Source: Pseudomonadota bacterium (GTDB lineage: Bacteria > Pseudomonadota > Gammaproteobacteria > Burkholderiales > Chitinibacteraceae). Taken from it: a DNA stretch of 64,000 nucleotides. The translations under genes and the position numbers were made by a program. The notes under the pieces were generated by a model. It was not told the origin of the DNA. It did no database searches and worked only from the letters and a program-made list of their open reading frames with translations. The DNA lies in NCBI GenBank assembly GCA_026399755.1, contig JAPLQI010000086.1, positions 1-64,000 on the forward strand, in the 5' to 3' direction. Below are positions 1 through 64,000 of this stretch, in pieces. Positions within the stretch are counted from its first letter, which is position 1. Each line of letters begins with the position of its first letter.

Positions 1-1
1 A

Positions 2-121
2 CTAAAACTGGCACTGAATGAGCTATGCAAAGCAGTGATTTACTTCGACCCTCATGCAAAAAAAGATCGCCCCAAACACCCTAAGCCGCATGATTTTACA
101 GCCTATAAATCAGGGGTTTGA
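2..121 (+). CDS. C-terminal end of an unidentified protein (5' cut by window)
   Basis: An open frame runs from base 2 to a TGA at 119-121, giving about 39 residues that end in PHDFTAYKSGV. The tail is rich in Lys, His and Pro (for example DPHAKKDRPKHPKPHD). It is probably the end of a gene that starts before the window. I do not recognise the family, and the fragment is too short to name. Confidence 0.4.
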   Translation, partial: LKLALNELCKAVIYFDPHAKKDRPKHPKPHDFTAYKSGV

Positions 122-137
122 GCTTAAGTTGATAGGA

Positions 138-279
138 TTGAGATTTAAGCCCAGTGCCACTCGCTGCGATACGAATTCTAATCGCTGGGTATTAAACACT
201 AAAAACTTATAAAACAACTTAATTCAAGCCTTGTTATTCTCCGTGTTTCAAGATTAGGGTTTGGCTGCGTAACATCAAT
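138..279 (+). repeat. Right half of the type II MITE-like element (solo copy)
   Basis: About 140 bp here match 6536-6671 closely, with shared blocks such as GCGATACGAATTCTAATCGC and CTCCGTGTTTCAAGATT, and end in TGCGTAACATCAAT at 266-279. That end is the right terminal inverted repeat of the element at 6359-6671. The left half, including the TGCCTTCGGCA hairpin, is absent. In its place is the short motif AAGTTGATAGGATTG, which also occurs at 31695 and in variant form at 45052. Confidence 0.75.
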
Positions 280-308
280 TAACAATATAGAAGGGAATCA
301 TAGAACGA

Positions 309-773
309 ATGCTGACTCAATCTATAACGCTTTGCCCTTTAGTTAAAGAGAATTGGCTGGCCTGTGCACAATTGGTCCTTCCGCCAGAGCAAGCAACATT
401 GCTTGCCCCTAATATCTATTCAATTGCCGAATCGAAATTCGAGCCCCATTATCAGCCGCGCGTAATTTGCTTGGATGGCAAGGAGATTGGCTTTTTGATG
501 TATTGCCCTGACGTCGATCTACCTGACCCCAAATTATTTTGGCTATTTCGTTTTATGCTTGGGGCTGAATATCAAGGCAAAGGCTATGGCGCGCTAGCTA
601 TTCATCTTGCTCTCGCAGAAATGAAATTGGCTGGGGCAAGCCGAGTAAGAACAATGCACAAGCCCTCAAATAAGATCGCTTCACGACTATATCAGCGGAG
701 TGGTTTTTGTGAAGTGGGCTATGCGGAAGATGGTGATGTTGAGTTGGAGTTGGAGTTGGAGTTGATTATTTAA
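309..773 (+). CDS. GNAT-family N-acetyltransferase
   Basis: A 154-residue cytosolic protein with the acetyl-CoA pyrophosphate loop QGKGYGA at residues 89-95, followed by an amphipathic helix (ALAIHLALAEMK) and the C-terminal motif SRLYQRSGF, as in small polyamine or antibiotic-type GNAT acetyltransferases. The acceptor cannot be read from the sequence; the overall look recalls PaiA/BltD-type diamine acetyltransferases. The ATG at 309 is 12 bases after AAGGGA, a loose ribosome-binding site. The last codons are a perfect in-frame hexanucleotide repeat (GAGTTG four times, 741-764) giving an acidic Glu-Leu tail. The gene stands alone between a repeat and the convergent amiC. Confidence 0.75.
   Translation: MLTQSITLCPLVKENWLACAQLVLPPEQATLLAPNIYSIAESKFEPHYQPRVICLDGKEIGFLMYCPDVDLPDPKLFWLFRFMLGAEYQGKGYGALAIHLALAEMKLAGASRVRTMHKPSNKIASRLYQRSGFCEVGYAEDGDVELELELELII
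741..764 (+). repeat. In-frame GAGTTG hexanucleotide tandem repeat
   Basis: Four perfect copies of GAGTTG lie just before the stop of the GNAT gene and encode alternating Glu-Leu. Slippage by one unit would add or remove two residues without a frameshift. Confidence 0.85.
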
Positions 774-874
774 TTTGAATATGGGGGCAGAGCACAACAA
801 ATTAACGGTGGTCTGCCCCTTGTTTCTCAATGTCGGGTTACGCGATAAAGCCGCTAACCCTATCTACAAATGTC

Positions 875-2182
875 TCAACTCTGCGCCATCCTCGTTTTTG
901 CCAGCGGTGGATTTTTGGCGAAGTAGCGTTTGATGCCTTTGTGTAAGGCACCGGCCATTTTGTGTTGGTAGGCTTCGTCGATGAGCTTTTGCTCTTCCTG
1001 CGGGTTAGAGATAAACGCGGTTTCGACCAGGATCGACGGGATGTCGGGGGCTTTGAGTACGGCAAAGCCTGCTTGTTCGATACCTTGTTTATGCAGGCGG
1101 TTGATATTGCCTATCTCGCCCAGCATGGATTTGGCGAGTTTCATGCTGTCATTATTGGTGGCGGTTTGGGTTAAATCCATCAGCGTGTGCGCCAGCGCTT
1201 TGTCTTTAACGTCGATTTTTACCCCGCCAATCAAATCGGCATCGTTTTGCGTTTGTGCCAGCCACTTTGCGGCCGTGCTCGTTGCGCCTTTTTCAGACAG
1301 CATAAATACCGACGAGCCATTGGCATCGGGCCGAGTAAATGCATCGGCATGGATAGAGACAAATAAATCGGCCTGCACTGCGCGGGCTTTTTTAACGCGC
1401 ACGCCTAGCGGCACAAAAAAGTCGCCATCACGCGTGAGTACAACACGCATATTCGGCTCGTTCTCTAATAGTACTTTTAGCTTTTTGGCAATCGCCAGCA
1501 CTACGGTTTTTTCATGATTGCCAGCAGGGCCAACCGCGCCGGGGTCTTCACCGCCGTGGCCTGGGTCAAGCACGATGGTAATCAGCCGATCAACTTTCAT
1601 TTTGCTGCGATCAACTGTGCCGTCTTTGTTTTCCTCGGGCTTAGTTGGGGCTACGGGCGCAGGTGGGGGAGGCTTGATATCGCCGGTTTGATCGTCCAAA
1701 AACGCAAGGAGAGGATCATTTTGCGACGCAGGGTAGAGATCAATCACTAAGCGATGCTTGTATTCGCCAACAGGATTGAGCGTAAAAATTTGCGGTTTGA
1801 TTTCGGTTTTTAAATCCAGGACCAAGCGCACCGTGCCTGGCTTATTGCGGGCAGCGCGCAGCTGTTGGATATAAGGGTCATCACCGCCCACTTTGCTGGC
1901 TAGGCTTTGCAATTCATTGTTGATATCAATGCCTTCCAGATCGACCACCAGCCGTTCTGGGTCTTTAAGCGCAAATTGCTTAAAGGTGAGTGGAACGGTT
2001 GATTCGATGGTTACGCGGGTATAAGCCTGCGCAGGCCAAACGCGCACGGCCACCACGCTGGCGGCAGGCGAAGCAAAGCCAAAGGGGGTAACGGCCAGCA
2101 GAAGGCTGGCGCTTGCTCCGCGCAAAATATCGCGGCGGGCTAGCTGGAGGTTTTTTAAACCTGTTGAAGACGATTGAGGCAT
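875..2182 (-). CDS. amiC: N-acetylmuramoyl-L-alanine amidase AmiC (Tat-exported)
   Basis: A 435-residue periplasmic zinc amidase that cleaves the amide bond between MurNAc and the stem peptide during daughter-cell separation. The N-terminus carries a twin-arginine-like signal (ARRDILRG followed by a hydrophobic run and an Ala-rich cleavage region), as in E. coli AmiA/AmiC. Next come an AMIN domain (about residues 45-150), a Pro-rich linker near 175-190, and an Amidase_3 domain from about 205. Visible zinc/catalytic motifs are LDPGHGGEDPGA, the following HEK, SIHADAF and the C-terminal catalytic Glu in LVETAFISNP. The start overlaps the 3' end of tsaE by 28 bases, so the two are translationally linked; this pair is common in betaproteobacteria. 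Confidence 0.93.
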   Translation of the reverse strand: MPQSSSTGLKNLQLARRDILRGASASLLLAVTPFGFASPAASVVAVRVWPAQAYTRVTIESTVPLTFKQFALKDPERLVVDLEGIDINNELQSLASKVGGDDPYIQQLRAARNKPGTVRLVLDLKTEIKPQIFTLNPVGEYKHRLVIDLYPASQNDPLLAFLDDQTGDIKPPPPAPVAPTKPEENKDGTVDRSKMKVDRLITIVLDPGHGGEDPGAVGPAGNHEKTVVLAIAKKLKVLLENEPNMRVVLTRDGDFFVPLGVRVKKARAVQADLFVSIHADAFTRPDANGSSVFMLSEKGATSTAAKWLAQTQNDADLIGGVKIDVKDKALAHTLMDLTQTATNNDSMKLAKSMLGEIGNINRLHKQGIEQAGFAVLKAPDIPSILVETAFISNPQEEQKLIDEAYQHKMAGALHKGIKRYFAKNPPLAKTRMAQS

Positions 2183-2646
2183 GTTTGGCCTTGCTCACTA
2201 AATGCTTGTATATGGGCCATGCGGCTCGTTTGATCGGATACTAAAGAAGCTTCGGGCGTTAAAGTAATGATCCAGTCGGGAGTGGGTAAAAGACCTTCAG
2301 CCTTATCTGCCCATTCGATTAGGCAAATAGATTCGGGGTTAAAGTAGTCTCTAAAGCCTGCATCTTCCCATTCGCTGGCATCATTAAATCTATATAAATC
2401 AAAGTGATATAAGTATAAGTTAGAAACAGTATAAGGTTCAACCAGCGTATAGGTGGGGCTTTTTACACGGCCGGAAAAACCCAGCCCGCGAAGCAAGCCT
2501 CGGCTGAGCGTGGTTTTGCCTGCACCTAGGTTGCCTTCCAAAAAAATCACCATGCCCGCCGCTACGTTTTGCGATAAACGCGCGCCTAGCGCCAGCGTGG
2601 CATCCTCATCGGCTAAAAAACATTTGAAATCAGTATTGTGTGGCAT
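2155..2646 (-). CDS. tsaE: tRNA threonylcarbamoyladenosine biosynthesis ATPase TsaE
   Basis: A 163-residue P-loop ATPase that works with TsaB and TsaD in making the t6A37 modification of ANN-decoding tRNAs. Walker A is GNLGAGKTT at residues 38-46. The family motifs SPTYTLVEPY and YHFDLYRF follow, then the IEWADKA segment. Length is normal for the family. It is the first gene of a two-gene unit with amiC, which begins inside its 3' end. It is divergent from queG, another tRNA-modification gene, with an 87-base gap that must hold both promoters. Confidence 0.93.
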   Translation of the reverse strand: MPHNTDFKCFLADEDATLALGARLSQNVAAGMVIFLEGNLGAGKTTLSRGLLRGLGFSGRVKSPTYTLVEPYTVSNLYLYHFDLYRFNDASEWEDAGFRDYFNPESICLIEWADKAEGLLPTPDWIITLTPEASLVSDQTSRMAHIQAFSEQGQTCLNRLQQV

Positions 2647-2733
2647 GGGCTATGACATCCATTGGCTTAACGCTCATACGGTGAATTGGGGCCTATCAGG
2701 CAAAAAACGCATGAAGTCGGTATCATCGCGGCT

Positions 2734-3816
2734 ATGCATACGTCTCTCCCCTTATTAGATTATCAAAAACTCGCTCAGCAAATTAAAGGCTGGGCGCAAG
2801 AATTAGGTTTTGCTCGGGCCGGAATTACCGGCATCGATTTAAGCCACGCCGAAGCCGGTTTGCAAGAATGGCTAGATGCGGGCTTTCACGGCGAGATGGA
2901 TTATATGGCAAGGCACGGCATGAAACGTGCTAGACCTGCAGAATTACACCCCGGCACTATTTCACTTATTTCAGTTTTCTTGCCTTATTTGCCGCCTGCC
3001 GCTGCAAATTCAGAAGAAATTCTGGCGAACGGCAGCAAGGCCTATCTTTCCCGCTATGCGCTGGGGCGTGATTATCACAAGGTATTAAAGGGCCGTTTGC
3101 AGCAATTAGCAGACCGGCTGGCTAAAGAAATCGGCCCTTTTGGCCATCGGGTGTTTGTGGATTCCGCTCCGGTGCTCGAGGTAGAAATCGCCCAGCAAGC
3201 AGGCCAAGGCTGGCGGGGTAAACATACTTTGCTGATTAACCGCGAATACGGCTCTTACTTTTTTATTGGTGAGTTATTTACTGACTTGCCACTGCCACCA
3301 GATCCGCCGCAGGAAGAAGAGCATTGCGGGCGCTGCACCCGCTGTATTACGGCTTGCCCAACGGGGGCGATTGTCGCACCGTATAAAGTGGATGCGCGGC
3401 GCTGTATTTCTTATTTAACCATTGAGCTAAAAGGCAGTATTCCGCTGGAGTTTCGCCCCATGCTGGGCAATCGCGTCTATGGCTGCGACGATTGCCAGAT
3501 GGTCTGCCCGTGGAATCGCTTTGCGGTGGATACTAAAGAAGCCGATTTTCATGTGCGCCATGGCCTTGATGATGTCACGTTGGTTGAGCTATTTGCTTGG
3601 TCTGAGGCCGACTTCAAACAAAAAATGGCCGGCAGCGCCATTTACCGGATTGGCTACGAGCAGTGGCTTAGAAATATGGCCGTCGGCCTTGGTAACGCGC
3701 CCACCTCGCCCGAGGTGATTGCTGCTCTGACCGCCAGAGCCGAGGATGCTAGCGATATTGTCAGGGAGCACGTGCTGTGGGCTTTGGCGCAGCATGCTAT
3801 ACCTCACCGCTCCTGA
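2734..3816 (+). CDS. queG: Epoxyqueuosine reductase QueG
   Basis: A 360-residue cobalamin- and Fe-S-dependent enzyme that reduces epoxyqueuosine to queuosine in tRNA, the last step of queuosine synthesis. Two [4Fe-4S] motifs are visible: C198-x2-C201-x2-C204-x3-C208 (CGRCTRCITACP), then C224 and C251-x2-C254-x3-C258 (CDDCQMVCPW). The N-terminal half has the family motif YSRYALGRDYHKV and the VDSAPVLE active-site segment. The frame is open to 2686, but the ATG at 2734 gives MHTSLPLLDYQ, the usual N-terminus, and avoids a spurious extension. Confidence 0.95.
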   Translation: MHTSLPLLDYQKLAQQIKGWAQELGFARAGITGIDLSHAEAGLQEWLDAGFHGEMDYMARHGMKRARPAELHPGTISLISVFLPYLPPAAANSEEILANGSKAYLSRYALGRDYHKVLKGRLQQLADRLAKEIGPFGHRVFVDSAPVLEVEIAQQAGQGWRGKHTLLINREYGSYFFIGELFTDLPLPPDPPQEEEHCGRCTRCITACPTGAIVAPYKVDARRCISYLTIELKGSIPLEFRPMLGNRVYGCDDCQMVCPWNRFAVDTKEADFHVRHGLDDVTLVELFAWSEADFKQKMAGSAIYRIGYEQWLRNMAVGLGNAPTSPEVIAALTARAEDASDIVREHVLWALAQHAIPHRS

Positions 3817-3899
3817 TGGTTGGTTTACGCCGCCTTCTGGTCTGAATTGGGCAAGGCTCCTCCAATATCAATCCTATCAACGTAAACGAAATGTTTTTC

Positions 3900-3958
3900 G
3901 TAGGGTGGGTGCAACCCGCGAGCCATACTGAAAAATACGCGGGTTGCACCCACCCTAC
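3900..3958. repeat. Family A palindrome, perfect copy
   Basis: Two perfectly complementary 21-base arms (3900-3920 and 3938-3958, beginning GTAGGGTGGGTGCAACCCGC) flank a 17-base loop. The loop AGCCATACTGAAAAATA is almost identical to that at 33851-33867. The right flank GATGATTTAATGCTTGCCAT is also shared with the copy at 31594. The transcript could form a very stable hairpin and may double as the end of the queG transcript, although there is no T-run. Confidence 0.85.
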
Positions 3959-3980
3959 GATGATTTAATGCTTGCCATTG

Positions 3981-4052
3981 TGCGGGTGTACAACAACGAA
4001 GTCCTTGCTACGGCAAGGCTGTGCGCCAGAGAAGTGACTTATGCACACCCTA
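3981..4052. repeat. Family B repeat (divergent copy)
   Basis: A degenerate copy of the TGTACAACGACGTAGTCG...CTTGCACACCCTA element, found in better form at 44947, 47645 and 49955. It starts at GCGGGTGTACAACAACGAAG and ends at TGCACACCCTAT. With family A it fills most of the gap between queG and the chemoreceptor; 4055-4334 shows nothing recognisable. Confidence 0.6.
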
Positions 4053-4348
4053 TAAAAATCAAACCCAATCTTACTAAGTTGACAGGATTTCCTCCCGTAT
4101 CCATTTCTTTTAAAGCTAATCGCCTAAGCACTGGCTGTGCTTTCGGTTTGCCCGTGATTACCTTTCGGCATGTTGGGTAAGCACACTTTTCTATTAGCGT
4201 GCATACCATTTGAGATGTACTAAAGTTATTACGTCGACGATCATTCTTGATTGATGTTGGTTATGATTTTCGGCTTATTAAAGATTGATTTAATTGCCTT
4301 TCTAAATCGAAAAATAATTCGGGTCTTTAAATATAGAGAGTGTGTGAA

Positions 4349-5977
4349 ATGGGCTTATTAATGAATTATCGGGTGAGAACGCGTTTATTACTGCTATGCG
4401 TTTTTGCCTTATGCGGCATGGTGATATTAAGCCTTGCCAATATGAAAGCGCTGCGGGACACCATGCTGCAAGACCGGATGGACAAAGTAAAAGGTCAGAC
4501 CGAAACGGCTGCAGGGGTGATTGAGCGCTTTCATGCATTAAGCCAAAAAGGGCAGATGAGCAGTGCAGATGCGCAGCAGGCGGCGCTGAGTACTTTGCGG
4601 GATGTGCGCTATTCCAAAACTGAATATTTCTTTATCTTTGATACAAATTATATTGTCCGCCTGCTGCCAACCAAGATTGAATTTGAGGGGCAAAAAAAGG
4701 GCGATTTAAAAGATGCGAATGGCAAGTTGATTTATGTAGAGCTGGCAAAGGCGGCTCAGCAGGGCGGTGGCTATGTTGATTATTTCTTTCCAAAGAAAGG
4801 ATCAGATAAGGCTGAGCCCAAGGTTTCTTATGCACTACTGATTCCCGATTGGAATTGGGTGGTTGGTACGGGCATTTATGTTGATGATGTGGATGCTGAG
4901 TTCAAAAAAAATCTGCTTTACGGCCTCGCTAAACTCTTGGTGCTGGCGATCTTGGTGGCCGCTGTGGCTTGGATGATTGCGCAGAGTATTTTGTACCAGC
5001 TCGGTGGTGAGCCGCAGGAAGGCATAGCCGTAATGCGGCGTGTGGCCGATGGCGATTTGCAAATTAATGTGTCATCGGCGCAGGAAGGCAGCATGCTGGC
5101 TTCCCTAGGGGAAATGGTTGGGGGTTTAAATAAGGTGATGCGCAATGTGCGCACAGATGCTGATTTGCTGAATGATAGGGCGGCGCAAATTGCCAATTCC
5201 AGTCGGGAAATTTCAATTGCGGCCACTCGTCAATCGGATGCCACGACCAATATGGCGGCGGCAATGGAGGAGCTTACCGTAAGCATCAACCATATTTCAG
5301 AAGGCTCGGGCGTGGCCGAGCATGCTTCGCGCCAAGCCACAGAGCTTGCCAAAAACGGCGTAACACAGGTCGCAGAAGTGACTTCCGCCATGGAAGTGAT
5401 CGCGGGCAATGTGAGTGAAGCCACGACGCAAATACGCCAACTGGATGCCAAGGCGCGTGAAATCTCTGGCGTAGCGTCTGAAATCAAAGACATTGCAGAT
5501 CAAACTAATTTATTAGCGCTCAACGCCGCCATTGAGGCGGCAAGGGCAGGCGAGCAAGGTCGTGGTTTTGCCGTAGTGGCTGATGAGGTGAGAAAACTGG
5601 CAGAAAGAACCTCGCTAGCCACGGTGAATATCTCCCAGATGTTGGCCACTATTCAGAGTGAAACCATCAGCGTGGTCCATGCCATGAGCGCCGCTATTCC
5701 ACAGGTGGAGCGAGGTGTGGCCTTATCTCGCCATGTGGCTGAATCTTTAAGCAGTATCCATTCGGGCGCGGAATCCAGCCTCCATAGCCTGCAAGAAATG
5801 GCGTCAGCCATCAGGGAGCAAAGCCAAGCCAGTAATAGCATCGCTACACGGGTTGAGGATATTTCACAAATGGTGGAAGAAACCAGCACCTCGATCCAGC
5901 ATGCCGCAGAAAATGCCGCACAGGTCGAGCAGATTGCTCATCAGCTAAACCAAGGTGTGAGTCACTTTAAAGTTTAG
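4349..5977 (+). CDS. Methyl-accepting chemotaxis protein with single Cache domain
   Basis: An inner-membrane chemoreceptor of about 542 residues. A first membrane helix ([19 protein letters not shown]) is followed by a periplasmic single-Cache domain (motifs [19 protein letters not shown] and [15 protein letters not shown]), a second helix ([15 protein letters not shown]) and a HAMP region. The cytoplasmic coiled coil contains the hairpin tip [20 protein letters not shown], which binds CheA/CheW. sCache domains often sense small organic acids; the ligand here is unknown. ATG 4349 follows AGAGAG with normal spacing; 4361 is an alternative. It lies far from the che genes at the window end and is probably monocistronic. 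Confidence 0.92.
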
Positions 5978-6023
5978 TTTGGCAGGAGGCCGTCTTGTTC
6001 GGCTCAGATTCGTTAGCATTGCT

Positions 6024-6340
6024 TTAACGCATCGGTGCCCATGCTAGATGGCTAGGTATTCCTTCATATTGCAGCCAAGGCACATCATGTGACGTCCAAA
6101 TATGTGCCACAGGCGTCATATTTGGATCGTCATCCAAGCTGGCGACTCGCACAATCAAATGGTGCTGGTTCTTACGCTGGGCGACTAAATGGCAGCCACA
6201 TTGAGGGCAAAACTGGCGCAGTTTACCTGGCGATGATTCAAAAGCAGCAAGCTTGTCCTCGCCCTTTAGCCAACGAAAATCCCGCCTCATCACCCCTCGG
6301 GCTGAAAAACGCCGCCGCACGGGATTTTCTATAGCTGCGG
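6024..6340 (-). pseudogene. 5'-truncated GFA/CENP-V-family protein remnant
   Basis: The reading frame gives the C-terminal two-thirds of a GFA-domain protein: FRWLKGEDKLAAFESSPGK, the zinc motif FCPQCGCHL, and LDDDPNMTPVAHIW with a PWLQY end. The N-terminal GSCLCGxVRY and CHCxxCR zinc motifs expected just upstream are missing. The frame upstream of RRRFSARG continues only as VIAIAAAIENPV before a stop near 6365. The break lies about 20-30 bases from the left end of the MITE-like element at 6359, so insertion or rearrangement there probably destroyed the gene. A short expressed product from the GTG at 6320 cannot be excluded. Confidence 0.65.
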
Positions 6341-6358
6341 CAATGGCAATGACTAACT

Positions 6359-6671
6359 GATGTTACGCAGTGATCATCTTTTTAGTGCCTTCGGCACGTT
6401 GATTTTGGCGCGGTATCCCCGCGAAGTATTTAATTTCCGAACGGCCAAAAATCATAGTACGCAAAGAAGGCCGCCCCACGAAACACGAAGGCCCCCGCCC
6501 CGCTTGTTCGGAGCTTGCGTGTTTCAAGGGGAGATTTAGGCCCAGTGCCACTTGATGCGATACGAATTCTAATCGCTGGGTATTAAACACTAAAAACCTA
6601 TAAAAAAACTTAGTTCAAGCCTTGTTTTTCTCCGTGTTTCAAGATTTGGGTTTGGTTGCGTAACATCAATG
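6359..6671 (+). mobile_element. Type II MITE-like element (about 310 bp)
   Basis: Bounded by GATGTTACGCA (6359-6369) and TGCGTAACATC (6658-6668), perfect 11-base inverted repeats. Inside, the left part holds TTTTTAGTGCCTTCGGCACG and the CCACGAAACACGAAGGCCCC / GTGTTTCAAGGGGA blocks shared with 12782-13010, 33910-34110 and 53586-53820. The right part is shared with 138-279 and, in inverse orientation, 53433-53580. There is no coding frame of note and no clear target duplication. This copy has lost part of the core compared with the 406-bp copy at 53433. Confidence 0.75.
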
Positions 6672-6858
6672 GTTAATAGTCATGCTGATACTGTCGATCT
6701 CATATCCCACTGCACCACAGAGGCAGCTACCTTTCATGGCGTGCCCTTTTCGAGCTAGGGTCTTGATTACTGATGCTGACGTGGTTTCTTGTAAAGGATT
6801 TATTTTTTGCATTGATGTGGCTTTTAAGTTGCAAAATAACAGTGCATAAACAGCTAGC

Positions 6859-6888
6859 TTGCATTACACAGTAGTGTGTATTTATACT
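6859..6888 (+). promoter_or_regulatory. Promoter with candidate PadR operator in the spacer
   Basis: TTGCAT (6859-6864) and TATACT (6883-6888) are an 18-base-spaced promoter candidate. Between them lies a perfect palindrome TACACA-GTAG-TGTGTA (6865-6880). A repressor bound there would block polymerase. The next gene is a PadR regulator, so autoregulation is the simplest reading. The stretch 6672-6858 shows nothing else recognisable. Confidence 0.5.
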
Positions 6889-6946
6889 CAGGGCATGTAA
6901 ATCGGATCTTATTTAATCTGCTTTGATGCGAGGTAGGAGGGGATGG

Positions 6947-7288
6947 ATGAAAACACAGTTACGCAAAGGCACTTTAGAGATGTGTGTGCTGGCAGTGCTA
7001 GCGCAGCAAGATAGCTATGTTTACGAGATTGTCAGCCGCTTGGCGCAGAGTATGGATATCAGCGAAGGCACGATTTATCCGCTGATGCGCCGTTTGCAGG
7101 GGGATGAGTGGGTGACAACGTATCTGACCGAATCACCCAGCGGCCCAGCGCGTAAATATTACGCGCTGACGCCTGCAGGCATCGCAGCGTTGGCGGCCAT
7201 GCGCTTGGAGTGGGAAGGGTTTGTAGGGGAAATCAATCATGTGCTGGGCCGTCATCAGGCGGCAGGCGCTCAGGGAGATCAAGCATGA
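6947..7288 (+). CDS. PadR-family transcriptional regulator
   Basis: A 113-residue winged-helix regulator: LRKGTLEMCVLAVLAQQDSY begins the DNA-binding domain, followed by the recognition segment ISEGTIYPLMRRLQGDEWV and the wing GPARKYYALTPAG. The short C-terminal helix is typical of small PadR proteins. ATG 6947 is chosen because AGGAGG (6935-6940) sits six bases upstream; the frame is open to 6923. The stop overlaps the next start (ATGA at 7285-7288), so the two genes are translationally coupled. PadR proteins commonly repress a neighbouring membrane or transport gene. Confidence 0.9.
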   Translation: MKTQLRKGTLEMCVLAVLAQQDSYVYEIVSRLAQSMDISEGTIYPLMRRLQGDEWVTTYLTESPSGPARKYYALTPAGIAALAAMRLEWEGFVGEINHVLGRHQAAGAQGDQA

Positions 7289-8118
7289 ATCAGGATGAGT
7301 TTTTAAAACAGCTGTCATTGGGATTAGAGCGCCTGCCAGCCACCGAGCGCGAAGATATTTTGCGTGACTATCGCGCTTATTTTAATGATGCGCTGGCTGA
7401 TGGCCGTATCGAGGCTGATGTGGCTGCGGCATTGGGCGACCCGCAGCGGCTGGCCCGCGAGCTAATGGCGGAGCGTAAATTAAAGATATGGGAGGCCAAT
7501 AAAACGCCCGCTAATTTAAGGCAGGTATTAGGCGCATTGGCGGGCTTGGGTGCGGTGAATATGCTGCTCGCCTTTCCCTATTTACTGGTGCTAACGGTAC
7601 TTTCAAGTCTGTGGCTGAGTGCAGTGATCTTGCTGCTATCTGGCTTGTTAATGACGGGAAGCTGGGCCAGTAGCGCAGTATTTGGCTGGCCTGCTTTGAA
7701 TAATGTGGTTTTAAACGATAGCGGGATTGGGCCTTGGCTGATTACGGGGCAGGGTGGAGTATCGATTCCACAAATAAATATCAGCACTGATCAGGACGAG
7801 CATGTGTCTATTCAGACTGATGCAAATGGCAAGCTGGTGTTTGAGGCCAGAGATGGCAAGGAGCAATTTAGGCTGGAAAAGGATGCGGAGGGAAATATCT
7901 TGCGGCTTGAAGCGAAAGACAACCATGGTAGTTTTAATTTAAACGGCCTACCTAAGGCATCCAAAACAGCCGTGTTAGTGCTGGGGCTGATCTTATTACT
8001 CTTAGGTAGCTTAGGGAGTTTCTTTGGCTGGAAAATATTGCGTGCTTTATGGCGTGGCACAGGTAGCTGGTTGCGTTGGCAGTGGCAGCTGCTCAATAGC
8101 GAGCGGGTATTATCTTAA
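7285..8118 (+). CDS. HAAS-domain (DUF1700) membrane protein
   Basis: A 277-residue protein. Its first 70 residues (MNQDEFLKQLSLGLERLPA ... YRAYFNDALADGR ... ALGDPQRLARELMAER) are the HAAS/DUF1700 helical domain usually paired with PadR regulators. Two hydrophobic segments follow (about 85-145). A polar extracytoplasmic stretch of roughly 100 residues comes next (SVQTD/ISTDQDEHVSIQTDANG), then a last membrane helix (AVLVLGLILLLLGSLGSFFG). The HAAS domain is thought to interact with the PadR partner or sense membrane state; the substrate or signal is unknown. It is coupled to padR by a four-base overlap. Confidence 0.8.
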   Translation: MNQDEFLKQLSLGLERLPATEREDILRDYRAYFNDALADGRIEADVAAALGDPQRLARELMAERKLKIWEANKTPANLRQVLGALAGLGAVNMLLAFPYLLVLTVLSSLWLSAVILLLSGLLMTGSWASSAVFGWPALNNVVLNDSGIGPWLITGQGGVSIPQINISTDQDEHVSIQTDANGKLVFEARDGKEQFRLEKDAEGNILRLEAKDNHGSFNLNGLPKASKTAVLVLGLILLLLGSLGSFFGWKILRALWRGTGSWLRWQWQLLNSERVLS

Positions 8119-8248
8119 GCGGTTTGAATGAAGATAAGGGGCTGCAAGCTGCTCAGCCCCGTCTATGCTAAGGGTCTTGGTAATTAGATGCTGAGTATTT
8201 ACGTTTGCTTGTGTAAGCTTCTTTGCTCTTTAGATAAAGGAATTCCCG

Positions 8249-8512
8249 ATGCGAAAGTCTTCATTGATCTGTGTGCTTGCCCTGCTACTAGCCAGCCCAG
8301 CCGTATTTGCCAGTTGTAAAGAGTTGATCAAAGAAACAAGGCAGGATATTGAGGACAATCAGGATGACTACACCTTGGTTTCTCGCAATAAGGCCAAGGC
8401 CATGCTAATGAAGGCAGAAGCTAATCTGCTTGATATTAATCCTCTACCAGATTTGGATTGTAGAAAAATGGTGCGCAAGGCCAAATCTGAATTGCGTCAG
8501 GGTAAAAAATAG
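8249..8512 (+). CDS. Small secreted protein of unknown function
   Basis: An 87-residue protein with a clear signal peptide (MRKSSLICVLALLLASPAVFA, cleavage before SCK). The mature part is about 66 residues, charged and helical, with only two cysteines (SCKEL and LDCRKM), which could form one disulfide in the periplasm. AAAGGAA lies 8 bases before the ATG. I do not recognise a family. It sits alone between the PadR/HAAS unit and the copper genes. Confidence 0.65.
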   Translation: MRKSSLICVLALLLASPAVFASCKELIKETRQDIEDNQDDYTLVSRNKAKAMLMKAEANLLDINPLPDLDCRKMVRKAKSELRQGKK

Positions 8513-8717
8513 TTTGTTGTAAGTGTTCTTATAAGCTGAGCAGCTTTGCTGGAAAGCTTAGATGCTTTGTTTTAGTGGGTTTTTAAGCTGTCATTTTTAT
8601 GAGAAAAACTTGCTGTAAATGATGATAAAAGCTTAAAAGTAAACACCGTGTGAATTTCTATTTGATGACGTCGGCCTATGCCAATATAATATTGTCTTTC
8701 TATGCACTTTCTGCCCC

Positions 8718-9104
8718 ATGACAAGACGCTGCTATCAGCTCAGTGTACGCATTGCCTTTTTGGCAATCATGCTGCACGTCTTGATGCCCTTGTTGCATGC
8801 CACCTTGCCGCAATCTGCCTTACGAAGCAGTGTATTTTGCGGCACGCTAACACCTATTGTGGAATACCAGCTTAGCCAGCTGCCCGGCAGTAAATCTGAA
8901 TCTGTTTTAGCGAAAGCTGCGCCTTCCTGTGTACTCTGTGCCCACGCGGATCAAGCGCAAGCGCCTGCTGTAGATCTTGCTGCGACATCTGTAGTGGCAG
9001 CGATGTTGCCGCATACTTTTGGCATGCCCGCGCCGCCTCTGCTGCGGCTGCATCGTAATTCTGCTCTTCCTCCCCCCAGCCACGCCCCGCCTGTTTTCTC
9101 ATAA
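8718..9104 (+). CDS. DUF2946-like protein preceding the copper genes
   Basis: A 128-residue protein with an N-terminal membrane/signal segment (VRIAFLAIMLHVLMPLLHATLP), a CVLCAH pair in the middle and a Pro-rich tail (RAPPLL-like APPLLRLHRNSALPPPSHAPP). That arrangement is typical of DUF2946 proteins, which in proteobacteria lie next to copper-handling genes. The CxxC and His residues could bind metal, but no activity is known. The ATG has no strong ribosome-binding site. The following MbnP/MbnH genes support a copper link. Confidence 0.6.
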   Translation: MTRRCYQLSVRIAFLAIMLHVLMPLLHATLPQSALRSSVFCGTLTPIVEYQLSQLPGSKSESVLAKAAPSCVLCAHADQAQAPAVDLAATSVVAAMLPHTFGMPAPPLLRLHRNSALPPPSHAPPVFS

Positions 9105-9151
9105 CAGATTCTTGATATCCGCGTGTTTTTGCTAAAGACCTAAGTTCTGTA

Positions 9152-9233
9152 GACACAGAGCCAAATAAGAACACAGAGCGCACTGAGAAAACCTAAGGTT
9201 GGTCTGTGCGCTTTGCATGCTTATCTTTGTGTC
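9152..9233. repeat. Family E palindrome (CACAGAG type), copy 1
   Basis: Long imperfect inverted repeat running from GACACAGAGCC through AACACAGAGCGCA to the complementary TGTGCGCTTTG and CTTTGTGTC. A related stretch, GTGCTCTGTGTTCTCACTGA, follows at 9308-9350. Together they occupy most of the 355-base gap before mbnP. Confidence 0.6.
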
Positions 9234-9459
9234 TTATTGATTTAAGGTAAAAAACTGCTGAAGCTTGATGAATACATGTCACAGGGGAATCTTTAAAGGT
9301 TTTCTCCGTGTGCTCTGTGTTCTCACTGATCTCTGTGTCCACAGATCTGAGGTTTTTCAGCCTTTTTGCCTAAACACCCACGCGTTTTCATGGATCTGTT
9401 CAGCCTTTGCTGGCACCCGGTATAGCCGGTGTGCTCCTTTATGCTGTCTGGAGAAAACC

Positions 9460-10401
9460 ATGCGTTTATATGCAATTCTTGCCGTACTTATTTTATCTGC
9501 CTGCAATTCTAGTGGTGATAACGAAGCCACTCCCGTCCCTGCCGTGCCTTTGGCTGATCAAGCCGTGGCGGTGCAATTTGCGCTGAAAGCAGGCGGGCAG
9601 GCCGTGGAATGTAATACCACCTTGCCGAGTCTGGGCTTAGCGGCAACACCCGCTAAATTGCGCGATGCGCGGCTGTATGTGCACGATATCAAGCTGATTA
9701 ATGCGCTGGGCAAGGAAGTGCCTTTGGCGCTGACGCAAAACGATCATCAATATCTGAGTGTGGCCTTGCTGGATTTTGAAAATAAAACCGGTCAGTGTGT
9801 GGGCTCGGCGAGCTTAAATACTCAGGGCAGCGGCATTGTGCCCGGCGGTCAATATATGGGCCTGAGCTTTAAAGTGGGCGTGCCTGATACGGCCAAAGAT
9901 GCCACGGGCAAAGACGTGGTGCTGAATCATTCCGACACCATGGCCGTGCCTGCGCCGCTCAATAATATGGCGCTGGGCTGGAGCTGGCAGGCGGGCCGCC
10001 GCTTTGTGCAGCTGGAGTTAAATCCTGATGTGCCTGCAGTAGGTGGCAAGGCGGTGAACTGGTATTTCCATTTAGGCGCAACCGGCTGCATGGCCGATGC
10101 GGTGGATGCCAATCGCTTTAGCTGCAGCAATCCCAATCTGGTGCCGGTGCGTTTCAGCAGCTTTGATGCGGCTAAGCAGCAGGTGGTGCTGGATTTGGCG
10201 GCGCTTTTGCAAGGCGTGGATATCAGCAAGGATGCAGGTGGCGCGGTGGGTTGTATGAGCGGGCCGACCGATCCTGAGTGCGGGCAAACCTTCGCTAATT
10301 TGGATTTAAATCTGAATGAATCGGCGGCAGGTAAAAAAGACGCGGGCCTGCCTAAAGGCGACGGCAGTTTTTCTAAAGTCTTTAAGGCCGCTCTGAAATG
10401 A
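9460..10401 (+). CDS. MbnP-family copper-binding lipoprotein
   Basis: A 313-residue lipoprotein with the lipobox LILSAC followed by NSSG. Family features are the segment NNMALGWSWQAGRRFVQLEL (W174 and W176), NWYFHLGATGC (W201, C210) and the Cys-containing C-terminal part GCMSGPTDPECGQTF. In characterised MbnP proteins, the partner di-haem enzyme MbnH oxidises a Trp to kynurenine, which helps bind Cu(I). Which Trp would be modified here is not shown. ATG 9460 is chosen because it gives the signal peptide and follows GGAGA; the open frame to 9265 crosses a repeat. The stop overlaps mbnH by ATGA. Confidence 0.85.
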   Translation: MRLYAILAVLILSACNSSGDNEATPVPAVPLADQAVAVQFALKAGGQAVECNTTLPSLGLAATPAKLRDARLYVHDIKLINALGKEVPLALTQNDHQYLSVALLDFENKTGQCVGSASLNTQGSGIVPGGQYMGLSFKVGVPDTAKDATGKDVVLNHSDTMAVPAPLNNMALGWSWQAGRRFVQLELNPDVPAVGGKAVNWYFHLGATGCMADAVDANRFSCSNPNLVPVRFSSFDAAKQQVVLDLAALLQGVDISKDAGGAVGCMSGPTDPECGQTFANLDLNLNESAAGKKDAGLPKGDGSFSKVFKAALK

Positions 10402-11540
10402 TAATCCGCTGCCTTGTGGCAGCGTTAGTGCTCGGCGGCTGCGTGCAGTCGGGCACTTCCACCTCAGATCCAGTGCGCACAAGTGCGAGCTGGAGCTGGG
10501 AGCTGCCGTTTTATTTTCCTACCCCCAAAGTGCCTAGCGATAACCCCATGAGCGAGGCCAAGTTTCAGCTGGGCCGCAGTTTATTTTACGATGCGCGGCT
10601 TTCAGGCAATGGCCAGCAAAGCTGCTCGTCCTGCCATGATCAGAGTAAGGCATTCACTGATGGCAGGGCTGTTTCACTTGGCTCTACCGGCGAGAGCACG
10701 CCCAGAAATGCGCAAGGTTTGGCCAATGTAGCTTGGCATAGCACTTACACATGGGCCAACCCCGCACTGGCGACGCTGGAGCGGCAAATGGAAGTGCCGC
10801 TATTTACCGAGCATCCGGTAGAAATGGGCGTCACTGATCAAAACAAAGCGACGATTCTGGCGCGCTTTCAGGCTGATCGTGATTATGTGCAGCGCTTTGC
10901 CGAAGTCTTCCCTGGTGAGCCGATTGGATTCACACAGATTATTAAAGCCATTGCCACTTTTCAGCGCGGGCTGATTTCTGCGTCGTCTAAATATGATCAG
11001 TATTTGCAAGGCAAGGCGACGTTGTCGATCGCGGAGCTGCGCGGCAAAGATCTGTTTTTTGGCGAGCAGGCCGAGTGCTTTCATTGCCACGGCAGCTTTA
11101 ATTTTAATGATCAGGTGCGCCATGCGGGCTCCAATACGGCCGAAACGCTGTTTCATAACACCGGTCTGTATAACATCGACGGCAAAGGCGGCTTTCCCGA
11201 GCCTAACCGTGGCTTATTCGAGCTGAGCGGCGTGCCAGCAGATATGGGGATGTTTCGTGCGCCCAGCTTACGCAATGTGCAGCTCACCGGCCCCTATATG
11301 CACGATGGCAGTATCGCCACGCTGGAAGAAGTGCTGGATTTTTATGCCGCAGGTGGGCGTGAAATCAAGACTGGCCCGCATAAAGGGGATGGCCGCCTTA
11401 ACCCATTTAAAAGCGATTTGATTGTTCGTATTCAGCTTAACGAGCAAGACAAAGCCAATATCGTCGCCTTTTTAAAGACACTCACCGATGAAAAATTTAT
11501 TACTGATCAGCGCTTCGCTGATCCTCGCCACAGCAAATAG
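10398..11540 (+). CDS. MbnH-family di-haem enzyme (MauG/cytochrome c peroxidase superfamily)
   Basis: A 380-residue exported lipoprotein (VLGGC lipobox near residue 15) with two c-type haem motifs, C76SSCH80 and C227FHCH231. The segment TWANPALATLERQMEVPLF and the EMGV turn are typical of the MbnH branch, as distinct from classical CcpA peroxidases. The expected role is high-valent iron chemistry on the MbnP Trp in the periplasm. It overlaps mbnP by four bases, and the next gene starts 53 bases inside its 3' end, so the three genes form one tight operon. Confidence 0.87.
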   Translation: MIIRCLVAALVLGGCVQSGTSTSDPVRTSASWSWELPFYFPTPKVPSDNPMSEAKFQLGRSLFYDARLSGNGQQSCSSCHDQSKAFTDGRAVSLGSTGESTPRNAQGLANVAWHSTYTWANPALATLERQMEVPLFTEHPVEMGVTDQNKATILARFQADRDYVQRFAEVFPGEPIGFTQIIKAIATFQRGLISASSKYDQYLQGKATLSIAELRGKDLFFGEQAECFHCHGSFNFNDQVRHAGSNTAETLFHNTGLYNIDGKGGFPEPNRGLFELSGVPADMGMFRAPSLRNVQLTGPYMHDGSIATLEEVLDFYAAGGREIKTGPHKGDGRLNPFKSDLIVRIQLNEQDKANIVAFLKTLTDEKFITDQRFADPRHSK

Positions 11541-12618
11541 CGCGCTGGCCCACGATGGGCCGCACGATGATGAGACCACAGGCTATACGCAAATTAATCT
11601 GCTGACTAATATTCGCTACCTGAGCGCCGATACGGCATGGCCGAGTGCGCTGCCAGTTCTGGGGGCCAGCAATGAGGACCGGCGTGGCGCGTGGTACGGC
11701 GGCTCTGGTATTGAGTGGCGTCAGCGCTGGACAGCAGAAATTGACACGCAGCTGATGGCCGCATACGACGAACATGATAATGGCGTGGCGCTGGATCATG
11801 CGGTGATTCGTTACCAGACTGATGCGGCGCAGCTGGTCTTGGGGCGGCAGTCGCCCGTGTTGGCCGAAGCCGGATTAAGCGCTTGGGCGCTGCCTGATTT
11901 ATGGCTCTATACGGTATTGGGCGATGATCACTGGCACGAAGATGGCTTAGCCCTGCGTTATACCGCAGGCAAGCTGACAGGGCACGCAGGTGTTTTTAAT
12001 GGCCACGGCTACCCGGGGGCAGAAAGCGCCATGTGGACGGCAGGCTTAGCATGGCAGGATGGCCCATGGTTTGTGGCGGGGCATGTTGCATATTTGCCGG
12101 AAGTAAATCATTCCTTAGTCAGTGACGCGCATAGCGGGCATAGTCACGCTGGGCAAGCTGTGGGCTGTGGTAAGTTAACAGATTGCTTGGCTGGAAAATC
12201 CACTCTGCTGCGCGCTAAGGCTGGCTGGCAAGGGAGACAATACTGGCTGCAATCGGCATGGAGCTGGCAGCAGCAGGATGGCCAGCTTGAAAGCACTTTG
12301 GGCCGCATTAGCTATCAGGGGGAGTTAAACAGCTTGGCGTTTGAGGGCGGAGCCAAAATCACCGACACCATTAAACTGGCGCTGCGTCATGAGTGGATGG
12401 GGATTACCCATGAATTAGCTGGCGTGAACGCCGCGCAAATTGCCAGCAAAAACGGCATTGCCAATAGTGACGAGCAGCCAAGCCAAACAGGCATTCGCCT
12501 AAGTTGGCAAGCTCATCCCGCGCATTTGCTGGCGCTGGAGCTGTATCAAACCCAGCGCAGTGGTGAGTCGAATCATCTGGCGATGCTGCAATGGCAGATG
12601 AATGCGCGGCTGTATTGA
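11488..12618 (+). CDS. Histidine-rich outer-membrane beta-barrel protein of the copper cluster
   Basis: A 376-residue protein with a Sec signal peptide (ending NSALA) and a mature start HDGPHDDE. The rest alternates short amphipathic aromatic strands (WRQRWTAEIDTQLMAAYDEH, LALRYTAGKLTGHAGVF, YWLQSAWSWQQ) and ends MLQWQMNARLY, an aromatic-terminated last strand, as in porins. It has no TonB plug or TonB box. One predicted loop is rich in His and Cys (HSLVSDAHSGHSHAGQAVGC, then KLTDC). I infer a barrel that binds or admits copper for the MbnP/MbnH pair. It overlaps mbnH by 53 bases. No named family was recognised beyond porin-like. Confidence 0.6.
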   Translation: MKNLLLISASLILATANSALAHDGPHDDETTGYTQINLLTNIRYLSADTAWPSALPVLGASNEDRRGAWYGGSGIEWRQRWTAEIDTQLMAAYDEHDNGVALDHAVIRYQTDAAQLVLGRQSPVLAEAGLSAWALPDLWLYTVLGDDHWHEDGLALRYTAGKLTGHAGVFNGHGYPGAESAMWTAGLAWQDGPWFVAGHVAYLPEVNHSLVSDAHSGHSHAGQAVGCGKLTDCLAGKSTLLRAKAGWQGRQYWLQSAWSWQQQDGQLESTLGRISYQGELNSLAFEGGAKITDTIKLALRHEWMGITHELAGVNAAQIASKNGIANSDEQPSQTGIRLSWQAHPAHLLALELYQTQRSGESNHLAMLQWQMNARLY

Positions 12619-12637
12619 TGGTTGATAGGCCATTTTT

Positions 12638-13049
12638 GTAGGGCGGGTGCAAGCCGCCGGGTTTGGGAGTGAAATCTTAGGAAAGCTCAGGAGGCACCGC
12701 ATATCTGCTAAGTAGTTTGCTTTTGTATTAGCAAACAACGAAAAATTGTAATGACTAAGCTATTTGCACGGGGCTTAAAAATCCCCCTGAAGCACGCCGA
12801 AGCGAGGAACAAGCGGGGCGGGGTTTCGGCGAGGATGTTTGAGCGAAGCGAGTCCCGCAGCCGCCGACTCGATTGTCCGCAGTGAGGGGCCTTTGTGCTG
12901 TTTGGGGCGGCCTTCTTTGGCTTCGTTTCTTGGCCGTTCAAGAAAGGAAGGCCCCCGCGGTGGCCAACCGCTCCAAAATCAACGTGCCGAAGGCACTAAA
13001 AAGGTCTTTTTGACTTTGCTTAGTGCATACGCGGGTTTCACCCGCCCTA
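12638..13049 (-). mobile_element. Type I MITE-like element (about 410 bp) inside the copper region
   Basis: The ends are GTAGGGCGGGTGCAAGCCGC (12638) and GCGGGTTTCACCCGCCCTAA (13031-13050), arms of family A. The core 12782-13010 is the shared block in reverse orientation, with GAAGCACGCCGAAGCGAGGA, GACTCGATTGTCCGCAG, CTTTGGCTTCGTTTCTTGGC and GTGCCGAAGGCACTAAAAAG. The copy at 33834-34240 has the same plan in the other orientation. It separates the barrel gene from the PCuAC gene. Confidence 0.75.
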
Positions 13050-13116
13050 AGCATGATGCAACGCTCGTTTATTACTTTGGCAGACTCATGATCTGCCTCT
13101 TTTAAGGGAAATAAAA

Positions 13117-13590
13117 ATGAAAAAAATCGCTTTATTACTGGCCGCTGTCTGCGTGTCTGCTACTGCTTTTGCCCATGAATACAAGGCTGGGGAGATTCGG
13201 GTAGTGCATCCTTTTTCGGTGCCTACTTTGCCGGGTAAGGATATGGGGGCGGTGTATATCGGGTTAGAAAACAAGGGCTCCGTGGATGATCAGCTGATTG
13301 GGGCAAGTAGCGATCGGGTAGGGCGGGTGGAGATACACACCATGAGCATGGAGGGCGATGTGATGAAAATGCGCCAAGTGCCAGAGCTAGAAGTGAAGGG
13401 CGGTGAAACCATCAAGATGAAGCCGGGCATGGGTTATCACCTGATGATTTTTGGTGTGAAACAGCCATTAAAAGCAGGCGATAAGTTTCCGCTGAAATTG
13501 CAGTTTAAAAAATCAGGCTCGGTAGAGGTGTCGGTGATGGTCCAAGAGCGGGATGTGGGCGCAAAGGCAGCTGAAGGGCACTTCCATTAA
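13117..13590 (+). CDS. PCuAC-family periplasmic copper chaperone
   Basis: A 157-residue periplasmic protein with a cleavable signal (ending ATAFA, mature HEYKAGE). The copper-ligand pattern is visible: VEIHTMSMEGDVMKMR, then GYHLMIFG, matching the His/Met spacing (H...M...HxM) of PCuAC/DUF461 proteins that deliver Cu(I) to cytochrome oxidase. The C-terminus HFH adds possible ligands. AAGGGA precedes the ATG. It lies downstream of the MbnP-MbnH-barrel operon but is separated by a 410-bp repeat element, so it probably has its own promoter. Confidence 0.93.
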   Translation: MKKIALLLAAVCVSATAFAHEYKAGEIRVVHPFSVPTLPGKDMGAVYIGLENKGSVDDQLIGASSDRVGRVEIHTMSMEGDVMKMRQVPELEVKGGETIKMKPGMGYHLMIFGVKQPLKAGDKFPLKLQFKKSGSVEVSVMVQERDVGAKAAEGHFH

Positions 13591-13662
13591 TTCTGGTCAG
13601 CAAGATTTTTTGGCGGTACTTGAGTATTAGCCTGTTTTTAAGTCGTTGACTTATACAGGCTC

Positions 13663-13717
13663 ACAGAGCTTCACAGAGAAAACCATCAGATTGTAGTTTG
13701 CCTCTGTGAAGCTTTGT
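13663..13717. repeat. Family E palindrome, copy 3
   Basis: Arms ACAGAGCTTCACAGAG (13663-13678) and CTCTGTGAAGCTTTGT (13702-13717) are complementary with one mismatch, around a 23-base loop. It lies 73 bases after the PCuAC stop and may form a transcript-end hairpin, though no T-run follows. Confidence 0.7.
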
Positions 13718-13866
13718 ACGCTTTAAAGGTGGATTGTGGCTTCGGTATTTTGCTTTAAGCCGAAGCCTCTTTTGCGCTGGCTTATTGACTGAGCTATGGC
13801 AGCTTGCCGAGCAGGCCATGGCGGCTTTGTAAATTTGCTTTCTGCCCGCTTAATTGTTTTCTACGT

Positions 13867-13895
13867 AAGTAAGAATATTGTACGTATTCTTACTT
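13867..13895. promoter_or_regulatory. Perfect AT-rich inverted repeat upstream of the peptide permease
   Basis: AAGTAAGAATA (13867-13877) and TATTCTTACTT (13885-13895) are perfect 11-base arms around TTGTACG. A smaller inverted repeat, CTGAAAAT-GGTT-ATTTTCAG, lies at 14214-14233. Either could be an operator or an RNA hairpin. Apart from these and the family E palindrome, the 714-base gap 13591-14304 shows nothing recognisable. Confidence 0.4.
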
Positions 13896-14304
13896 AAGGT
13901 TTTCTTATGCTATTGGCAATTATTTGCTAGACAACATTTAATTATTCAAATTTATTTGTGCTTATGTCTTTATCATAAGCATAAAAAGCCAATATCTGCG
14001 CTAGATCAAGCACGCTTCTGTCATTAAAAGCCAAGCTCTTGCCTGGCCCTTGATATATTCCCCTAGGCATATTTCCTTACCTCAAAAGTAGTGGCGCTAA
14101 AAGTGAGTATTTACGGGCTATGGCGGGGATTTTGACGTTATCAATCTATAAAATTTACGTCGCCTCAGAGTGTTTTTTGAAAATGTAGTTCATTTGGCGT
14201 GAAAATTACCCACCTGAAAATGGTTATTTTCAGTAACGCATCCGCCTGTTTGTAAGGTATTAATAGTAGCAACACAACACTGACACTTTATTAAGGATGC
14301 CCTG

Positions 14305-15684
14305 ATGGCAAATCAGTCTAGCCACCCTAAAGGCCTCTACCTTTTATTCGCCACTGAAATGTGGGAGCGCTTTTCTTACTACGGTAACCGTGCCTTACTC
14401 GCACTGTTTATGATTTCAGCTTTGTCGTTTGACAAGCACTTTACTTCGGCGTTGTACGGCCAATATACGGGTCTGGTTTATCTAGCCCCCCTCGTCGGTG
14501 GCTATGTTGCAGATCGATTCTGGGGTAATCGTCGCTCTATTGTGGTTGGCGGCATATTAATGGCCATTGGCCAGTTTTTCTTATTCTTTGCAGGTACTTG
14601 GTTTCAAGAAGCTAAAATTGCGATCCCGCTGTTTTACAGTGGTTTAGGCTTTATTATTGCGGGCAATGGCTTTTTCAAACCCAATATCTCGACCATGGTT
14701 GGCCAGCTTTATGAGCCAAACGATAGTCGCAAAGATACGGCTTATACCATTTTCTATATGGGGATTAACTTAGGCTCGTTTATGGCTCCGCTGATTTGCG
14801 GCGCCTTGGGCGACACCGGTAATCCCGCCGATTTCCGTTGGGGCTTCTTAACGGCGGGTGTGGGGATGCTGATCTCCTTAGTGATCTTTATTACTTTCCG
14901 CGATAAATATCTGGTTGATCCTGCTGGCCAATTAATTGGTTTGGCGCCAAGCAAAATCAGTGCAGCAGAGCGCGCTAAGCGCGATACCCCGCTGACCCCT
15001 GTTGAGATCGAACGCATTATCGTGATTGGCGTATTGTCATTCTTCGTGATTTTCTTCTGGTCTGCATTTGAGCAAGCAGGTGTGTCGCTGACTTTCTTTG
15101 CGGCAGAATCGCTGGATCGTGAAGTATTGGGCTTTGTCGTGCCCACATCGTGGTTCCAATCATTAAACCCTGTGTTTGTGCTGATTTTTGCGCCGGTGTT
15201 GGCTTCTCTTTGGACTTTCTTGTCGAAAAGAGGCGCAGAGCCTAGCTCTCCAACCAAAATGGCTTGGGGCTTATTATTCCTAGGCTTTGGTTATATCGTG
15301 ATTGCGATGGCGGTAAAGCATATCGAGCCTGGCGTAAAAGTATCGATCATGTGGCTGGTAACCATGTACTGGCTGCACACCATGGGCGAGTTATGCCTTT
15401 CCCCGATTGGTTTGTCTTTGGTGAATAAGCTAGCGCCTGCACGCTTTGCATCGCTCTTGATGGCGGTTTGGTTTACCGCTAGTGCGGCCGCAAACTGGTT
15501 TGCCGGTATCTTGGCGGGCTTCTACCCAGAATCAGGCCAAGCCATACCAAGCTTTATGGGCTACCAAATCAACGGCATCTACGAATTCTTTATGCTGTTT
15601 GTAGGGATGGCGATGGCTGCTGCGGCACTCTTGCTCTTGTCGACCAAGAAACTGCAAAAAATGATGCACCCGGAAGTAGCTTAA
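14305..15684 (+). CDS. POT-family proton-coupled di/tripeptide permease
   Basis: A 459-residue inner-membrane transporter of the POT/PTR branch of the major facilitator superfamily. The first helix carries the proton-coupling ExxER motif (EMWERFSYYG), and the family signature region FYMGINLGSF lies near residue 150. About 12-14 hydrophobic segments are visible, and the length is normal for DtpA/DtpB-type permeases. It imports di- and tripeptides with protons. AAGGA precedes the ATG. A strong terminator follows at 15711, so the gene is monocistronic. Confidence 0.93.
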   Translation: MANQSSHPKGLYLLFATEMWERFSYYGNRALLALFMISALSFDKHFTSALYGQYTGLVYLAPLVGGYVADRFWGNRRSIVVGGILMAIGQFFLFFAGTWFQEAKIAIPLFYSGLGFIIAGNGFFKPNISTMVGQLYEPNDSRKDTAYTIFYMGINLGSFMAPLICGALGDTGNPADFRWGFLTAGVGMLISLVIFITFRDKYLVDPAGQLIGLAPSKISAAERAKRDTPLTPVEIERIIVIGVLSFFVIFFWSAFEQAGVSLTFFAAESLDREVLGFVVPTSWFQSLNPVFVLIFAPVLASLWTFLSKRGAEPSSPTKMAWGLLFLGFGYIVIAMAVKHIEPGVKVSIMWLVTMYWLHTMGELCLSPIGLSLVNKLAPARFASLLMAVWFTASAAANWFAGILAGFYPESGQAIPSFMGYQINGIYEFFMLFVGMAMAAAALLLLSTKKLQKMMHPEVA

Positions 15685-15710
15685 GTTTCCTTAAGCTGAT
15701 GCCCAAGAGA

Positions 15711-15744
15711 ATGGCCCGTTTCAATGAAGCGGGCCATTTTTTTT
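15711..15744 (+). terminator. Rho-independent terminator after the peptide permease
   Basis: Stem ATGGCCCG...CGGGCCAT with a short loop, followed by eight T residues. Confidence 0.92.
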
Positions 15745-15779
15745 CGTGGGGTGCGGCACCCTCTTTGGAGCAAGGCACC

Positions 15780-15848
15780 GTAGGGCGGGTGAAACCCGCC
15801 GTTTTGTAGCGTGTTGTGCAAAGGTCCGGCGGGTTTCACCTGGCCTAC
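15780..15848. repeat. Family A palindrome, imperfect copy
   Basis: Arms begin GTAGGGCGGGTGAAACCCGC and end GGTTTCACCTGGCCTAC, with a 27-base loop and two mismatched positions in the right arm. The remainder of the gap to murI (15849-16050) shows nothing else. Confidence 0.75.
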
Positions 15849-16050
15849 AAATGATGCAATGTATGTCCTTGGCTTTAGTGAAGTGCATAGGGCACGGGGC
15901 GTGCCTACGCGTAAGTAGTTCACAGATAAAGGCTTACCTTCCCTGCACTGCTGCTCGTTCCGGTTTTATTACTAAAAATATTTGATATAAGCCCGCATTA
16001 GCAAACTTCCAGCTCGCCCTGACCGGTACTCCGGCGTAAAATGCCATCCC

Positions 16051-16863
16051 ATGCAAAATCCATCTCTTCCTTCTCATCCAATTGGTGTGTTCGATTCTGG
16101 CGTAGGCGGTTTAACCGTAGTGCGCGCTTTGATGGACAGACTGCCGTTTGAAAATATCATTTATTTTGGCGATACCGCTCGTGTGCCTTACGGGGTGAAG
16201 TCGGTGGATACCATCGCCCATTTCACGCAGGAAATCGCTCAGTTTCTGCAAAATCAGCAGGTCAAAATGCTGATTATTGCTTGTAATACCATGGCTGCGG
16301 TGGCGGCGGATTTGGTGCGGGCCAGTGCTAATGTGCCGGTGCTGGATGTAATTGAGGCGGGTGCCAAAAACGCGGTAGATGTAAGCTGGACTGGCGGCAT
16401 TGGCGTGATTGGCACACCGGCCACGATTAATTCCAACGCTTACGCTCGCGCTATTCACCAGTTAAAACCTAGCTATCGCGTGTATTCACAAGCGTGCCCG
16501 CTGTTTGTGCCGCTGGTTGAAGAGGGTTGGCTGGATCATCCTGTCACCAAGCTCACGGCTCAGGAATATTTAAAGCCCGTCTTCGTAGAAAAAATCGACA
16601 CGCTGGTTTTGGGCTGTACCCACTACCCGCTGATTAAGCCGCTGCTTTTAGATGTGGTGGGTGGGCGAATGAAACTGGTGGATTCGGCCTTATCGATTGC
16701 CGATCAGGCTGCCGATTTACTGCAATCTTCTGGCATGGCCAACCCATCTCATCAAGCGCCGGAATATCGCTTTTACGTGACCGACGTGCCGGTTAAATTT
16801 CAAAGTGTGGGTGAGCGATTCTTGGGGCGCAGCCTGAATAAGATTGAGCGGGTGAATCTTTGA
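16051..16863 (+). CDS. murI: Glutamate racemase MurI
   Basis: A 270-residue cytosolic racemase that makes D-glutamate for peptidoglycan. Visible signatures are VFDSGVGGLTV at the N-terminus, the first catalytic Cys in IACNTMAAV and the second in LGCTHYPL, both in the expected places. The ATG gives the usual short N-terminus (MQNPSLPSHPIGVFDSG). A hairpin ATTCCCGA-TCGGGAAT follows the gene at about 16888-16912 without a T-run. Confidence 0.95.
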   Translation: MQNPSLPSHPIGVFDSGVGGLTVVRALMDRLPFENIIYFGDTARVPYGVKSVDTIAHFTQEIAQFLQNQQVKMLIIACNTMAAVAADLVRASANVPVLDVIEAGAKNAVDVSWTGGIGVIGTPATINSNAYARAIHQLKPSYRVYSQACPLFVPLVEEGWLDHPVTKLTAQEYLKPVFVEKIDTLVLGCTHYPLIKPLLLDVVGGRMKLVDSALSIADQAADLLQSSGMANPSHQAPEYRFYVTDVPVKFQSVGERFLGRSLNKIERVNL

Positions 16864-16999
16864 TTATTGCTAGCTAAAAGATTGTCATTCCCGAGTGTTT
16901 TAATCGGGAATCTAGAGTCGTTACCTACGATTAAAGCACTCGAGGGTAACGACTTTGGTAGCTTAGAATAAAGCCTGCTGATCACCTCTCACCATCCCC

Positions 17000-18127
17000 T
17001 TACAAACACACCTGCGTATCTAATTTGCCCGCTTGCAAGCGGTGCAGAGTAGTGGCGATATGGGCGGCTCTTTCCTGTTTTTTCCACGGTGATTGAGCCA
17101 GCGCCTCCTGCATATCGGCATAGCCTGCTGCACGGCGCCGGGCTATCGATGGGCGAGAGAATTCTGCATCGCTGCATGAGCCCTCTTCTGCGCTAGGCGT
17201 GTAAGTAATGTGCACAATGTCGATATGGCGTTGTGGTACATCCATCGCGCTTTCCTTACCAACTGCCTTGGTGTCGGGCGATGCTTTAGCCAGCGCACGG
17301 CGTAAATTGTGCGTGGTGCAAGCGGCCTCGACTTGGCTATTGCGGCTGGCGTATTGAATCTCTTTTTGCCGCCAAGCCACGGCATCCATGCTGGTGGGGA
17401 GAGGGCCTTCGGCGCTCCATAAGTCCACCATAAACACGAGCAAATCATCTTCACCCTTATCATCGAGCACGGCATTTAATGGCGTATTGCTGACACAGCC
17501 GCCGTCCCAAAAGTACTCTTCACCAATCTTGGTGGCGGCAAAGCCAGGCGGCAGCGAGCCACTGGCAAGTACGTGTTCAGCCGCTATTTCTTGCTTGGCA
17601 GAATCAAAAAAAACCAACTCCCCCGTGTTGACATTGGTCGCGCCTAAGGTAAGCCTTGCTGTTTTGCCCGCATTCAAATCAGCAAAAGAGGCTAAATCCC
17701 TGAGTGTGCCAAGCATGGGCGTGGTATCGCAAAAGCTGGCTTGATCGGTGGGGATGGTGGTGGCGAGCAGGGGGCTGGGCATGCGTGGTGACCAGAAATT
17801 AGGTTGGCCGAGCAGCATTGCTTCGGCCACGCTAAATTGATTAAATGCCCACAGGCTTTTGCCCGATAAAAAGCTGCCCCAGCCATCAGGCCGAGAAATC
17901 ATTTCCCAAAGCGCTTCTAGTTTTTCGAGGCGCTGGTCTGGCTCATTACAGGCAATAACTGCGGCATTGATTGCGCCTATAGAAATTCCCGTTACCCAAT
18001 CAGGCTCAAAGCCCGCTTCTTGCATCGCGGCATAAGCGCCGATGTGGTAAGCGCCTAGGGCGCCGCCACCTTGTAGCACAAGAACCACTTTGGGGGATTT
18101 TGTCGATTTTTTGCTTGCAGCTGCCAT
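17000..18127 (-). CDS. Patatin-like phospholipase
   Basis: A 375-residue cytosolic or peripheral serine lipase/acyl hydrolase. The patatin motifs are clear: oxyanion loop LQGGGALGAYH, nucleophile elbow GISIG, and the Asp of the Ser-Asp dyad in DGGCVSNTP. The C-terminal portion (MDVPQRHIDIVHITY and onward) matches the DUF3734-type extension of proteobacterial patatins. ATG 18127 follows GGAG at normal distance; a GTG three codons earlier is an alternative. Its lipid substrate cannot be read. Confidence 0.9.
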   Translation of the reverse strand: MAAASKKSTKSPKVVLVLQGGGALGAYHIGAYAAMQEAGFEPDWVTGISIGAINAAVIACNEPDQRLEKLEALWEMISRPDGWGSFLSGKSLWAFNQFSVAEAMLLGQPNFWSPRMPSPLLATTIPTDQASFCDTTPMLGTLRDLASFADLNAGKTARLTLGATNVNTGELVFFDSAKQEIAAEHVLASGSLPPGFAATKIGEEYFWDGGCVSNTPLNAVLDDKGEDDLLVFMVDLWSAEGPLPTSMDAVAWRQKEIQYASRNSQVEAACTTHNLRRALAKASPDTKAVGKESAMDVPQRHIDIVHITYTPSAEEGSCSDAEFSRPSIARRRAAGYADMQEALAQSPWKKQERAAHIATTLHRLQAGKLDTQVCL

Positions 18128-18300
18128 CTCTATCACTCCATACCATGCTATGAACGGCTCCTTAAATTTGTTTTAAGGAGAGATGCATCTTCGCTGCTGA
18201 TTACAAAATAGGGGGCTTAGTCTGGCGAAGTGCTTTCAATAAGATAGATGATGGCCTGTGAATTTTCTATTGGATTTATGATGAATAGCTTTCTTTAGTA

Positions 18301-18663
18301 TTATTTTTTAGAAAGAATTTGTGTTGTCGGGGCATCCATTTCCTGTTGTAGTTTTTCTAGATCATCCAGAATATGAAGAAATTTTTGTCCAAAGTTTGTA
18401 ACGCCGTATTCAACGCGCGGCGGCAGCTCTGGATAGATGGTTTTTTCTAAAATACCGAATTCCATATTTTTGCGTAAGCACTCGTTCAGCACTTTTGTGC
18501 TCAGGCCTTCTACGCAGCGTACCATTTCACCTGGACGGTTGATGCCGTTCGCCAGCAGGCTAAACACGGTAAGCGACCATTTGCAGCCGTAGATGGTTTC
18601 AACCATGCGTGCACTGCGCTCTGGCGCTGTTTTTTTAGAAAATTTTTTGCTTTGTTCAATCAT
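18301..18663 (-). CDS. HxlR-family transcriptional regulator
   Basis: A 120-residue winged-helix regulator with the HxlR core: YGCKWSLTVFSLLANG, the recognition helix GLSTKVLNECLRKN, and the wing PPRVEYGVTNFG. HxlR proteins often respond to aldehydes, quinones or oxidation. One cysteine lies at the conserved N-terminal region (YGCKW), the position used for thiol sensing in YodB/HypR-type members. The start at 18663 gives MIEQSKKF; the frame is open to 18747, but that overlaps the divergent gene. It is divergent from an SDR gene that it may control. Confidence 0.87.
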   Translation of the reverse strand: MIEQSKKFSKKTAPERSARMVETIYGCKWSLTVFSLLANGINRPGEMVRCVEGLSTKVLNECLRKNMEFGILEKTIYPELPPRVEYGVTNFGQKFLHILDDLEKLQQEMDAPTTQILSKK

Positions 18664-18671
18664 CAAGATGT

Positions 18672-18691
18672 ACCCATTTGTACCTACCCTA
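18672..18691. promoter_or_regulatory. Candidate HxlR operator between the divergent genes
   Basis: GTACCCATTTGTAC, an inverted GTAC pair with six bases between, is followed by a second partial copy (GTACCTACC). It sits just upstream of the HxlR start and about 90 bases from the SDR start. The link to HxlR is by position only. Confidence 0.35.
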
Positions 18692-18772
18692 CTGTTTTGT
18701 GCCTGGTTTTTAATGGGGTAAGGGGTGAATAAACTTCGTTTGCACATCTTACTGTTTAACGGAGAAATACTA

Positions 18773-19540
18773 ATGAAAAACTTAAATCAAACGATTGCTC
18801 TTATTGTGGGCGGTTCAAGCGGTATGGGGCTGAGCACGGCAAAGCGCTTATTAGAGCAGGGCATTAAAACCGTGATTGTGGGCAGCTCTGCCGCCAAATT
18901 GGCGCAAGCGCAGCAGCAATTAGCAGGCTTAGGTGATATTGAAACCATGCAGGCTGATTTATCCAAGGCAGCGGATATTGAGCGTTTAATTAACTTTGCC
19001 AAAAACCATGAGCAGCATATTAAGTATTTGGTGAATGCAGCCGGATCATTTAATCCTAAATCATTTCTTGAGCATGGCGCGCAAGATTACGATCAGTATT
19101 TAAATTTAAATCGCGCTACCTTTTTTGTAACTCAGGCCGTGGCTAAAAATATGGTGGATAACGGGGGCGGATCAATTGTCAATATTGGCTCGATGTGGGC
19201 AAAACAAGCCATTAAAGCCACACCTTCATCGGCTTATTCAATGGCTAAAGCGGGTTTGCATTCTTTAACCCAGCATTTGGCGATGGAATTAGCAGAGCAT
19301 CATATTCGAGTTAATGCGGTTTCGCCTGCGGTTGTTAAAACGCCAATTTACCAGTCGTTTATTGAGGCTGAGCAAATCGATTCCGTCTTGGCTTCATTCA
19401 ATGCTTTCCATCCGATTGGCAGGATTGCAGAGCCAGATGACGTGGCGAAGGTGATTGCATTTTTGCTTAGTGATCAAGCGGGCTGGGTAACGGGGGCGGT
19501 TTGGGATGTGGATGGCGGGGTGATGGCAGGGCGTAACTAG
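18773..19540 (+). CDS. Short-chain dehydrogenase/reductase
   Basis: A 255-residue classical SDR. The cofactor motif VGGSSGMG lies near residue 14, NAAG follows, and the catalytic Ser (GSMWA region) and YSMAK are present. The C-terminal part ([13 protein letters not shown] and [12 protein letters not shown]) is typical. ATG 18773 is chosen because GGAG lies eight bases upstream and the longer frame adds an atypical leader. Substrate unknown; pairing with an HxlR regulator suggests detoxification of a carbonyl compound, which is inference. Confidence 0.9.
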
Positions 19541-19583
19541 CCACTGATCTTTGCCCGTTATCGCTTAAATAATGCGGACTGAG

Positions 19584-19614
19584 GGGCTTGGCCGATTGGG
19601 GCCAGGCCCTTTTT
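19584..19614 (+). terminator. Terminator after the SDR gene
   Basis: Ten-pair stem GGGCTTGGCC/GGCCAGGCCC with one G-T pair, loop GATTGG and five Ts. Confidence 0.8.
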
Positions 19615-19623
19615 AGACTGCTT

Positions 19624-19947
19624 TTACTTGCCGTAACCCAGCGTTTCGATCCGTTCAATTTTATTATTGATGGCATTAATCCTGACCATCAGGCGGTTGG
19701 GGCCAAAGTTGTAGGTCCAGATCTGATGCTCGGCAGCACGCTGATCAGGATCAACCACGCTTCTGCCATGTTTATTAATATAAGTAGCAGGCACGCTATA
19801 TTCTCTTTTATCACTCGGTGGCCCGCATTTTTCCTCGGCCATAAATAAAGGGTCCCCGGTGCTGACCAAGCTTTGTTCACAACGCATCGATTCCGCATAA
19901 GCCATCGTATTGGCGCAAAAGAGCACAATTAAGCAGAGAATTTTCAT
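19624..19947 (-). CDS. DUF2845 secreted protein
   Basis: A 107-residue periplasmic protein with a signal peptide (ending TMAYA) and the family pattern MRCEQSLVSTGDP...AEEKCGPP. This is the two-Cys start of DUF2845 proteins. The C-terminal half (YNFGPNRLMVRINAINNKI) gives the small beta domain. Function unknown. The gene is convergent with the SDR gene. Confidence 0.82.
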   Translation of the reverse strand: MKILCLIVLFCANTMAYAESMRCEQSLVSTGDPLFMAEEKCGPPSDKREYSVPATYINKHGRSVVDPDQRAAEHQIWTYNFGPNRLMVRINAINNKIERIETLGYGK

Positions 19948-20098
19948 GGTGTTGCCTTGTGAAGATGCGGTTGTTTTTAAAATGATTTAAGCAAGAATTG
20001 AGTAATGTGCATCAATAGATCGAGGCAGATCATGCCTTTGGCTTAGCCTCTTCACAATGGCAATATTTATCTTCGTGAATTCAAGTGATTACAGTTGT

Positions 20099-21865
20099 TT
20101 ATATACTTTCTGCAATCACTTTCAAAAAGTCATCGCCGTATTTTTCTAGCTTTCTATCACCAATACCCGAAACGCGGGACATTTCGTAATGATCCCCTGG
20201 GCGTAATCTCACCATTTCTTTGAGTGTGGCATCGCCAAAGATAATATAGGCGGGCACGTTTTGCTCGTCGGCTAATTCTTTGCGGCGGCGGCGCAGTGCC
20301 TGCCACAGGGCTTGATCAGAGCCGGTGATAAAGTCGTTGTCTTTTTCGCCCTTGTAATTAAATTTCTCGGTGCGTTCGCGCAAAAACAGCGGTGTTTCGC
20401 CCTTAAGTAAGGGCCGAGCAGCATCGGTCAGCTCCAGCCCGCCGTGGCCGGACGCATTTAAGCGGATGGCTCCACGGGCCAAAAGCTGCCGAAAAACGGC
20501 GCGCCAGCTGGATTCGTCCACATCTTTGCCGATGCCAAAGGTAGTGATGCGTTCATGAAAATGTTCTTTCACTTTGGGCGTGGCCTTGCCCTGCAAAATA
20601 TCCACCAAATGCCCAACGCCAAAGCGATTGCCGGTTCTGAAGATGCACGACAGCGCTTTTCTCGCCGCCTCGGTCATTTCCACCAGCTTGGGCGGGTTGA
20701 TGCAATTATCGCAATTGCCGCAGGGCTGGCTGTCTTCGCCAAAATAGCCCAGTAAGGTTTGGCGGCGGCAGGCGGTGGCTTCCACCAAGCCCAGCATGGC
20801 GTCGAGCTTGCGCCGCTCCACCAGCTTTTGCATGTCGGGGGAGTTGGAATTATCAATCATGCTATTGAGCAAGTAAGCCAGCCAGGTGTTGGCAGGCAAG
20901 CCATCGCGCCCCGCACGGCCGGTTTCCTGATAATAATTCTCTATGCTTTTGGGTAAATCTAGGTGGGCCACAAAGCGCACATCGGGCTTGTCGATGCCCA
21001 TCCCAAAGGCAATCGTCGCCACCATCACCACGCCTTCTTGGCGAATAAATTGCTGCTGATTCTTGGTGCGCACGCTGACATCCAGCCCGGCATGGTAGGG
21101 CAGGGCGTTGATTTCCTTGCTTCTCAGCCATGCTGCGGTGTCTTCTACCTTTTTGCGGCTTAAGCAATACACAATACCCGAATCGCCTTCGTGCTCTCTG
21201 CGGATAAAGGTGAGTAGTTGATCGCGGGCGTTTTTTTTCTCGACCATGGCGTAGCGCAAATTGGGCCGATCAAAGCTAGAGACAAACTTTTGCGCGTCCT
21301 CTAAGCGCAGCCGCTCTATCATCTCGGTGCGCGTGGCGTGATCCGCCGTGGCGGTCAGGGCAATGCGTGGGATGCCAGGAAATTCATCAGCGAGGAGAGA
21401 GAGCGCCAGATATTCCGGCCTGAAATCATGGCCCCACTGCGACACGCAATGCGCCTCATCAATCGCAAATAGGCCAATCTGCGCGCGTTTGAGTAGCGCC
21501 ATAAAGCGCGGTGTAACCAGCCGCTCTGGCGCGACATACAGCATCTTGAGCTGACCATTGATAAACGCGTTTTCTACATCGCGCGCCTCTTCCTGATTCA
21601 AGCTCGAATTCAAATAAGCCGCAGCAACACCCAGCTCTTTTAAGGCATCCACCTGATCTTGCATCAGCGCAATCAGCGGTGAAACCACCACGCCGCAGCC
21701 ATCCCTGAGCAGCGCGGGGATCTGGTAACACAGCGATTTGCCCCCGCCAGTAGGCATCAAAACTAGCGCATCCCCACCCCCTGCCACATGGCTAACAATA
21801 GTTTCCTGCTCACCGCGAAAACTGCGGTAACCAAAGACGTGTTCGAGGACTGAATGGGGGGACAT
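20099..21865 (-). CDS. recQ: ATP-dependent DNA helicase RecQ
   Basis: A 588-residue 3'-5' helicase of recombination repair. It has Walker A (MPTGGGKSLCY), the DEAH box with the RecQ loop (DEAHCVSQWGHDFRP), and motif VI (QETGRAGRDG). The zinc-binding cysteines follow (CRRQTLLGYFGE, then CGNCDNC), then the winged-helix RQC domain and a C-terminal HRDC domain. ATG 21865 is chosen (MSPHSVLEHVFGY); the seven residues upstream would need a TTG start. Length is normal for bacterial RecQ. Confidence 0.95.
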   Translation of the reverse strand: MSPHSVLEHVFGYRSFRGEQETIVSHVAGGGDALVLMPTGGGKSLCYQIPALLRDGCGVVVSPLIALMQDQVDALKELGVAAAYLNSSLNQEEARDVENAFINGQLKMLYVAPERLVTPRFMALLKRAQIGLFAIDEAHCVSQWGHDFRPEYLALSLLADEFPGIPRIALTATADHATRTEMIERLRLEDAQKFVSSFDRPNLRYAMVEKKNARDQLLTFIRREHEGDSGIVYCLSRKKVEDTAAWLRSKEINALPYHAGLDVSVRTKNQQQFIRQEGVVMVATIAFGMGIDKPDVRFVAHLDLPKSIENYYQETGRAGRDGLPANTWLAYLLNSMIDNSNSPDMQKLVERRKLDAMLGLVEATACRRQTLLGYFGEDSQPCGNCDNCINPPKLVEMTEAARKALSCIFRTGNRFGVGHLVDILQGKATPKVKEHFHERITTFGIGKDVDESSWRAVFRQLLARGAIRLNASGHGGLELTDAARPLLKGETPLFLRERTEKFNYKGEKDNDFITGSDQALWQALRRRRKELADEQNVPAYIIFGDATLKEMVRLRPGDHYEMSRVSGIGDRKLEKYGDDFLKVIAESI

Positions 21866-22099
21866 GGCGAATCTTATGTGCAGCAAAGGGAGGATTGTAC
21901 CCGTGTGCGGGGCGAAGCTAAAACCTAGCGTGGTTTGGAATGCTTCTTACCTTTGTAATTAATAGGGTCATAAGTTTGTGTGTGTGATGTTTGCATCAGT
22001 CCGAGATGGCTGATTGCACTATCGTAAAAAATCTGTCTCTATAGGTGCGAGATATGGAAAAAACATCTGTTGCTTAGAGTGATCGTGGTACTAACAGGG

Positions 22100-22127
22100 C
22101 CTTCTCCCTCATTTCAAGGGGGAGAAG
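22100..22127. other. Intergenic stem-loop between the DUF669-like gene and recQ
   Basis: CCTTCTCCC (22100-22108) pairs with GGGAGAAGG (22119-22127) around a ten-base loop. The surrounding gap (21866-22226) holds no gene or other recognisable site. Confidence 0.5.
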
Positions 22128-22226
22128 GAGTTACGGGGGGATTCTATTTTACTTGCAGGTAACCCCACTCTTTTTTCCTAGCTTATTGGGTGAAAGCTGA
22201 CAAAATTACTTGATAAGGGGGAGGGG

Positions 22227-22805
22227 TTACTTAGCATTTAACATCCACAATAACTCAGAAGATCTATGGTCTGATCCTTTTTCTGTGCGTAAGTGATCAT
22301 CGTGCCGATCGATTCTCGGTAAGGAGTTAAGAGCTAAAGGGTTTTTTAATTTTTCACAGTTTACGCTTTTATTTTTATCTTCATGAACGGAAGAGCCAAT
22401 AAAGGTTTTTATAAAGCTTTCTGCAGGATGTTTAATGTACCGCTCTTCTTCATCATATATATCTGGGTGGGTTGACATAATCACACTTACTTTGCGGCCC
22501 AATAATTCATCTGCATGCTTTAAATTTGTAATTCCAATTAAATTGCATAATAGGGCAAGCTCCTCCCGCCCACGTTTTTCACATATTTCAACACTATCAT
22601 TAAAACAAATAGTTTTAGTATAAATGCGTCCGGAATATGCAGAGGATGTTAATTCTATTTCTAATACCAAAGTGGCTTTTACATCATCGCCATCACATTG
22701 GGCATAAGTAATTACAGCCTCATACTGGCCCGCAGGTGTTAGTTGTGATAAAGGTATTCTTTGTGGGTTGTTGACATCAAACATCATGTTCATGAAAATA
22801 TCCAT
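22227..22805 (-). CDS. DUF669-like protein (phage-type), orphan
   Basis: A 192-residue protein. The stretch LTPAGQYEAVITYAQ...LVLEIELTSSAYSGRIYTK, then GREELALLCNLIGI and ADELLGRKVSVIM, resembles DUF669, a family usually found in phage replication modules. The last 50 residues are unlike the family. The gene is more AT-rich than its neighbours and has no other phage gene around it, suggesting transfer. The start is uncertain because four Met codons lie within the first eight residues and none has a clear ribosome-binding site. Confidence 0.5.
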   Translation of the reverse strand: MDIFMNMMFDVNNPQRIPLSQLTPAGQYEAVITYAQCDGDDVKATLVLEIELTSSAYSGRIYTKTICFNDSVEICEKRGREELALLCNLIGITNLKHADELLGRKVSVIMSTHPDIYDEEERYIKHPAESFIKTFIGSSVHEDKNKSVNCEKLKNPLALNSLPRIDRHDDHLRTEKGSDHRSSELLWMLNAK

Positions 22806-22961
22806 TCGAATTTTAAATACTAATTATATAGGAAAGCTGGGATTAGACTGCGGCTAATGATCGAGTTATAAATCGAGTTAATTGTGTAGGCACTCATTCT
22901 TTAGAAAAATAGCAAGTGCTTTGGTATAAATTATCCTGCATTTTTAAATACTGTGTTTTCC

Positions 22962-23032
22962 GTAGGGTGTGTAACGATGCAGTCGTTGCACACCAAGGGT
23001 CGGTGCGTAAGAAAAACACTTGCACACTCTAC
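22962..23032. repeat. Family B repeat
   Basis: GTAGGGTGTGTAACGATGCA at the left and GCGTAAGAAAAACACTTGCA, then CACTCTAC, at the right. It lies just after the isochorismatase-family gene. Confidence 0.75.
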
Positions 23033-23045
23033 AAAACCACGCTCA

Positions 23046-23591
23046 CTACGTTATTGAATTAAATTCAATTTTTTCAGCCAAAATCGCTTTAACCCGTGGC
23101 CCGAAGCTGGCTAGGTTTGATAGTGTGGCATTGTGATGTGCGGAAATTTGTGCGGCAGATAACACATCGTTGTCCATGGTGGAATGGCCGTCGGCAATCA
23201 GCGTAACAGGGTAGCCCAAGGCAAGGGCGCGGCGGACGGTGGTGTCTACGCAAAATTCGCTTTGTAAGCCACAAATAATCAAATGCTCGGTGCCAAGCTC
23301 TTTGAGCAGGGCGTGTAGATTGGTATTGTGAAATGAATCTGAGGCGCTTTTTCTAATCAATAAATCATCCGGCTGAGCTTGCAAGCCCTCGGCCAGTTGC
23401 CAGCCAACAGAGCCATATTCAAGCAGGCCATCATTGGCTTCGTGCTGGATATAAATAACCGGCACGCTATTCTGACGTGCTAATTGGGCCACGGTATTAA
23501 TTCGATTAATCACTTGCACGGCTTCAAAGGCAGCATATTCGCCGCTGCAGAGCGCTTCTTGTACATCAATGATCAGCATTGCGGTTTTCAT
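23046..23591 (-). CDS. Isochorismatase-family cysteine hydrolase
   Basis: A 181-residue cytosolic hydrolase with the catalytic triad of the family: Asp in LIIDVQEAL, Lys in IRKSASDSF and Cys in SEFCVDTTVR. Members hydrolyse amide or ester bonds in compounds such as nicotinamide or isochorismate; the substrate here is unknown, and the small size suggests an amidase-type member. The gene is monocistronic, with a family B repeat directly after its stop. Confidence 0.9.
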   Translation of the reverse strand: MKTAMLIIDVQEALCSGEYAAFEAVQVINRINTVAQLARQNSVPVIYIQHEANDGLLEYGSVGWQLAEGLQAQPDDLLIRKSASDSFHNTNLHALLKELGTEHLIICGLQSEFCVDTTVRRALALGYPVTLIADGHSTMDNDVLSAAQISAHHNATLSNLASFGPRVKAILAEKIEFNSIT

Positions 23592-23765
23592 AGTGGCCTT
23601 ATGGTGAAAAATAATTTGAAAGAGATATCGCTTTAATTCATTGCTTTTAGCGATTTTAAATTAAGTACGGCGACTTGAGCTAAGGTTTTATTCGTCCGAT
23701 ATTTAAAAATTTATCGCAATTTTTTGTATGGAAAAAACGCACTCAAATTCCATCCCTGATCAGCA

Positions 23766-23800
23766 TAAAAAAAGGCCACCCCTGCGGGTGACCTTTTATT
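23766..23800 (-). terminator. Terminator after katA
   Basis: Read on the minus strand: AAAAGGTCACCC, loop, GGGTGGCCTTTTTTT, a hairpin with a T-run. Confidence 0.88.
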
Positions 23801-23823
23801 GTTTTACAGCCTAGCTAATCTAT

Positions 23824-25284
23824 TTACTTAATCTCAGCGCCATCAATCCCTAAGCGGCTAGCTAATCCCAAGCCATAAGCCGGATCGGCTTTGTAGCAGT
23901 GGCGTAGCTGGCGTTGCTGGATTTCTTTTACCGTTATCTGGCTGAGCGCACCGGCCATATTGTCCAGCAAGCGTTCCTGGGCCTCTTTGCCGATCAGGCG
24001 GAATAGTTCGCCGGCCTGGATGTAATCATCGGGCTGATCTTGTAGCGGGTTGTAGCGATCTGCGCTGCCATAAATTGCCAAAGGCGGCTCGGCTGCGCTC
24101 GGGTCTTCAACTGGGCCACCAAAGCTATTTGGCTCGTAGCTTGGGTAGGCGCTGCCGCCGTAGTTGCCGCTTTGCATTTGTCCATCACGGTGGTAATTGC
24201 TGAATGGGCATTTAGGGGCGTTCACCGGCAGATGGCCGTGGTTCACGCCAAGGCGGTAGCGCTGCGCATCTCCGTAAGCAAATAAACGACCTTGCAGCAT
24301 TTTATCTGGCGAGAAGCTGATGCCAGGCACCACATTAGCTGGGTTGTGTGCCGATTGCTCGACTTCCGCATGGTAGTTTTCTGCGTTGCGGTTTAGCTCT
24401 AGCATGCCGACTTCATGTAGTGGGAAATCACCGTGTGGCCAGACTTTGGTCAGATCAAAAGGGTTGATCGCGTAGTTATCGGCTTCGGCTTCGGTCATTA
24501 GCTGCACACACATTTTCCAACGTGGGAAGTCGCCATTTTCGATGCTGTTGTACAGATCGCGCTGCGAGCTTTCTCTATCGTTGGCAACCACCGCTGCGGC
24601 TTCTTCATTGCTGTAATTCTCGATGCCTTGCATGCTTTTAAAGTGGAATTTCACCCAAGTGCGTGTGTTATCGGCGCTAATTAGGCTGAAAGTGTGGCTA
24701 CCAAAGCCGTGCATCTGGCGGTAGTTTTTAGGCAGGCCACGATCGCTCATTACAATGGTGATTTGGTGTAGGGCTTCGGGCAGGCTAGAGAAAAAATCCC
24801 ACTGCGAATTGGCATTAAACATATTGGTGCGCGGGTCGCGTTTCACCACATGGTTTAGATCAGGGAATTTCAGCGGGTCGCGCAAAAAGAACACCGGTGT
24901 GTTATTGCCGACCAGATCCCAGTTGCCTTCTTCGGTATAAAACTTAATAGAGAAACCACGGATATCGCGCTCGGCATCGGCCGCACCACGCTCACCCGCT
25001 ACGGTTGAAAAGCGTAAGAATAGTGGTGTTTGTTTACCCACTTCGGAAAAAATCTTGGCCTTACTGTACTGGCTGATGTCGTGGGTCACAGTAAATGTGC
25101 CGTAAGCGCCAGAGCCTTTGGCATGCATTCTGCGCTCAGGAATCACTTCACGATTAAAGTGCGCCATCTTTTCCATATACCAAACATCTTGCATCAGCAT
25201 CGGGCCGCGTGGGCCTGCGGTGAGAGCATGTTGGTTATCGCTAACAGGTGCGCCTGCTTGGGTGGTCAGTTTTTTTGATGACAT
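23824..25284 (-). CDS. katA: Catalase (clade 3, small subunit type)
   Basis: A 486-residue haem catalase that removes hydrogen peroxide. Visible are the distal His in [14 protein letters not shown] (H54), the conserved Asn in [13 protein letters not shown], and the proximal haem Tyr in [15 protein letters not shown]. The length without a C-terminal flavodoxin-like domain marks the small-subunit group. A strong terminator follows. It is divergent from the M60 peptidase gene across a 419-base gap. Confidence 0.96.
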
Positions 25285-25703
25285 GATGTGCTTCCTTTGC
25301 TTAGATTTGGGATCACTGCATCCAGACTAGACTGGCAAGCAGCTCGCAAAAGAGTTCCCCGAGTGTAGATTGCTGCATGGTGGCTCCTTGTTGAAGCGAT
25401 TATGGATTTTTATGATAGTTAAAACAAATTGATTGTTTAAATGTGATTGATAGTTTTTATCGAAGAGGCTATGTGGCCTGTATTACTTTTGACCAAGTTG
25501 CGGCAGATGGTGGCTAAGCCTGATAGACGGTGGGGTGTTTATGCAGGGCAGTGCTAGGGTCTGTTGATGTTTTTTTAACTTCTGCTGATTAGAAACACCA
25601 ATGTCATAGCTTGGGTGTGCTTGGTAATATCATGAAAATCTAATATTTATGGTCGCTGCTGTACTAAAGCGTATCGCGTAGTTTCAACGAGGCACTTTCC
25701 CTG
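25285..25703. other. Divergent intergenic region katA / M60 peptidase
   Basis: AT-rich in 25400-25470 with no open frame. It should hold both promoters. I looked for an OxyR-type spaced ATAG/CTAT pattern and did not find a convincing one; nothing else is recognisable. Confidence 0.5.
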
Positions 25704-28430
25704 ATGCAATATAAATCTCTTCTGAGCATGCTGATGTTGGGCGTGCTCACTGCCTGTGGCGGCAGTGGCAGTTCTGATTCACCGGCGACGGCCTCATCTA
25801 CAGCCAGCGTGCCGATTAGCAGTAACGACGCAAGTTTAATTGCGACGGCGGTTAAGGCGGGTAGTACGGCGGGCTTAAGTGCTCCGCATCGCGCGCTTTT
25901 ATTGCAGCAGGCTTTAATGCTGGCTCAGCGTTATCAGCAGCAGAACAATGCCGCGCTGAACGATATCTATGGTGGTGCCAGCCTTGATCTGACGCTTAAT
26001 TTAAGCAAAAACAGCAATTTAATTACTCCAAGCCTATCGACCATTGCCACCCCTTTAGTTTGGTCGGATGAGGGGCGGGGCATGGCGGCTATTAGCCAAT
26101 ATGGCAAGGGTAGGGGCTTGGCTTATGGCGCTGATGTTTTGGCCTGGATGGCCGATCAGTCAAAAGAAAACCAGCACTTCCCCTTGTTTAGTCGTGCCTT
26201 TAACTGGGTGGTGACGGGTAAGGCGGCTGGGCCGCTGCCCGCCACGATTAAATTTGCAACCGCTGGCTACGATGCCAAAAGTGTCACTAAGCTGCTGACC
26301 CGCTTGGGCAAAACGCCGCAAACCGTGGCCTGCGATTTAGCCGCTAGCAACAATAGCTGTTGGCAAGACGCTGATGTTTTGTTTTTTGGCGCAGGGGTAA
26401 AAGACGATGCAGAGCTAAGCCGCCAGGTGCGCAAATATTTAGAAAGCGGCAAAGCTGTGATCTATATGCACCCCAACTGGGGAGATTCGGCAGGTGGGCG
26501 TAAAGTATTGCAAGCCTTGGGCATGGATTTGGGCGGCTATGGCGGTAATTACTTTGCAAGCACGGCTGGGATGTCGGTAGGCAGCCAGCGCACGCTGAGC
26601 GATACCCTGAAGCAGAGCGATAAGTTGGCGCTGTTGATACAAGCTATCCAGCAGATGAGCAGTGCCAGCTTAAGTCTCGATTTAAGTAAAGACACATCGT
26701 CTGCCGATGCGATTACGGCGATACATAAAGAGTTGGCGAGCTTACAGAGTACGGGTGGCGAGGTGTTTGCAGAGACTACGGCAGATCTTCATCAACTGCT
26801 GGTTTTGTGGGCCGATCTATACCGCCCAGATATCGAGTACGGCAAAATTAATCGCAGCACACAGCCTGCCGAGTTTTTGCGTACCTATGCTTCTGATTCA
26901 TGGCTGGCTTTTAACCGGGCAAATACCACCGTTGCCCGGGCGGGGCAGGGCGATTTTATGCCGCAGGCTGCGCAGCAATTGCCGGTAAGTAGCAGTGCCG
27001 AAACGATTGAAGTAACGATTGCTCAGGCCGATGGCATAACGGCGATTGGCCGGGCTGCTGTGCCGGGTAAGCCGGTTTATATCGAAGTGCTGGCAAGCAA
27101 CGGCAAGCTGGGTGTGCAAAGTAATTATCTGCGCAGTTGGGGCAACCCGCTCACCGATGCGGAGAGCGAGGGCTATAAGCGGCCTCGCCATCCGCATTCG
27201 TTTGCGCTGCCACTGAAAGCGAGCGGTGAAACGGTGTTGGTCAGCCCTTTTGGCGGCCCGCTGTATTTGAGTTATGCAGGGGCTACCGCAGGGCAAAGTG
27301 TGACGCTAAAGATCCGTGGCGCAGCCAAATATTCGCATTTTGATTTTACCAAGGCGCAAAGCGAGGCGGATATTAACGAGGCTGTTGCCGCCTTAAAGCG
27401 CAAAGATTTTGGCTGGCAAACCGCTAAGTTTGTGGGTGGGGAAATTCAGCAGACGATTAATTATGCCAATGAGGCGATGGGCAATCTGGACCCTAAAGTC
27501 TATATCGTCGATCAAATTAAAGGCATGTTGTTCGATTCAAATCATATTGCCAATGGCTATAGCAATATGCCGATGTCGGCCAATGTGGCCACGCTATGTA
27601 CGTCTGTGGGCTGGACTTGCGATGGCCCAATTCACCGTGCGCCGAGTGTGCAGCATTTTGTCGGCTGGATAGCGGCTTGCGGCTATTTGTGCTCGGGCAA
27701 TCCTTCGGATGGTTTTGCCGGTATCAGTGGCACAGGCTGGGGGCACGCTCACGAGCTGGGCCACAACACCGTGCAGCGCGTGATGCATATCGAGCTAAAT
27801 GGCAAAGGTTGCGTGGTTGAATGCGATAACAACATCCTTGCCAGCGCCCATATGATGCGCCAGTACGCCCTCACAGGAATAGATAACGGCCATATCACCG
27901 ATCACCCAGCACTCTATCAATATATTGTGCAAAACCGGCAAAGTGGCAAGAGCGGTGAGGCGCAACGCGTTGATATGGAAAATCGTCTATGGGGTGGCGA
28001 TTCGCAAGACCCGATGCGGGCGGTGCATTTTCAACTTGCATTTCTCTTTAGTAGATACCGCGTCAATGAAACCGTACCAAGTATGCAGGCCAGCATGGAT
28101 TACTTCACCCTGCTGACGAAGGCCGATCGCTTGGTGAGCAAGGACTGGGTCGCCGGTCATAAATATGGCATGAGTCGTTATGCCAATAACACCATTAGCA
28201 ATCATGAGTTGCTCTATGTGCTGAGCTCCAAAATCATTGGGCAGGATGTGCGTAAAATATTTGCCATGTATGGCTTGCCTTTAAGCCAGACCGCGCTTGA
28301 TTCGGTGGCCGATCTAAAACTACCGCTTGCCACAGAGCAGTTTTATGCGCTTGCCCAAAAGAAATTCAATCAAGTTTCCAGCGGAAAATGGTTGGATCTA
28401 TCTGCGGCAACGCCAGCCTATCCGCAATAA
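25704..28430 (+). CDS. M60-family lipoprotein metallopeptidase, IMPa-like
   Basis: A 908-residue secreted lipoprotein (lipobox LTACGG). The zinc motif is HELGH at 683-687 with the downstream Glu (E697), fitting the M60/enhancin pattern HExxH...E. The N-terminal 400 residues carry the helical and flavodoxin-like parts seen in Pseudomonas aeruginosa IMPa (923 residues), an O-glycopeptidase acting on mucin-type glycoproteins. Length and layout fit that group better than the longer SslE mucinases. I infer an O-glycoprotein protease displayed or released at the surface. It is monocistronic, with a terminator at 28446. Confidence 0.85.
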   Translation: MQYKSLLSMLMLGVLTACGGSGSSDSPATASSTASVPISSNDASLIATAVKAGSTAGLSAPHRALLLQQALMLAQRYQQQNNAALNDIYGGASLDLTLNLSKNSNLITPSLSTIATPLVWSDEGRGMAAISQYGKGRGLAYGADVLAWMADQSKENQHFPLFSRAFNWVVTGKAAGPLPATIKFATAGYDAKSVTKLLTRLGKTPQTVACDLAASNNSCWQDADVLFFGAGVKDDAELSRQVRKYLESGKAVIYMHPNWGDSAGGRKVLQALGMDLGGYGGNYFASTAGMSVGSQRTLSDTLKQSDKLALLIQAIQQMSSASLSLDLSKDTSSADAITAIHKELASLQSTGGEVFAETTADLHQLLVLWADLYRPDIEYGKINRSTQPAEFLRTYASDSWLAFNRANTTVARAGQGDFMPQAAQQLPVSSSAETIEVTIAQADGITAIGRAAVPGKPVYIEVLASNGKLGVQSNYLRSWGNPLTDAESEGYKRPRHPHSFALPLKASGETVLVSPFGGPLYLSYAGATAGQSVTLKIRGAAKYSHFDFTKAQSEADINEAVAALKRKDFGWQTAKFVGGEIQQTINYANEAMGNLDPKVYIVDQIKGMLFDSNHIANGYSNMPMSANVATLCTSVGWTCDGPIHRAPSVQHFVGWIAACGYLCSGNPSDGFAGISGTGWGHAHELGHNTVQRVMHIELNGKGCVVECDNNILASAHMMRQYALTGIDNGHITDHPALYQYIVQNRQSGKSGEAQRVDMENRLWGGDSQDPMRAVHFQLAFLFSRYRVNETVPSMQASMDYFTLLTKADRLVSKDWVAGHKYGMSRYANNTISNHELLYVLSSKIIGQDVRKIFAMYGLPLSQTALDSVADLKLPLATEQFYALAQKKFNQVSSGKWLDLSAATPAYPQ

Positions 28431-28445
28431 ACTGCGCATGCAGAG

Positions 28446-28474
28446 AAAAGCCCACGGTGAACGTGGGCTTTTTT
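28446..28474 (+). terminator. Terminator after the M60 peptidase
   Basis: Stem AAGCCCACG/CGTGGGCTT with loop GTGAA followed by T residues. Confidence 0.9.
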
Positions 28475-28570
28475 ACTGGGTGGTGATGACGCTAAGGCCT
28501 TGGTTAAATAATCAATAAAGCAGGCAATAACGTTTTTGTGGCGAAAGCTATTCTGGGCAGAGGTAGAAGG

Positions 28571-29317
28571 CTAATCAAACACCTTTACTTCATTTGTATG
28601 ATCCTGCTTGCAATTGCTGATATGCCCGGCCATTGCGCTTAGCTTGTGGGCTTCTACAGGGTTGATATCCAGCCCCATTTCGCCCATTTCTAAAGCCAGT
28701 GCCAGCTCTTGCAGGGCGGGTATATATTGCAGGTTGGCGGCTTTTTTGTAGTGTTTAATGGCCAGCTGATCGTCTTGCTTTAGATAGTCACCGTAGCGAT
28801 ACCAATTGCCTAGTGTGTAGATCGCGGCAGCGTCGTTATTTTTGGCGGCGGCTTCTACCATTGCAATTCCCTTGGCCTTATCTTTGCTGCCGCCTTCGCC
28901 TTTAAGCGTCATCATGCCTAGGCGATAGATGCCCATTTCCCCTGCGGCGCTCAACCAGAGTCGTGCTTTTTGTGCGTCTTGCGGTACGCCGTCGCCTTTT
29001 AAATAGGCCATGCCTAGCAGATAGCGTGCTTTTTGGTCCCCGGCTTCGGCTGATTTTTCTAGCCAATGTGCGGCCATTTCTTTGTCGTCTGTGCGTTCTG
29101 CAATGAGGCGTGCAGCCAGCGGATGGCCTAGCGTTGCCAGCTCTAGCAGGCGCGCATTGCCGTCTTTGGCATCAAGGCGTAATTGCTGGACTGCTTCGTT
29201 GGGCATGGCTAAGGCACGAGCTTGCTGGCCTTGTTGATACTGCTTGATGGCAATGCCGCCTGCGGCAAAAAGCGTGATGGCGACGAGGGCAAGCATCGGT
29301 TTGGATAGGGCTTTCAT
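28571..29317 (-). CDS. Sel1-repeat protein, membrane-anchored
   Basis: A 248-residue protein with an uncleaved-looking N-terminal hydrophobic segment (MLALVAITLFAAGGIAI) and at least four Sel1-like alpha repeats (KARYLLGMAYLKGDGVPQDA, then RLGMMTLKGEGG, YTLGNWYRYGDY and LQELALALEMGE). Such repeats bind partner proteins in the periplasm or cytoplasm. It lies 62 bases after cpdB on the same strand, so the two may be co-transcribed; the link in function is unknown. Confidence 0.85.
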   Translation of the reverse strand: MKALSKPMLALVAITLFAAGGIAIKQYQQGQQARALAMPNEAVQQLRLDAKDGNARLLELATLGHPLAARLIAERTDDKEMAAHWLEKSAEAGDQKARYLLGMAYLKGDGVPQDAQKARLWLSAAGEMGIYRLGMMTLKGEGGSKDKAKGIAMVEAAAKNNDAAAIYTLGNWYRYGDYLKQDDQLAIKHYKKAANLQYIPALQELALALEMGEMGLDINPVEAHKLSAMAGHISNCKQDHTNEVKVFD

Positions 29318-29379
29318 AAAAACTCCAAATCCCCAAGGCTTGCGCCCTGAGGATTTTCAGACAAAACGTCAACAAATGC

Positions 29380-31404
29380 TTACTTGCTTAGATCAATGCT
29401 AAATACCGATGCACTCTTGTCCGCTTTGGTGGAGTCGAGGGTGATATTGCTGATTTTCTCTTGAGCTGCCACTTGAAGCGCTGCTGCATCTGCTGAAGAT
29501 TCAAACAGCACCTTGCCCGCTGTTTTGACCTTAGCAAAGCGCCAGTTGGCCACAGGGCCTTGTTTGGCCAGTGTCAGTGTTTTTTGCTCTTTCACATAAT
29601 TAACGATGATGTCGCGATTTGCATCGCCACCGCTATCCACCACAATTTGGCTACCATCTAGGCCAGCAAAGCCACCGCCACCGCTGGCACGGTAGTTGTT
29701 GGTGACGACGATAAAGTCAGCTTTTAGATCAAAGGCTTTGCCATTGAGGCTTAGATTAACAATACGGCTGCCCTTTTCTTTGGTCACATCGATTTCATAA
29801 GTAATGCCGTCGATTTGATCAAAGTTATACGATGGGAATTTATCGTTAATCAGGTTTTGATCCGCCGCTTTGCTTGGATCAATTTGATTGAATTGCTCTG
29901 CCGATTTTTCTAACCAAAGTTTGACTGTAGCGCCGTTAATTTTTACGGCTTGCAAGGTATTTGGATAAAGATAAAGGTCAGCAATGTTTTTGATTGCCAC
30001 ATCGCCAGCCGCAATGTCGGTAAAGCCCGTGCCACGGAAATTCACCTTAAACGGCGCTGCTGCAGAAAGAATCGGTAGCGAGGCATATTGCGGTAAATTG
30101 GCTTTAACAAATTTAGTTACATAATCTGTTTGAGCCAAGTTAATCAGGCGCATTGCTGCAGTAGGTGCAACTTGCGTGAAGAAAGAGCTGATGCGGTATT
30201 CGCTCTTACCCACCCCCGCATTGACATACTTGATTGTGCCTTGGTGTTCTTTTTCTACCAGCTTAGCAATCTCGGCTTTTGCTGGTACGACGGTGGCTAC
30301 GCCAGCCGCATCCTTCGTGCTCACTGATTTTAACTCGCCTTTTGAATCGTTGGTTTTCCAGACTTTGCCATCGAATTCCAGATTCAGCTTCAGTACGCCC
30401 AGTGTGTTGCCCCAGAAGCCAGACATCACGGTGGGCACGCCATTGACCAAGCCTTTTACATTGTCGACATTCTTGATGCCTGCGTAGTTTTTGCCATCAG
30501 GGAAAAAGCTGTGCGAGTGCCCAGAAACAATGGCAGTAATGCCAGGCACGTCTTTGGCGAGGTAGTAAACTGCGTTTTCCATGCTTGGGCTGTAATCGGC
30601 AGAAGAAATGCCGCTGTGCGCCAGTGCGACTACGATATCAGCGCCCTTGGCTTTCATTTCTGGAACGTACTTTTTCGCTGCGTCCACAATACCTAATACG
30701 CTGACTTTACCTTCCAGATTGCGTTTGTCCCAATCCATAATGCCAGGAGGGGTAAAGCCGATGATGCCGACTTTAAGTTGGATATCTTTACCATCTGCGC
30801 TTTTAAAAGTGCGATCCAAAATGACATAAGGATCAAACAGAGGCTTGCCATCGCCTGCGTTGTTTACGTTAGAAGTGACCAGAGGGAAATCTGGGCCTTT
30901 ACAGTTTTGCCCCGCTTCAGGGCCGGCTTTCATGGAGTTGCCCGCAATTTGGCCAAGGTATTTCAGGCCATAGTTAAATTCATGGTTCCCAATATTGCCT
31001 GCGTCATATTTCATCGCGCTCATTACTTTATGAATAGCGAGTTGGCTATCGCATTTTACTGGCTCGATTTGCGCCTGAAAATCAGAAAGCGATGTGCCTT
31101 GAATGGTATCGCCATCATCAACCAGCAGGTTGTTTGGGTTTTCTTTGCGTGCGGTGTCGATTAGGGTGGCGGTGCGCTCAAAACCAAGCGTCGTGTCATC
31201 CGTGGTTTTGTAGTAATCGTAGCTCAGCACATTGGCGTGCAGGTCGGTGGTTTGCAGTACGGCTAAATCAAGCTTGGTGCCTGCTGCTGTAGGCGGGGTG
31301 ACCGGTGCAACTGGGGTGACTACGGCCGTATCGGTGTCGACGCTATTGCATGCTGCTAATACTAAGGAGCTGCAAATTAAGCTAGCTAATAATGTGATAC
31401 GCAT
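29380..31404 (-). CDS. cpdB: 2',3'-cyclic-nucleotide 2'-phosphodiesterase / 3'-nucleotidase CpdB
   Basis: A 674-residue lipoprotein (lipobox LAACN) with a calcineurin-like metallophosphatase domain (LQTTDLHANVLSYDYY, DDGDTIQGT, IGNHEFNYGL, SGHSHSFFP) and a C-terminal 5'-nucleotidase domain (NNYRASGGGGFAG). It degrades 2',3'-cyclic nucleotides and 3'-nucleotides in the periplasm for nucleoside salvage. The E. coli enzyme is soluble, whereas this one is lipid-anchored. The length is normal. Confidence 0.93.
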   Translation of the reverse strand: MRITLLASLICSSLVLAACNSVDTDTAVVTPVAPVTPPTAAGTKLDLAVLQTTDLHANVLSYDYYKTTDDTTLGFERTATLIDTARKENPNNLLVDDGDTIQGTSLSDFQAQIEPVKCDSQLAIHKVMSAMKYDAGNIGNHEFNYGLKYLGQIAGNSMKAGPEAGQNCKGPDFPLVTSNVNNAGDGKPLFDPYVILDRTFKSADGKDIQLKVGIIGFTPPGIMDWDKRNLEGKVSVLGIVDAAKKYVPEMKAKGADIVVALAHSGISSADYSPSMENAVYYLAKDVPGITAIVSGHSHSFFPDGKNYAGIKNVDNVKGLVNGVPTVMSGFWGNTLGVLKLNLEFDGKVWKTNDSKGELKSVSTKDAAGVATVVPAKAEIAKLVEKEHQGTIKYVNAGVGKSEYRISSFFTQVAPTAAMRLINLAQTDYVTKFVKANLPQYASLPILSAAAPFKVNFRGTGFTDIAAGDVAIKNIADLYLYPNTLQAVKINGATVKLWLEKSAEQFNQIDPSKAADQNLINDKFPSYNFDQIDGITYEIDVTKEKGSRIVNLSLNGKAFDLKADFIVVTNNYRASGGGGFAGLDGSQIVVDSGGDANRDIIVNYVKEQKTLTLAKQGPVANWRFAKVKTAGKVLFESSADAAALQVAAQEKISNITLDSTKADKSASVFSIDLSK

Positions 31405-31593
31405 TGCTCTCTCTTATGCCGTTGGGCTTTTAGTGTGAAGGCGCGAGAGTAAGGTTTAAAGTTTGCAGTAAGACTGTATTTATGTTGCAAATTAGTGAAT
31501 TTTTCATGACATTGGGTTGGATGTGCTTTGGAATGTATTAATACAGCAATAAATTGCTAAATACCCAGCAGGTTATTGAGTGTAATAACATCT

Positions 31594-31652
31594 GTAGGGC
31601 GTATGAAACCCGCAAGTGATGCCGAGAAACGCGCGCCTTGCACCCGCCCTAC
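31594..31652. repeat. Family A repeat, degenerate
   Basis: Left arm GTAGGGCGTATGAAACCCGC, right arm CCTTGCACCCGCCCTAC. The right flank GGTGATTCAATGCTTGTTAT matches the flank of the 3900 copy, so the conserved unit extends past the palindrome. The motif AAGTTGATAGGATTGGGGT follows at 31697. The rest of 31405-32060 shows nothing recognisable. Confidence 0.7.
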
Positions 31653-32066
31653 GGTGATTCAATGCTTGTTATTGCGTGGCATGCCATGGCTTATTGCCAA
31701 GTTGATAGGATTGGGGTGAAGCCCGCCTTTTTTGGTATCTGGTTCTACGAGGTTTACTCCCATCTATTAACAAGGTCAGGTTAAAAATAGAGCGAAGTTT
31801 GGTTTTATATAGAGTGTATAAGTCGCTTTTCTTGGGCCCCGTTTCTTATGACCACTTAAAGCGCATCGCTCGATCACTTAGATTTAAGCTACGAAATGCC
31901 TCGTGCTTCATTACTTTGGGTTTGCTAATGAGTAATGATTTTGCTTGTCTTTGGGGGGATAGATGGCCTGACGGGCTGCTAGCGGGCTTATTTGTGCTGC
32001 CATAGTTCTGCACGCTTTGCAGAAAACCGGCAAAATAGCGGGTTGAATCCGCGTGGCGTGACTTTG

Positions 32067-32101
32067 TTTGATTATTTTAGGCGCGGTCTAAAATAATCAA
32101 A
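32067..32101. promoter_or_regulatory. Perfect 14-base AT-rich inverted repeat upstream of the FAD oxidoreductase
   Basis: TTTGATTATTTTAG (32067-32080) and CTAAAATAATCAAA (32088-32101) are perfectly complementary around GCGCGGT. It lies 41 bases before the next start codon. It could be an operator for a dimeric regulator or a 5'UTR hairpin; no T-run follows, so a terminator is unlikely. Confidence 0.55.
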
Positions 32102-32141
32102 TCAAGCGCACTACGCGCACCTTGAATTTCGGAAAGACAGA

Positions 32142-33752
32142 ATGTTAAGAATAAACGAAGTAAAACTGCCGCTCGATCATTCGGAAGACGAGCTAAAACA
32201 AGCGCTGCTCAAGCGTCTTGCTGTGCCCGAGAGTGACCTGATCAGCTTCACGATTTTTAAGCGCAGCTACGATGCGCGCAAACGAGCGGCGATTCTGCTG
32301 ATCTACTCCCTTGATGCAGAAGTCAAAAACGAAGCGGCCGTACTCAAACGCTTAAGTGCAGATCGCCACATCATGATCTCGCCAGATATTGAATACCAAT
32401 ATGTAGGCCACGCGCCGGAAGGTTTGACGGATCGCCCTGTGGTAATTGGCACCGGCCCCTGTGGCTTGTTTGCAGGTCTATTACTGGCGCAAATGGGCTT
32501 TAAGCCGATTATTCTCGAGCGCGGCAAGGCGGTGCGTGAGCGCACCAAAGACACTTGGGGCTTGTGGCGCAAGGGGGAGCTGAATCCTGAATCGAATGTG
32601 CAATACGGTGAAGGCGGCGCGGGTACGTTTTCTGACGGCAAGCTTTACAGCCAGATTAAAGACCCTAAGCATCTTGGGCATAAAGTATTACAAGAGTTTG
32701 TAAAAGCGGGCGCACCAGACGAGATTATGTACGTCAGCAAGCCTCATATCGGAACATTCCGCTTAGTCAGCATGGTTGAAAGTATGCGCGCCAATATTAT
32801 TGAGCTGGGCGGCGAAGTACGCTTTTCTAGCAAAGTAGAGCAGCTGATCCTGAAGAACGGTCAAGTTGAAGGCGTTGAGCTGGCCAATGGCGACAAAATC
32901 CATTCCAAGCATGTGGTGCTGGCGATTGGCCATAGCGCGCGCGATACGTTCTACAAGTTATTTGAGCAGGGCGTGTATATGGAAGCCAAGGCGTTTTCGC
33001 TAGGTTTCAGAGTAGAACATCCGCAAACCTTGATTGATACCGCTCGCTTTGGCCCAAGTGCAGGCCATCCTATTTTGGGGGCGGCAGATTATAAATTGGT
33101 TCACCACGCTAGCAATGGTCGCTCGGTGTATAGCTTCTGTATGTGCCCAGGCGGCACGGTGGTGGCTGCAGCATCCGAGCCAGGCCGTGTGGTCACCAAC
33201 GGGATGAGTCAGTATTCGCGTAATGAGCGCAATGCTAATGCAGCGATTGTGGTGGGGATTACACCAGAAGTCGATTTCCCAGGGCATCCGCTGGCAGGGA
33301 TTGAGCTACAGCGTAAGTGGGAAAGTAAGGCTTTTGAAGCCGGTGGCAGCACTTACCAAGCGCCTGTGCAAAAGCTGGGTGATTTTCTGGCAGGCAAGCC
33401 TTCTACCGAATTTGGCGTGGTTGTGCCTTCCTACACACCGGGTGTGCATTTAACTGACTTAGCCGACTGCCTACCTGAATACGCAATTACCGCTATTCGC
33501 GAAGCAATGCCAGCGTTTGATAAGCAAATCAAAGGATTTGGCATGGCTGATGCGCTATTTACCGGCGTAGAAACCCGCACCTCGTCACCGGTGCGCATCA
33601 AGCGCGATAACGACTCGCTAGAAAGCATCAACACCAAGGGTTTATTCCCTGCCGGTGAGGGTGCAGGCTACGCAGGTGGGATTTTATCGGCAGGGGTAGA
33701 CGGCATTAAAATCGCTGAGGCGGTGGCTTTGAGTATTTTAAACGCGAGGTAA
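32142..33752 (+). CDS. FAD-dependent oxidoreductase (COG2509-type)
   Basis: A 536-residue flavoprotein. About 100 N-terminal residues form the family-specific domain (ELKQALLKRLAVPESDLISF, KRSYDARKR). Then comes an FAD-binding Rossmann motif VIGTGPCGLFAGLLLA, the conserved YGEGGAGTFSDGKLYSQIKD, and a C-terminal FAD motif GLFPAGEGAGYAGGILSAG. The family is widespread but its reaction is not established. A perfect palindrome lies just upstream. The length is typical. Confidence 0.88.
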   Translation: MLRINEVKLPLDHSEDELKQALLKRLAVPESDLISFTIFKRSYDARKRAAILLIYSLDAEVKNEAAVLKRLSADRHIMISPDIEYQYVGHAPEGLTDRPVVIGTGPCGLFAGLLLAQMGFKPIILERGKAVRERTKDTWGLWRKGELNPESNVQYGEGGAGTFSDGKLYSQIKDPKHLGHKVLQEFVKAGAPDEIMYVSKPHIGTFRLVSMVESMRANIIELGGEVRFSSKVEQLILKNGQVEGVELANGDKIHSKHVVLAIGHSARDTFYKLFEQGVYMEAKAFSLGFRVEHPQTLIDTARFGPSAGHPILGAADYKLVHHASNGRSVYSFCMCPGGTVVAAASEPGRVVTNGMSQYSRNERNANAAIVVGITPEVDFPGHPLAGIELQRKWESKAFEAGGSTYQAPVQKLGDFLAGKPSTEFGVVVPSYTPGVHLTDLADCLPEYAITAIREAMPAFDKQIKGFGMADALFTGVETRTSSPVRIKRDNDSLESINTKGLFPAGEGAGYAGGILSAGVDGIKIAEAVALSILNAR

Positions 33753-33833
33753 ATGTGTGCTGCATGGGCACGATGTTGTGCCTATGCAATAGGTATCACT
33801 AAAGCCAATGATTTACAGCGCGTTTTTTCGTCT

Positions 33834-34240
33834 GGCGGGTGCAACCCGCGAGGCATACTGAAAAATACGCGGGTTGCACTACATGTGCGCTAAGCAAACC
33901 TAAAAACAATGCTTTTTAGTGCCTTCGGCACGTTGATTTAGGAGCGGTAGCCACCGCTGGGCCTTCCTTTCTTGCTTCGCCAAGAAACGAAGCCAAGCGA
34001 CAACAACAAAACACGAAAGCCCCTGCTGTGGTCCAATCGAGTCGGCGGCGGGAGGGATTGGCTCGTTCCTCGCTCCGGCGTGTTTCAAGGGGGCTTTAAA
34101 AAGCCCTATGCAAAGTGCGTGGTTGTTATGCTTTTTCGCTGTTTGCTAATGAAAAAAAATTTGCTGAGCGCTCATGGAACACACCCCACCATAGCATTTG
34201 CATAAATGCTATGGAAAACGGCGGCTTGCACCTAGCCTAC
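33834..34240 (+). mobile_element. Type I MITE-like element (about 407 bp)
   Basis: The left end carries a family A palindrome (33834-33880) with the loop AGGCATACTGAAAAATA. The core with TTTTTAGTGCCTTCGGCACG, CGCCAAGAAACGAAGCCAAG, GTCCAATCGAGTCGGCGGCG and CGGCGTGTTTCAAGGGGGC spans 33910-34110. A linker GCTGTTTGCTAATGAAAA follows (compare the same segment of the 12638 copy), and the right end is GGCGGCTTGCACCTAGCCTAC (34220-34240). No coding frame. The further gap to the OmpA-type gene (34241-34450) shows nothing else. Confidence 0.72.
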
Positions 34241-34462
34241 GATAATTCAACATTTGCCAATGGCAATCTTATGGCAAATCACAAACTTGATGCCTAAAGC
34301 CATCACGTCAGATTGATCTGGGTAATATCCCCAAACCCTTATGAATTATTTTCCGCTTAAGGCGTTTACAATCGGGCTTATTTCATTCATAAAATAGTCA
34401 GTGGCATGGTTGTATATCTTGGATAAAAAACCTCGCCAATTTGCTATTTAAAAGGAGCCTTT

Positions 34463-35125
34463 GTGCGTATTACTCTTCCCCTTATTCTTGCTTTATCGCT
34501 TTCTGCTTGTGCCACTAATGATTTGGGCGAAAAACGTGATCTCAATAAAACTGAGCTAGGCGCTTTGATTGGTGTCGTTGGTGGTGCGGTAGCTGGGGCG
34601 GCAATTAATCATAATAATCGTGGCAAGGGTGCATTGATTGGTGCTGTAGGCGGTGGCTTGGCCGGTGGTGGTATTGGCTATTATATGGACAAGCAAACTA
34701 AAGATTTTCAGCAGCAATTAGCGGCAGAAATTCAGCGTGGTGATATCACCGTGCAAAAAATGGCTGATCAATCTTTGTTGGTGAGCATGACCTCAAATAC
34801 CGGTTTTGATACTAATTCTTCGGTATTAAAATCAGGCTATACCCCAACGCTTGATAAGATTGCCAAGATTGTGAATCAGTATGGCAAAACCAGTATTTCT
34901 ATTGTGGGCCATACCGATAACACCGGTAGCGTTGCCATTAATCAAAGTGTTTCTGAGCGCCGTGCTCAATCTGTATCCAATTATTTTGTGAGTCGCAATG
35001 TGAATGCGATTCGCCTAGATGCATCGGGCCGAGGCAAAGCTGAGCCGCGTGCCAGCAATGATACCGAAGCGGGTCGCAGCTTAAATCGCCGTGTTGAATT
35101 AAGGATTGTGCCGGTTTCTGCCTAA
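34463..35125 (+). CDS. OmpA-family lipoprotein with glycine-zipper segment
   Basis: A 220-residue outer-membrane lipoprotein: lipobox LSLSACA, a glycine-rich zipper (GVVGGAVAGAAINHNNRGKG, GAVGGGLAGGGIGYYMD), then an OmpA C-terminal peptidoglycan-binding domain (SIVGHTDNTGSVAINQSVSE RRAQSV and NRRVELRI). It is YiaD-like in plan. GTG start at 34463 with AAGGAG upstream. It tethers the outer membrane to the cell wall. Confidence 0.9.
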   Translation: MRITLPLILALSLSACATNDLGEKRDLNKTELGALIGVVGGAVAGAAINHNNRGKGALIGAVGGGLAGGGIGYYMDKQTKDFQQQLAAEIQRGDITVQKMADQSLLVSMTSNTGFDTNSSVLKSGYTPTLDKIAKIVNQYGKTSISIVGHTDNTGSVAINQSVSERRAQSVSNYFVSRNVNAIRLDASGRGKAEPRASNDTEAGRSLNRRVELRIVPVSA

Positions 35126-35354
35126 TCTGATTGCTTGTGGTTTCGTCATTCCCAATAAAAACATCCGAGAATGGCGATTTAATCACGATGTACTTAATGC
35201 TTAGGTTTTGTCGGGCAGGGCGTGCAAAGAATGGCTGATATTAAGGTTGTTTTTTGCATGCTTTATGTAAATATCCGTTGCCATTCGGCGACTTTGATTG
35301 TGAAAAATGCCATAGATCCGTACACTGCTGCCCTTTCTTACTGTGGGCGCTTTT

Positions 35355-36080
35355 ATGCTTTATTCCCTTCGAATGCTATTGATGTCGGTGCACTTTATTT
35401 TGGCTGGCATGATAGGCATCCTGATTGGCCTGTGCCGCCCCTTTAATCCTGATAATAGTCGCCTCTGTGGCCGCCTCTATTCCTTGCCCGCTATGCGCAT
35501 TCTTGGCTTTAAAGTTAAAGCGGAGATAAAAGATTTGCTAGAGCATCAACGCTCTTGCGTGATTATTGCTAATCACCAATCTAATTATGATCTCTTTGTT
35601 TTTGGTGCGGCTGTTCCTGCTCGCACAGTGACGATAGGCAAAAAAAGCCTGAAATGGATTCCATTTTTTGGTCAGTTATTTTGGTTGGCAGGCAATGTAT
35701 TGATTGATCGAGGCAATGCGCAGCGCGCTAAAAAAGCCATGCTATCGACTACTGATACCTTGCAGCATAAAGACACGTCAATTTGGGTGTTTGTAGAAGG
35801 CACGCGTAATAAAGGCCGTGGTTTATTGCCTTTTAAAAAAGGCGCATTCCAAATGGCAATTAGTGCGGGTGTGCCTATATTGCCGGTATGCGTTAGCACC
35901 TATAGCAATCATATGCGGCTGAATAACTGGCATGGGGCGGATGTATTAATGAAATCGCTTGCGCCTATTCCAACGGCTGGCTTAACACAAGATGATTTGC
36001 CCGCACTGATAGAACAATGCCGCAATCAAATGCAGGCCTGTATCCAAGCGATGGATGAGCAATTAATGCAGGGTAGATAA
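35355..36080 (+). CDS. plsC: 1-acyl-sn-glycerol-3-phosphate acyltransferase
   Basis: A 241-residue membrane acyltransferase that adds the second acyl chain in phosphatidic acid synthesis. The HX4D motif is in ANHQSNYDLFVFG, the second motif is VEGTRNKGRGLLPFKKGAF, and the N-terminal hydrophobic segment covers residues 1-30. The ATG at 35355 is preferred over an in-frame GTG at 35343. Its 3' end overlaps the convergent alpha/beta-hydrolase gene by 18 bases. Confidence 0.92.
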   Translation: MLYSLRMLLMSVHFILAGMIGILIGLCRPFNPDNSRLCGRLYSLPAMRILGFKVKAEIKDLLEHQRSCVIIANHQSNYDLFVFGAAVPARTVTIGKKSLKWIPFFGQLFWLAGNVLIDRGNAQRAKKAMLSTTDTLQHKDTSIWVFVEGTRNKGRGLLPFKKGAFQMAISAGVPILPVCVSTYSNHMRLNNWHGADVLMKSLAPIPTAGLTQDDLPALIEQCRNQMQACIQAMDEQLMQGR

Positions 36081-36800
36081 ATACTGTTCTATTTTTTGTA
36101 ATACCCAACCGCTGTCGTCTAGCGGTAAATCGTGCCCTGCCTGTGTGTGAACCCAGCAGGGCACTTGCCATTGGCGAGCTAGTGTTTGTGAGCAGGCGGG
36201 GCTGACGAGTTTATCCTTGGCTCCGGACAGCAGTAAAAGGGGCACCGTGGGTTTCTGGGCGCGGTAGCGCATGGCTGCCGCTAATTGGCGCAGGATATTA
36301 TGGCTAGAAATAGGAAATTGCTTTTGAAATATAATCCATTGCGCCAAGGCGGCCTGCGGCTGGCGGGTGCTGGTTAATTCTAAAATGATTTTTTCTTTGC
36401 CAGCCACATCACTGAATAAAAGCTGGATTAAAGCGGGAAGGCTTTGTAGTCGTAATCGGTGATAAAAAGGATTAATCGGCCGCAAGCTGGTATTGATCAG
36501 TATGCAAGCGCGTATCTCATTGGGAAAAGCATTCGCCCAAGCAACGGCGGCCATTGCGCCTAGGGAAATAGCCAGTACATAAAAGGGGCCGTTAATGTGT
36601 TGCTCAGCTAGCGTTTGGCGAATATGGGTGACCATCTCGCTGATATGGCTGAGGCTTTTTTCCTGATGCAATACCCCATTGCCGGGCCAATCAATGGTGA
36701 TGATTCGATCATTGGGGTATTGGGCTTGCAGCTTAAGAATAAATTCACCCCAATGGCGGGATTCGCGCATTAGGCCGCGTAATAAAACCCAAGTTTTCAT
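36063..36800 (-). CDS. Alpha/beta-hydrolase
   Basis: A 245-residue hydrolase: WPGNG oxyanion region, nucleophile in LAISLGAMAAV, Asp in GAKDKLVSP and His in TQAGHDLPLDD. The start at 36800 overlaps the stop of the upstream M14-type gene by ATGA, so the two are translationally coupled and probably act on related substrates. Substrate unknown. Confidence 0.85.
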   Translation of the reverse strand: MKTWVLLRGLMRESRHWGEFILKLQAQYPNDRIITIDWPGNGVLHQEKSLSHISEMVTHIRQTLAEQHINGPFYVLAISLGAMAAVAWANAFPNEIRACILINTSLRPINPFYHRLRLQSLPALIQLLFSDVAGKEKIILELTSTRQPQAALAQWIIFQKQFPISSHNILRQLAAAMRYRAQKPTVPLLLLSGAKDKLVSPACSQTLARQWQVPCWVHTQAGHDLPLDDSGWVLQKIEQYLSTLH

Positions 36801-37807
36801 ACGATGCCGTACCACAAAGCTTCTGCTTCTTGTTTGCAGTTTAAGTAATGATTGGTTTTGGGTAGCCAATGGCGATGATCGTGTGCCGCACGTAGTAAAA
36901 ACTCAAAGAGTAATAAATGGCTGCGTAATACCCTCTGCTGGCGGTGCGGCACAATAGGGTTAAATAGGCCGAGAAGCGACATTAATTGTCTTGGGTTTTT
37001 CTTAACCCATAACCATGAGCCTAATTCTAAAGTCAGCGGTAAAAACAAATGGCCGCTACCTAGGTTTTCTTGATAAAGATAATCCCAAATATCGCCATGG
37101 GTGCAATATTGCAAAGCTTGGGGTTCTATCACATAGGGGTGATGCGGATAGCTTTGATCAAATAGTGATTTAAGCGCGTAAATCTCAGGCAAATTAGGAA
37201 AAGGCGTGCGGGTATGTGCATAGGGAAACCATAGCCGGTCTTTTAAACCGAAGCCAGAATGGCAATCTAAGGCCACGCTAAATGGACTATTCAGTAATTG
37301 GGATTTAACCACGCTGCAAAGCGCTTGGTTTTCTAGTTCCATAGGCGAATTAAATTCACCTCTATACCAAGGAAGTAAGGGGCTGATGCGGTGGCCACCC
37401 ACTAAAAAAGAGGTTTTTTCGCTCGATTCAACCGGCGCATTGCGCATTAAATCTACACCATGACCATTGCTGCGCGTGCCACGGGCAATACCGATAGGGT
37501 TGATCAGCGGCATAAACACGAGGCGCATGGTGCTTAATTTACGCTGCAAGCTGCTATCCCAGCGCTGCCTTACTAATAAAGAGCGTAAAAAAGCCAACAC
37601 AATTTGGCTGCCGATGCGTTCTAAACCATGCACCCCGCCAAAAAACCCAAGTACAGGTGCGTCAGGATCTTGGCTGCCCATGCTGATGCTGTAGAGGGGG
37701 AAGCTGACCTCGGCATTGGTGACTTCGCCATGCTGCTGTAAACGAATGGCGTCCCCTGCTTGCAAGATGATTTCTTCCAGCTCGATCAGTTCTGGTAATT
37801 GCAGCAT
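36797..37807 (-). CDS. M14-type zinc hydrolase (succinylglutamate desuccinylase/carboxypeptidase superfamily)
   Basis: A 336-residue cytosolic zinc enzyme. Zinc ligands and catalytic residues are visible: GGVHGLERIGSQ (His and Glu), the INPIGIARGTRSNGHGVDLMRN segment with Arg and Asn, DCHSGFG (third ligand) and the catalytic Glu in TLELGSWLW. It could be a carboxypeptidase or an amino-acyl deacylase. It is the first gene of a pair with an alpha/beta-hydrolase; the pathway is not known. Confidence 0.82.
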   Translation of the reverse strand: MLQLPELIELEEIILQAGDAIRLQQHGEVTNAEVSFPLYSISMGSQDPDAPVLGFFGGVHGLERIGSQIVLAFLRSLLVRQRWDSSLQRKLSTMRLVFMPLINPIGIARGTRSNGHGVDLMRNAPVESSEKTSFLVGGHRISPLLPWYRGEFNSPMELENQALCSVVKSQLLNSPFSVALDCHSGFGLKDRLWFPYAHTRTPFPNLPEIYALKSLFDQSYPHHPYVIEPQALQYCTHGDIWDYLYQENLGSGHLFLPLTLELGSWLWVKKNPRQLMSLLGLFNPIVPHRQQRVLRSHLLLFEFLLRAAHDHRHWLPKTNHYLNCKQEAEALWYGIV

Positions 37808-38084
37808 GACTACCCATTCAGTGGTCAGATTTAGTCAGAATACTTGATAGTAAGTGACTTGCTTGAGGCTTGCAGGTTTTAAACCCACGGATAAAGTGAT
37901 TGTGTTGTTTTTAAAGACATTGATCTTGTATGGAAATCTACTCGGGCTGAAGAGTGGGAGCATCAGCGGCATGTCTGTTTTTGTTTCATGTATTGCACGG
38001 GGGGGATGATACTTCGTGTGCTATTTTGAAGGTGTATGTTTGAATGATGTATCGCACTTAGCCGCTAGTGTGAGGAGTGAAAAG

Positions 38085-38852
38085 ATGAGGTCATTCTTTG
38101 TTTATATTCTTTTATTTTTTGCTGCAGAAGTATTTGCGGTAGAGAAAATTATTATTGAAGGCGATGATGATTATGCACCTTATTCCTATGTTGAAAATGG
38201 GCGGTATAAAGGCATTTACGTTGATTTTTTAAAGCTTGTTGCAGAAAAAATGGCTCCTGAATATTTGCTGGAACTTCAACCTGTTCCATGGAAGCGCGGC
38301 TTAAAAGGGATTGAAAATGGCAGCTCTTTTGCTTTGTTTCCTCCCTATGCAAATAAAGATCGCCATTATATTCAGGCTTATTCTGTGCCTTTATATCGGG
38401 AGCGCGTGGTTCTATTCTGTCGGGAAGATAGGATTTCATCCGTACGAAAAGAGTTTCCAAAAGATTTTTCTGGTTTGTTAATTGGGGTAAATCTTGGGTT
38501 TACCCTAGGTGAGAAAATGTTGGCGGCGGTTAAAACAGGAGTGCTTAGTGTCGATGAGGCGAAAGGCAATGATACTAATATTAAAAAATTATTGACGGGC
38601 CGAATCTCTTGTTATGCTAATGATAGATTGTCTGTGATTTATAGCCTGAAAAAATCGAAATATGTGCTTCTTTCTTCGAAAGTAAAACTTATTGAAATCG
38701 CAGAAATCTCGGAAGAAAAGGCATTTATTGCGTATAGCAATGAATATAAATGGTCAAAAAAAGAGGACTTTATTTTGAAAATGAATGCCACAATTGAAGA
38801 GCTTAAAAAAACAGGGGTCATTGAAAAGATTATTAATGAATATACCCAGTAA
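38085..38852 (+). CDS. Periplasmic solute-binding protein, family 3
   Basis: A 255-residue exported protein with a signal peptide (ending AEVFA) and a family 3 start (IEGDDDYAPYSYVENGRYKG IYVDF). The ligand-binding two-lobed fold is suggested by LKGIENGSSFALFPP and the C-terminal EELKKTGVIEKIINEY. The gene is notably AT-rich. ATG 38085 is chosen because GAGGAG lies seven bases upstream. No transporter gene is adjacent, so it may feed a distant permease or a sensor. Ligand unknown. Confidence 0.82.
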   Translation: MRSFFVYILLFFAAEVFAVEKIIIEGDDDYAPYSYVENGRYKGIYVDFLKLVAEKMAPEYLLELQPVPWKRGLKGIENGSSFALFPPYANKDRHYIQAYSVPLYRERVVLFCREDRISSVRKEFPKDFSGLLIGVNLGFTLGEKMLAAVKTGVLSVDEAKGNDTNIKKLLTGRISCYANDRLSVIYSLKKSKYVLLSSKVKLIEIAEISEEKAFIAYSNEYKWSKKEDFILKMNATIEELKKTGVIEKIINEYTQ

Positions 38853-38959
38853 TGATCTGTCTGCATTACGCTTTATAAAGTCGATTTCTTTTTGCCAGCG
38901 CCGGAAACTGCTTTATCCAGATTCCCTCCACCAGCAGTATTCATGCTCCTCCTAGTGTA

Positions 38960-39440
38960 ATCGAAGGCATAGTGCCTAAAGCTGCTGCGCGCTATGGCCC
39001 GATTCAAACACCCATGATTGATTGAATGCGCCTATAACAAGGGCATAAACACTGCTGGCACCCCGCGCATATAAAAACCCACCAATGGCTGGGGCGCTAA
39101 TAACGATGGCTTGCATGCCCGATGAGGAGGCTGCTAAAGGATGGCAGTAATGGGGCTGGAACTAAGCTAGGTAATAGGGCTTGCAGGGCAGGCATTTCAA
39201 AGGTGCGCGCCCTACCTAAGATTATTGCCAGCAGAAAAATCCACTCCCGCCCCAGCTGTGCTTGAGTCGCCACATAGGCCAATGCCAAGGTCTAAAACTG
39301 GGTGGCTGAGCGAATACACCAGCCATGCCAGTGCCACCTAAAGGATTTGAAAACCACTAGCGCTGAGTACGCGAGTTAAGCAAAACAAAATAAAAGCAGG
39401 GCTTTTGCGTAAGCTGCTGCGTTCGCTGGGTGGGCTTTGA
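38960..39440 (-). pseudogene. Degraded MFS transporter
   Basis: Minus-strand fragments of one MFS protein appear in order. SLRKSPAFILFCLTRVLSAS and GFQIL are followed by a TAG where Q is expected, then VALAWLVYSLSHPVLDLGI. After an internal deletion come LALAYVATQAQLGREWIFLL and FEMPALQALLPSLVPAPLLP. After a frameshift comes GMQAIVISAPAIGGFLYARG. The C-terminal two-thirds of a normal transporter is missing. One nonsense mutation, one deletion, one frameshift and a truncation are seen. It lies just downstream of the ABC permease gene. Confidence 0.8.
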
Positions 39441-39442
39441 TT

Positions 39443-40111
39443 CTATCTGAGATACATTTTATTGAGTCTTTCTTCTAGCTTTCTTTGAACGCCTTCAAAC
39501 GAGGCACTCAGCGCCCAGTAAATAGCCGCCGCAGCCAAATAAAGCGGGAAAGGCTGAAAGGTTGTGGCGATCACTTCCTTGCTTGCCAACATCAGCTCGC
39601 TTACAGAGATTACCGATACCAGCGAGGTATCTTTAATTAGGCTAATCAGGCTATTAGAAAGACTAGGCACGGCTAAACGTAAAGCTTGCGGTGCAACCAC
39701 GTAACGTAGCGTTTGGCTATTTGTCAGCCCTAGGCTTTTACCCGCATCCCACTGGCCTTGAGTAATGCCATTGATGGACCCACGCAGCGTTTCAGATAAA
39801 TACGCGCCTACATTTAGGCTAAGCGCTAACACACCAGCTGTCAGCGGCTCAAATTGAATGCCAATACTCGGTAAGCCAAAATAAATCACAAACAGCTGCA
39901 CTAATAGCGGCGTACCACGGATGCAGCTGACATACACTGCGCTTATTTGCGATAGCACTGGTATTTTGCTGAGCCGAATAATCACCACCAGTATGGCGAT
40001 CAGTAAGCCGCCCAGCATGGATGCAAGCGCTAAAAATAGCGTATAGCCTGCACCCTGTAGCAAGATCGGAAAGGCGTCTTTAAGTAGCTGAATTAAACCG
40101 GGCAAATCCAT
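39443..40111 (-). CDS. Amino-acid ABC transporter permease
   Basis: A 222-residue inner-membrane permease of the polar amino acid family: about five membrane segments, the entry segment AGYTLFLALASMLGGLL, RGTPLLVQLFVIYFGLP and the EAA loop (QGQWDAGKSLGLTNSQTLRYVVAPQALR). The start at 40111 has TTGGAG seven bases upstream. It follows the binding-protein gene, with a terminator-like hairpin between them. No ATP-binding subunit gene is in the neighbourhood. Confidence 0.9.
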   Translation of the reverse strand: MDLPGLIQLLKDAFPILLQGAGYTLFLALASMLGGLLIAILVVIIRLSKIPVLSQISAVYVSCIRGTPLLVQLFVIYFGLPSIGIQFEPLTAGVLALSLNVGAYLSETLRGSINGITQGQWDAGKSLGLTNSQTLRYVVAPQALRLAVPSLSNSLISLIKDTSLVSVISVSELMLASKEVIATTFQPFPLYLAAAAIYWALSASFEGVQRKLEERLNKMYLR

Positions 40112-40121
40112 TGATGACTCC

Positions 40122-40153
40122 AAAAATAAAAGCCCCCGGTTGCTACTGGGGGC
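40122..40153 (-). terminator. Hairpin with T-run between binding protein and permease (partial terminator)
   Basis: On the minus strand GCCCCCAGTAGCAACCGGGGGC is followed by TTTTATTTTT. Located within an apparent operon, it probably lowers permease expression relative to the binding protein. Confidence 0.75.
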
Positions 40154-40195
40154 GTATGTATTGCTAATCGGGCTACTTTGAATCAGCCCGATATT

Positions 40196-40972
40196 TTACT
40201 GCGCAATAGGTGGCTTGCTCACATCCCGATCAAACCATTTTTTCGAAATTTTCGAGAAGCTACCATCTGCTTGTAAATCCGCCAAGGCTTTATTCAGTGA
40301 AGCCTTAAATTTAGGATTGCCTTTTGCAAAAGGAATGCCTGACTTTTCAAGATCACCTAGAGGCGCGCCCGCTTTCAGAGGTAACTTCGTTTTCTTTACA
40401 ATAAATGGAATCAACAGGCTATCGTTCAGCGCGGCATCAATGCGACCCAGCGCTAAGTCTTGTAAATATTCTTGTGCGCTTGGGTAAGTTTTAACGTCGA
40501 TTCCACCCACAGCCTTGGCAATATCTGCATAGTTTGTTCCTTGGCCTAGGCCCAGCTTTTTACCTTTTAAATCATTTAGATTTTTAAAGTTGCGTGTTTC
40601 ATTGCTACGCACAATCAGCTGCGGGCTAGAGATGGTGTAAGGCTCGGAGAAATCAAATGTCTCCTTGCGCTTATCGGTAATACCAACTTGGTTAATTGCA
40701 ATATCAAACTTGCCTGCTTGCAAGCCTGCCAGCATTGCGCTCCATTCACTGGTGCTAAATTCTGCTTTTACGCCTAGTTTCTGTGCTAAAGCTTTCGCCA
40801 ACTCTACTTCAAACCCTGTTAGCTCATTGTTTTCTTTGTAGTTAAACGGAGGGTAAGTGCCTTCAACGGCAATTTTTAGAGTTCCACGTTGTTTTACGGT
40901 ATCAAGTAAATCAGCTGCAGATGCCTGCAAGGTAAAACCTAAGAGGCTGGCTGCAAGTAAGAATTTGCGCAT
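40196..40972 (-). CDS. Amino-acid ABC transporter substrate-binding protein (family 3)
   Basis: A 258-residue periplasmic protein with a signal peptide (ending LQASA) and the family 3 signature (GTLKIAVEGTYPPFNYKENN ELTGFEVELAKALAQKLGV). Conserved ligand-site motifs DFSEPYTISSPQLIV and KGKKLGLGQGTNYADIAK follow. It resembles FliY/TcyJ-type cystine or polar amino-acid binders. It heads a two-gene unit with the permease downstream. Confidence 0.92.
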   Translation of the reverse strand: MRKFLLAASLLGFTLQASAADLLDTVKQRGTLKIAVEGTYPPFNYKENNELTGFEVELAKALAQKLGVKAEFSTSEWSAMLAGLQAGKFDIAINQVGITDKRKETFDFSEPYTISSPQLIVRSNETRNFKNLNDLKGKKLGLGQGTNYADIAKAVGGIDVKTYPSAQEYLQDLALGRIDAALNDSLLIPFIVKKTKLPLKAGAPLGDLEKSGIPFAKGNPKFKASLNKALADLQADGSFSKISKKWFDRDVSKPPIAQ

Positions 40973-41361
40973 ATCTATATTCCTTGTTGGTCTAAAGCGT
41001 TGCTTTCAAATTCAATAATCGCATGATTGGGCGAGGCTGAACAGATTTTTTTGCTTGCAATTGGCATGGTAATTTTGCCTGTGGGCCATGGCTGCAGATT
41101 TTGGCACGTTGAGACAGAGGCTAGATTGCAAGAAAAGGACTGATATCAACTGTTTTAAGTAAACTCGGTCCCGCGTTTGCAGGCTTTGCCGCATATTCAG
41201 ATTTCTGTGGAAATGTGCCTTATTTTGTATTCAGGAAGGCAGGATCTTAATGTACTTACCGGCTTATCCGTATTGGATATCTGTTGCAAATATTGAATTT
41301 TATGCTGCCGAAAACTGAATAAATGGCATTTTTCTAAAATGCGGATGATCAGGGTAGGGTA
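40973..41361. other. Intergenic gap between two binding-protein genes
   Basis: No supported gene, repeat or hairpin seen. It should contain the promoter of the minus-strand binding-protein/permease unit near 40980-41050. Confidence 0.4.
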
Positions 41362-42066
41362 TCAGCGATATTTATTTTCAATGGCTAGGTTGGTACCGTC
41401 TTTATCCATGTCTTGTAATATTTTATTGTAATTATCAATTTTGGTCTGCTTGGTTTTTAAATTACAGGCTAGGTACATTTCTGTTTGGTTAAACATCAAA
41501 ATAGGAATGATTTTATCACTCAGGTTTTTTCTTTTTAAAATAGACAGCCCCAGTAGCTCGCCACTTGCCCAGAAATCAAAACGATTGCTGAGTAGTTTTT
41601 GCGGATTATCTTCATCTGCTTTGGCAAGATCAGTTTTAAAGCCATTTTTTTCTAAGTACTCTGCAATAGCATCACCCCGATAAGCTCCTATTGAATAAGC
41701 TTTTAATTCATTCAGGCTTTTAGGGCTACGGGTGTCGCCTACCTTGGCAAAAATATACCAATTGTTTTTTACTAATGGGCCTACCCATTTAAATAAAGCC
41801 TCGCGCTCTGGTGTGCGCGTGGTTGAAAAAACACAGGTGTCAGCTTCTTTTTGGGCTAATTGAAAAGCTCTTATCCAAGGGTAGGGCGTGATGGTGAAGG
41901 TTTCATTGCTTCGCCGCATCACTTCACTGACTTTCTCAGTAGAAATGCCGCTTACTTTTTGGGTTTTGGCATCAACAATATTAAACGGTGGATAGTCTTC
42001 TGTGGTCAGTGTTAAGGCCATTGCTTGGCTTGCGATCAGGCTGAATAAAAAGAGAATAAATTTCAT
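41362..42066 (-). CDS. Family 3 solute-binding protein
   Basis: A 234-residue exported protein with signal peptide (ending ASQAMA) and mature start LTLTTEDYPPFNIVDAKT, typical of this family. The segment CVFSTTRTPEREALFKWVGP matches the ligand-pocket region. Third binding-protein gene in this 4-kb stretch, and like the one at 38085 it has no adjacent permease. Ligand unknown. Confidence 0.85.
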   Translation of the reverse strand: MKFILFLFSLIASQAMALTLTTEDYPPFNIVDAKTQKVSGISTEKVSEVMRRSNETFTITPYPWIRAFQLAQKEADTCVFSTTRTPEREALFKWVGPLVKNNWYIFAKVGDTRSPKSLNELKAYSIGAYRGDAIAEYLEKNGFKTDLAKADEDNPQKLLSNRFDFWASGELLGLSILKRKNLSDKIIPILMFNQTEMYLACNLKTKQTKIDNYNKILQDMDKDGTNLAIENKYR

Positions 42067-42424
42067 TTTTTTATCCAAAGAAGGCGGCACACCTAATGTG
42101 GGTGAAAAGGCGCTAAAAGAGTGGGCGTCTGTGTGAAAGACGGCTGCTAAGGTTGTATCTCTCCGCGCTATACGCTGCTGTTGAGATGATGATTTGTTTT
42201 AGACCTTGCATGCAGAAAGTACAACGCAAGTACTGCTGTGGCAGGAAGGTGGAGGGGGTCTCTTCGCATCGTTCTACGGCTATTTTCCTGCAAAAAAGAA
42301 CTATTGGACTAATTTTTTATAGCCAAATGATATAAAAAAAGGATAAGCTAGCCGCATAGATCAATTTGTTCTAAAAAAACACAACAATCAGCTTTTTTTA
42401 CTGGTTCGCTTTGAGGGGTTACTC

Positions 42425-42484
42425 ATGTTTAAACCTTGGCTATGTTCTTGTCGACGCTCTTTTAATCGCCCAAAAGGAATGTGA
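42425..42484 (+). CDS. Candidate Cys-containing leader peptide (19 aa)
   Basis: ATG at 42425, six bases after GAGGGG (42413-42418), opens a 19-codon frame ending TGA at 42482-42484: MFKPWLCSCRRSFNRPKGM. Two Cys codons are near the middle, followed by two Arg. It precedes a dioxygenase and cystathionine genes by 23 bases. A Cys-dependent attenuation or translational-coupling leader is the natural reading, but that is inference; the ribosome-binding site is the strongest evidence. The rest of the gap 42067-42424 shows nothing recognisable. Confidence 0.5.
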   Translation: MFKPWLCSCRRSFNRPKGM

Positions 42485-42506
42485 TTAACGAGTGTGTGAG
42501 GTGTGT

Positions 42507-43511
42507 GTGAGTTTGCCAATACTGGATTTAGCCCTATTTGATAGCGCTGATCGTGAAGCGTTTTTGCGTGATTTGCGCCTTGCAGCGCGGGATTACGGTT
42601 TTTTTTATCTGCGTGGCCATGGGCTGAGCCTGCAATATCAGCAGGATATGCTGCTGCTGGCTAAGCAATTTTTTGCCCTGAGTGATGCCGAAAAAACAGC
42701 CGTGGCGATGGTGAATTCGCCGCACTTCAGAGGTTATACCCGTCTTGGCGGCGAATTAACGGCGGGGCGGGCCGATCAGCGTGAGCAGTTCGATATTATG
42801 AATGAAGGGCTTGCTGCGTTTGATCAGCAGCCCGCATGGCGGCGCTTGCGTGGGCCAAATCAATGGCCGACTAGCTTGCCCGCGCTGAAGTCGGGCCTGC
42901 TGCTTTGGCAAGATACTTTAAGTGATATTTGCGAGCGCCTCATGCAGGCCTTTGCGCTGGCTTTGGGGCAACCAGCCGATATTTTTGCGCCACTTTACCG
43001 TGGCGAGCCTTTTCAGCATCTCAAAATGATTCGCTACCCCGGCTTGAAAGCGTCAGGACAAGGCGTGGGGGCGCATAAAGACGCGGGTTTGCTCACACTG
43101 GTGATGCAGGATGCCCAATCCGGTCTGCAAGTGGCTACCGCAGAGGGCTGGCTGGATGCGCCGCCGATTCCTGGCACCTTTGTGGTGAATATTGGCGAGC
43201 TATTAGAGCTGTCTTCCAATGGCTATTTACGCGCCACCTTGCATAGGGTGGTGTCTCCCCCTTCTGGTGTCGAGCGCTTGTCTTATGCCTTTTTTATGGG
43301 GCCAAGACTAGATGCCACGGTGCCGCTGTTGCAGCTTCCGGCCGCGCTTGCCCAAGAAGTACAAGGCGAGGCAAGCGATCCGGCCAATCCGCTATTTAGC
43401 CATGTTGGCGAAAATGTTTTAAAAGGCCGTATGCGCTCTCATCTTGATGTGGCAGCGCGGCATTATTCTGATACGTCATTTGCTTCTCAGCCTGTGGCCC
43501 CTGTTTATTAA
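42507..43511 (+). CDS. 2-oxoglutarate/Fe(II)-dependent dioxygenase, isopenicillin N synthase-like
   Basis: A 334-residue cytosolic oxygenase. Non-haem iron ligands are visible: HKDAGLLTLV (HxD), then ATLHRVV (second His), with Arg in RLSYAFFMG. The N-terminal block DYGFFYLRGHGL and the motif RGYTRLGGELT are typical of the IPNS/DIOX_N group. The GTG at 42507 gives MSLPILDL; in-frame starts upstream (42492) are possible. It is the first gene of the sulfur cluster, ten bases before CBS. Substrate unknown; a sulfur metabolite is suggested by position only. Confidence 0.82.
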   Translation: MSLPILDLALFDSADREAFLRDLRLAARDYGFFYLRGHGLSLQYQQDMLLLAKQFFALSDAEKTAVAMVNSPHFRGYTRLGGELTAGRADQREQFDIMNEGLAAFDQQPAWRRLRGPNQWPTSLPALKSGLLLWQDTLSDICERLMQAFALALGQPADIFAPLYRGEPFQHLKMIRYPGLKASGQGVGAHKDAGLLTLVMQDAQSGLQVATAEGWLDAPPIPGTFVVNIGELLELSSNGYLRATLHRVVSPPSGVERLSYAFFMGPRLDATVPLLQLPAALAQEVQGEASDPANPLFSHVGENVLKGRMRSHLDVAARHYSDTSFASQPVAPVY

Positions 43512-43521
43512 GTGAGTGTTT

Positions 43522-44898
43522 ATGAGTTCTGCATCCATCTTGTCCTTGATCGGCAATACCCCTGTGGTTGAGATTACCCAGCTTGATACCGGGCTTTGCC
43601 GCTTGTTTGTAAAACTGGAAAACCAGAATCCGGGGGGCTCGATCAAAGATCGTATTGCGCTTTCGATGATAGAAGCCGCCGAGCAAAACGGGCAACTCAA
43701 GCCCGGCGGCACGATTGTTGAAGCGACGGCAGGTAATACCGGCCTTGGGCTTGCCTTGGTGGCGGGGCGCAAGGGTTACCACACCGTGCTGGTGGTGCCC
43801 GATAAAATGAGCCGTGAGAAAGTCCTTAACCTGCAGGCGCTGGGTGCAGAAGTGATCCTGACCCGCTCTGATGTGGGCAAGGGCCACCCTGATTATTATC
43901 AAGACAAAGCCCGCCGCGTGGCGCAATCGATTCCCGGTGCGTTTTATATTGATCAGTTCAGTAATCCCGCAAACCCTGCTGCGCATGAAAAAACTACAGG
44001 GCCAGAAATCTGGCGTCAGCTCGATGAAAAAGTAGATGCGGTGGTGGTAGGTGTGGGATCCAGCGGCACATTAACCGGCTTGTCGCGATTTTTTGCCAAA
44101 GTTTCCCCGCAAACCGAGTTTGTGCTGGCCGATCCGGTGGGCTCGATTTTGGCTGATTATGTAGAAACTGGCGCATTTGGTGTGGCAGGCAGCTGGCTGG
44201 TAGAAGGCATAGGTGAAGACTTTGTACCGCCACAATTTGAAGGCGGCTCAATTAAACGCAGCTACCGAATCAGCGATAAAGAAAGCTTTGAAACCGGCCG
44301 CGCTCTGCTTCAGGCCGAAGGCTTATTTGCCGGAGCATCTTCTGGCACGCTGCTGGCCGCCGCGCTGCGCTATTGCCGCGAGCAAACCACGCCTAAACGT
44401 GTGGTGACTTTTATTGGCGATAGCGGCAACAAATACTTAAGCAAAATGTATAACGACCACTGGATGCTCGATCAGGGCATGATTGAGCACGCTAAAGCGG
44501 GCAATCTGGCCGATCTGATCAGCCGCCCGCACGCTAGCGGCGCCACCTTGATTGCTGACCCAGACGAGCCACTTTCCCAAGCTTGGCAGCGCATGCGCAG
44601 CAACGATGTATCGCAAATGCCGGTGCTAGAAAACGGCGAAATTGTAGGGATTATCGACGAGTGGGATTTGTTATTGTCAGTGCACGGCGAGCCCCAGCAA
44701 TTTGCCATGCCGGTAAGAGCGGCCATGAGCAGCAACGTTAAAACCTTGGCCCCCGATACTTCCTTACGTGATTTATTGCAGGTATTTAACGACGACAAAA
44801 TCGCCGTGATTGCCGATAAAAAACGCTTTTATGGCCTGATTACCCAAAGCGATTTACTCGCCTTTTGGCGCAAGAAATTTGTGAGTGAAGTGGCTTAA
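43522..44898 (+). CDS. Cystathionine beta-synthase with two CBS domains
   Basis: A 458-residue PLP enzyme that joins homocysteine and serine to cystathionine. The PLP lysine lies in NPGGSIKDRIALSM, the phosphate-binding loop is TAGNTGLGLAL, and GSSGTLTG and GDSGNKYLSKMY follow. The C-terminal 120 residues form a pair of CBS domains (ISRPHASGATLIADPDEPLS onward; PVRAAMSSNVKTLAPDTSLR). No haem-binding N-terminal extension is present. ATG 43522 is chosen over 43516. It lies ten bases after the dioxygenase, so the two share an operon. Confidence 0.9.
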   Translation: MSSASILSLIGNTPVVEITQLDTGLCRLFVKLENQNPGGSIKDRIALSMIEAAEQNGQLKPGGTIVEATAGNTGLGLALVAGRKGYHTVLVVPDKMSREKVLNLQALGAEVILTRSDVGKGHPDYYQDKARRVAQSIPGAFYIDQFSNPANPAAHEKTTGPEIWRQLDEKVDAVVVGVGSSGTLTGLSRFFAKVSPQTEFVLADPVGSILADYVETGAFGVAGSWLVEGIGEDFVPPQFEGGSIKRSYRISDKESFETGRALLQAEGLFAGASSGTLLAAALRYCREQTTPKRVVTFIGDSGNKYLSKMYNDHWMLDQGMIEHAKAGNLADLISRPHASGATLIADPDEPLSQAWQRMRSNDVSQMPVLENGEIVGIIDEWDLLLSVHGEPQQFAMPVRAAMSSNVKTLAPDTSLRDLLQVFNDDKIAVIADKKRFYGLITQSDLLAFWRKKFVSEVA

Positions 44899-44946
44899 GC
44901 CCAATCCTATTCACTTAAGCTTGTGTCATAGATGAATCGGCATTTC

Positions 44947-45013
44947 GTAGGGTGTACAACGACGTAGTCGGAGCGCAGAGAGCGGTGCGCAAGAAAAGCG
45001 ACTTGCACACCCT
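44947..45013. repeat. Family B repeat
   Basis: GTAGGGTGTACAACGACGTA at left, then GAGCGCAGAGAGCGGTGCGC and CGACTTGCACACCCTA. Nearly identical to the copy at 49955-50023. A degenerate AAGTTGATAGGGTTGGC motif follows at 45052. Both sit in the gap between CBS and CGL. Confidence 0.85.
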
Positions 45014-45125
45014 AAGCAGAAGCAAACATTGCCCTGTTATTTCCTCAAGTTGATAGGGTTGGCTTTAAGCCTAGCTGCAAAGCCTCTCTATAAACTTAAA
45101 AACTAACACCCCTCGGAGCCATCCC

Positions 45126-46271
45126 ATGAGCACATTTGAAACACTTGCCGTCATCAGCGGCCTGCATCGCGATCCACTGGGTGCGATCAATACCCCGATT
45201 TACGCTTCATCCACTTTCCGCCAGCCTTCCCCTGGGCAGCCAGATCAGTACGAGTATTCGCGCTCCAGCAATCCAACGCGAGATGCTTTTGAAGTGGCGA
45301 TCGCCGCTTTAGAAGGCGGCACGCGCGGCTATGCTTTTGCATCGGGCATGGCGGCCATTGCCACGGTATTAGAGCTGCTGCCGGTAAATAGCCACTTAGT
45401 GGCGGTGGATGATTTATACGGAGGTAGCGGGCGTTTATTTGAAAAAGTAAAACAGCGCACTGCAGGCTTAACGGTGACTTATGTGCCGACAGGTGATCTG
45501 GAAGCGCTGCAAGCAGCCATCAAGCCAGAAACCAAAATGATCTGGATTGAAACACCGTCCAATCCGCTGAATCGACTGAGTGATTTAAGCGCCATCGTGG
45601 CGATTGCCAAAGCGCACAGCCTGCTTACCGTGGCCGACAATACCTTTGCGTCCCCCGCTTTGCAGCGCCCGCTGGAGCATGGCGTTGATATCGTGCTGCA
45701 TTCGGCAACCAAATATTTAAATGGCCATTCTGACGTGATCGCCGGTGCGGTGGTGGTGGGTGAGAATAGCGAGCTGGCCGAGCAGCTGGGCTTTTTGCAA
45801 AACGCCATCGGTGCGGTGCTCGATCCATTCCAAAGCTTTTTAGCGCTGCGTGGCATTCGTACGCTGGCGATTCGCATGGAGCGGCATAATCATAATGCCC
45901 TGCGCATCGCTCAGTGGCTGGAGCAACACCCGCGGGTTGAGCGCGTTTTATACCCTTATCTAGAAAGCCATCCACAATATGCGCTGGCAAAAGCGCAAAT
46001 GGCAGGCGGCGGCGGGGTGGTGTCGTTTTATCTGAAAGGCGACGACGCCGATGTGCATCAAGTGCTAACGCATACCAAGTTGTTTACCCTGGCAGAAAGC
46101 TTGGGCGGTGTAGAAAGCCTGATTAGCCAGCCAGTCAGGATGACACACGCCTCTGTGCCGCCAGAGCGCCGCGCAAAATTGGGCATTAGCGATAATTTGA
46201 TTCGCCTTTCGGTGGGGATTGAAGGCCTTGAAGATTTGCTTGCCGATTTAGAACAGGCGTTGGCGGCGTAA
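45126..46271 (+). CDS. Cystathionine gamma-lyase/gamma-synthase-type PLP enzyme
   Basis: A 381-residue Cys/Met metabolism enzyme. The PLP lysine is in LHSATKYLNGHSDV, and the N-terminal YEYSRSSNPTRDAFE and the C-terminal SLGGVESLI motif are present. With CBS upstream, reverse transsulfuration (cystathionine to cysteine) is the likely role; a beta-lyase or gamma-synthase cannot be excluded from sequence. CGGAG precedes the ATG. It is separated from CBS by a repeat, so it may have its own promoter. Confidence 0.88.
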   Translation: MSTFETLAVISGLHRDPLGAINTPIYASSTFRQPSPGQPDQYEYSRSSNPTRDAFEVAIAALEGGTRGYAFASGMAAIATVLELLPVNSHLVAVDDLYGGSGRLFEKVKQRTAGLTVTYVPTGDLEALQAAIKPETKMIWIETPSNPLNRLSDLSAIVAIAKAHSLLTVADNTFASPALQRPLEHGVDIVLHSATKYLNGHSDVIAGAVVVGENSELAEQLGFLQNAIGAVLDPFQSFLALRGIRTLAIRMERHNHNALRIAQWLEQHPRVERVLYPYLESHPQYALAKAQMAGGGGVVSFYLKGDDADVHQVLTHTKLFTLAESLGGVESLISQPVRMTHASVPPERRAKLGISDNLIRLSVGIEGLEDLLADLEQALAA

Positions 46272-46372
46272 GTTTATATTCCTGATAGGCACGGGCTTAT
46301 GCTGATCTGTGCCTATCAAGTGCCTTCTTAAACCGTTATCCTTTGCTTACTATTTCGTTAAAGGATTTTGCT

Positions 46373-47500
46373 ATGGATTTCCAAACACCCATCGATCGCA
46401 GCGCGACCTCCAGCCAGAAATGGAATAAATACGCAGGGCAGGACATCCTGCCGATGTGGGTGGCTGATATGGATTTTGCCAGCCCCGTTTCGATTATGGC
46501 GGCCTTGCAAGAGCGCGTGGCGCATGGCGTGTTTGGATATACCGATGCACCGGATAGCCTAGTGGAGGCGGTGCAGGCTTACGCGGCTCAGCATTATGGC
46601 TGGCAGATAGATGCCAGTTGGATTGTCTGGCTGCCGGGTTTGGTGCAAGGTTTAAACTTGGCTTGTCGCGCGGTGGGCGAGGCGGGCGATGAAGTGCTGA
46701 CTGCCACGCCCATCTACCCGCCCTTTTTACGTGCGCCGGGCTTATCCAACCGCAGCCTGCTAACCGTGCCCTTGTTGCAAAAAAATGATTCATGGGAATG
46801 GGATTTTGCCGCAATAGAAGCGGCGATCACGCCTAAAACCAAGCTGCTGCTGCTGTGCCATCCGCATAATCCGGTAGGCCGAGCTTGGAATACAGAAGAG
46901 CTGACCCAGCTGATTACAATCGCCCGCCGCCACGATTTAATCATCTGCTCGGACGATATTCATTGCGACTTGCTGCTGGCGGAAGGCTTGAAGCATCAGC
47001 CTCTGGCCGCGCTTGATGCTAGCTTTGCCGCGCAAACCATTACTTTGCTTGCGCCCTCCAAAACATGGAATATCGCAGGCCTAGGTTGCTCGCTGGCGGT
47101 GATTCCTGATCCAGAGCTGCGTGCGCGCTTTCAAAAACAAATGGCCGGCATTGTGCCATCGGTGAATTTACTGGCCTTCACCGCCGCCGAAGCCGCTTAC
47201 CGCGATGATGGCATCTGGCATGCTGAACTGATCGCCACTTTGCGGGCAAATCGAGATATTTTGCAGGCTTGGTTTGCTGGCTCTGAACGCTTAAAAATCA
47301 CCCTGCCCGAGGCGACGTATCTGGCGTGGATCGATGCCAGAGCGCTCGACCCGATCAACCCCTTGCCACACTTTGAAGCGCTAGGCGTGGGGCTTTCAGA
47401 TGGGAGAGATTTTGGCTTGCCCGGCTTTGTACGCCTCAACTTCGGCTGCCCAGCTGTGATGCTGAAAGCGGCTTTAAAACGGATTGAATCGCTGCGTTAG
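46373..47500 (+). CDS. PatB/MalY-family C-S lyase (cystathionine beta-lyase type)
   Basis: A 375-residue fold-type I PLP enzyme: N-terminal DRSATSSQKWNKY, ILPMWVADMDFASP, the PLP lysine in LLAPSKTWNIAGLGCS and RLNFGCPAVMLKAAL at the C-terminus. PatB and MalY cleave C-S bonds of cystathionine and related compounds. The start at 46373 follows AAGGA. It is the last gene of the sulfur cluster, 101 bases after CGL. It would release homocysteine, giving the cell both directions of transsulfuration. Confidence 0.9.
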   Translation: MDFQTPIDRSATSSQKWNKYAGQDILPMWVADMDFASPVSIMAALQERVAHGVFGYTDAPDSLVEAVQAYAAQHYGWQIDASWIVWLPGLVQGLNLACRAVGEAGDEVLTATPIYPPFLRAPGLSNRSLLTVPLLQKNDSWEWDFAAIEAAITPKTKLLLLCHPHNPVGRAWNTEELTQLITIARRHDLIICSDDIHCDLLLAEGLKHQPLAALDASFAAQTITLLAPSKTWNIAGLGCSLAVIPDPELRARFQKQMAGIVPSVNLLAFTAAEAAYRDDGIWHAELIATLRANRDILQAWFAGSERLKITLPEATYLAWIDARALDPINPLPHFEALGVGLSDGRDFGLPGFVRLNFGCPAVMLKAALKRIESLR

Positions 47501-47508
47501 AAGAATTT

Positions 47509-47620
47509 GTAGGGTGCAATAAGTCTGAGGCTTTATTCAGGCGCATTGCGCCGCTTTTTACCACCCCCTTGCGGCGTAATGCAGCCATGCAAAAAGCGCT
47601 TGGCTTTATTAGCGCCCTAC
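47509..47620. repeat. Family F palindromic repeat
   Basis: GTAGGGTGCAATAAGTCTGA at the left and GGCTTTATTAGCGCCCTAC at the right, with GCGCATTGCGCCGC and GCGGCGTAATGC inside. The ends are the same GTAGGG/CCCTAC as families A and B, but the interior is different. Confidence 0.65.
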
Positions 47621-47644
47621 AAGTTCCTCTGCAAGGCTTGGTTT

Positions 47645-47716
47645 TATAGGGTGTACAACGACGAAGTCGTTGCGCACCAATAAACGGTGCGCAAGAAAAA
47701 CGAATGCACACCCTAT
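47645..47716. repeat. Family B repeat
   Basis: TATAGGGTGTACAACGACGA at left and GGTGCGCAAGAAAAACGAAT, then GCACACCCTAT, at right. Confidence 0.82.
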
Positions 47717-47764
47717 AAAATCAGCTTTTTACTCTGTTCTTGTCGTGAATTGATGCCTATTGCG

Positions 47765-48211
47765 TCACACATTCTTTAACCCCGCCTTCTCACAGCCCCG
47801 CTCTAATTTATTCAGCATGCCTTGAAAGGCCAGCAGTTCTTCGTCGTTAAATTCTTCCAGAATCACACTTAAAAATGCGCTGCGTTTGGGCAGGGCTTGG
47901 TTTACTTCGGCGTGGCCTTCTTGGGTGAGGGTGACGTTGCTGAGGCGGTTGTCTTGTGGATCGTTACTGCGCTGGATTAAGCCTTCTTTTTCCATGGCTT
48001 TAAGTAAGCGGGTGAGCGAGCCGGGGTCCATTTTTAGCTGTTGAATCAGCGCTTTTTGCGAGCATTGTGTTTCTTTATGCAACTGATTCAAAATTCGCCA
48101 GCGTGTTAGCCCTTGCCCCACTGATAGTTCGAACGCGCCCAACATGCTGCGATAGCTGCGGCCCAGCTGTTGTAACACTTTGAGTTGTTCAGCTTCATGT
48201 GGTGTCATCAA
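47765..48211 (-). CDS. MarR-family transcriptional regulator
   Basis: A 148-residue winged-helix dimer: recognition segment CSQKALIQQLKMDPGSLTRL LKAMEKEGL, then the wing RSNDPQDNRLSNVTLTQEG. It starts by ATGA overlap with the MFS gene, which precedes it in the operon. A near-perfect palindrome TTGACTGATCAA (49767-49778) just upstream of the MFS start is the likely operator. The ligand is probably a toxic aromatic or a drug. Confidence 0.92.
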   Translation of the reverse strand: MMTPHEAEQLKVLQQLGRSYRSMLGAFELSVGQGLTRWRILNQLHKETQCSQKALIQQLKMDPGSLTRLLKAMEKEGLIQRSNDPQDNRLSNVTLTQEGHAEVNQALPKRSAFLSVILEEFNDEELLAFQGMLNKLERGCEKAGLKNV

Positions 48212-49758
48212 GTACCCCTTGGCTTAAATTGAATACGAGGCAGGCGGCGCAGGCACCAGAAGGCAAACAGTACAGCGGCAATGCCCAGCCACTGGCTGCT
48301 CTGAATGGCATGGCTCAGTGTGGCGCGGGCTTGCTCAATCAGTTGCAAACCATCTTCGCCTAAGGCATTGATTTGCAAGATGGCCGCTTGCTGGCCTTCA
48401 AGATTGACCAATACTTGCGGATTATTCATCAGGTTGGCCACGGGCTTGGTAAATTGCTGATTAATATCGTGCCCATAGCGCCACGTTAAGATCGATCCAA
48501 CGAGGGCCGTGCTGAGCATCCCGCCTATCATTCGCAGCGATTGCAGCAGCGCAGTGCTGATTCCTAGGTCTTTGCGCGGGCAGGTTTCCTGCACAAAAAT
48601 AGTGAGGTTGGGCATGATAAATCCCAGCCCCAAGCCCCCCAAAGCCATCAGGCTAATAATCAAGGGATGCGCGGTTTGTGGGGTGATATTCATAATGCCG
48701 ATCACGCAAATGAGTAGCAGGCCAAAGCCCAGATAGAGCATGGCTTCCGGCCTTGGCAGATGCGGCACAATTCGCCCGTTAAGAATGCTGGCAAAGGTAA
48801 TGCAAACTACCAGCGGCGTGATCAGCATCCCAGCTTGGCTGGCCGATAGATGAAAGCCACCTTGCAATAAAAGTGGGGCGTAAGACAAGAGCGCAAACAT
48901 AGTAAAGCCCATCAAAAGCGATAGCCTAAATAGCGCCGCAAGGGCAGGGTCTCTGAATAGGGCAAAGGGCAGCATGGCGTGCTCATTATTAGCTTCCTGC
49001 TTCCAAGCCCAAAAGCCCGCGATCAAGCATGTCAGCAAGGCGCTGATGACAGGCACGCTTAGCCCCTGTTCCGGCAGCCATTCAACCGACAACTGCAAGC
49101 TGCCTAAAAATAGCGTAATCAGCAGCGCGCCCAGCCAATCAAGGCGGATTTTTGTGCTGTGCTTGGGCTTTAAGCGTGGCAGAAAGCGGCTTACAAAAAT
49201 CACACTCATCAAGCCAACAGGGATATTCACAAAGAACACGGCGCGCCAACTGACGTAGTGGGTGAGCAGGCCGCCAATACTGGGGCCTATCGCGTTGGCA
49301 ATTCCGAAGGCGGCGCTCAGCATCACCTGCCATTGCAAGCGCACTTTGCTATCGGGGAATAAATCGGGAATGCACGCAAAAGCCGTGCCGACCAACATCC
49401 CGCCGCCTATACCCTGCAGCGCACGGGCTAAGACTAGCAGCAGCATGTTGTTCGCCATGCCGCACAGCACCGATGCCAGCGTAAACGTCACGATAGCAAC
49501 CACTACAAAAGGCTTGCGCCCGTAGTAATCGCCTAAGCGGCCAAAAATAGGAATGGTAACGACTGATGCCAGCAAATAGGCGGTGGACACCCAAGCATAA
49601 AGCTCAAAACCATGCAGTTCGGCCACAATCGTCGGCAGGGCGGTGGCCACAATGGTTTGATCGAGCGCCACCATCATAATCACAAAACAAATGCCCAACA
49701 TGGCAAGCAGGGATTGGCGGAAGGTGCGTTCGGTATTCTGTTTTAACATAGTAGACAT
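48208..49758 (-). CDS. DHA2-family MFS drug efflux transporter
   Basis: A 516-residue inner-membrane antiporter with about 14 hydrophobic segments. Motif A (GRLGDYYGRKPFVV) and the antiporter motif C (GIANAIGPSIGGLLT) are visible, as is the motif D1-like start DQTIVATALPTI typical of EmrB/QacA. It is the first gene of an operon with marR. No HlyD/EmrA adaptor gene is adjacent, so it may act alone at the inner membrane. Confidence 0.92.
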   Translation of the reverse strand: MSTMLKQNTERTFRQSLLAMLGICFVIMMVALDQTIVATALPTIVAELHGFELYAWVSTAYLLASVVTIPIFGRLGDYYGRKPFVVVAIVTFTLASVLCGMANNMLLLVLARALQGIGGGMLVGTAFACIPDLFPDSKVRLQWQVMLSAAFGIANAIGPSIGGLLTHYVSWRAVFFVNIPVGLMSVIFVSRFLPRLKPKHSTKIRLDWLGALLITLFLGSLQLSVEWLPEQGLSVPVISALLTCLIAGFWAWKQEANNEHAMLPFALFRDPALAALFRLSLLMGFTMFALLSYAPLLLQGGFHLSASQAGMLITPLVVCITFASILNGRIVPHLPRPEAMLYLGFGLLLICVIGIMNITPQTAHPLIISLMALGGLGLGFIMPNLTIFVQETCPRKDLGISTALLQSLRMIGGMLSTALVGSILTWRYGHDINQQFTKPVANLMNNPQVLVNLEGQQAAILQINALGEDGLQLIEQARATLSHAIQSSQWLGIAAVLFAFWCLRRLPRIQFKPRGT

Positions 49759-49766
49759 ATCAATGA

Positions 49767-49778
49767 TTGACTGATCAA
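49767..49778. promoter_or_regulatory. Candidate MarR operator
   Basis: TTGACTGATCAA, a 12-base near-palindrome nine bases upstream of the MFS start codon; repressor binding there would block the MFS-marR operon. Assignment is by position. Confidence 0.45.
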
Positions 49779-49902
49779 CTAATTATCGCAGCCTATTTGT
49801 GAGGAAGGAAGGGGAATTTTACGGGAGGCAAAAGGAAGGGGTGGCAATTCTATCAACTTAAACCTGTTTAACTTAACGAAACCCACTATTGAACCCGCGA
49901 TG

Positions 49903-50023
49903 GCACAGAGAGCACGGAGTTTCACGGAGCAAAATGGCCTAGGAGTTAGGCTTTTATAGGGTGTACAACAACGTAGTCGGAGCGCAGAGAGCGGTGCGCA
50001 AGAAAAACGACTTGCACACCCTA
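49903..50023. repeat. Family E fragment and family B repeat
   Basis: 49903-49929 reads GCACAGAGAGCACGGAGT then TTCACGGAG (family E). 49955-50023 is a family B copy, with CAACAACGTAGTCGGAGCGC and CGACTTGCACACCCTATAA. Together they fill the gap between the MFS operon promoter and pilU. Confidence 0.78.
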
Positions 50024-50086
50024 TAAAATTCCATCTTTGCTTTGAGCTTGAATTGATCGGGCTGGGGTGCTTCTACTCCGGAGTAT

Positions 50087-51259
50087 TTATTCTGCTTTGC
50101 CTTCATCCTCTTCAGGCTCTGCTTCTGCGACCAGACTTAAATGTCCTAATTCATCATGTGAAACACTTTTACTGTCTTTACTTTTTAATTTAACCCGCAA
50201 ACGTAATTCATTGATCGAATCGGCATTTTTAAGTGCTTCTTCAAGGCTAATGCGGCCATCTTCGTATAAATGAAAGAGGGCGGAATCAAAAGTTTGCATA
50301 CCTAATTCTTCTGATTTAAGCATGGCGGTTTTTACGCCACCGACATCGCCTTTAAAAATCATATCTGCAACTAAAGGCGAATTAAGTAAAACTTCAATCG
50401 CTGCGACACGGCCTTTTCCATCTGGGGTAGGAATCAAACGCTGAGAAACCATGCCGCGCATATTTAAAGATAAATCCATATAAATTTGCGGGTGGCGTTC
50501 TTCGGGAAAGAAGTTCACAATTCGCTCTAATGCTTGATTGGCACTATTGGCGTGTAATGTCCCCATACATAAATGCCCTGTTTCAGCAAAAGATAAGGCA
50601 TATTCCATGGTTTCTCGGTCACGAATTTCACCAATTAAAATCACATCAGGCGCTTGCCTTAGGGTGTTTTTAAGTGCGGCAAACCAATGCTTGGTGTCCC
50701 TGCCTACTTCACGATGAGTGACTAAGCAATTTTTACTTTTATGCACATATTCGATCGGGTCTTCAATCGTAATAATATGGCCGTGGGTATTTTGATTGCG
50801 GTAATCAATCATTGCCGCCATTGTGGTTGATTTACCCGAGCCCGTGCCACCCACCAAAAGAACTAAACCGCGTTTAGCCAACACTACATCTTTTAAAATA
50901 GGCGGTAATTTTAATTCATCAAAATCGGGAATCTTGCTGGTGATCACTCGCAAAACCATGCCGACTTTTTCTTGCTGCATAAAAACATTCACCCGAAAGC
51001 GGCCGATTCCTTCGGGATTAATCGCAAAGTTGCATTCATAATCGCGCTCAAATTCTTCGATCTGATCCGCTCGCATAATCGAATAAGCCAAGGCCTTGCT
51101 AATTACGCCATTGAGTTTTTGATTACCTACAGGCGTAAGCCGACCATTGATTTTCATGGCCGGCGGAAAATCATCTGCAATAAAAAGGTCCGATGCCTTG
51201 TGTTGCAACATCATGCGGAGCAAATCATTAATTGTTTTACTGGCTTGTTCTGGTGCCAT
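50087..51259 (-). CDS. pilU: Type IV pilus retraction ATPase PilU
   Basis: A 390-residue cytosolic hexameric ATPase that assists PilT in pilus retraction. Walker A is GGTGSGKSTTMAAM, the Asp box is ITIEDPIEYVHKS, and HREVGRDTKHW and the His box TGHLCMGTLHANSAN follow. The N-terminus MAPEQASKTINDLLRMMLQH and FIADDFPPAMKINGRL, plus a charged C-terminal tail, mark PilU rather than PilT. ATG 51259 is chosen over the longer frame. In many relatives pilT is the adjacent upstream gene; here the upstream neighbour is a divergent Nudix gene. Confidence 0.93.
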   Translation of the reverse strand: MAPEQASKTINDLLRMMLQHKASDLFIADDFPPAMKINGRLTPVGNQKLNGVISKALAYSIMRADQIEEFERDYECNFAINPEGIGRFRVNVFMQQEKVGMVLRVITSKIPDFDELKLPPILKDVVLAKRGLVLLVGGTGSGKSTTMAAMIDYRNQNTHGHIITIEDPIEYVHKSKNCLVTHREVGRDTKHWFAALKNTLRQAPDVILIGEIRDRETMEYALSFAETGHLCMGTLHANSANQALERIVNFFPEERHPQIYMDLSLNMRGMVSQRLIPTPDGKGRVAAIEVLLNSPLVADMIFKGDVGGVKTAMLKSEELGMQTFDSALFHLYEDGRISLEEALKNADSINELRLRVKLKSKDSKSVSHDELGHLSLVAEAEPEEDEGKAE

Positions 51260-51536
51260 TTTTAAGACCTTTACACAGAGGCTGCTGAAAGCGTAGTTGC
51301 TTTCTAGTGTTGTTTCTTCCTGATAGTGCAATCAAGCAGATAAGACGATGACATCATTGTGGTGATTTTACTTACAAAAGCAGCAAAAATGACAAGCAAA
51401 TCATACGCAGAAATAGGATTTTTAGCTAAATAACTAAAGTTAGTCGCCGATCGGCTAGGTGACATTTGTGTGCAGGCAGGGGTACGAAGCGTGACTTACT
51501 GTAAAATGCGCCCGTCCAATACCCATTCGAAGAATA

Positions 51537-52466
51537 ATGCGCAAAATTACTCATGTTGCAGCCGGGATTTTATTAAAAGCGGATGGCTCATTTTTGCTGG
51601 GTAGCCGCCCTGAAGGTAAGCCTTATGCGGGTTACTGGGAGTTTCCTGGTGGCAAGCTTGAAAGTGGCGAGACCGCGCTCACCGCGCTTAACCGCGAGCT
51701 GGTCGAAGAAATGGGTATTCATGTGACGGCTGCTACGCCGTGGATTGTGCAAACATTTGAATATCCGCATGCCAAGGTGCGTCTTGCTTTTTTTAGAGTG
51801 ACAGCTTGGGATGGGGAAATCACTGCGCATGAAGGTCAGCAGTTTGCTTGGCAAGTGCCTGGTAAGCTCAATGTTTCGCCGATTTTGCCCGCAAATGGCC
51901 CAATCTTGCGCGGCTTGGCGCTGCCTGATGTGATGACGATTTCTAATGTGGCGGAATTAGGCGAGGCGTTATTTTTAGAGCGCTTGGTGCAGGTCGCCCC
52001 TGCTTGGCTGATTTTGCGCGAGCCACAGATGAATGGCGAAAAATATCGCCAATTGGCCGAGCAGGTACTAACGATTGCCAAGTGCCAAGGCACCCGAGTC
52101 TTGCTGCACGATGCGGTGGAATTAGCGCTTGAGCTAAATGCCGATGGCGTGCATTTACCTGCGCGTAGCTTGCTGAGCTTACAAAAACGCCCTGCGTTGG
52201 ATTGGGTGGGGGCTTCAACGCATAACGCAGCAGAATTGGGCGCTGCTAGCCATCTTGCGCTTGATTACGCATTGCTTGGCCATATTGCCGAGACGCCATC
52301 TCACCCAGATTGTGCCCCTTTGGGTTGGGAAGGGCTTAAAGCACTCCTAGCAGAAGGTTGGCCACTACCTGTCTATGCTCTGGGTGGGATGAGTAAGAAT
52401 GATGTGGCTATTGCTCAAGAACATGGCGCGCAGGGTGTGGCTTTAATGCGCGCTGCGTGGGTATGA
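51537..52466 (+). CDS. Nudix (MutT-like) / thiamine-phosphate synthase-like fusion
   Basis: A 309-residue two-domain protein. Residues 1-130 are a Nudix hydrolase (GGKLESGETALTALNRELVE EMGI). From about 145 on, it has a ThiE/TenI-like barrel (LILREPQMNGEKYRQLAEQV, DAVELALELNADGVHLPARS, GWEGLKALLAEGWPLPVYAL GGMSKNDV). The first part should clean 8-oxo-dGTP. The second lacks the full ThiE length and its role is unknown. The stop overlaps the next start by ATGA. Confidence 0.88.
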   Translation: MRKITHVAAGILLKADGSFLLGSRPEGKPYAGYWEFPGGKLESGETALTALNRELVEEMGIHVTAATPWIVQTFEYPHAKVRLAFFRVTAWDGEITAHEGQQFAWQVPGKLNVSPILPANGPILRGLALPDVMTISNVAELGEALFLERLVQVAPAWLILREPQMNGEKYRQLAEQVLTIAKCQGTRVLLHDAVELALELNADGVHLPARSLLSLQKRPALDWVGASTHNAAELGAASHLALDYALLGHIAETPSHPDCAPLGWEGLKALLAEGWPLPVYALGGMSKNDVAIAQEHGAQGVALMRAAWV

Positions 52467-52912
52467 ATATGAAATCTTGGGTAATTAAAATTGCGCTGGG
52501 CTTTTCTCTGGTATTGGCGCTGATTTTGCTGGTATTAGGTAATAAATTTGCTTGGTTTGTTGCGGATAATGAGCCAGAAGCACGGCTAGATTGCCCTGTA
52601 TTTAGTGAGGGCTGCATTTTTAAATTTGAAGAGCAAAATTACAAAGTAAAAAGCGAGCAAGCATTGAATGCTAATAAGCCTGTGCAATTGCTCGTTGAGG
52701 GCCGCGCTAAAAAGATTTATGCCAGCTGGCAAATGCAGGGTATGGATATGGGGCCTAATCGCTATGCCTTGCTCTCGGGTGATCAGCAGCATTGGCGTGC
52801 TCAAACGGCCCTACCTCTGTGCACTAATAAACGTCAAGATTGGTTATTAAAACTCGAAATAGATGGCCGCCGTATAGAGATTACGACCGTTTCGGAAAAA
52901 ACTAAGCAATGA
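52463..52912 (+). CDS. Single-pass membrane protein, FixH-like (unknown function)
   Basis: A 149-residue protein. One N-terminal membrane helix (IALGFSLVLALILLVLGNKF) is followed by a periplasmic domain with paired cysteines (LDCPVFSEGCIF), MQGMDMGPNRYALL and the C-terminal TALPLCTNKRQDWLLKLEID. The MxGMxMG motif and the Trp/Cys pattern recall FixH/YtkA-type domains, which are linked to copper and cytochrome oxidase assembly. It overlaps the Nudix-ThiE gene by four bases and the next gene by four. I do not recognise a named family. Confidence 0.6.
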   Translation: MNMKSWVIKIALGFSLVLALILLVLGNKFAWFVADNEPEARLDCPVFSEGCIFKFEEQNYKVKSEQALNANKPVQLLVEGRAKKIYASWQMQGMDMGPNRYALLSGDQQHWRAQTALPLCTNKRQDWLLKLEIDGRRIEITTVSEKTKQ

Positions 52913-53412
52913 ATCAACTTAAGTATTTAGCCGCTTACCCCGCGGCTATTCAAGAAAAAATTCAGCAATTACTCGATAGTAATCAGCTGGCTGGGCATAT
53001 TTTAAAAAAATACCCACGTCCGCATGATATTAAAACGGATAAAGCTCTGTATGACTATGTATTAGATATAAAAAATGACCATTTACGTAAAGCAGAACCC
53101 ATTAGTAAAGTCGCTTTTGATAGCAAAATCCATGTGATTAATCATGCGCTTGGCTTGCATACAACGATATCAAGAGTACAAGGCAGCAAGCTTAAATCAA
53201 AACACGAAATTCGTATTGCATCGATGTTTAAAGAAGTGCCGATTGAGTTTTTAAAAATGATTGTCGTACACGAATTAGCCCATTTAAAAGAAAAAGATCA
53301 CGATAAAGCATTTTATAAATTATGTGAATATATGGAGCCGCAATATCATCAGCTAGAATTTGATTTGCGTTTATATCTAACGCAGGTAGATCAATACGGG
53401 AAGTTGTTTTGA
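52909..53412 (+). CDS. YgjP/DUF45-type metallopeptidase
   Basis: A 167-residue protein with the zinc motif VVHELAHLKEKDHDKAFYKL (HExxH followed by a downstream His), as in the YgjP/WLM-like family. No signal peptide, so probably cytosolic. The C-terminus YHQLEFDLRLYL is typical. It ends an ATGA-coupled run of three genes. Substrate unknown. Confidence 0.85.
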   Translation: MNQLKYLAAYPAAIQEKIQQLLDSNQLAGHILKKYPRPHDIKTDKALYDYVLDIKNDHLRKAEPISKVAFDSKIHVINHALGLHTTISRVQGSKLKSKHEIRIASMFKEVPIEFLKMIVVHELAHLKEKDHDKAFYKLCEYMEPQYHQLEFDLRLYLTQVDQYGKLF

Positions 53413-53432
53413 GGTGCACTTGCTATGTAGCC

Positions 53433-53838
53433 GATGTTAGGCAGTAAAACCCAATTCTTGAACCACGGAGGCCACAGAGAGCACGGAGTTCCACGGAGAA
53501 AAACAAAATTTTAATTAAGCTTTTTTGTAGGTTTTGAGTGTTTTAAAACTCAGCAATTAGGATTCGTATCGCCGCTAGTAGCATGGGGCTTAAATTTCCC
53601 CTTGAAACACGCCGGAGCGAGGAACAAGCGGGACGGGGTTTCGGCAAGGGAGCGAGGCAGCGAGCCAATCCCGCCCGCCGCCGACTCGATTGTCCGCAGC
53701 GCAGGAGCCTTTGTGTTTCGTGGGGTGGCCTTCTTTGGCTTCGTTTCTTGGCCACACAAGAAAGGAAGGTCCCGCGGGACGCCCGCACCTAAATTCAGCG
53801 TGCCGAAGGCGCTAAAAAGATAAAAATTGCATAACATC
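53433..53838 (-). mobile_element. Type II MITE-like element, longest copy (406 bp)
   Basis: Ends are GATGTTAGGCA (53433-53443) and TGCATAACATC (53828-53838), inverted repeats with one mismatch. The core (53586-53825) is the shared block in reverse orientation; 53505-53585 is the inverse of the segment at 138-279. Inside the right part is a CCACGGAGGCCACAGAGAGC insert (family E) absent from the 6359 copy. It ends two bases from the xseA stop codon. Confidence 0.78.
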
Positions 53839-53840
53839 CC

Positions 53841-55196
53841 TTAGATCTCTAACTTCCCCTGCTCGCCTAAATTTTTAATCACCCGCACATCCACGGCGCT
53901 ATCGTTAAATTGCAGCGATAAATGTTCGCCATGGCTTAATTGGCTGGCATGGCGCACGAGTTGGCCGTCTGGGCGTGTCACAAGGGCGTAGCCGCGTGCG
54001 AGTACGGCTTGTGGATTCCACGGCTCTAAGCGGGCGGCGAGCATGGCTAATTTTTGTCTCCGTTGTTCCACTTGGCGTGGCATGCTGAGTAAAAGCTGGC
54101 GGGCGAGTTGCTGTAAGCGGTCTTGTTGCCGTGTTGGATTGGGCTTGCAGTGATTTAAGCGCATAGCCAATTGTTTGAGTCGATATTGCTGTTTTTCTAG
54201 TGCTCTTTGCGGGCTTAAATGCAGGCGGCGGCTTAATTCTAGTAGATGGCTTTTTTGCCGATTTAAACGCTCGCCTGGGTGTTGCAAGCGTCTGGATACG
54301 GCATCTAGGCCCTGCATTTTGCTTTGTAGCTGACGCTCAATCGCTCGATGCAAGCGGCTGTGTTGGCGCTCCAGCCGTGTCAGCCATTCCTCGCGATTAG
54401 GGCTGACTAATTCTGCGGCTGCAGTTGGGGTGGCAGCTCGTACATCGGCAACAAAGTCGGCGATACTAAAATCAGTTTCATGCCCAACGCCGCTGACAAT
54501 AGGAATGGGGCAGGCTGCAATGGCACGCGCCACTATTTCTTCATTAAATGACCATAAATCTTCCAAACTGCCGCCACCTCGGCAAACAATGATGACGTCG
54601 ACTTCATTGCGCTGGCTGGCTTTTTGAATGGCGCTAGCAATTTGTGCTGCTGCTGTAGGCCCTTGCACTGGCGTGGGATAGAGGATAATCGGCAGGCTGG
54701 GCATGCGTCGCTGGAGTGCGGCAATCACATCGGCAAGGGCAGCAGCGGCAGGTGAGGTCACGATTCCGACTGCGCGGGGGAAAACAGGAAGTGTTTTTTT
54801 TCGCTCTGCTGCAAATAAACCTTCAAGTTCAAGTTTTTTCTTGAGCTGTTCAAACGCGGCAAAAAGTGCGCCTAAACCCGCTGGGCGTAGTGCCTCAATT
54901 GTAAGCTGAAAATCACCTCGTGCTTCGTAAAGTGAAACTAAGGCACGGGCTTCAACTTGCATTCCTTCACGGGGCTGAAAATCAATGAGTGCCGCCTTAT
55001 TTCTAAACATGACACACCTCACTTGAGCACTTGTATCTTTTAGGCTGAAGTAGCAATGTCCTGAATCGTAACGCTTAAAGTTTGAAATCTCACCGGCCAC
55101 CCACAACAAAGGGAAGCTACTTTCTAGTAAAGATTTGGCGCGGCGATTGAGTTCTGCGACGGTTAAAATGACGCTATTTGTACTTGACAAATTCAT
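53841..55196 (-). CDS. xseA: Exodeoxyribonuclease VII large subunit
   Basis: A 451-residue nuclease subunit. The N-terminal OB domain (LTVAELNRRAKSLLESSFPL LWVAGEISN) is followed by the catalytic part (VGIVTSPAAAALADVI and CRGGGSLEDLWSFNEE) and a long C-terminal coiled coil rich in Leu, Arg and Gln (from about residue 270). It degrades single-stranded DNA with XseB, whose gene is not in the window. ATG 55196 (MNLSSTNS) is chosen. The minus-strand gene ends just after the 406-bp element. Confidence 0.93.
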   Translation of the reverse strand: MNLSSTNSVILTVAELNRRAKSLLESSFPLLWVAGEISNFKRYDSGHCYFSLKDTSAQVRCVMFRNKAALIDFQPREGMQVEARALVSLYEARGDFQLTIEALRPAGLGALFAAFEQLKKKLELEGLFAAERKKTLPVFPRAVGIVTSPAAAALADVIAALQRRMPSLPIILYPTPVQGPTAAAQIASAIQKASQRNEVDVIIVCRGGGSLEDLWSFNEEIVARAIAACPIPIVSGVGHETDFSIADFVADVRAATPTAAAELVSPNREEWLTRLERQHSRLHRAIERQLQSKMQGLDAVSRRLQHPGERLNRQKSHLLELSRRLHLSPQRALEKQQYRLKQLAMRLNHCKPNPTRQQDRLQQLARQLLLSMPRQVEQRRQKLAMLAARLEPWNPQAVLARGYALVTRPDGQLVRHASQLSHGEHLSLQFNDSAVDVRVIKNLGEQGKLEI

Positions 55197-55387
55197 GACA
55201 ATCTCGATTTTGCTCTGTTTAATCCACAAAATGGCGCAAACTAACGATTTGCGAAAGATAGTGAGAGTTGTAGTAGAGGATTATGATTTAACTTATTGAT
55301 TATATTGTATATTAATGAATGATTGTGTAGCTTGTTCAGTCGAGTCTATCGCGTTGTTTGCGGTGTATTCCATTGAATTTAGTATTT

Positions 55388-55418
55388 TGTGCACAAAGTT
55401 ATCCACAGGGTATTGACA
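55388..55418 (+). promoter_or_regulatory. DnaA-box-like site and -35-like hexamer in the xseA/exbB gap
   Basis: TTATCCACA (55399-55407) is a perfect DnaA box, preceded by the palindrome TTGTGCACAA (55388-55397). TTGACA follows at 55413-55418, but no convincing -10 lies at the right distance. A 4-kb-scale origin signature is absent (no dnaA or dnaN here). A hairpin AAGCGGGCTTG...CAGGCTCGCTT near 55531-55558 lies downstream. The rest of 55197-55703 shows nothing recognisable. Confidence 0.4.
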
Positions 55419-55703
55419 AATAAAAAACCATTTCAGATCACAGGCTTAGCGTATCTTTTTGCTTGGTATAGTCTGCGGATAAAACAGGGGCATGCTTGTT
55501 TAATGGGGCGATATATTTACAAAAGGGTAAGCGGGCTTGCAAGATCAGGCTCGCTTAAATCTTGGTTTTTTGGCATGAATTAGCAGAGATGAATGGCTGC
55601 TAGAGATGTTTAATAACACCGTTCTTTATGGTGGGTGCTTCCCCCAGCCCCTGAATCCCGTTAAAGTGACGCGCTTCTAATCGCGTCCAGGGATTAAACT
55701 ATT

Positions 55704-56312
55704 ATGCTTGCTATTATTGAAGCGGCCGGCTGGCCGATTTGGCTCATTATTGCCGCTTCTATTGCTACCGTCACTATCATCATTGAGCGTTTATTAACTT
55801 TGCGTCAGAGCCAAATCTTACCAAAAGGTTTACTAGCGAGTGTTGTGCAAGAATATCGCAGCCGCGGCGTAAGTGCAGAAATGCTGACTAAGCTCTCCGC
55901 ATCTAGCCCATTAGGGCGTGTATTGTCTGCGGGCTTAAAAAATGTTCGCAGCTCCCGTGACATCATGAAAGAGTCGATTGAAGAGACGGGCAGTGCTGTG
56001 TCGCATGAGTTAGAGCGCTATTTGCCGATGTTGGGCACTTTAGCTGCGGTGACGCCATTGCTGGGTTTGTTTGGTACGGTTATCGGTATGATTGAAATCT
56101 TCGGCTCACAAGCTCCGACAGGTGCAGCAAACCCTGCCGCGCTGGCCCATGGTATTTCTGTTGCACTTTACAACACCGCTTTCGGGATTATTGTGGCGGT
56201 ACCTGCTTTGATTTCCTATCGTTTCTTTCGCACTAAGGTCGATAACTACTTGGTTGATATGGAACAGCAGGCGGTGAAGCTGGTTGAAATTGTGCACGGC
56301 GATCGCAACTAG
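55704..56312 (+). CDS. exbB: ExbB/TolQ-family proton channel
   Basis: A 202-residue inner-membrane protein with three membrane segments (GWPIWLIIAASIATVTIII, LPMLGTLAAVTPLLGLFGTV and GISVALYNTAFGIIVAVPAL). The conserved channel signature PLLGLFGTVIGMI is visible. With ExbD it forms the proton-driven stator that powers TonB or TolA. It lies ten bases before exbD. No tonB gene is in the window. Confidence 0.93.
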   Translation: MLAIIEAAGWPIWLIIAASIATVTIIIERLLTLRQSQILPKGLLASVVQEYRSRGVSAEMLTKLSASSPLGRVLSAGLKNVRSSRDIMKESIEETGSAVSHELERYLPMLGTLAAVTPLLGLFGTVIGMIEIFGSQAPTGAANPAALAHGISVALYNTAFGIIVAVPALISYRFFRTKVDNYLVDMEQQAVKLVEIVHGDRN

Positions 56313-56321
56313 GAATGTGCC

Positions 56322-56744
56322 ATGAATTTTCGTAAAGGCCGTAATCGCGAAGAACCAGAAATTAACTTTGTGCCGTTGATTGACGTGCTGCTGGTTATTT
56401 TGATCTTCTTGATGGCAACCACGACGTATTCCAAGTTTGCTGAGCTAAAAATCACTTTGCCTACCGCAGACGCTGAAAAAACGGCAGAGAATCAGCCTAA
56501 ATCTATCAATGTGGCGGTATCGGCCAATGGTCAGTACAGCGTGAACGGCAATGCTGCAACATTTAGCACGGCAGATGATTTTGCCTTGCTGCTGCGCCGT
56601 GCCGCTGGCGAGACGCAGGACCCGATGATTATCATTAATGCTGATGCGCAAACGGCTCATCAGAGTGTCGTCAATGTGATGGAAGCAGCGCGTTTGGCAG
56701 GCTATGGAAAGCTGACGTTTGCAACGCAAACGAACGCTAAATAG
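56322..56744 (+). CDS. exbD: ExbD/TolR-family protein
   Basis: A 140-residue protein with one N-terminal membrane helix containing the essential Asp (INFVPLIDVLLVILIFLMAT) and a periplasmic domain. It partners with ExbB upstream. The next gene, lpxK, follows in the same direction, as in many betaproteobacteria. Confidence 0.93.
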   Translation: MNFRKGRNREEPEINFVPLIDVLLVILIFLMATTTYSKFAELKITLPTADAEKTAENQPKSINVAVSANGQYSVNGNAATFSTADDFALLLRRAAGETQDPMIIINADAQTAHQSVVNVMEAARLAGYGKLTFATQTNAK

Positions 56745-56781
56745 CGGCTGATGTGGGGCGATATGGTGGGGAGGTGTGCCG

Positions 56782-57765
56782 ATGCTGATAGATAGAATCT
56801 GGTATACAAGCCATCATCCTTTGTCTTATTTATTACGGCCATTATCTGGTTTGTTTGCAGGGCTAGGCGCGTTGCGACGCGTCTTGTTTCGTTTGGGCTT
56901 AAAGCAAAGCGTGCGCTTGCCTGTGCCGGTGATTGTCGTCGGCAATATTACGGCGGGGGGCACGGGTAAAACACCGCTTACAATTTATCTGGCTAAAAGT
57001 TTACAAGCGCTTGGCTATCATCCAGGTATTGTGTCACGCGGCTATGGTGGCAAGGCATCGATACCGCTCAGTGTTAACGCGGGCAGCGATCCACGCTTAA
57101 GTGGTGATGAGCCTATTTTGCTTGCGCGCGCCACGGGTGTGCCGGTGTTTGTGTTCAAAGATCGTGCCGCAGCAGGCTTTGCTTTGCTGGCAGCCCACCC
57201 AGAGGTGGACGTGCTGCTTTGTGATGATGGCTTGCAGCATTACCGTTTCCAGCGAGATATTGAGCTTTGTGTGGTGGATGGTGTGCGTGGTTTTGGCAAT
57301 GGCGCTTTGATTCCGGCTGGGCCACTACGTGAGCCACTGGCGAGACTGAAAAGCGTTGATGCGGTGATTGTAAATGGTGGAAATTACCCTCTCGCACACC
57401 CTCATTTGTTTCAGATGAGCTTGGTGGCTGCGCCTTTTTATTCCCTTGTGAATGCACCGCTTGAATCTTGGCATGGTTTACGGATCGCGGCCGTTTGTGG
57501 TATTGGTCATCCCCAGCGTTTTTTTAATAGCTTAAAAGCGCTTGGTTTGGTGTTTACTGAACACGCGTTTCCTGATCACCATTCATTTTGCGCCAATGAT
57601 TTGCCTGATGCAGAAATCATTCTGCTGACAGAAAAAGACGCAGTAAAGCTTACCGCGCTCGCTGATGTTAGAATGTGGGTATTGCCGGTGAGCGCAAGCT
57701 TAGCGCCCGACTTGGCTGGCTGGCTGAGCCAAAATATAGCCCTGAAGAATTTGCAAATTGAGTGA
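56782..57765 (+). CDS. lpxK: Tetraacyldisaccharide 4'-kinase LpxK
   Basis: A 327-residue inner-membrane-associated kinase that phosphorylates the lipid A precursor at the 4' position. Walker A is [14 protein letters not shown], then [27 protein letters not shown] and [12 protein letters not shown] follow. ATG 56782 follows GGGGAGG by seven bases; GTG 56776 is too close to the site. It belongs to the lpxK-Trm112-kdsB-adk run of envelope and nucleotide genes. Confidence 0.95.
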
Positions 57766-57772
57766 GAAAAAA

Positions 57773-57955
57773 ATGGATGCAAAATTACTAGAAATCTTAG
57801 TTTGCCCGGTCTGCAAAGGTCCGTTGGCTTATGAAAAAAGTAAGCAAGAATTGATTTGCAAGGCCGATCGCTTAGCTTTTGCCATTAAAGATGGCATTCC
57901 AGTGATGCTACAAGTAGAAGCACGCGAGTTGGATGCCTTGGAAGAAGTTCGGTGA
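57773..57955 (+). CDS. Trm112/YcaR-family small zinc-ribbon-like protein
   Basis: A 60-residue protein with CPVCKGPL at the N-terminus, [20 protein letters not shown] in the middle and a short C-terminal tail. This is the YcaR/Trm112 fold, found next to lpxK and kdsB in many proteobacteria. Function unknown; related Trm112 proteins activate methyltransferases. It overlaps kdsB by GTGA. Confidence 0.9.
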
Positions 57956-58722
57956 GTTTTGTTGCGCTGATTCCTGCTCGGCTTAAATCGACACGTTTAC
58001 CTAATAAGCCTTTGGCTGATATTGGGGGAAAGCCGATGATAGTGCGGGTGGTTGAGCAAACGCTCAAATCATCGGCCAGCTTAGTGTGCGTAGCCACGGA
58101 CGATGAGCAAATTAAATCGGCCGTAGAGGCCGCAGGCCATCGTGCCATCTTGACGCGTAGCGACCACCCCAGCGGCACCGATCGCTTAGCCGAGGCCATT
58201 GATTTTCTTGGTTTGCCGGATGATGCGGTGGTTGTTAATGTGCAGGGCGACGAGCCTTTAATTGATCCATCGCTGATTGATGCGGTGGCTGCCAAGCTGA
58301 TTGCAGATAGCAGCCTTGCGATGTCAACAGCCTGCCACGCCATCAGCAGCCATGCCGATTTTTTAAATCCAAATACGGTGAAAGTCGTTTTGGATGCTAA
58401 GCAACGTGCGATGTACTTTAGCCGAGCGGCCATTCCTTGGCCCCGCGATGCATTTATGCAGGGCCAAACAACGTTGCCAGTTGAGCTGACACCGCTGCGC
58501 CATATTGGCATCTATGGTTATCGTGCAGAATTTTTGCGTACTTACCAAAAACTGTCGCCATCTTGCATCGAATCCATCGAAGCGCTGGAACAACTGCGCG
58601 TGCTGTGGCATGGTTACAGCATTGGTGTACACATTTCGGCTGATGCTCCGCTTGCGGGTGTCGATACCCCCGAAGACTTGGCGCGTGTACGTGATGCTTT
58701 TGCCCATTTATCTAAAATCTAA
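57952..58722 (+). CDS. kdsB: 3-deoxy-manno-octulosonate cytidylyltransferase (CMP-KDO synthetase)
   Basis: A 256-residue enzyme that activates KDO with CTP for lipopolysaccharide inner core synthesis. The nucleotide motif [31 protein letters not shown] and the C-terminal [11 protein letters not shown] are visible. GTG start overlaps the preceding stop. It is in one operon with lpxK. Confidence 0.95.
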
Positions 58723-58739
58723 AAAACATTAACCACTAG

Positions 58740-59405
<666 letters not shown>

Positions 59406-59458
59406 TCTGGCGGTTTGTTGTTTGGATTCCTTGCAAATTGCTCGGGCCTCAAACGATA

Positions 59459-59502
59459 AGCCACAAAAAAAGCCGCGATTTTCGCGGCTTTTTTTGTGGC
59501 TT
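59459..59502. terminator. Bidirectional terminator between adk and the EAL-HDOD gene
   Basis: GCCACAAAAAAAGCCGCG and its complement CGCGGCTTTTTTTGTGGC form a long hairpin with A-run and T-run on both sides, so it serves both convergent genes. Confidence 0.93.
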
Positions 59503-59514
59503 ATATGTTGCGAA

Positions 59515-60735
59515 TTATACTCCCAGATCCTCAACCCACTGCAGTGCTTGCACATGCGAGCGATTCAGCATGTCGGGCGTCAGCTGCAGCTGCTCACATA
59601 AGAAGGGGACTTCAGACATGTTTGGGTCTTCACAAGCCTCAGCAAGGGCTAGGAATGGGCCATAAATGCCGGTTCTGGTCATCAAAGCATCGGTGACATT
59701 CTCTGGAAGAATCAGTGTTTCTAAGATTCTTTCCATGGGCATGTCGAGCAGGACATCGAGCAATGAAAACACACCGACAATAAATAAATTGTCTCTATCT
59801 TGCCCATCCAGTAAATGCGAACCTAGTAATTCAACGAGGCGACCACGGGTAATGGCTGTTTTTAATAAAGCAGGGGGTGAGCCATTGTCAGCGCCTGCCG
59901 TCACCAGTAGCAGCGTAAGCCAACGATAAAGCTTTTGATAGCCAAGGATCGTAACTGCATGACGGAATGATTGAATTTCACAAGATAAGCCAAAGCCAAC
60001 CGAATTAATATAACGCAATAATTTAAATGATAGGGCGACGTCGCGTTTAAGCGCGTTTTCAATATCTTTTAATTCCGCATTATTACGCAACATATTCAAT
60101 AAATTAAGAATATTGGCATAACTAGGATTAATAACTTTTGCTGCTAATGTCTCAGGATGGGCAAAGTAATAGCCTTGAAAACATTCAAAGCCTAGCTCCA
60201 TGCATTGCTTGAATTCATCCTTTGTTTCAACTTTTTCAGCAACTTGTAGCGCTTTAGAGCAGCGTAATTCTTTAGAGAGGGCAGGGACTTGCGACATACC
60301 TAATAGCTGAATATCTAGTTTGATATAATCAGCAAACTCTAAAAAGGGTGCGGTCTGCGGGCTAAGAACGAAGTCATCTAATGCAATCGAAAAGCCCTGA
60401 TCTTTTAGACTTTGTAAACGGGCCAGTAATTGTGGGGTCGCTTCTGTGGTTTCAACCACTTCTAAAATAACGCGCTCTGGATGAAGCAGCTCTAAAAAAT
60501 TGCTTTCGAGCATTGATTCTGCAACGTTAATAAAGGCAAGCTTATTGCCAACTAGCCAATCTGTTCCCATATTACTGAGTGTATTGACCAGTACATTGGT
60601 GCCAGCTTGCATATCACTGGAGAAATTAGCTGTTACTGCTTCTTTGTTTAGTCGGAATAATAGCTCATAGCCAATAATTTCTTGTTGGCGATTAAGAATG
60701 GGCTGTCGTCCTATAAATGCGTGGTCTTGCGTCAT
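59515..60735 (-). CDS. EAL-HDOD domain signalling protein
   Basis: A 406-residue protein of the YuxH/CdgJ type. The N-terminal part (FIGRQPILNRQQEIIGYELL FRLN) is an EAL domain in which the EAL motif is replaced by YELL, so phosphodiesterase activity is doubtful. The HDOD domain (about 200-390; FKLLRYINSVGFGLSCEIQS) follows. It is probably a regulator of motility or c-di-GMP signalling rather than an enzyme. Located near the che genes. Confidence 0.9.
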   Translation of the reverse strand: MTQDHAFIGRQPILNRQQEIIGYELLFRLNKEAVTANFSSDMQAGTNVLVNTLSNMGTDWLVGNKLAFINVAESMLESNFLELLHPERVILEVVETTEATPQLLARLQSLKDQGFSIALDDFVLSPQTAPFLEFADYIKLDIQLLGMSQVPALSKELRCSKALQVAEKVETKDEFKQCMELGFECFQGYYFAHPETLAAKVINPSYANILNLLNMLRNNAELKDIENALKRDVALSFKLLRYINSVGFGLSCEIQSFRHAVTILGYQKLYRWLTLLLVTAGADNGSPPALLKTAITRGRLVELLGSHLLDGQDRDNLFIVGVFSLLDVLLDMPMERILETLILPENVTDALMTRTGIYGPFLALAEACEDPNMSEVPFLCEQLQLTPDMLNRSHVQALQWVEDLGV

Positions 60736-60997
60736 ATTTTGGAAACACCCTGTGCTCGATATCTAACATCCTATCGGATTTGGCATTAAGTCGGCTGCAA
60801 AATCACCTGATATGCTCATATTTCGCCCGTGTGTCGCAGCTAATGAAGGCACTGCAGATCTGGCTAAATCTGCTATTAATCATGTGATTTTTCGCTTTAA
60901 CCGCCTAAGTCCAATAGGCCGCTAGGTGATATTTACATCAAAAAATAGTTTCAGCATATATTTGGGGCGATGGTTAAGCCCCAAATGTCATGAATAC

Positions 60998-62908
60998 TTA
61001 GCTGGTTTTTTCAAGAAATCGTGAAGTGCGAATGGCAGAATTATCAGCATCAGCAGCGCCGAGCAGGTCTTCCATATCCAGAACTAACACAACGGAGCCA
61101 TCGCCTGACAGTGTCGCACCGGCAACGCCTTTAGGTCGAATGTTTTGTAGTGGCTTAATAACCACATCATCTCGGCCAATAAAGCTATCAACAGCCAGAA
61201 TAAATGAGTGTTCGGCTGATTGCATTAGTACGCCAAACTGAGGAATTTGTACCTCTTCCCAGCCGAGTAAGCTGGCTAAAGAGCGTACTGAGAGGATTTC
61301 ATCTCGCACTACAATCGTGGCACGCCCAGATACTTCTTGAATTTGTTCGTGTCTGATTGGAATGATTTCTCGCACCATGGCCAGTGGAACGGCAAAAGGC
61401 TGATCGCAAACGCGCACAACCAACACCGGCAAAATGGCGAGCGTCAGAGGTAGTGAAATAGTAAAGCGTGAGCCTTCACCTACAATAGATTGAATGTCGA
61501 TACGGCCATTTAATCTTTGGATATTGGTTTTCACCACATCCATCCCTACACCACGACCAGACACACTGGAGACTTGATCTTTGGTTGAAAAACCAGGCAT
61601 AAAGATCAGCTGCAGGCTTTGTTTATCGTCTAGGCTATTGGCTGTTTCGACATCAATCAGGCCTTTCTCAACGGCTTTTTTGCGGATCACATCGGGGCGC
61701 ATGCCTCGTCCATCATCCGTGATCGAGATCAGAATATGATCGCCAACTTGGGTGGCAGATAGTTCAACGATCGCTTTCGCAGGCTTACCGCTGGTTTTAC
61801 GATCTTCCATGGTTTCAATCCCATGATCGACCGCATTCCGTACCAAGTGAACCAGAGGATCGTTCAGATCCTCTAGCATGGTTTTGTCTAGCTCAGTTTC
61901 TTCACCAGAAATCACCAGTTCAACATCTTTACCCAGCTGGCGCGCTAAGTCGCGTGCTAAGCGTGGGTATTTTTGAAAGAGGCGGCCAATTGGCTGCATG
62001 CGGGTCTTCATCACCGCATTTTGTAAATCACCCACTAATAGGTCGAGCTGGCTAATGGCCTCGTCCATAGCTTTGAGGGTATTACTATCCATCTTGCCCG
62101 CCATAATATCGGTGCGCAGGGTGGTAAGACGATTTTTAGTTAAGCCAATTTCACCAGACAAGTTAAGTACTTGATCTAGCCGTACGGTATCAATGCGAAT
62201 GGTCGCTTCTTGTGGCGCAGCGGCAACTTGTTGCTGCTGTTGCTGTTGGGGAGCGGCCACAACTGCAGTCGGTTTTGCGACGACTGGGGCAGGTTTTAAG
62301 CTACTCATTGGATCGCTAATTGCTTGTTCCATGGTTGCTGACCCATGCTGTGTATCATTAGTAGTAGGCGCAATAGCAGCTGCGCTAGGTGCATTTTCTT
62401 TGCCAAGTAAGGCATTATAAAGCTCATCCCAGTCTGGGCCGCTAGCAGTAGAGACAGTTGAGGGGGCTGCTGCTACGATAGGCGCAACATGAGCAATCAC
62501 TGTTTCGAGCGGTCGGCCTTCGAGTACGGCATCAAGTGCTGCAATTAATTCTTCAGGTGCATTTGTAGGAAGTGCACCCTTTGCTAGCGCGCCAAACATA
62601 TCACGGACCACGCCAGTTGCGGCCATGATCGTGTCCATAATTTCAGGAGTGAGTACTAGTTCTAGTGTGCGAAGCTTATCGAATAGATTTTCTGTGCGAT
62701 GGCACAATCTAACCATTGCATCCACATTCAGAAAGCCTGCACCACCTTTGATTGTGTGAAATCCTCGGAAAATATCATTCAGAAGATTTTTATCGTTAGG
62801 TCGTTTTTCAAGCTCTACTAGCTTGTTATCGACTTCAGACAGGAGCTCAGACGCTTCTGTTAAAAAATCTTGCAGCAGATCTTCCATGCCGCCAAAGTCA
62901 GTGCTCAT
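60998..62908 (-). CDS. cheA: Chemotaxis histidine kinase CheA
   Basis: A 636-residue kinase with Hpt domain (phospho-acceptor His51 in FRGFHTIKGGAGF), an Ala/Pro/Gln linker with an uninterrupted run of seven Gln near residue 220, dimerisation domain, HATPase (LVHLVRNAVDHGIE, DDGRGM, GRGVGMDVV), and a C-terminal CheW-like domain. ATG 62908 follows GGGGGAG. It is the last of cheY-cheZ-cheA on the minus strand; no cheW gene is seen here. Confidence 0.96.
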   Translation of the reverse strand: MSTDFGGMEDLLQDFLTEASELLSEVDNKLVELEKRPNDKNLLNDIFRGFHTIKGGAGFLNVDAMVRLCHRTENLFDKLRTLELVLTPEIMDTIMAATGVVRDMFGALAKGALPTNAPEELIAALDAVLEGRPLETVIAHVAPIVAAAPSTVSTASGPDWDELYNALLGKENAPSAAAIAPTTNDTQHGSATMEQAISDPMSSLKPAPVVAKPTAVVAAPQQQQQQQVAAAPQEATIRIDTVRLDQVLNLSGEIGLTKNRLTTLRTDIMAGKMDSNTLKAMDEAISQLDLLVGDLQNAVMKTRMQPIGRLFQKYPRLARDLARQLGKDVELVISGEETELDKTMLEDLNDPLVHLVRNAVDHGIETMEDRKTSGKPAKAIVELSATQVGDHILISITDDGRGMRPDVIRKKAVEKGLIDVETANSLDDKQSLQLIFMPGFSTKDQVSSVSGRGVGMDVVKTNIQRLNGRIDIQSIVGEGSRFTISLPLTLAILPVLVVRVCDQPFAVPLAMVREIIPIRHEQIQEVSGRATIVVRDEILSVRSLASLLGWEEVQIPQFGVLMQSAEHSFILAVDSFIGRDDVVIKPLQNIRPKGVAGATLSGDGSVVLVLDMEDLLGAADADNSAIRTSRFLEKTS

Positions 62909-62950
62909 CTTCGCTCCCCCAAAGGTTGCGTTCATTCAATTAAAAGGCGT

Positions 62951-63748
62951 TTAGAAGCCTAAGCTTTCTAATAAGTCGTCGACTTGGCCTTGATTTGTAA
63001 CGATATCTGTTCTGCCCTCAGGATTAATAACAGGGCCGTTAAGTAGCGATGCTTCCTCTTCTGGTTTTAGTCCTTCGACTTTAGTGCCACCCTGTGGAGA
63101 GAACATCAGCAAGAAGTCCATCAAATGGGCCTCCATTTGCTTGGACATATCGAGTACTTTTTTAATGACTTGTCCAGTTAGATCTTGGAAATCTTGTGCC
63201 ATCATGATTTCCAACATCTTGCTGCTGATTTGATCAGAGCCCTTCACCGTTTCATTTAAATGTGTTCTGGTTTTTTCAACCAGTGCTTTAAATTCATCGA
63301 CAGATAACTGGTTTGCTAATAACTTGTCCCATTGGCCGCCCAAGTCCTTTGCGTCATCACTTATTTTGTCTTGGATAGGTTTTGCAGCATCCAAAGCATT
63401 GAGTGTGCGATCTGCGGCTTGCTCAGTGAGCGTAGCAATATAGGAAAGACGATCACGCGCATCAGGAATATCAGTGGCTGCTTTTTCTAGTGATTTATCT
63501 AGGCCTAACTCTTTAAGTGTATCGTGCAATTTTCTAGTTAAATGCCCAATATGTGAAAACATAGCGCGTGCAGGATCATTTAATTCTTCGGCAGTCAGCG
63601 TGGGCATAGAGCTGGTGGCAGCGGGGCTAGCTTCAACCTTGGCTGGGGCCGTCTCTGTGGGTTCACTATCCTGATTGGAATGAACGATACTATCGAATAG
63701 CGCTTCTAGGTCTGCGGAATCTCCGCTATTTAGTGCATGATCGTTCAC
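62951..63748 (-). CDS. cheZ: CheY-P phosphatase CheZ
   Basis: A 265-residue helical phosphatase that resets CheY. The catalytic segment is MMAQDFQDLTGQVIKKVL (Asp and Gln), and the C-terminal CheY-binding peptide is GQVDDLLESLGF. An N-terminal acidic and Pro/Thr-rich stretch (about 30-50) precedes the helical domain. It lies between cheY and cheA in one operon. Confidence 0.95.
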   Translation of the reverse strand: MNDHALNSGDSADLEALFDSIVHSNQDSEPTETAPAKVEASPAATSSMPTLTAEELNDPARAMFSHIGHLTRKLHDTLKELGLDKSLEKAATDIPDARDRLSYIATLTEQAADRTLNALDAAKPIQDKISDDAKDLGGQWDKLLANQLSVDEFKALVEKTRTHLNETVKGSDQISSKMLEIMMAQDFQDLTGQVIKKVLDMSKQMEAHLMDFLLMFSPQGGTKVEGLKPEEEASLLNGPVINPEGRTDIVTNQGQVDDLLESLGF

Positions 63749-63781
63749 AGTCGCCTCCGGTGCGTCTGTCAGGTTCTTGTT

Positions 63782-64000
63782 CTACTTGCTCATATTGGCG
63801 AAAACTTTTTTCAGTTTTTCATCCAATGTGGCGGCTGTGAAAGGTTTTACGATATATCCGTTTGCGCCTGCCGTAGCCGCTTCAATGATGTTTTCTTTTT
63901 TTGCTTCAGCGGTCACCATCATGACGGGTAAGTGCTTGAGCTGGGCATCTGCACGAATGGCGCGCAGTAGCTCAATCCCTGTCATGTTAGGCATGTTCCA
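63782..64000 (-). CDS. cheY: Chemotaxis response regulator CheY (5' end cut by window)
   Basis: The C-terminal 72 residues of a CheY receiver domain: [18 protein letters not shown], the Thr/Ser position in [13 protein letters not shown] and the conserved Lys in [10 protein letters not shown]. The Asp that is phosphorylated lies outside the window. It is the first gene of the cheY-cheZ-cheA unit. Confidence 0.93.

Follow-up and report, generated by a model that had tools for sequence, protein, structure and literature searches.

The window, a stretch of 64,000 bases from an Iodobacter genome, carries five genes on the + strand between 8718 and 13590, which encode a DUF2946-like leader ORF (8718-9104), MbnP (9460-10401), the di-haem enzyme MbnH (10398-11540), an outer-membrane barrel of an unnamed family (11488-12618) and the periplasmic copper chaperone PCuAC (13117-13590). 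These genes and their placements, proposed in a first-pass annotation, are borne out, with MbnP, MbnH and PCuAC exceeding their family cut-offs, and the overlaps it described are exact: mbnP and mbnH share the four bases of an ATGA at 10398-10401, and mbnH and the barrel gene share 53 bases at 11488-11540. The order leader-mbnP-mbnH-barrel is kept in eight of nine same-genus genomes examined, the ninth (G028) being without MbnP, and we infer that the leader is the first gene of a copper operon. Wider counts refer to 80 named loci, which ranked highest among 355 when ordered by their similarity to the present MbnH; their titles are mostly of Betaproteobacteria, and L060-L063 duplicate L021, L018, L020 and L023. 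A larger set of 104 loci contains duplicates and one locus (L059) without mbnH; its barrel and MbnP profiles were iterated on the very set scored.

MbnP (313 aa, with a lipoprotein-like start) scores 257.9 bits against TIGR04052 (cut-off 140) and 103.6 against the Pfam MbnP profile (27), and its only PDB match at E <= 0.01 is 7l6g (E 4.5e-68). MbnH (380 aa) reaches 495.6 bits against TIGR04039 (cut-off 362.85), stays below the cut-off of the MauG profile (154.4 vs 443.85), and finds 6e1c as the best of 30 PDB matches (E 5.4e-153). The two structures are those of proteins that we take to be from Methylosinus trichosporium OB3b. The family check proposed by the earlier annotation thus places both proteins inside their families, above the NCBI curated cut-offs. 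The WxW motif of MbnP (W174-W176, codons 9979-9987) has both tryptophans in all 98 aligned rows, in which the window's protein is counted twice; C51, C210, C222, C265 and C274 are present in 98-100% of these rows, and H204, C265 and M266 are conserved. In MbnH, the Cys and His residues of the haem motifs CSSCH (76-80) and CFHCH (227-231) are invariant in ten aligned rows. MbnH would oxidise the first Trp of WxW to kynurenine, reportedly the chemistry of MbnP and MbnH described by Manesis et al. in PNAS in 2021, and this would turn MbnP into a copper binder able to catch the incoming ion.

Methanobactin operons often include mbnP and mbnH, and pairs of these genes were found far outside methanobactin producers in 2013 (PMC3621798). 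In 2022 the role of mbnPH was called unknown in PMC9601215, with methanobactin maturation or copper release as speculation. Methanobactin synthesis elsewhere in the present genome was considered and rejected, because the MbnB profile yields only two matches, both sub-cut-off (best 52.8 bits vs 325) and both to MbnB_TglH_ChrH (MNIO) enzymes. One of these genes is flanked by those of a DUF2282 precursor and of a DUF2063 partner, by Pfam a bufferin setting; the other has a small neighbour with no Pfam match. MbnC gave no match in the genome, in a search that was also silent in control genomes. The genome search for a methanobactin operon that the first-pass annotation had suggested therefore agrees with its claim of a stand-alone MbnPH system.

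That annotation also counted the DUF2946-like ORF as simply a further part of the copper system; the ORF is more likely a copper-responsive leader. It encodes 128 aa and was compared with CruR (PMC9426467), whose operons are reported there to include MbnPH-like genes. CVLC is encoded at 8928-8939 and HAPP at 9081-9092, with 47 residues between them, and HAPP is followed by VFS and the stop. The DUF2946 score of 19.6 bits is under the Pfam cut-off of 23.7, which makes 'DUF2946-like' the correct name; L016 (42.3) and L015 (28.8) have leaders that exceed this cut-off, and PF11162 had no match in the genome at E <= 0.001. Defined as CxxC and a C-terminal [RHQK][AGS]PP 40-50 residues apart, the leader pattern lies upstream of mbnP in 44 of the 80 named loci and is absent from 36; of the 69 loci whose upstream sequence reaches 2.5 kb or more, 41 have it. 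It occurs anywhere on the opposite strand in one of 80. A looser pattern, with any residue at the first position, has minus-strand matches in three loci (L052, L108 and L118).

Ahead of the leader ORF lies a sigma-70-like promoter (8662-8690, + strand; TTGATG-17-TATAAT, 10/12 consensus matches), whose TATAAT box is conserved in all eight same-genus sequences compared. The promoter match alone is weak, because the region has five such sites where 4.1 would be expected; scans for promoters and terminators did not rise above shuffled sequences. The end of the ORF overlaps a C>G bubble, a candidate Rho-utilisation region (9014-9113, + strand), in which C-G in 78-base windows reaches 28%, the + strand maximum of the window. 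This is weak evidence: the - strand exceeds it (up to 37%), and peaks of at least 25% number four on the + strand vs 19 on the - strand. The bubble is present in eight of eight same-genus sequences. The 355 bases between leader and mbnP (9105-9459) contain a 61-nt imperfect inverted repeat (arms 9134-9194 and 9297-9357), with no further copies found elsewhere in the window. This repeat was considered as a regulator and set aside; the stretch is far shorter in L023 and L024 and differs in L019, and because the gap varies among relatives in this way the repeat looks like a passenger.

The ORF is best explained as a likely copper-sensing leader of the CruR type. When copper is absent, the ribosome would slow at the C-terminal HAPP and cover the C-rich mRNA, and this shielding would let transcription continue into mbnP-mbnH-barrel; copper at the CxxC motif would free the ribosome, and Rho would then end transcription. 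Stalling is uncertain in this genus because the Arg of the leader is replaced by His or Gln in all eight same-genus sequences (five HAPP, three QAPP). The leader could instead be a decayed CruR, one that does not stall without Arg and leaves the operon constitutive or otherwise regulated in the genus, a possibility that we take seriously while holding it to be the less probable one, and which is compatible with the barrel acting as a metal porin. The replacement itself and the sub-threshold DUF2946 match speak for decay, as do reports that Bordetella CruR carrying R139A no longer arrests in vitro (PMC12992588) and that with R139A+A140S downstream expression was lost (PMC9426467). Against decay, eight genomes of different species have retained CxxC, the position of xAPP and the TATAAT box; HAPP recurs in the leader of G009, which belongs to a different genus, and so has the look of a variant that has been maintained; and HGPP is part of arrest sequences from an E. 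coli screen, as stated in PMC12992588.

If the leader were instead of the CutF kind, with copper raising expression, the cassette would buffer or detoxify copper, MbnP/MbnH and the barrel trapping or disposing of the excess. The DUF2946 family does include CutF, which acts opposite to CruR (PMC9973294), and the genome has the two MNIO loci, one of them of the bufferin type that helps under copper stress (PMC12452194). We nevertheless regard this as quite improbable: CutF has CxxxC and acts by means of a stem-loop that covers the start of the following gene (PMC9973294), whereas the spacing, the xAPP end, the 355-base intergenic stretch and the C>G bubble seen here are CruR-like, and the synteny with PCuAC and the ZnuA-linked sister porins described below point to import.

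PCuAC (157 aa) scores 124.8 bits against PF04314 (cut-off 29.4) and is the only PCuAC match in the genome. It follows the barrel gene after 498 bases (12619-13116) that hold a dispersed repeat (12721-13027), other copies of which lie within 6378-6548, 33886-34156 and 53574-53819 of the window. PCuAC is present in seven of eight same-genus loci, where the gap ahead of it ranges from 144 to 678 bases, and in 41 of the 80 named loci; it was not found in the stretch examined of G032 (L021). In G009 it sits between leader and mbnP, with spacings of 46 and 116 bases. PCuAC was accordingly rejected as a certain member of the operon, given the long repeat-bearing gap, its variable length and the absence from the L021 stretch, and its co-transcription in the source strain is doubtful. 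Synteny suggests that MbnPH may hand copper to PCuAC, which would be a plausible taker of the metal for cuproenzyme assembly.

The barrel, merely listed in the first-pass annotation, accompanies MbnP and MbnH more constantly than any other member in the named loci, and it is also the part that is explained least. The protein (376 aa) is predicted to form a 16-strand barrel in an AlphaFold model, and the PDB structures closest to it in fold are outer-membrane barrels led by porins, among them OmpT of Vibrio, PorB and OmpF. Residues 217-233 (12136-12186, + strand), the loop GHSHAGQAVGCGKLTDC that joins strands 9 and 10, contain a GHxH..C..C motif; in the model the loop (210-232) is on the long-loop side, with pLDDT below 50 at residues 213-225, and is probably extracellular. 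The mature protein likely begins with His after AxA, and the Cys pair of the loop may be a simple disulfide. The window's barrel matches no Pfam or NCBIfam family. Among 46 members of the barrel family, four Pfam families were each matched by a single member, one of them Porin_O_P, NCBIfam gave one chance match (1/46), and TonB-receptor plug and receptor-barrel domains gave none; a PDB sequence search with the barrel profile gave a single chance match (E 0.21). No description of the family was found in the literature searched, which does not prove absence as most subscription papers lay outside the search.

The barrel is found in 65 of the 80 named MbnPH loci, where its gene mostly overlaps the 3' end of mbnH; in 59 of them its start lies within -100 to +10 of an mbnH stop, and 63 of the 65 barrels have GHxH..C..C. 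The remaining 15 have no barrel match, and in three of these the contig breaks off no more than 350 bases from mbnH. In the source organism's family, all 11 MbnP-bearing genomes have the barrel (nine by single-sequence search, two by profile), and single-sequence search found it in none of 32 MbnP-less genomes. In a sample of the class Gammaproteobacteria, 11 of the 13 genomes with MbnP over the cut-off have no such barrel beside MbnP; as MbnPH loci without the barrel exist, MbnPH does not need it. This independence, the ordinary porins among the fold neighbours and the one Porin_O_P match would fit a general porin that has no metal role and travelled with MbnPH, its GHxH and Cys pair serving folding or loop stability. 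Such a porin is unlikely in view of the placement at mbnH stops, the absence from MbnP-negative genomes of the family in that search, and the setting of relatives outside MbnPH loci, which lie directly ahead of a ZnuA-like gene in 38 of 38 loci examined.

These 38 comprise 30 of 30 loci from the class sample, which are the best 30 after two MbnPH loci, from 96 further genomes with matches, two of them nearly identical, and eight of eight from an order sample, which entered no model. In a tree, each branch lies on its own side of one split (SH-aLRT 98). The AxA|His start is found in 65 of 73 barrels of the MbnPH branch vs 0 of 30 ZnuA-linked ones, and the loop Cys pair in 63 of 65 vs 0 of 30; both marks were derived from the same sequences counted, and the only outside test is L172, an order-sample locus at 340 bits that adjoins mbnH and mbnP and has both. 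GHxH is no superfamily hallmark, since only 24 of 30 class-sample and none of the eight order-sample ZnuA-linked barrels have it. No paper on a ZnuA-linked porin was found in the literature searched, which covered few subscription papers. From these sequences the MbnPH barrel appears to belong to a wider superfamily of metal porins, and its nearest relatives, beside ZnuA-like genes (zinc-uptake type), suggest a dedicated copper route through the outer membrane.

The locus is, with fair probability, a copper-acquisition cassette with its own metal porin, for use under copper scarcity. The third gene's product would be a 16-strand outer-membrane porin whose extracellular His/Cys loop concentrates copper, and on the periplasmic side it may hand the ion to the His with which the mature protein begins. 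More tentatively, and at somewhat under even probability, the third gene may found a so far undescribed metal-porin family that lacks the TonB-receptor plug, with a copper branch beside MbnP and a zinc or manganese branch beside ZnuA-like proteins, in which metal choice followed ligand choice (Cys pair in the extracellular loop plus free N-terminal His in the copper branch). MbnPH without methanobactin and CruR ahead of MbnPH are both already published; the barrel is the new part. Copper passage across the outer membrane is poorly known, a 2020 review naming porins, a few TonB-dependent transporters and chalkophores (PMC7558416). In dozens of loci, mostly betaproteobacterial, a porin-like gene accompanies a protein pair that captures copper and offers a likely metal path into MbnPH. 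Set side by side, the copper-linked barrels and their ZnuA-linked sister branch allow a test of how outer-membrane channels select their metal.

The locus resembles the known MbnP/MbnH pair (7l6g, 6e1c) in passing the curated cut-offs and in keeping WxW, the haem motifs and the Cys positions, and differs from it in the absence of methanobactin genes, the CruR-like leader before it and the overlapping porin-like gene after it. With methanobactin operons it shares mbnP and mbnH, but the genome has no MbnB above the cut-off. Outer-membrane copper entry, as proposed for the barrel, has parallels in the TonB-dependent transporters CrtA/OprC (PMC12914433) and the copper porin RopAe of Rhizobium etli (PMC6011978); however, the former are receptors with a plug domain and RopAe belongs to Porin_2 (PF02530), and neither family is listed for any member of the barrel alignment. 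ZnuA-linked barrels (e.g. L142-L171) are of similar length and homologous by profile (133-167 bits against the model of the MbnPH barrels in the 30 examined), whereas they lie away from MbnPH and have neither the Cys pair after GHxH nor AxA|His (30/30). Like CruR of Bordetella pertussis, the leader is a short ORF with CxxC and a C-terminal xAPP three residues ahead of the stop, at a spacing of 47 residues here vs 45 there, followed by a long intergenic stretch with a C>G bubble and by copper-related genes. It differs in having HAPP or QAPP for RAPP and a sub-cut-off Pfam score, and it precedes MbnPH and a barrel, whereas the Bordetella pertussis CruR precedes a TonB-dependent transporter.

The five-gene cluster reported by the first-pass annotation was recovered at its coordinates on the + strand, within a genome of 4.9 Mb (145 contigs, completeness 100) whose nearest named relatives are strains and MAGs of Iodobacter, with one MAG labelled Janthinobacterium. 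A CruR-like leader ORF (128 aa; 8718-9104) lies 355 bases before mbnP (9460-10401), which is followed by mbnH (10398-11540), a barrel gene (11488-12618) that overlaps the mbnH end, and a PCuAC gene (13117-13590) 498 bases behind the barrel gene; the ATGA overlap of mbnP and mbnH and the 53-base overlap of mbnH and the barrel gene are exact. What is new here is the barrel, a metal-porin candidate with a ZnuA-linked sister branch. The leader-mbnP gap also contains a 61-nt imperfect inverted repeat (9134-9357), in a stretch that is variable among relatives. Before the leader, an 87-aa protein with a signal-like start (8249-8512), for which a family over cut-off was not found, is encoded near the locus in three of seven same-genus relatives.

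Both MbnP and MbnH score above the NCBI curated cut-offs, and their best PDB matches are the solved family members 7l6g (4.5e-68) and 6e1c (5.4e-153), respectively. Both Trp of the MbnP WxW motif are present in 98/98 aligned rows (the window's protein being counted twice), its Cys residues are also kept, and MbnH retains both CXXCH sites. Trp-to-kynurenine chemistry of this protein pair was reportedly described in a 2021 PNAS paper. In the genome, where MbnP and PCuAC are each matched once, the two MbnB-profile matches score 52.8 and 43.7 bits (cut-off 325), and both are MNIO enzymes (MbnB_TglH_ChrH); an MbnC search gave zero matches, its control being likewise silent. One of the MNIO enzymes (locus L003, 981-2831) is flanked by a DUF2282 precursor and by a DUF2063 partner, a gene setting like the bufferin setting described in PMC12452194, and the other (locus L002, 454-1565) has a small neighbour without a Pfam match. 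The earlier interpretation, a stand-alone copper-capture route handing copper to PCuAC, is partly supported. The occurrence of MbnPH without methanobactin genes was already published, as is CruR ahead of MbnPH: pairs far beyond the methanobactin producers were reported in 2013 (PMC3621798), and a 2022 account gives the mbnPH role as unknown, with methanobactin maturation or copper release speculated (PMC9601215).

No family of Pfam or NCBIfam matches the barrel protein (P0003), and across a 46-row alignment of barrels four Pfam families were touched, by single members only. Its structure model has 16 strands (mean pLDDT 81, pTM 0.80) and retrieved 251 chains at E <= 0.001 with Foldseek, the first among the 50 listed being porins. 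The long loops all lie on one side of the model; assuming a periplasmic N terminus, as other porins have, this side would face outward. Strands 9 and 10 are connected by loop 210-232, which carries H218, H220 and C227 and is poorly modelled over residues 213-225, and C233 opens strand 10; both His are invariant in 46/46 rows and C233 is kept in at least 90%.

Of 43 Chitinibacteraceae genomes, 11 encode MbnP, and a single-sequence search with P0003 detected the barrel in nine of these and in 0/32 others, the profile adding the remaining two. Among the 80 named MbnPH loci (the best 80 of 355), 65 encode the barrel, 59 with its start within -100 to +10 bases of an mbnH stop; in five of the other six the called ORF begins too far upstream (-235 to -319), and in the sixth (L119) the ORF is broken up and lies at +213. 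In ten loci, most of them from Zoogloea (L069-L073, L076, L077, L082, L084, L085), 799-1138 bases separate the barrel from the first mbnH upstream of it; each has more than one mbnH ORF over 300 bits, and in the two whose genes were listed, L069 and L076, the space is occupied by a second mbnH. Contigs stop within 350 bases of mbnH in three of the 15 barrel-less loci. Gene lists were made for eight of the 15, and four, from Undibacterium and Derxia, encode another barrel-like protein of ~320 aa before mbnP, with CG[AS]xFCLVNTD behind its signal-like start (L091:4036-4995, L106:3889-4860, L114:4011-4964, L129:3779-4795); three that were scanned gave no or sub-cut-off Pfam matches. In another of the eight, an Azonexus locus (L133:2910-4985), a TonB-dependent receptor lies directly ahead of mbnP and the P0003-family barrel is absent. 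Class-wide, MbnP exceeded the cut-off in 13/369 genomes, with the barrel beside it in two of the 13. Three class-sample MbnPH loci (L054:4418-5308, L056:3489-4397, L057:7133-8050) have yet another type of neighbour, a protein of ~300 aa in which CSTCxxGDPT follows a signal-like start, and a Pfam family over cut-off was not found for it.

Barrel-profile matches were present in 98 of the 369 class-sample genomes, the two above 300 bits being MbnPH loci. Of the 96 further genomes, the next 30 by rank were taken (two nearly identical), and all 30 loci (L142-L171) have a ZnuA-like gene on the same strand behind the barrel, 29 within -54 to +58 bases and one at 428, by a ZnuA-type model built from four of the loci, all four ZnuA by Pfam; these barrels are therefore not random porins. 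An order-wide sample of 100 genomes gave matches in 33; none of the loci fetched from it had been part of a model. The sole match over 300 bits besides the window's own, L172, adjoins mbnH and mbnP. Among the eight next best that were fetched (L173-L180; of 31 further genomes), a ZnuA-like gene follows the barrel in 8/8 and GHxH is present in 0/8. The sister barrels (about 370-540 aa), directly before the ZnuA-like gene in 38/38 loci, yielded no named family in Pfam or NCBIfam where scanned and may constitute a zinc or manganese porin family.

A tree places each group on one side of a single branch (SH-aLRT 98), with L047, a long MbnPH row, closest to the split. In 65/73 MbnPH-linked barrels versus 0/30 of the sister branch, AxA is directly followed by a His that is probably the N terminus of the mature protein, the eight misses comprising six wrong or cut starts and two His after another cleavage-like site (L083, L087). 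GHxH..C..C is present in 63 of 65 barrels of named loci (exceptions L127 and L132), versus 0/30 sister barrels with the Cys pair and 24/30 with GHxH alone; these marks derive from the same sequences counted, L172, with GHSHSH..C..C and the His after AxA, being the only outside test.

Cys and N-terminal His are good copper binders. The His/Cys loop, N-terminal His, mbnH overlap, leader and chaperone would fit a copper-import cassette in which copper passes through the porin to MbnP, with the probably extracellular loop and the free N-terminal His inside as candidate ligands. PCuAC is near in 7/8 same-genus loci and present in 41 of the 80 named loci (best 80 of 355). The strongest hint of a shared pathway comes from a genome of another genus (G009), where PCuAC follows the leader at 46 bases and precedes mbnP by 116. 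In the window, PCuAC is separated from the barrel gene by a dispersed repeat (12721-13027) with at least four copies (also 6378-6548, 33886-34156, 53574-53819; pieces 76-82% alike).

The leader ORF scores 19.6 bits against Pfam DUF2946, below the cut-off of 23.7, and leaders of two family-level kin exceed it (42.3 and 28.8). Its CVLC and HAPP are separated by 47 residues, and three more residues complete the ORF; CVLC, [HQ]APP-VFS, an upstream TATAAT box and a C>G bubble over the leader end are found in 8/8 same-genus sequences (HAPP in five, QAPP in three). Such an ORF precedes 44 of the 80 named loci (best 80 of 355; 41 of the 69 whose upstream sequence reaches 2.5 kb or more), with 31 RAPP, 9 RGPP, 2 QAPP and 2 HAPP and a spacing of 42-47, versus 1/80 on the other strand. 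Bordetella CruR (DUF2946) is described as a uORF that senses copper, has CxxC and RAPP at its C-terminal end, and works through Rho-dependent termination, its authors placing MbnPH-like genes among cruR operon members (PMC9426467); Arg-to-Ala at the RAPP position is reported to abolish arrest in vitro, and HGPP to be part of a stalling sequence (PMC12992588). Leader conservation makes copper control likely for MbnPH loci as a group, but it is uncertain in the window's genus, where His or Gln takes the place of the arrest-critical Arg: the window leader shares CxxC with Bordetella CruR, but has HAPP where CruR has RAPP.
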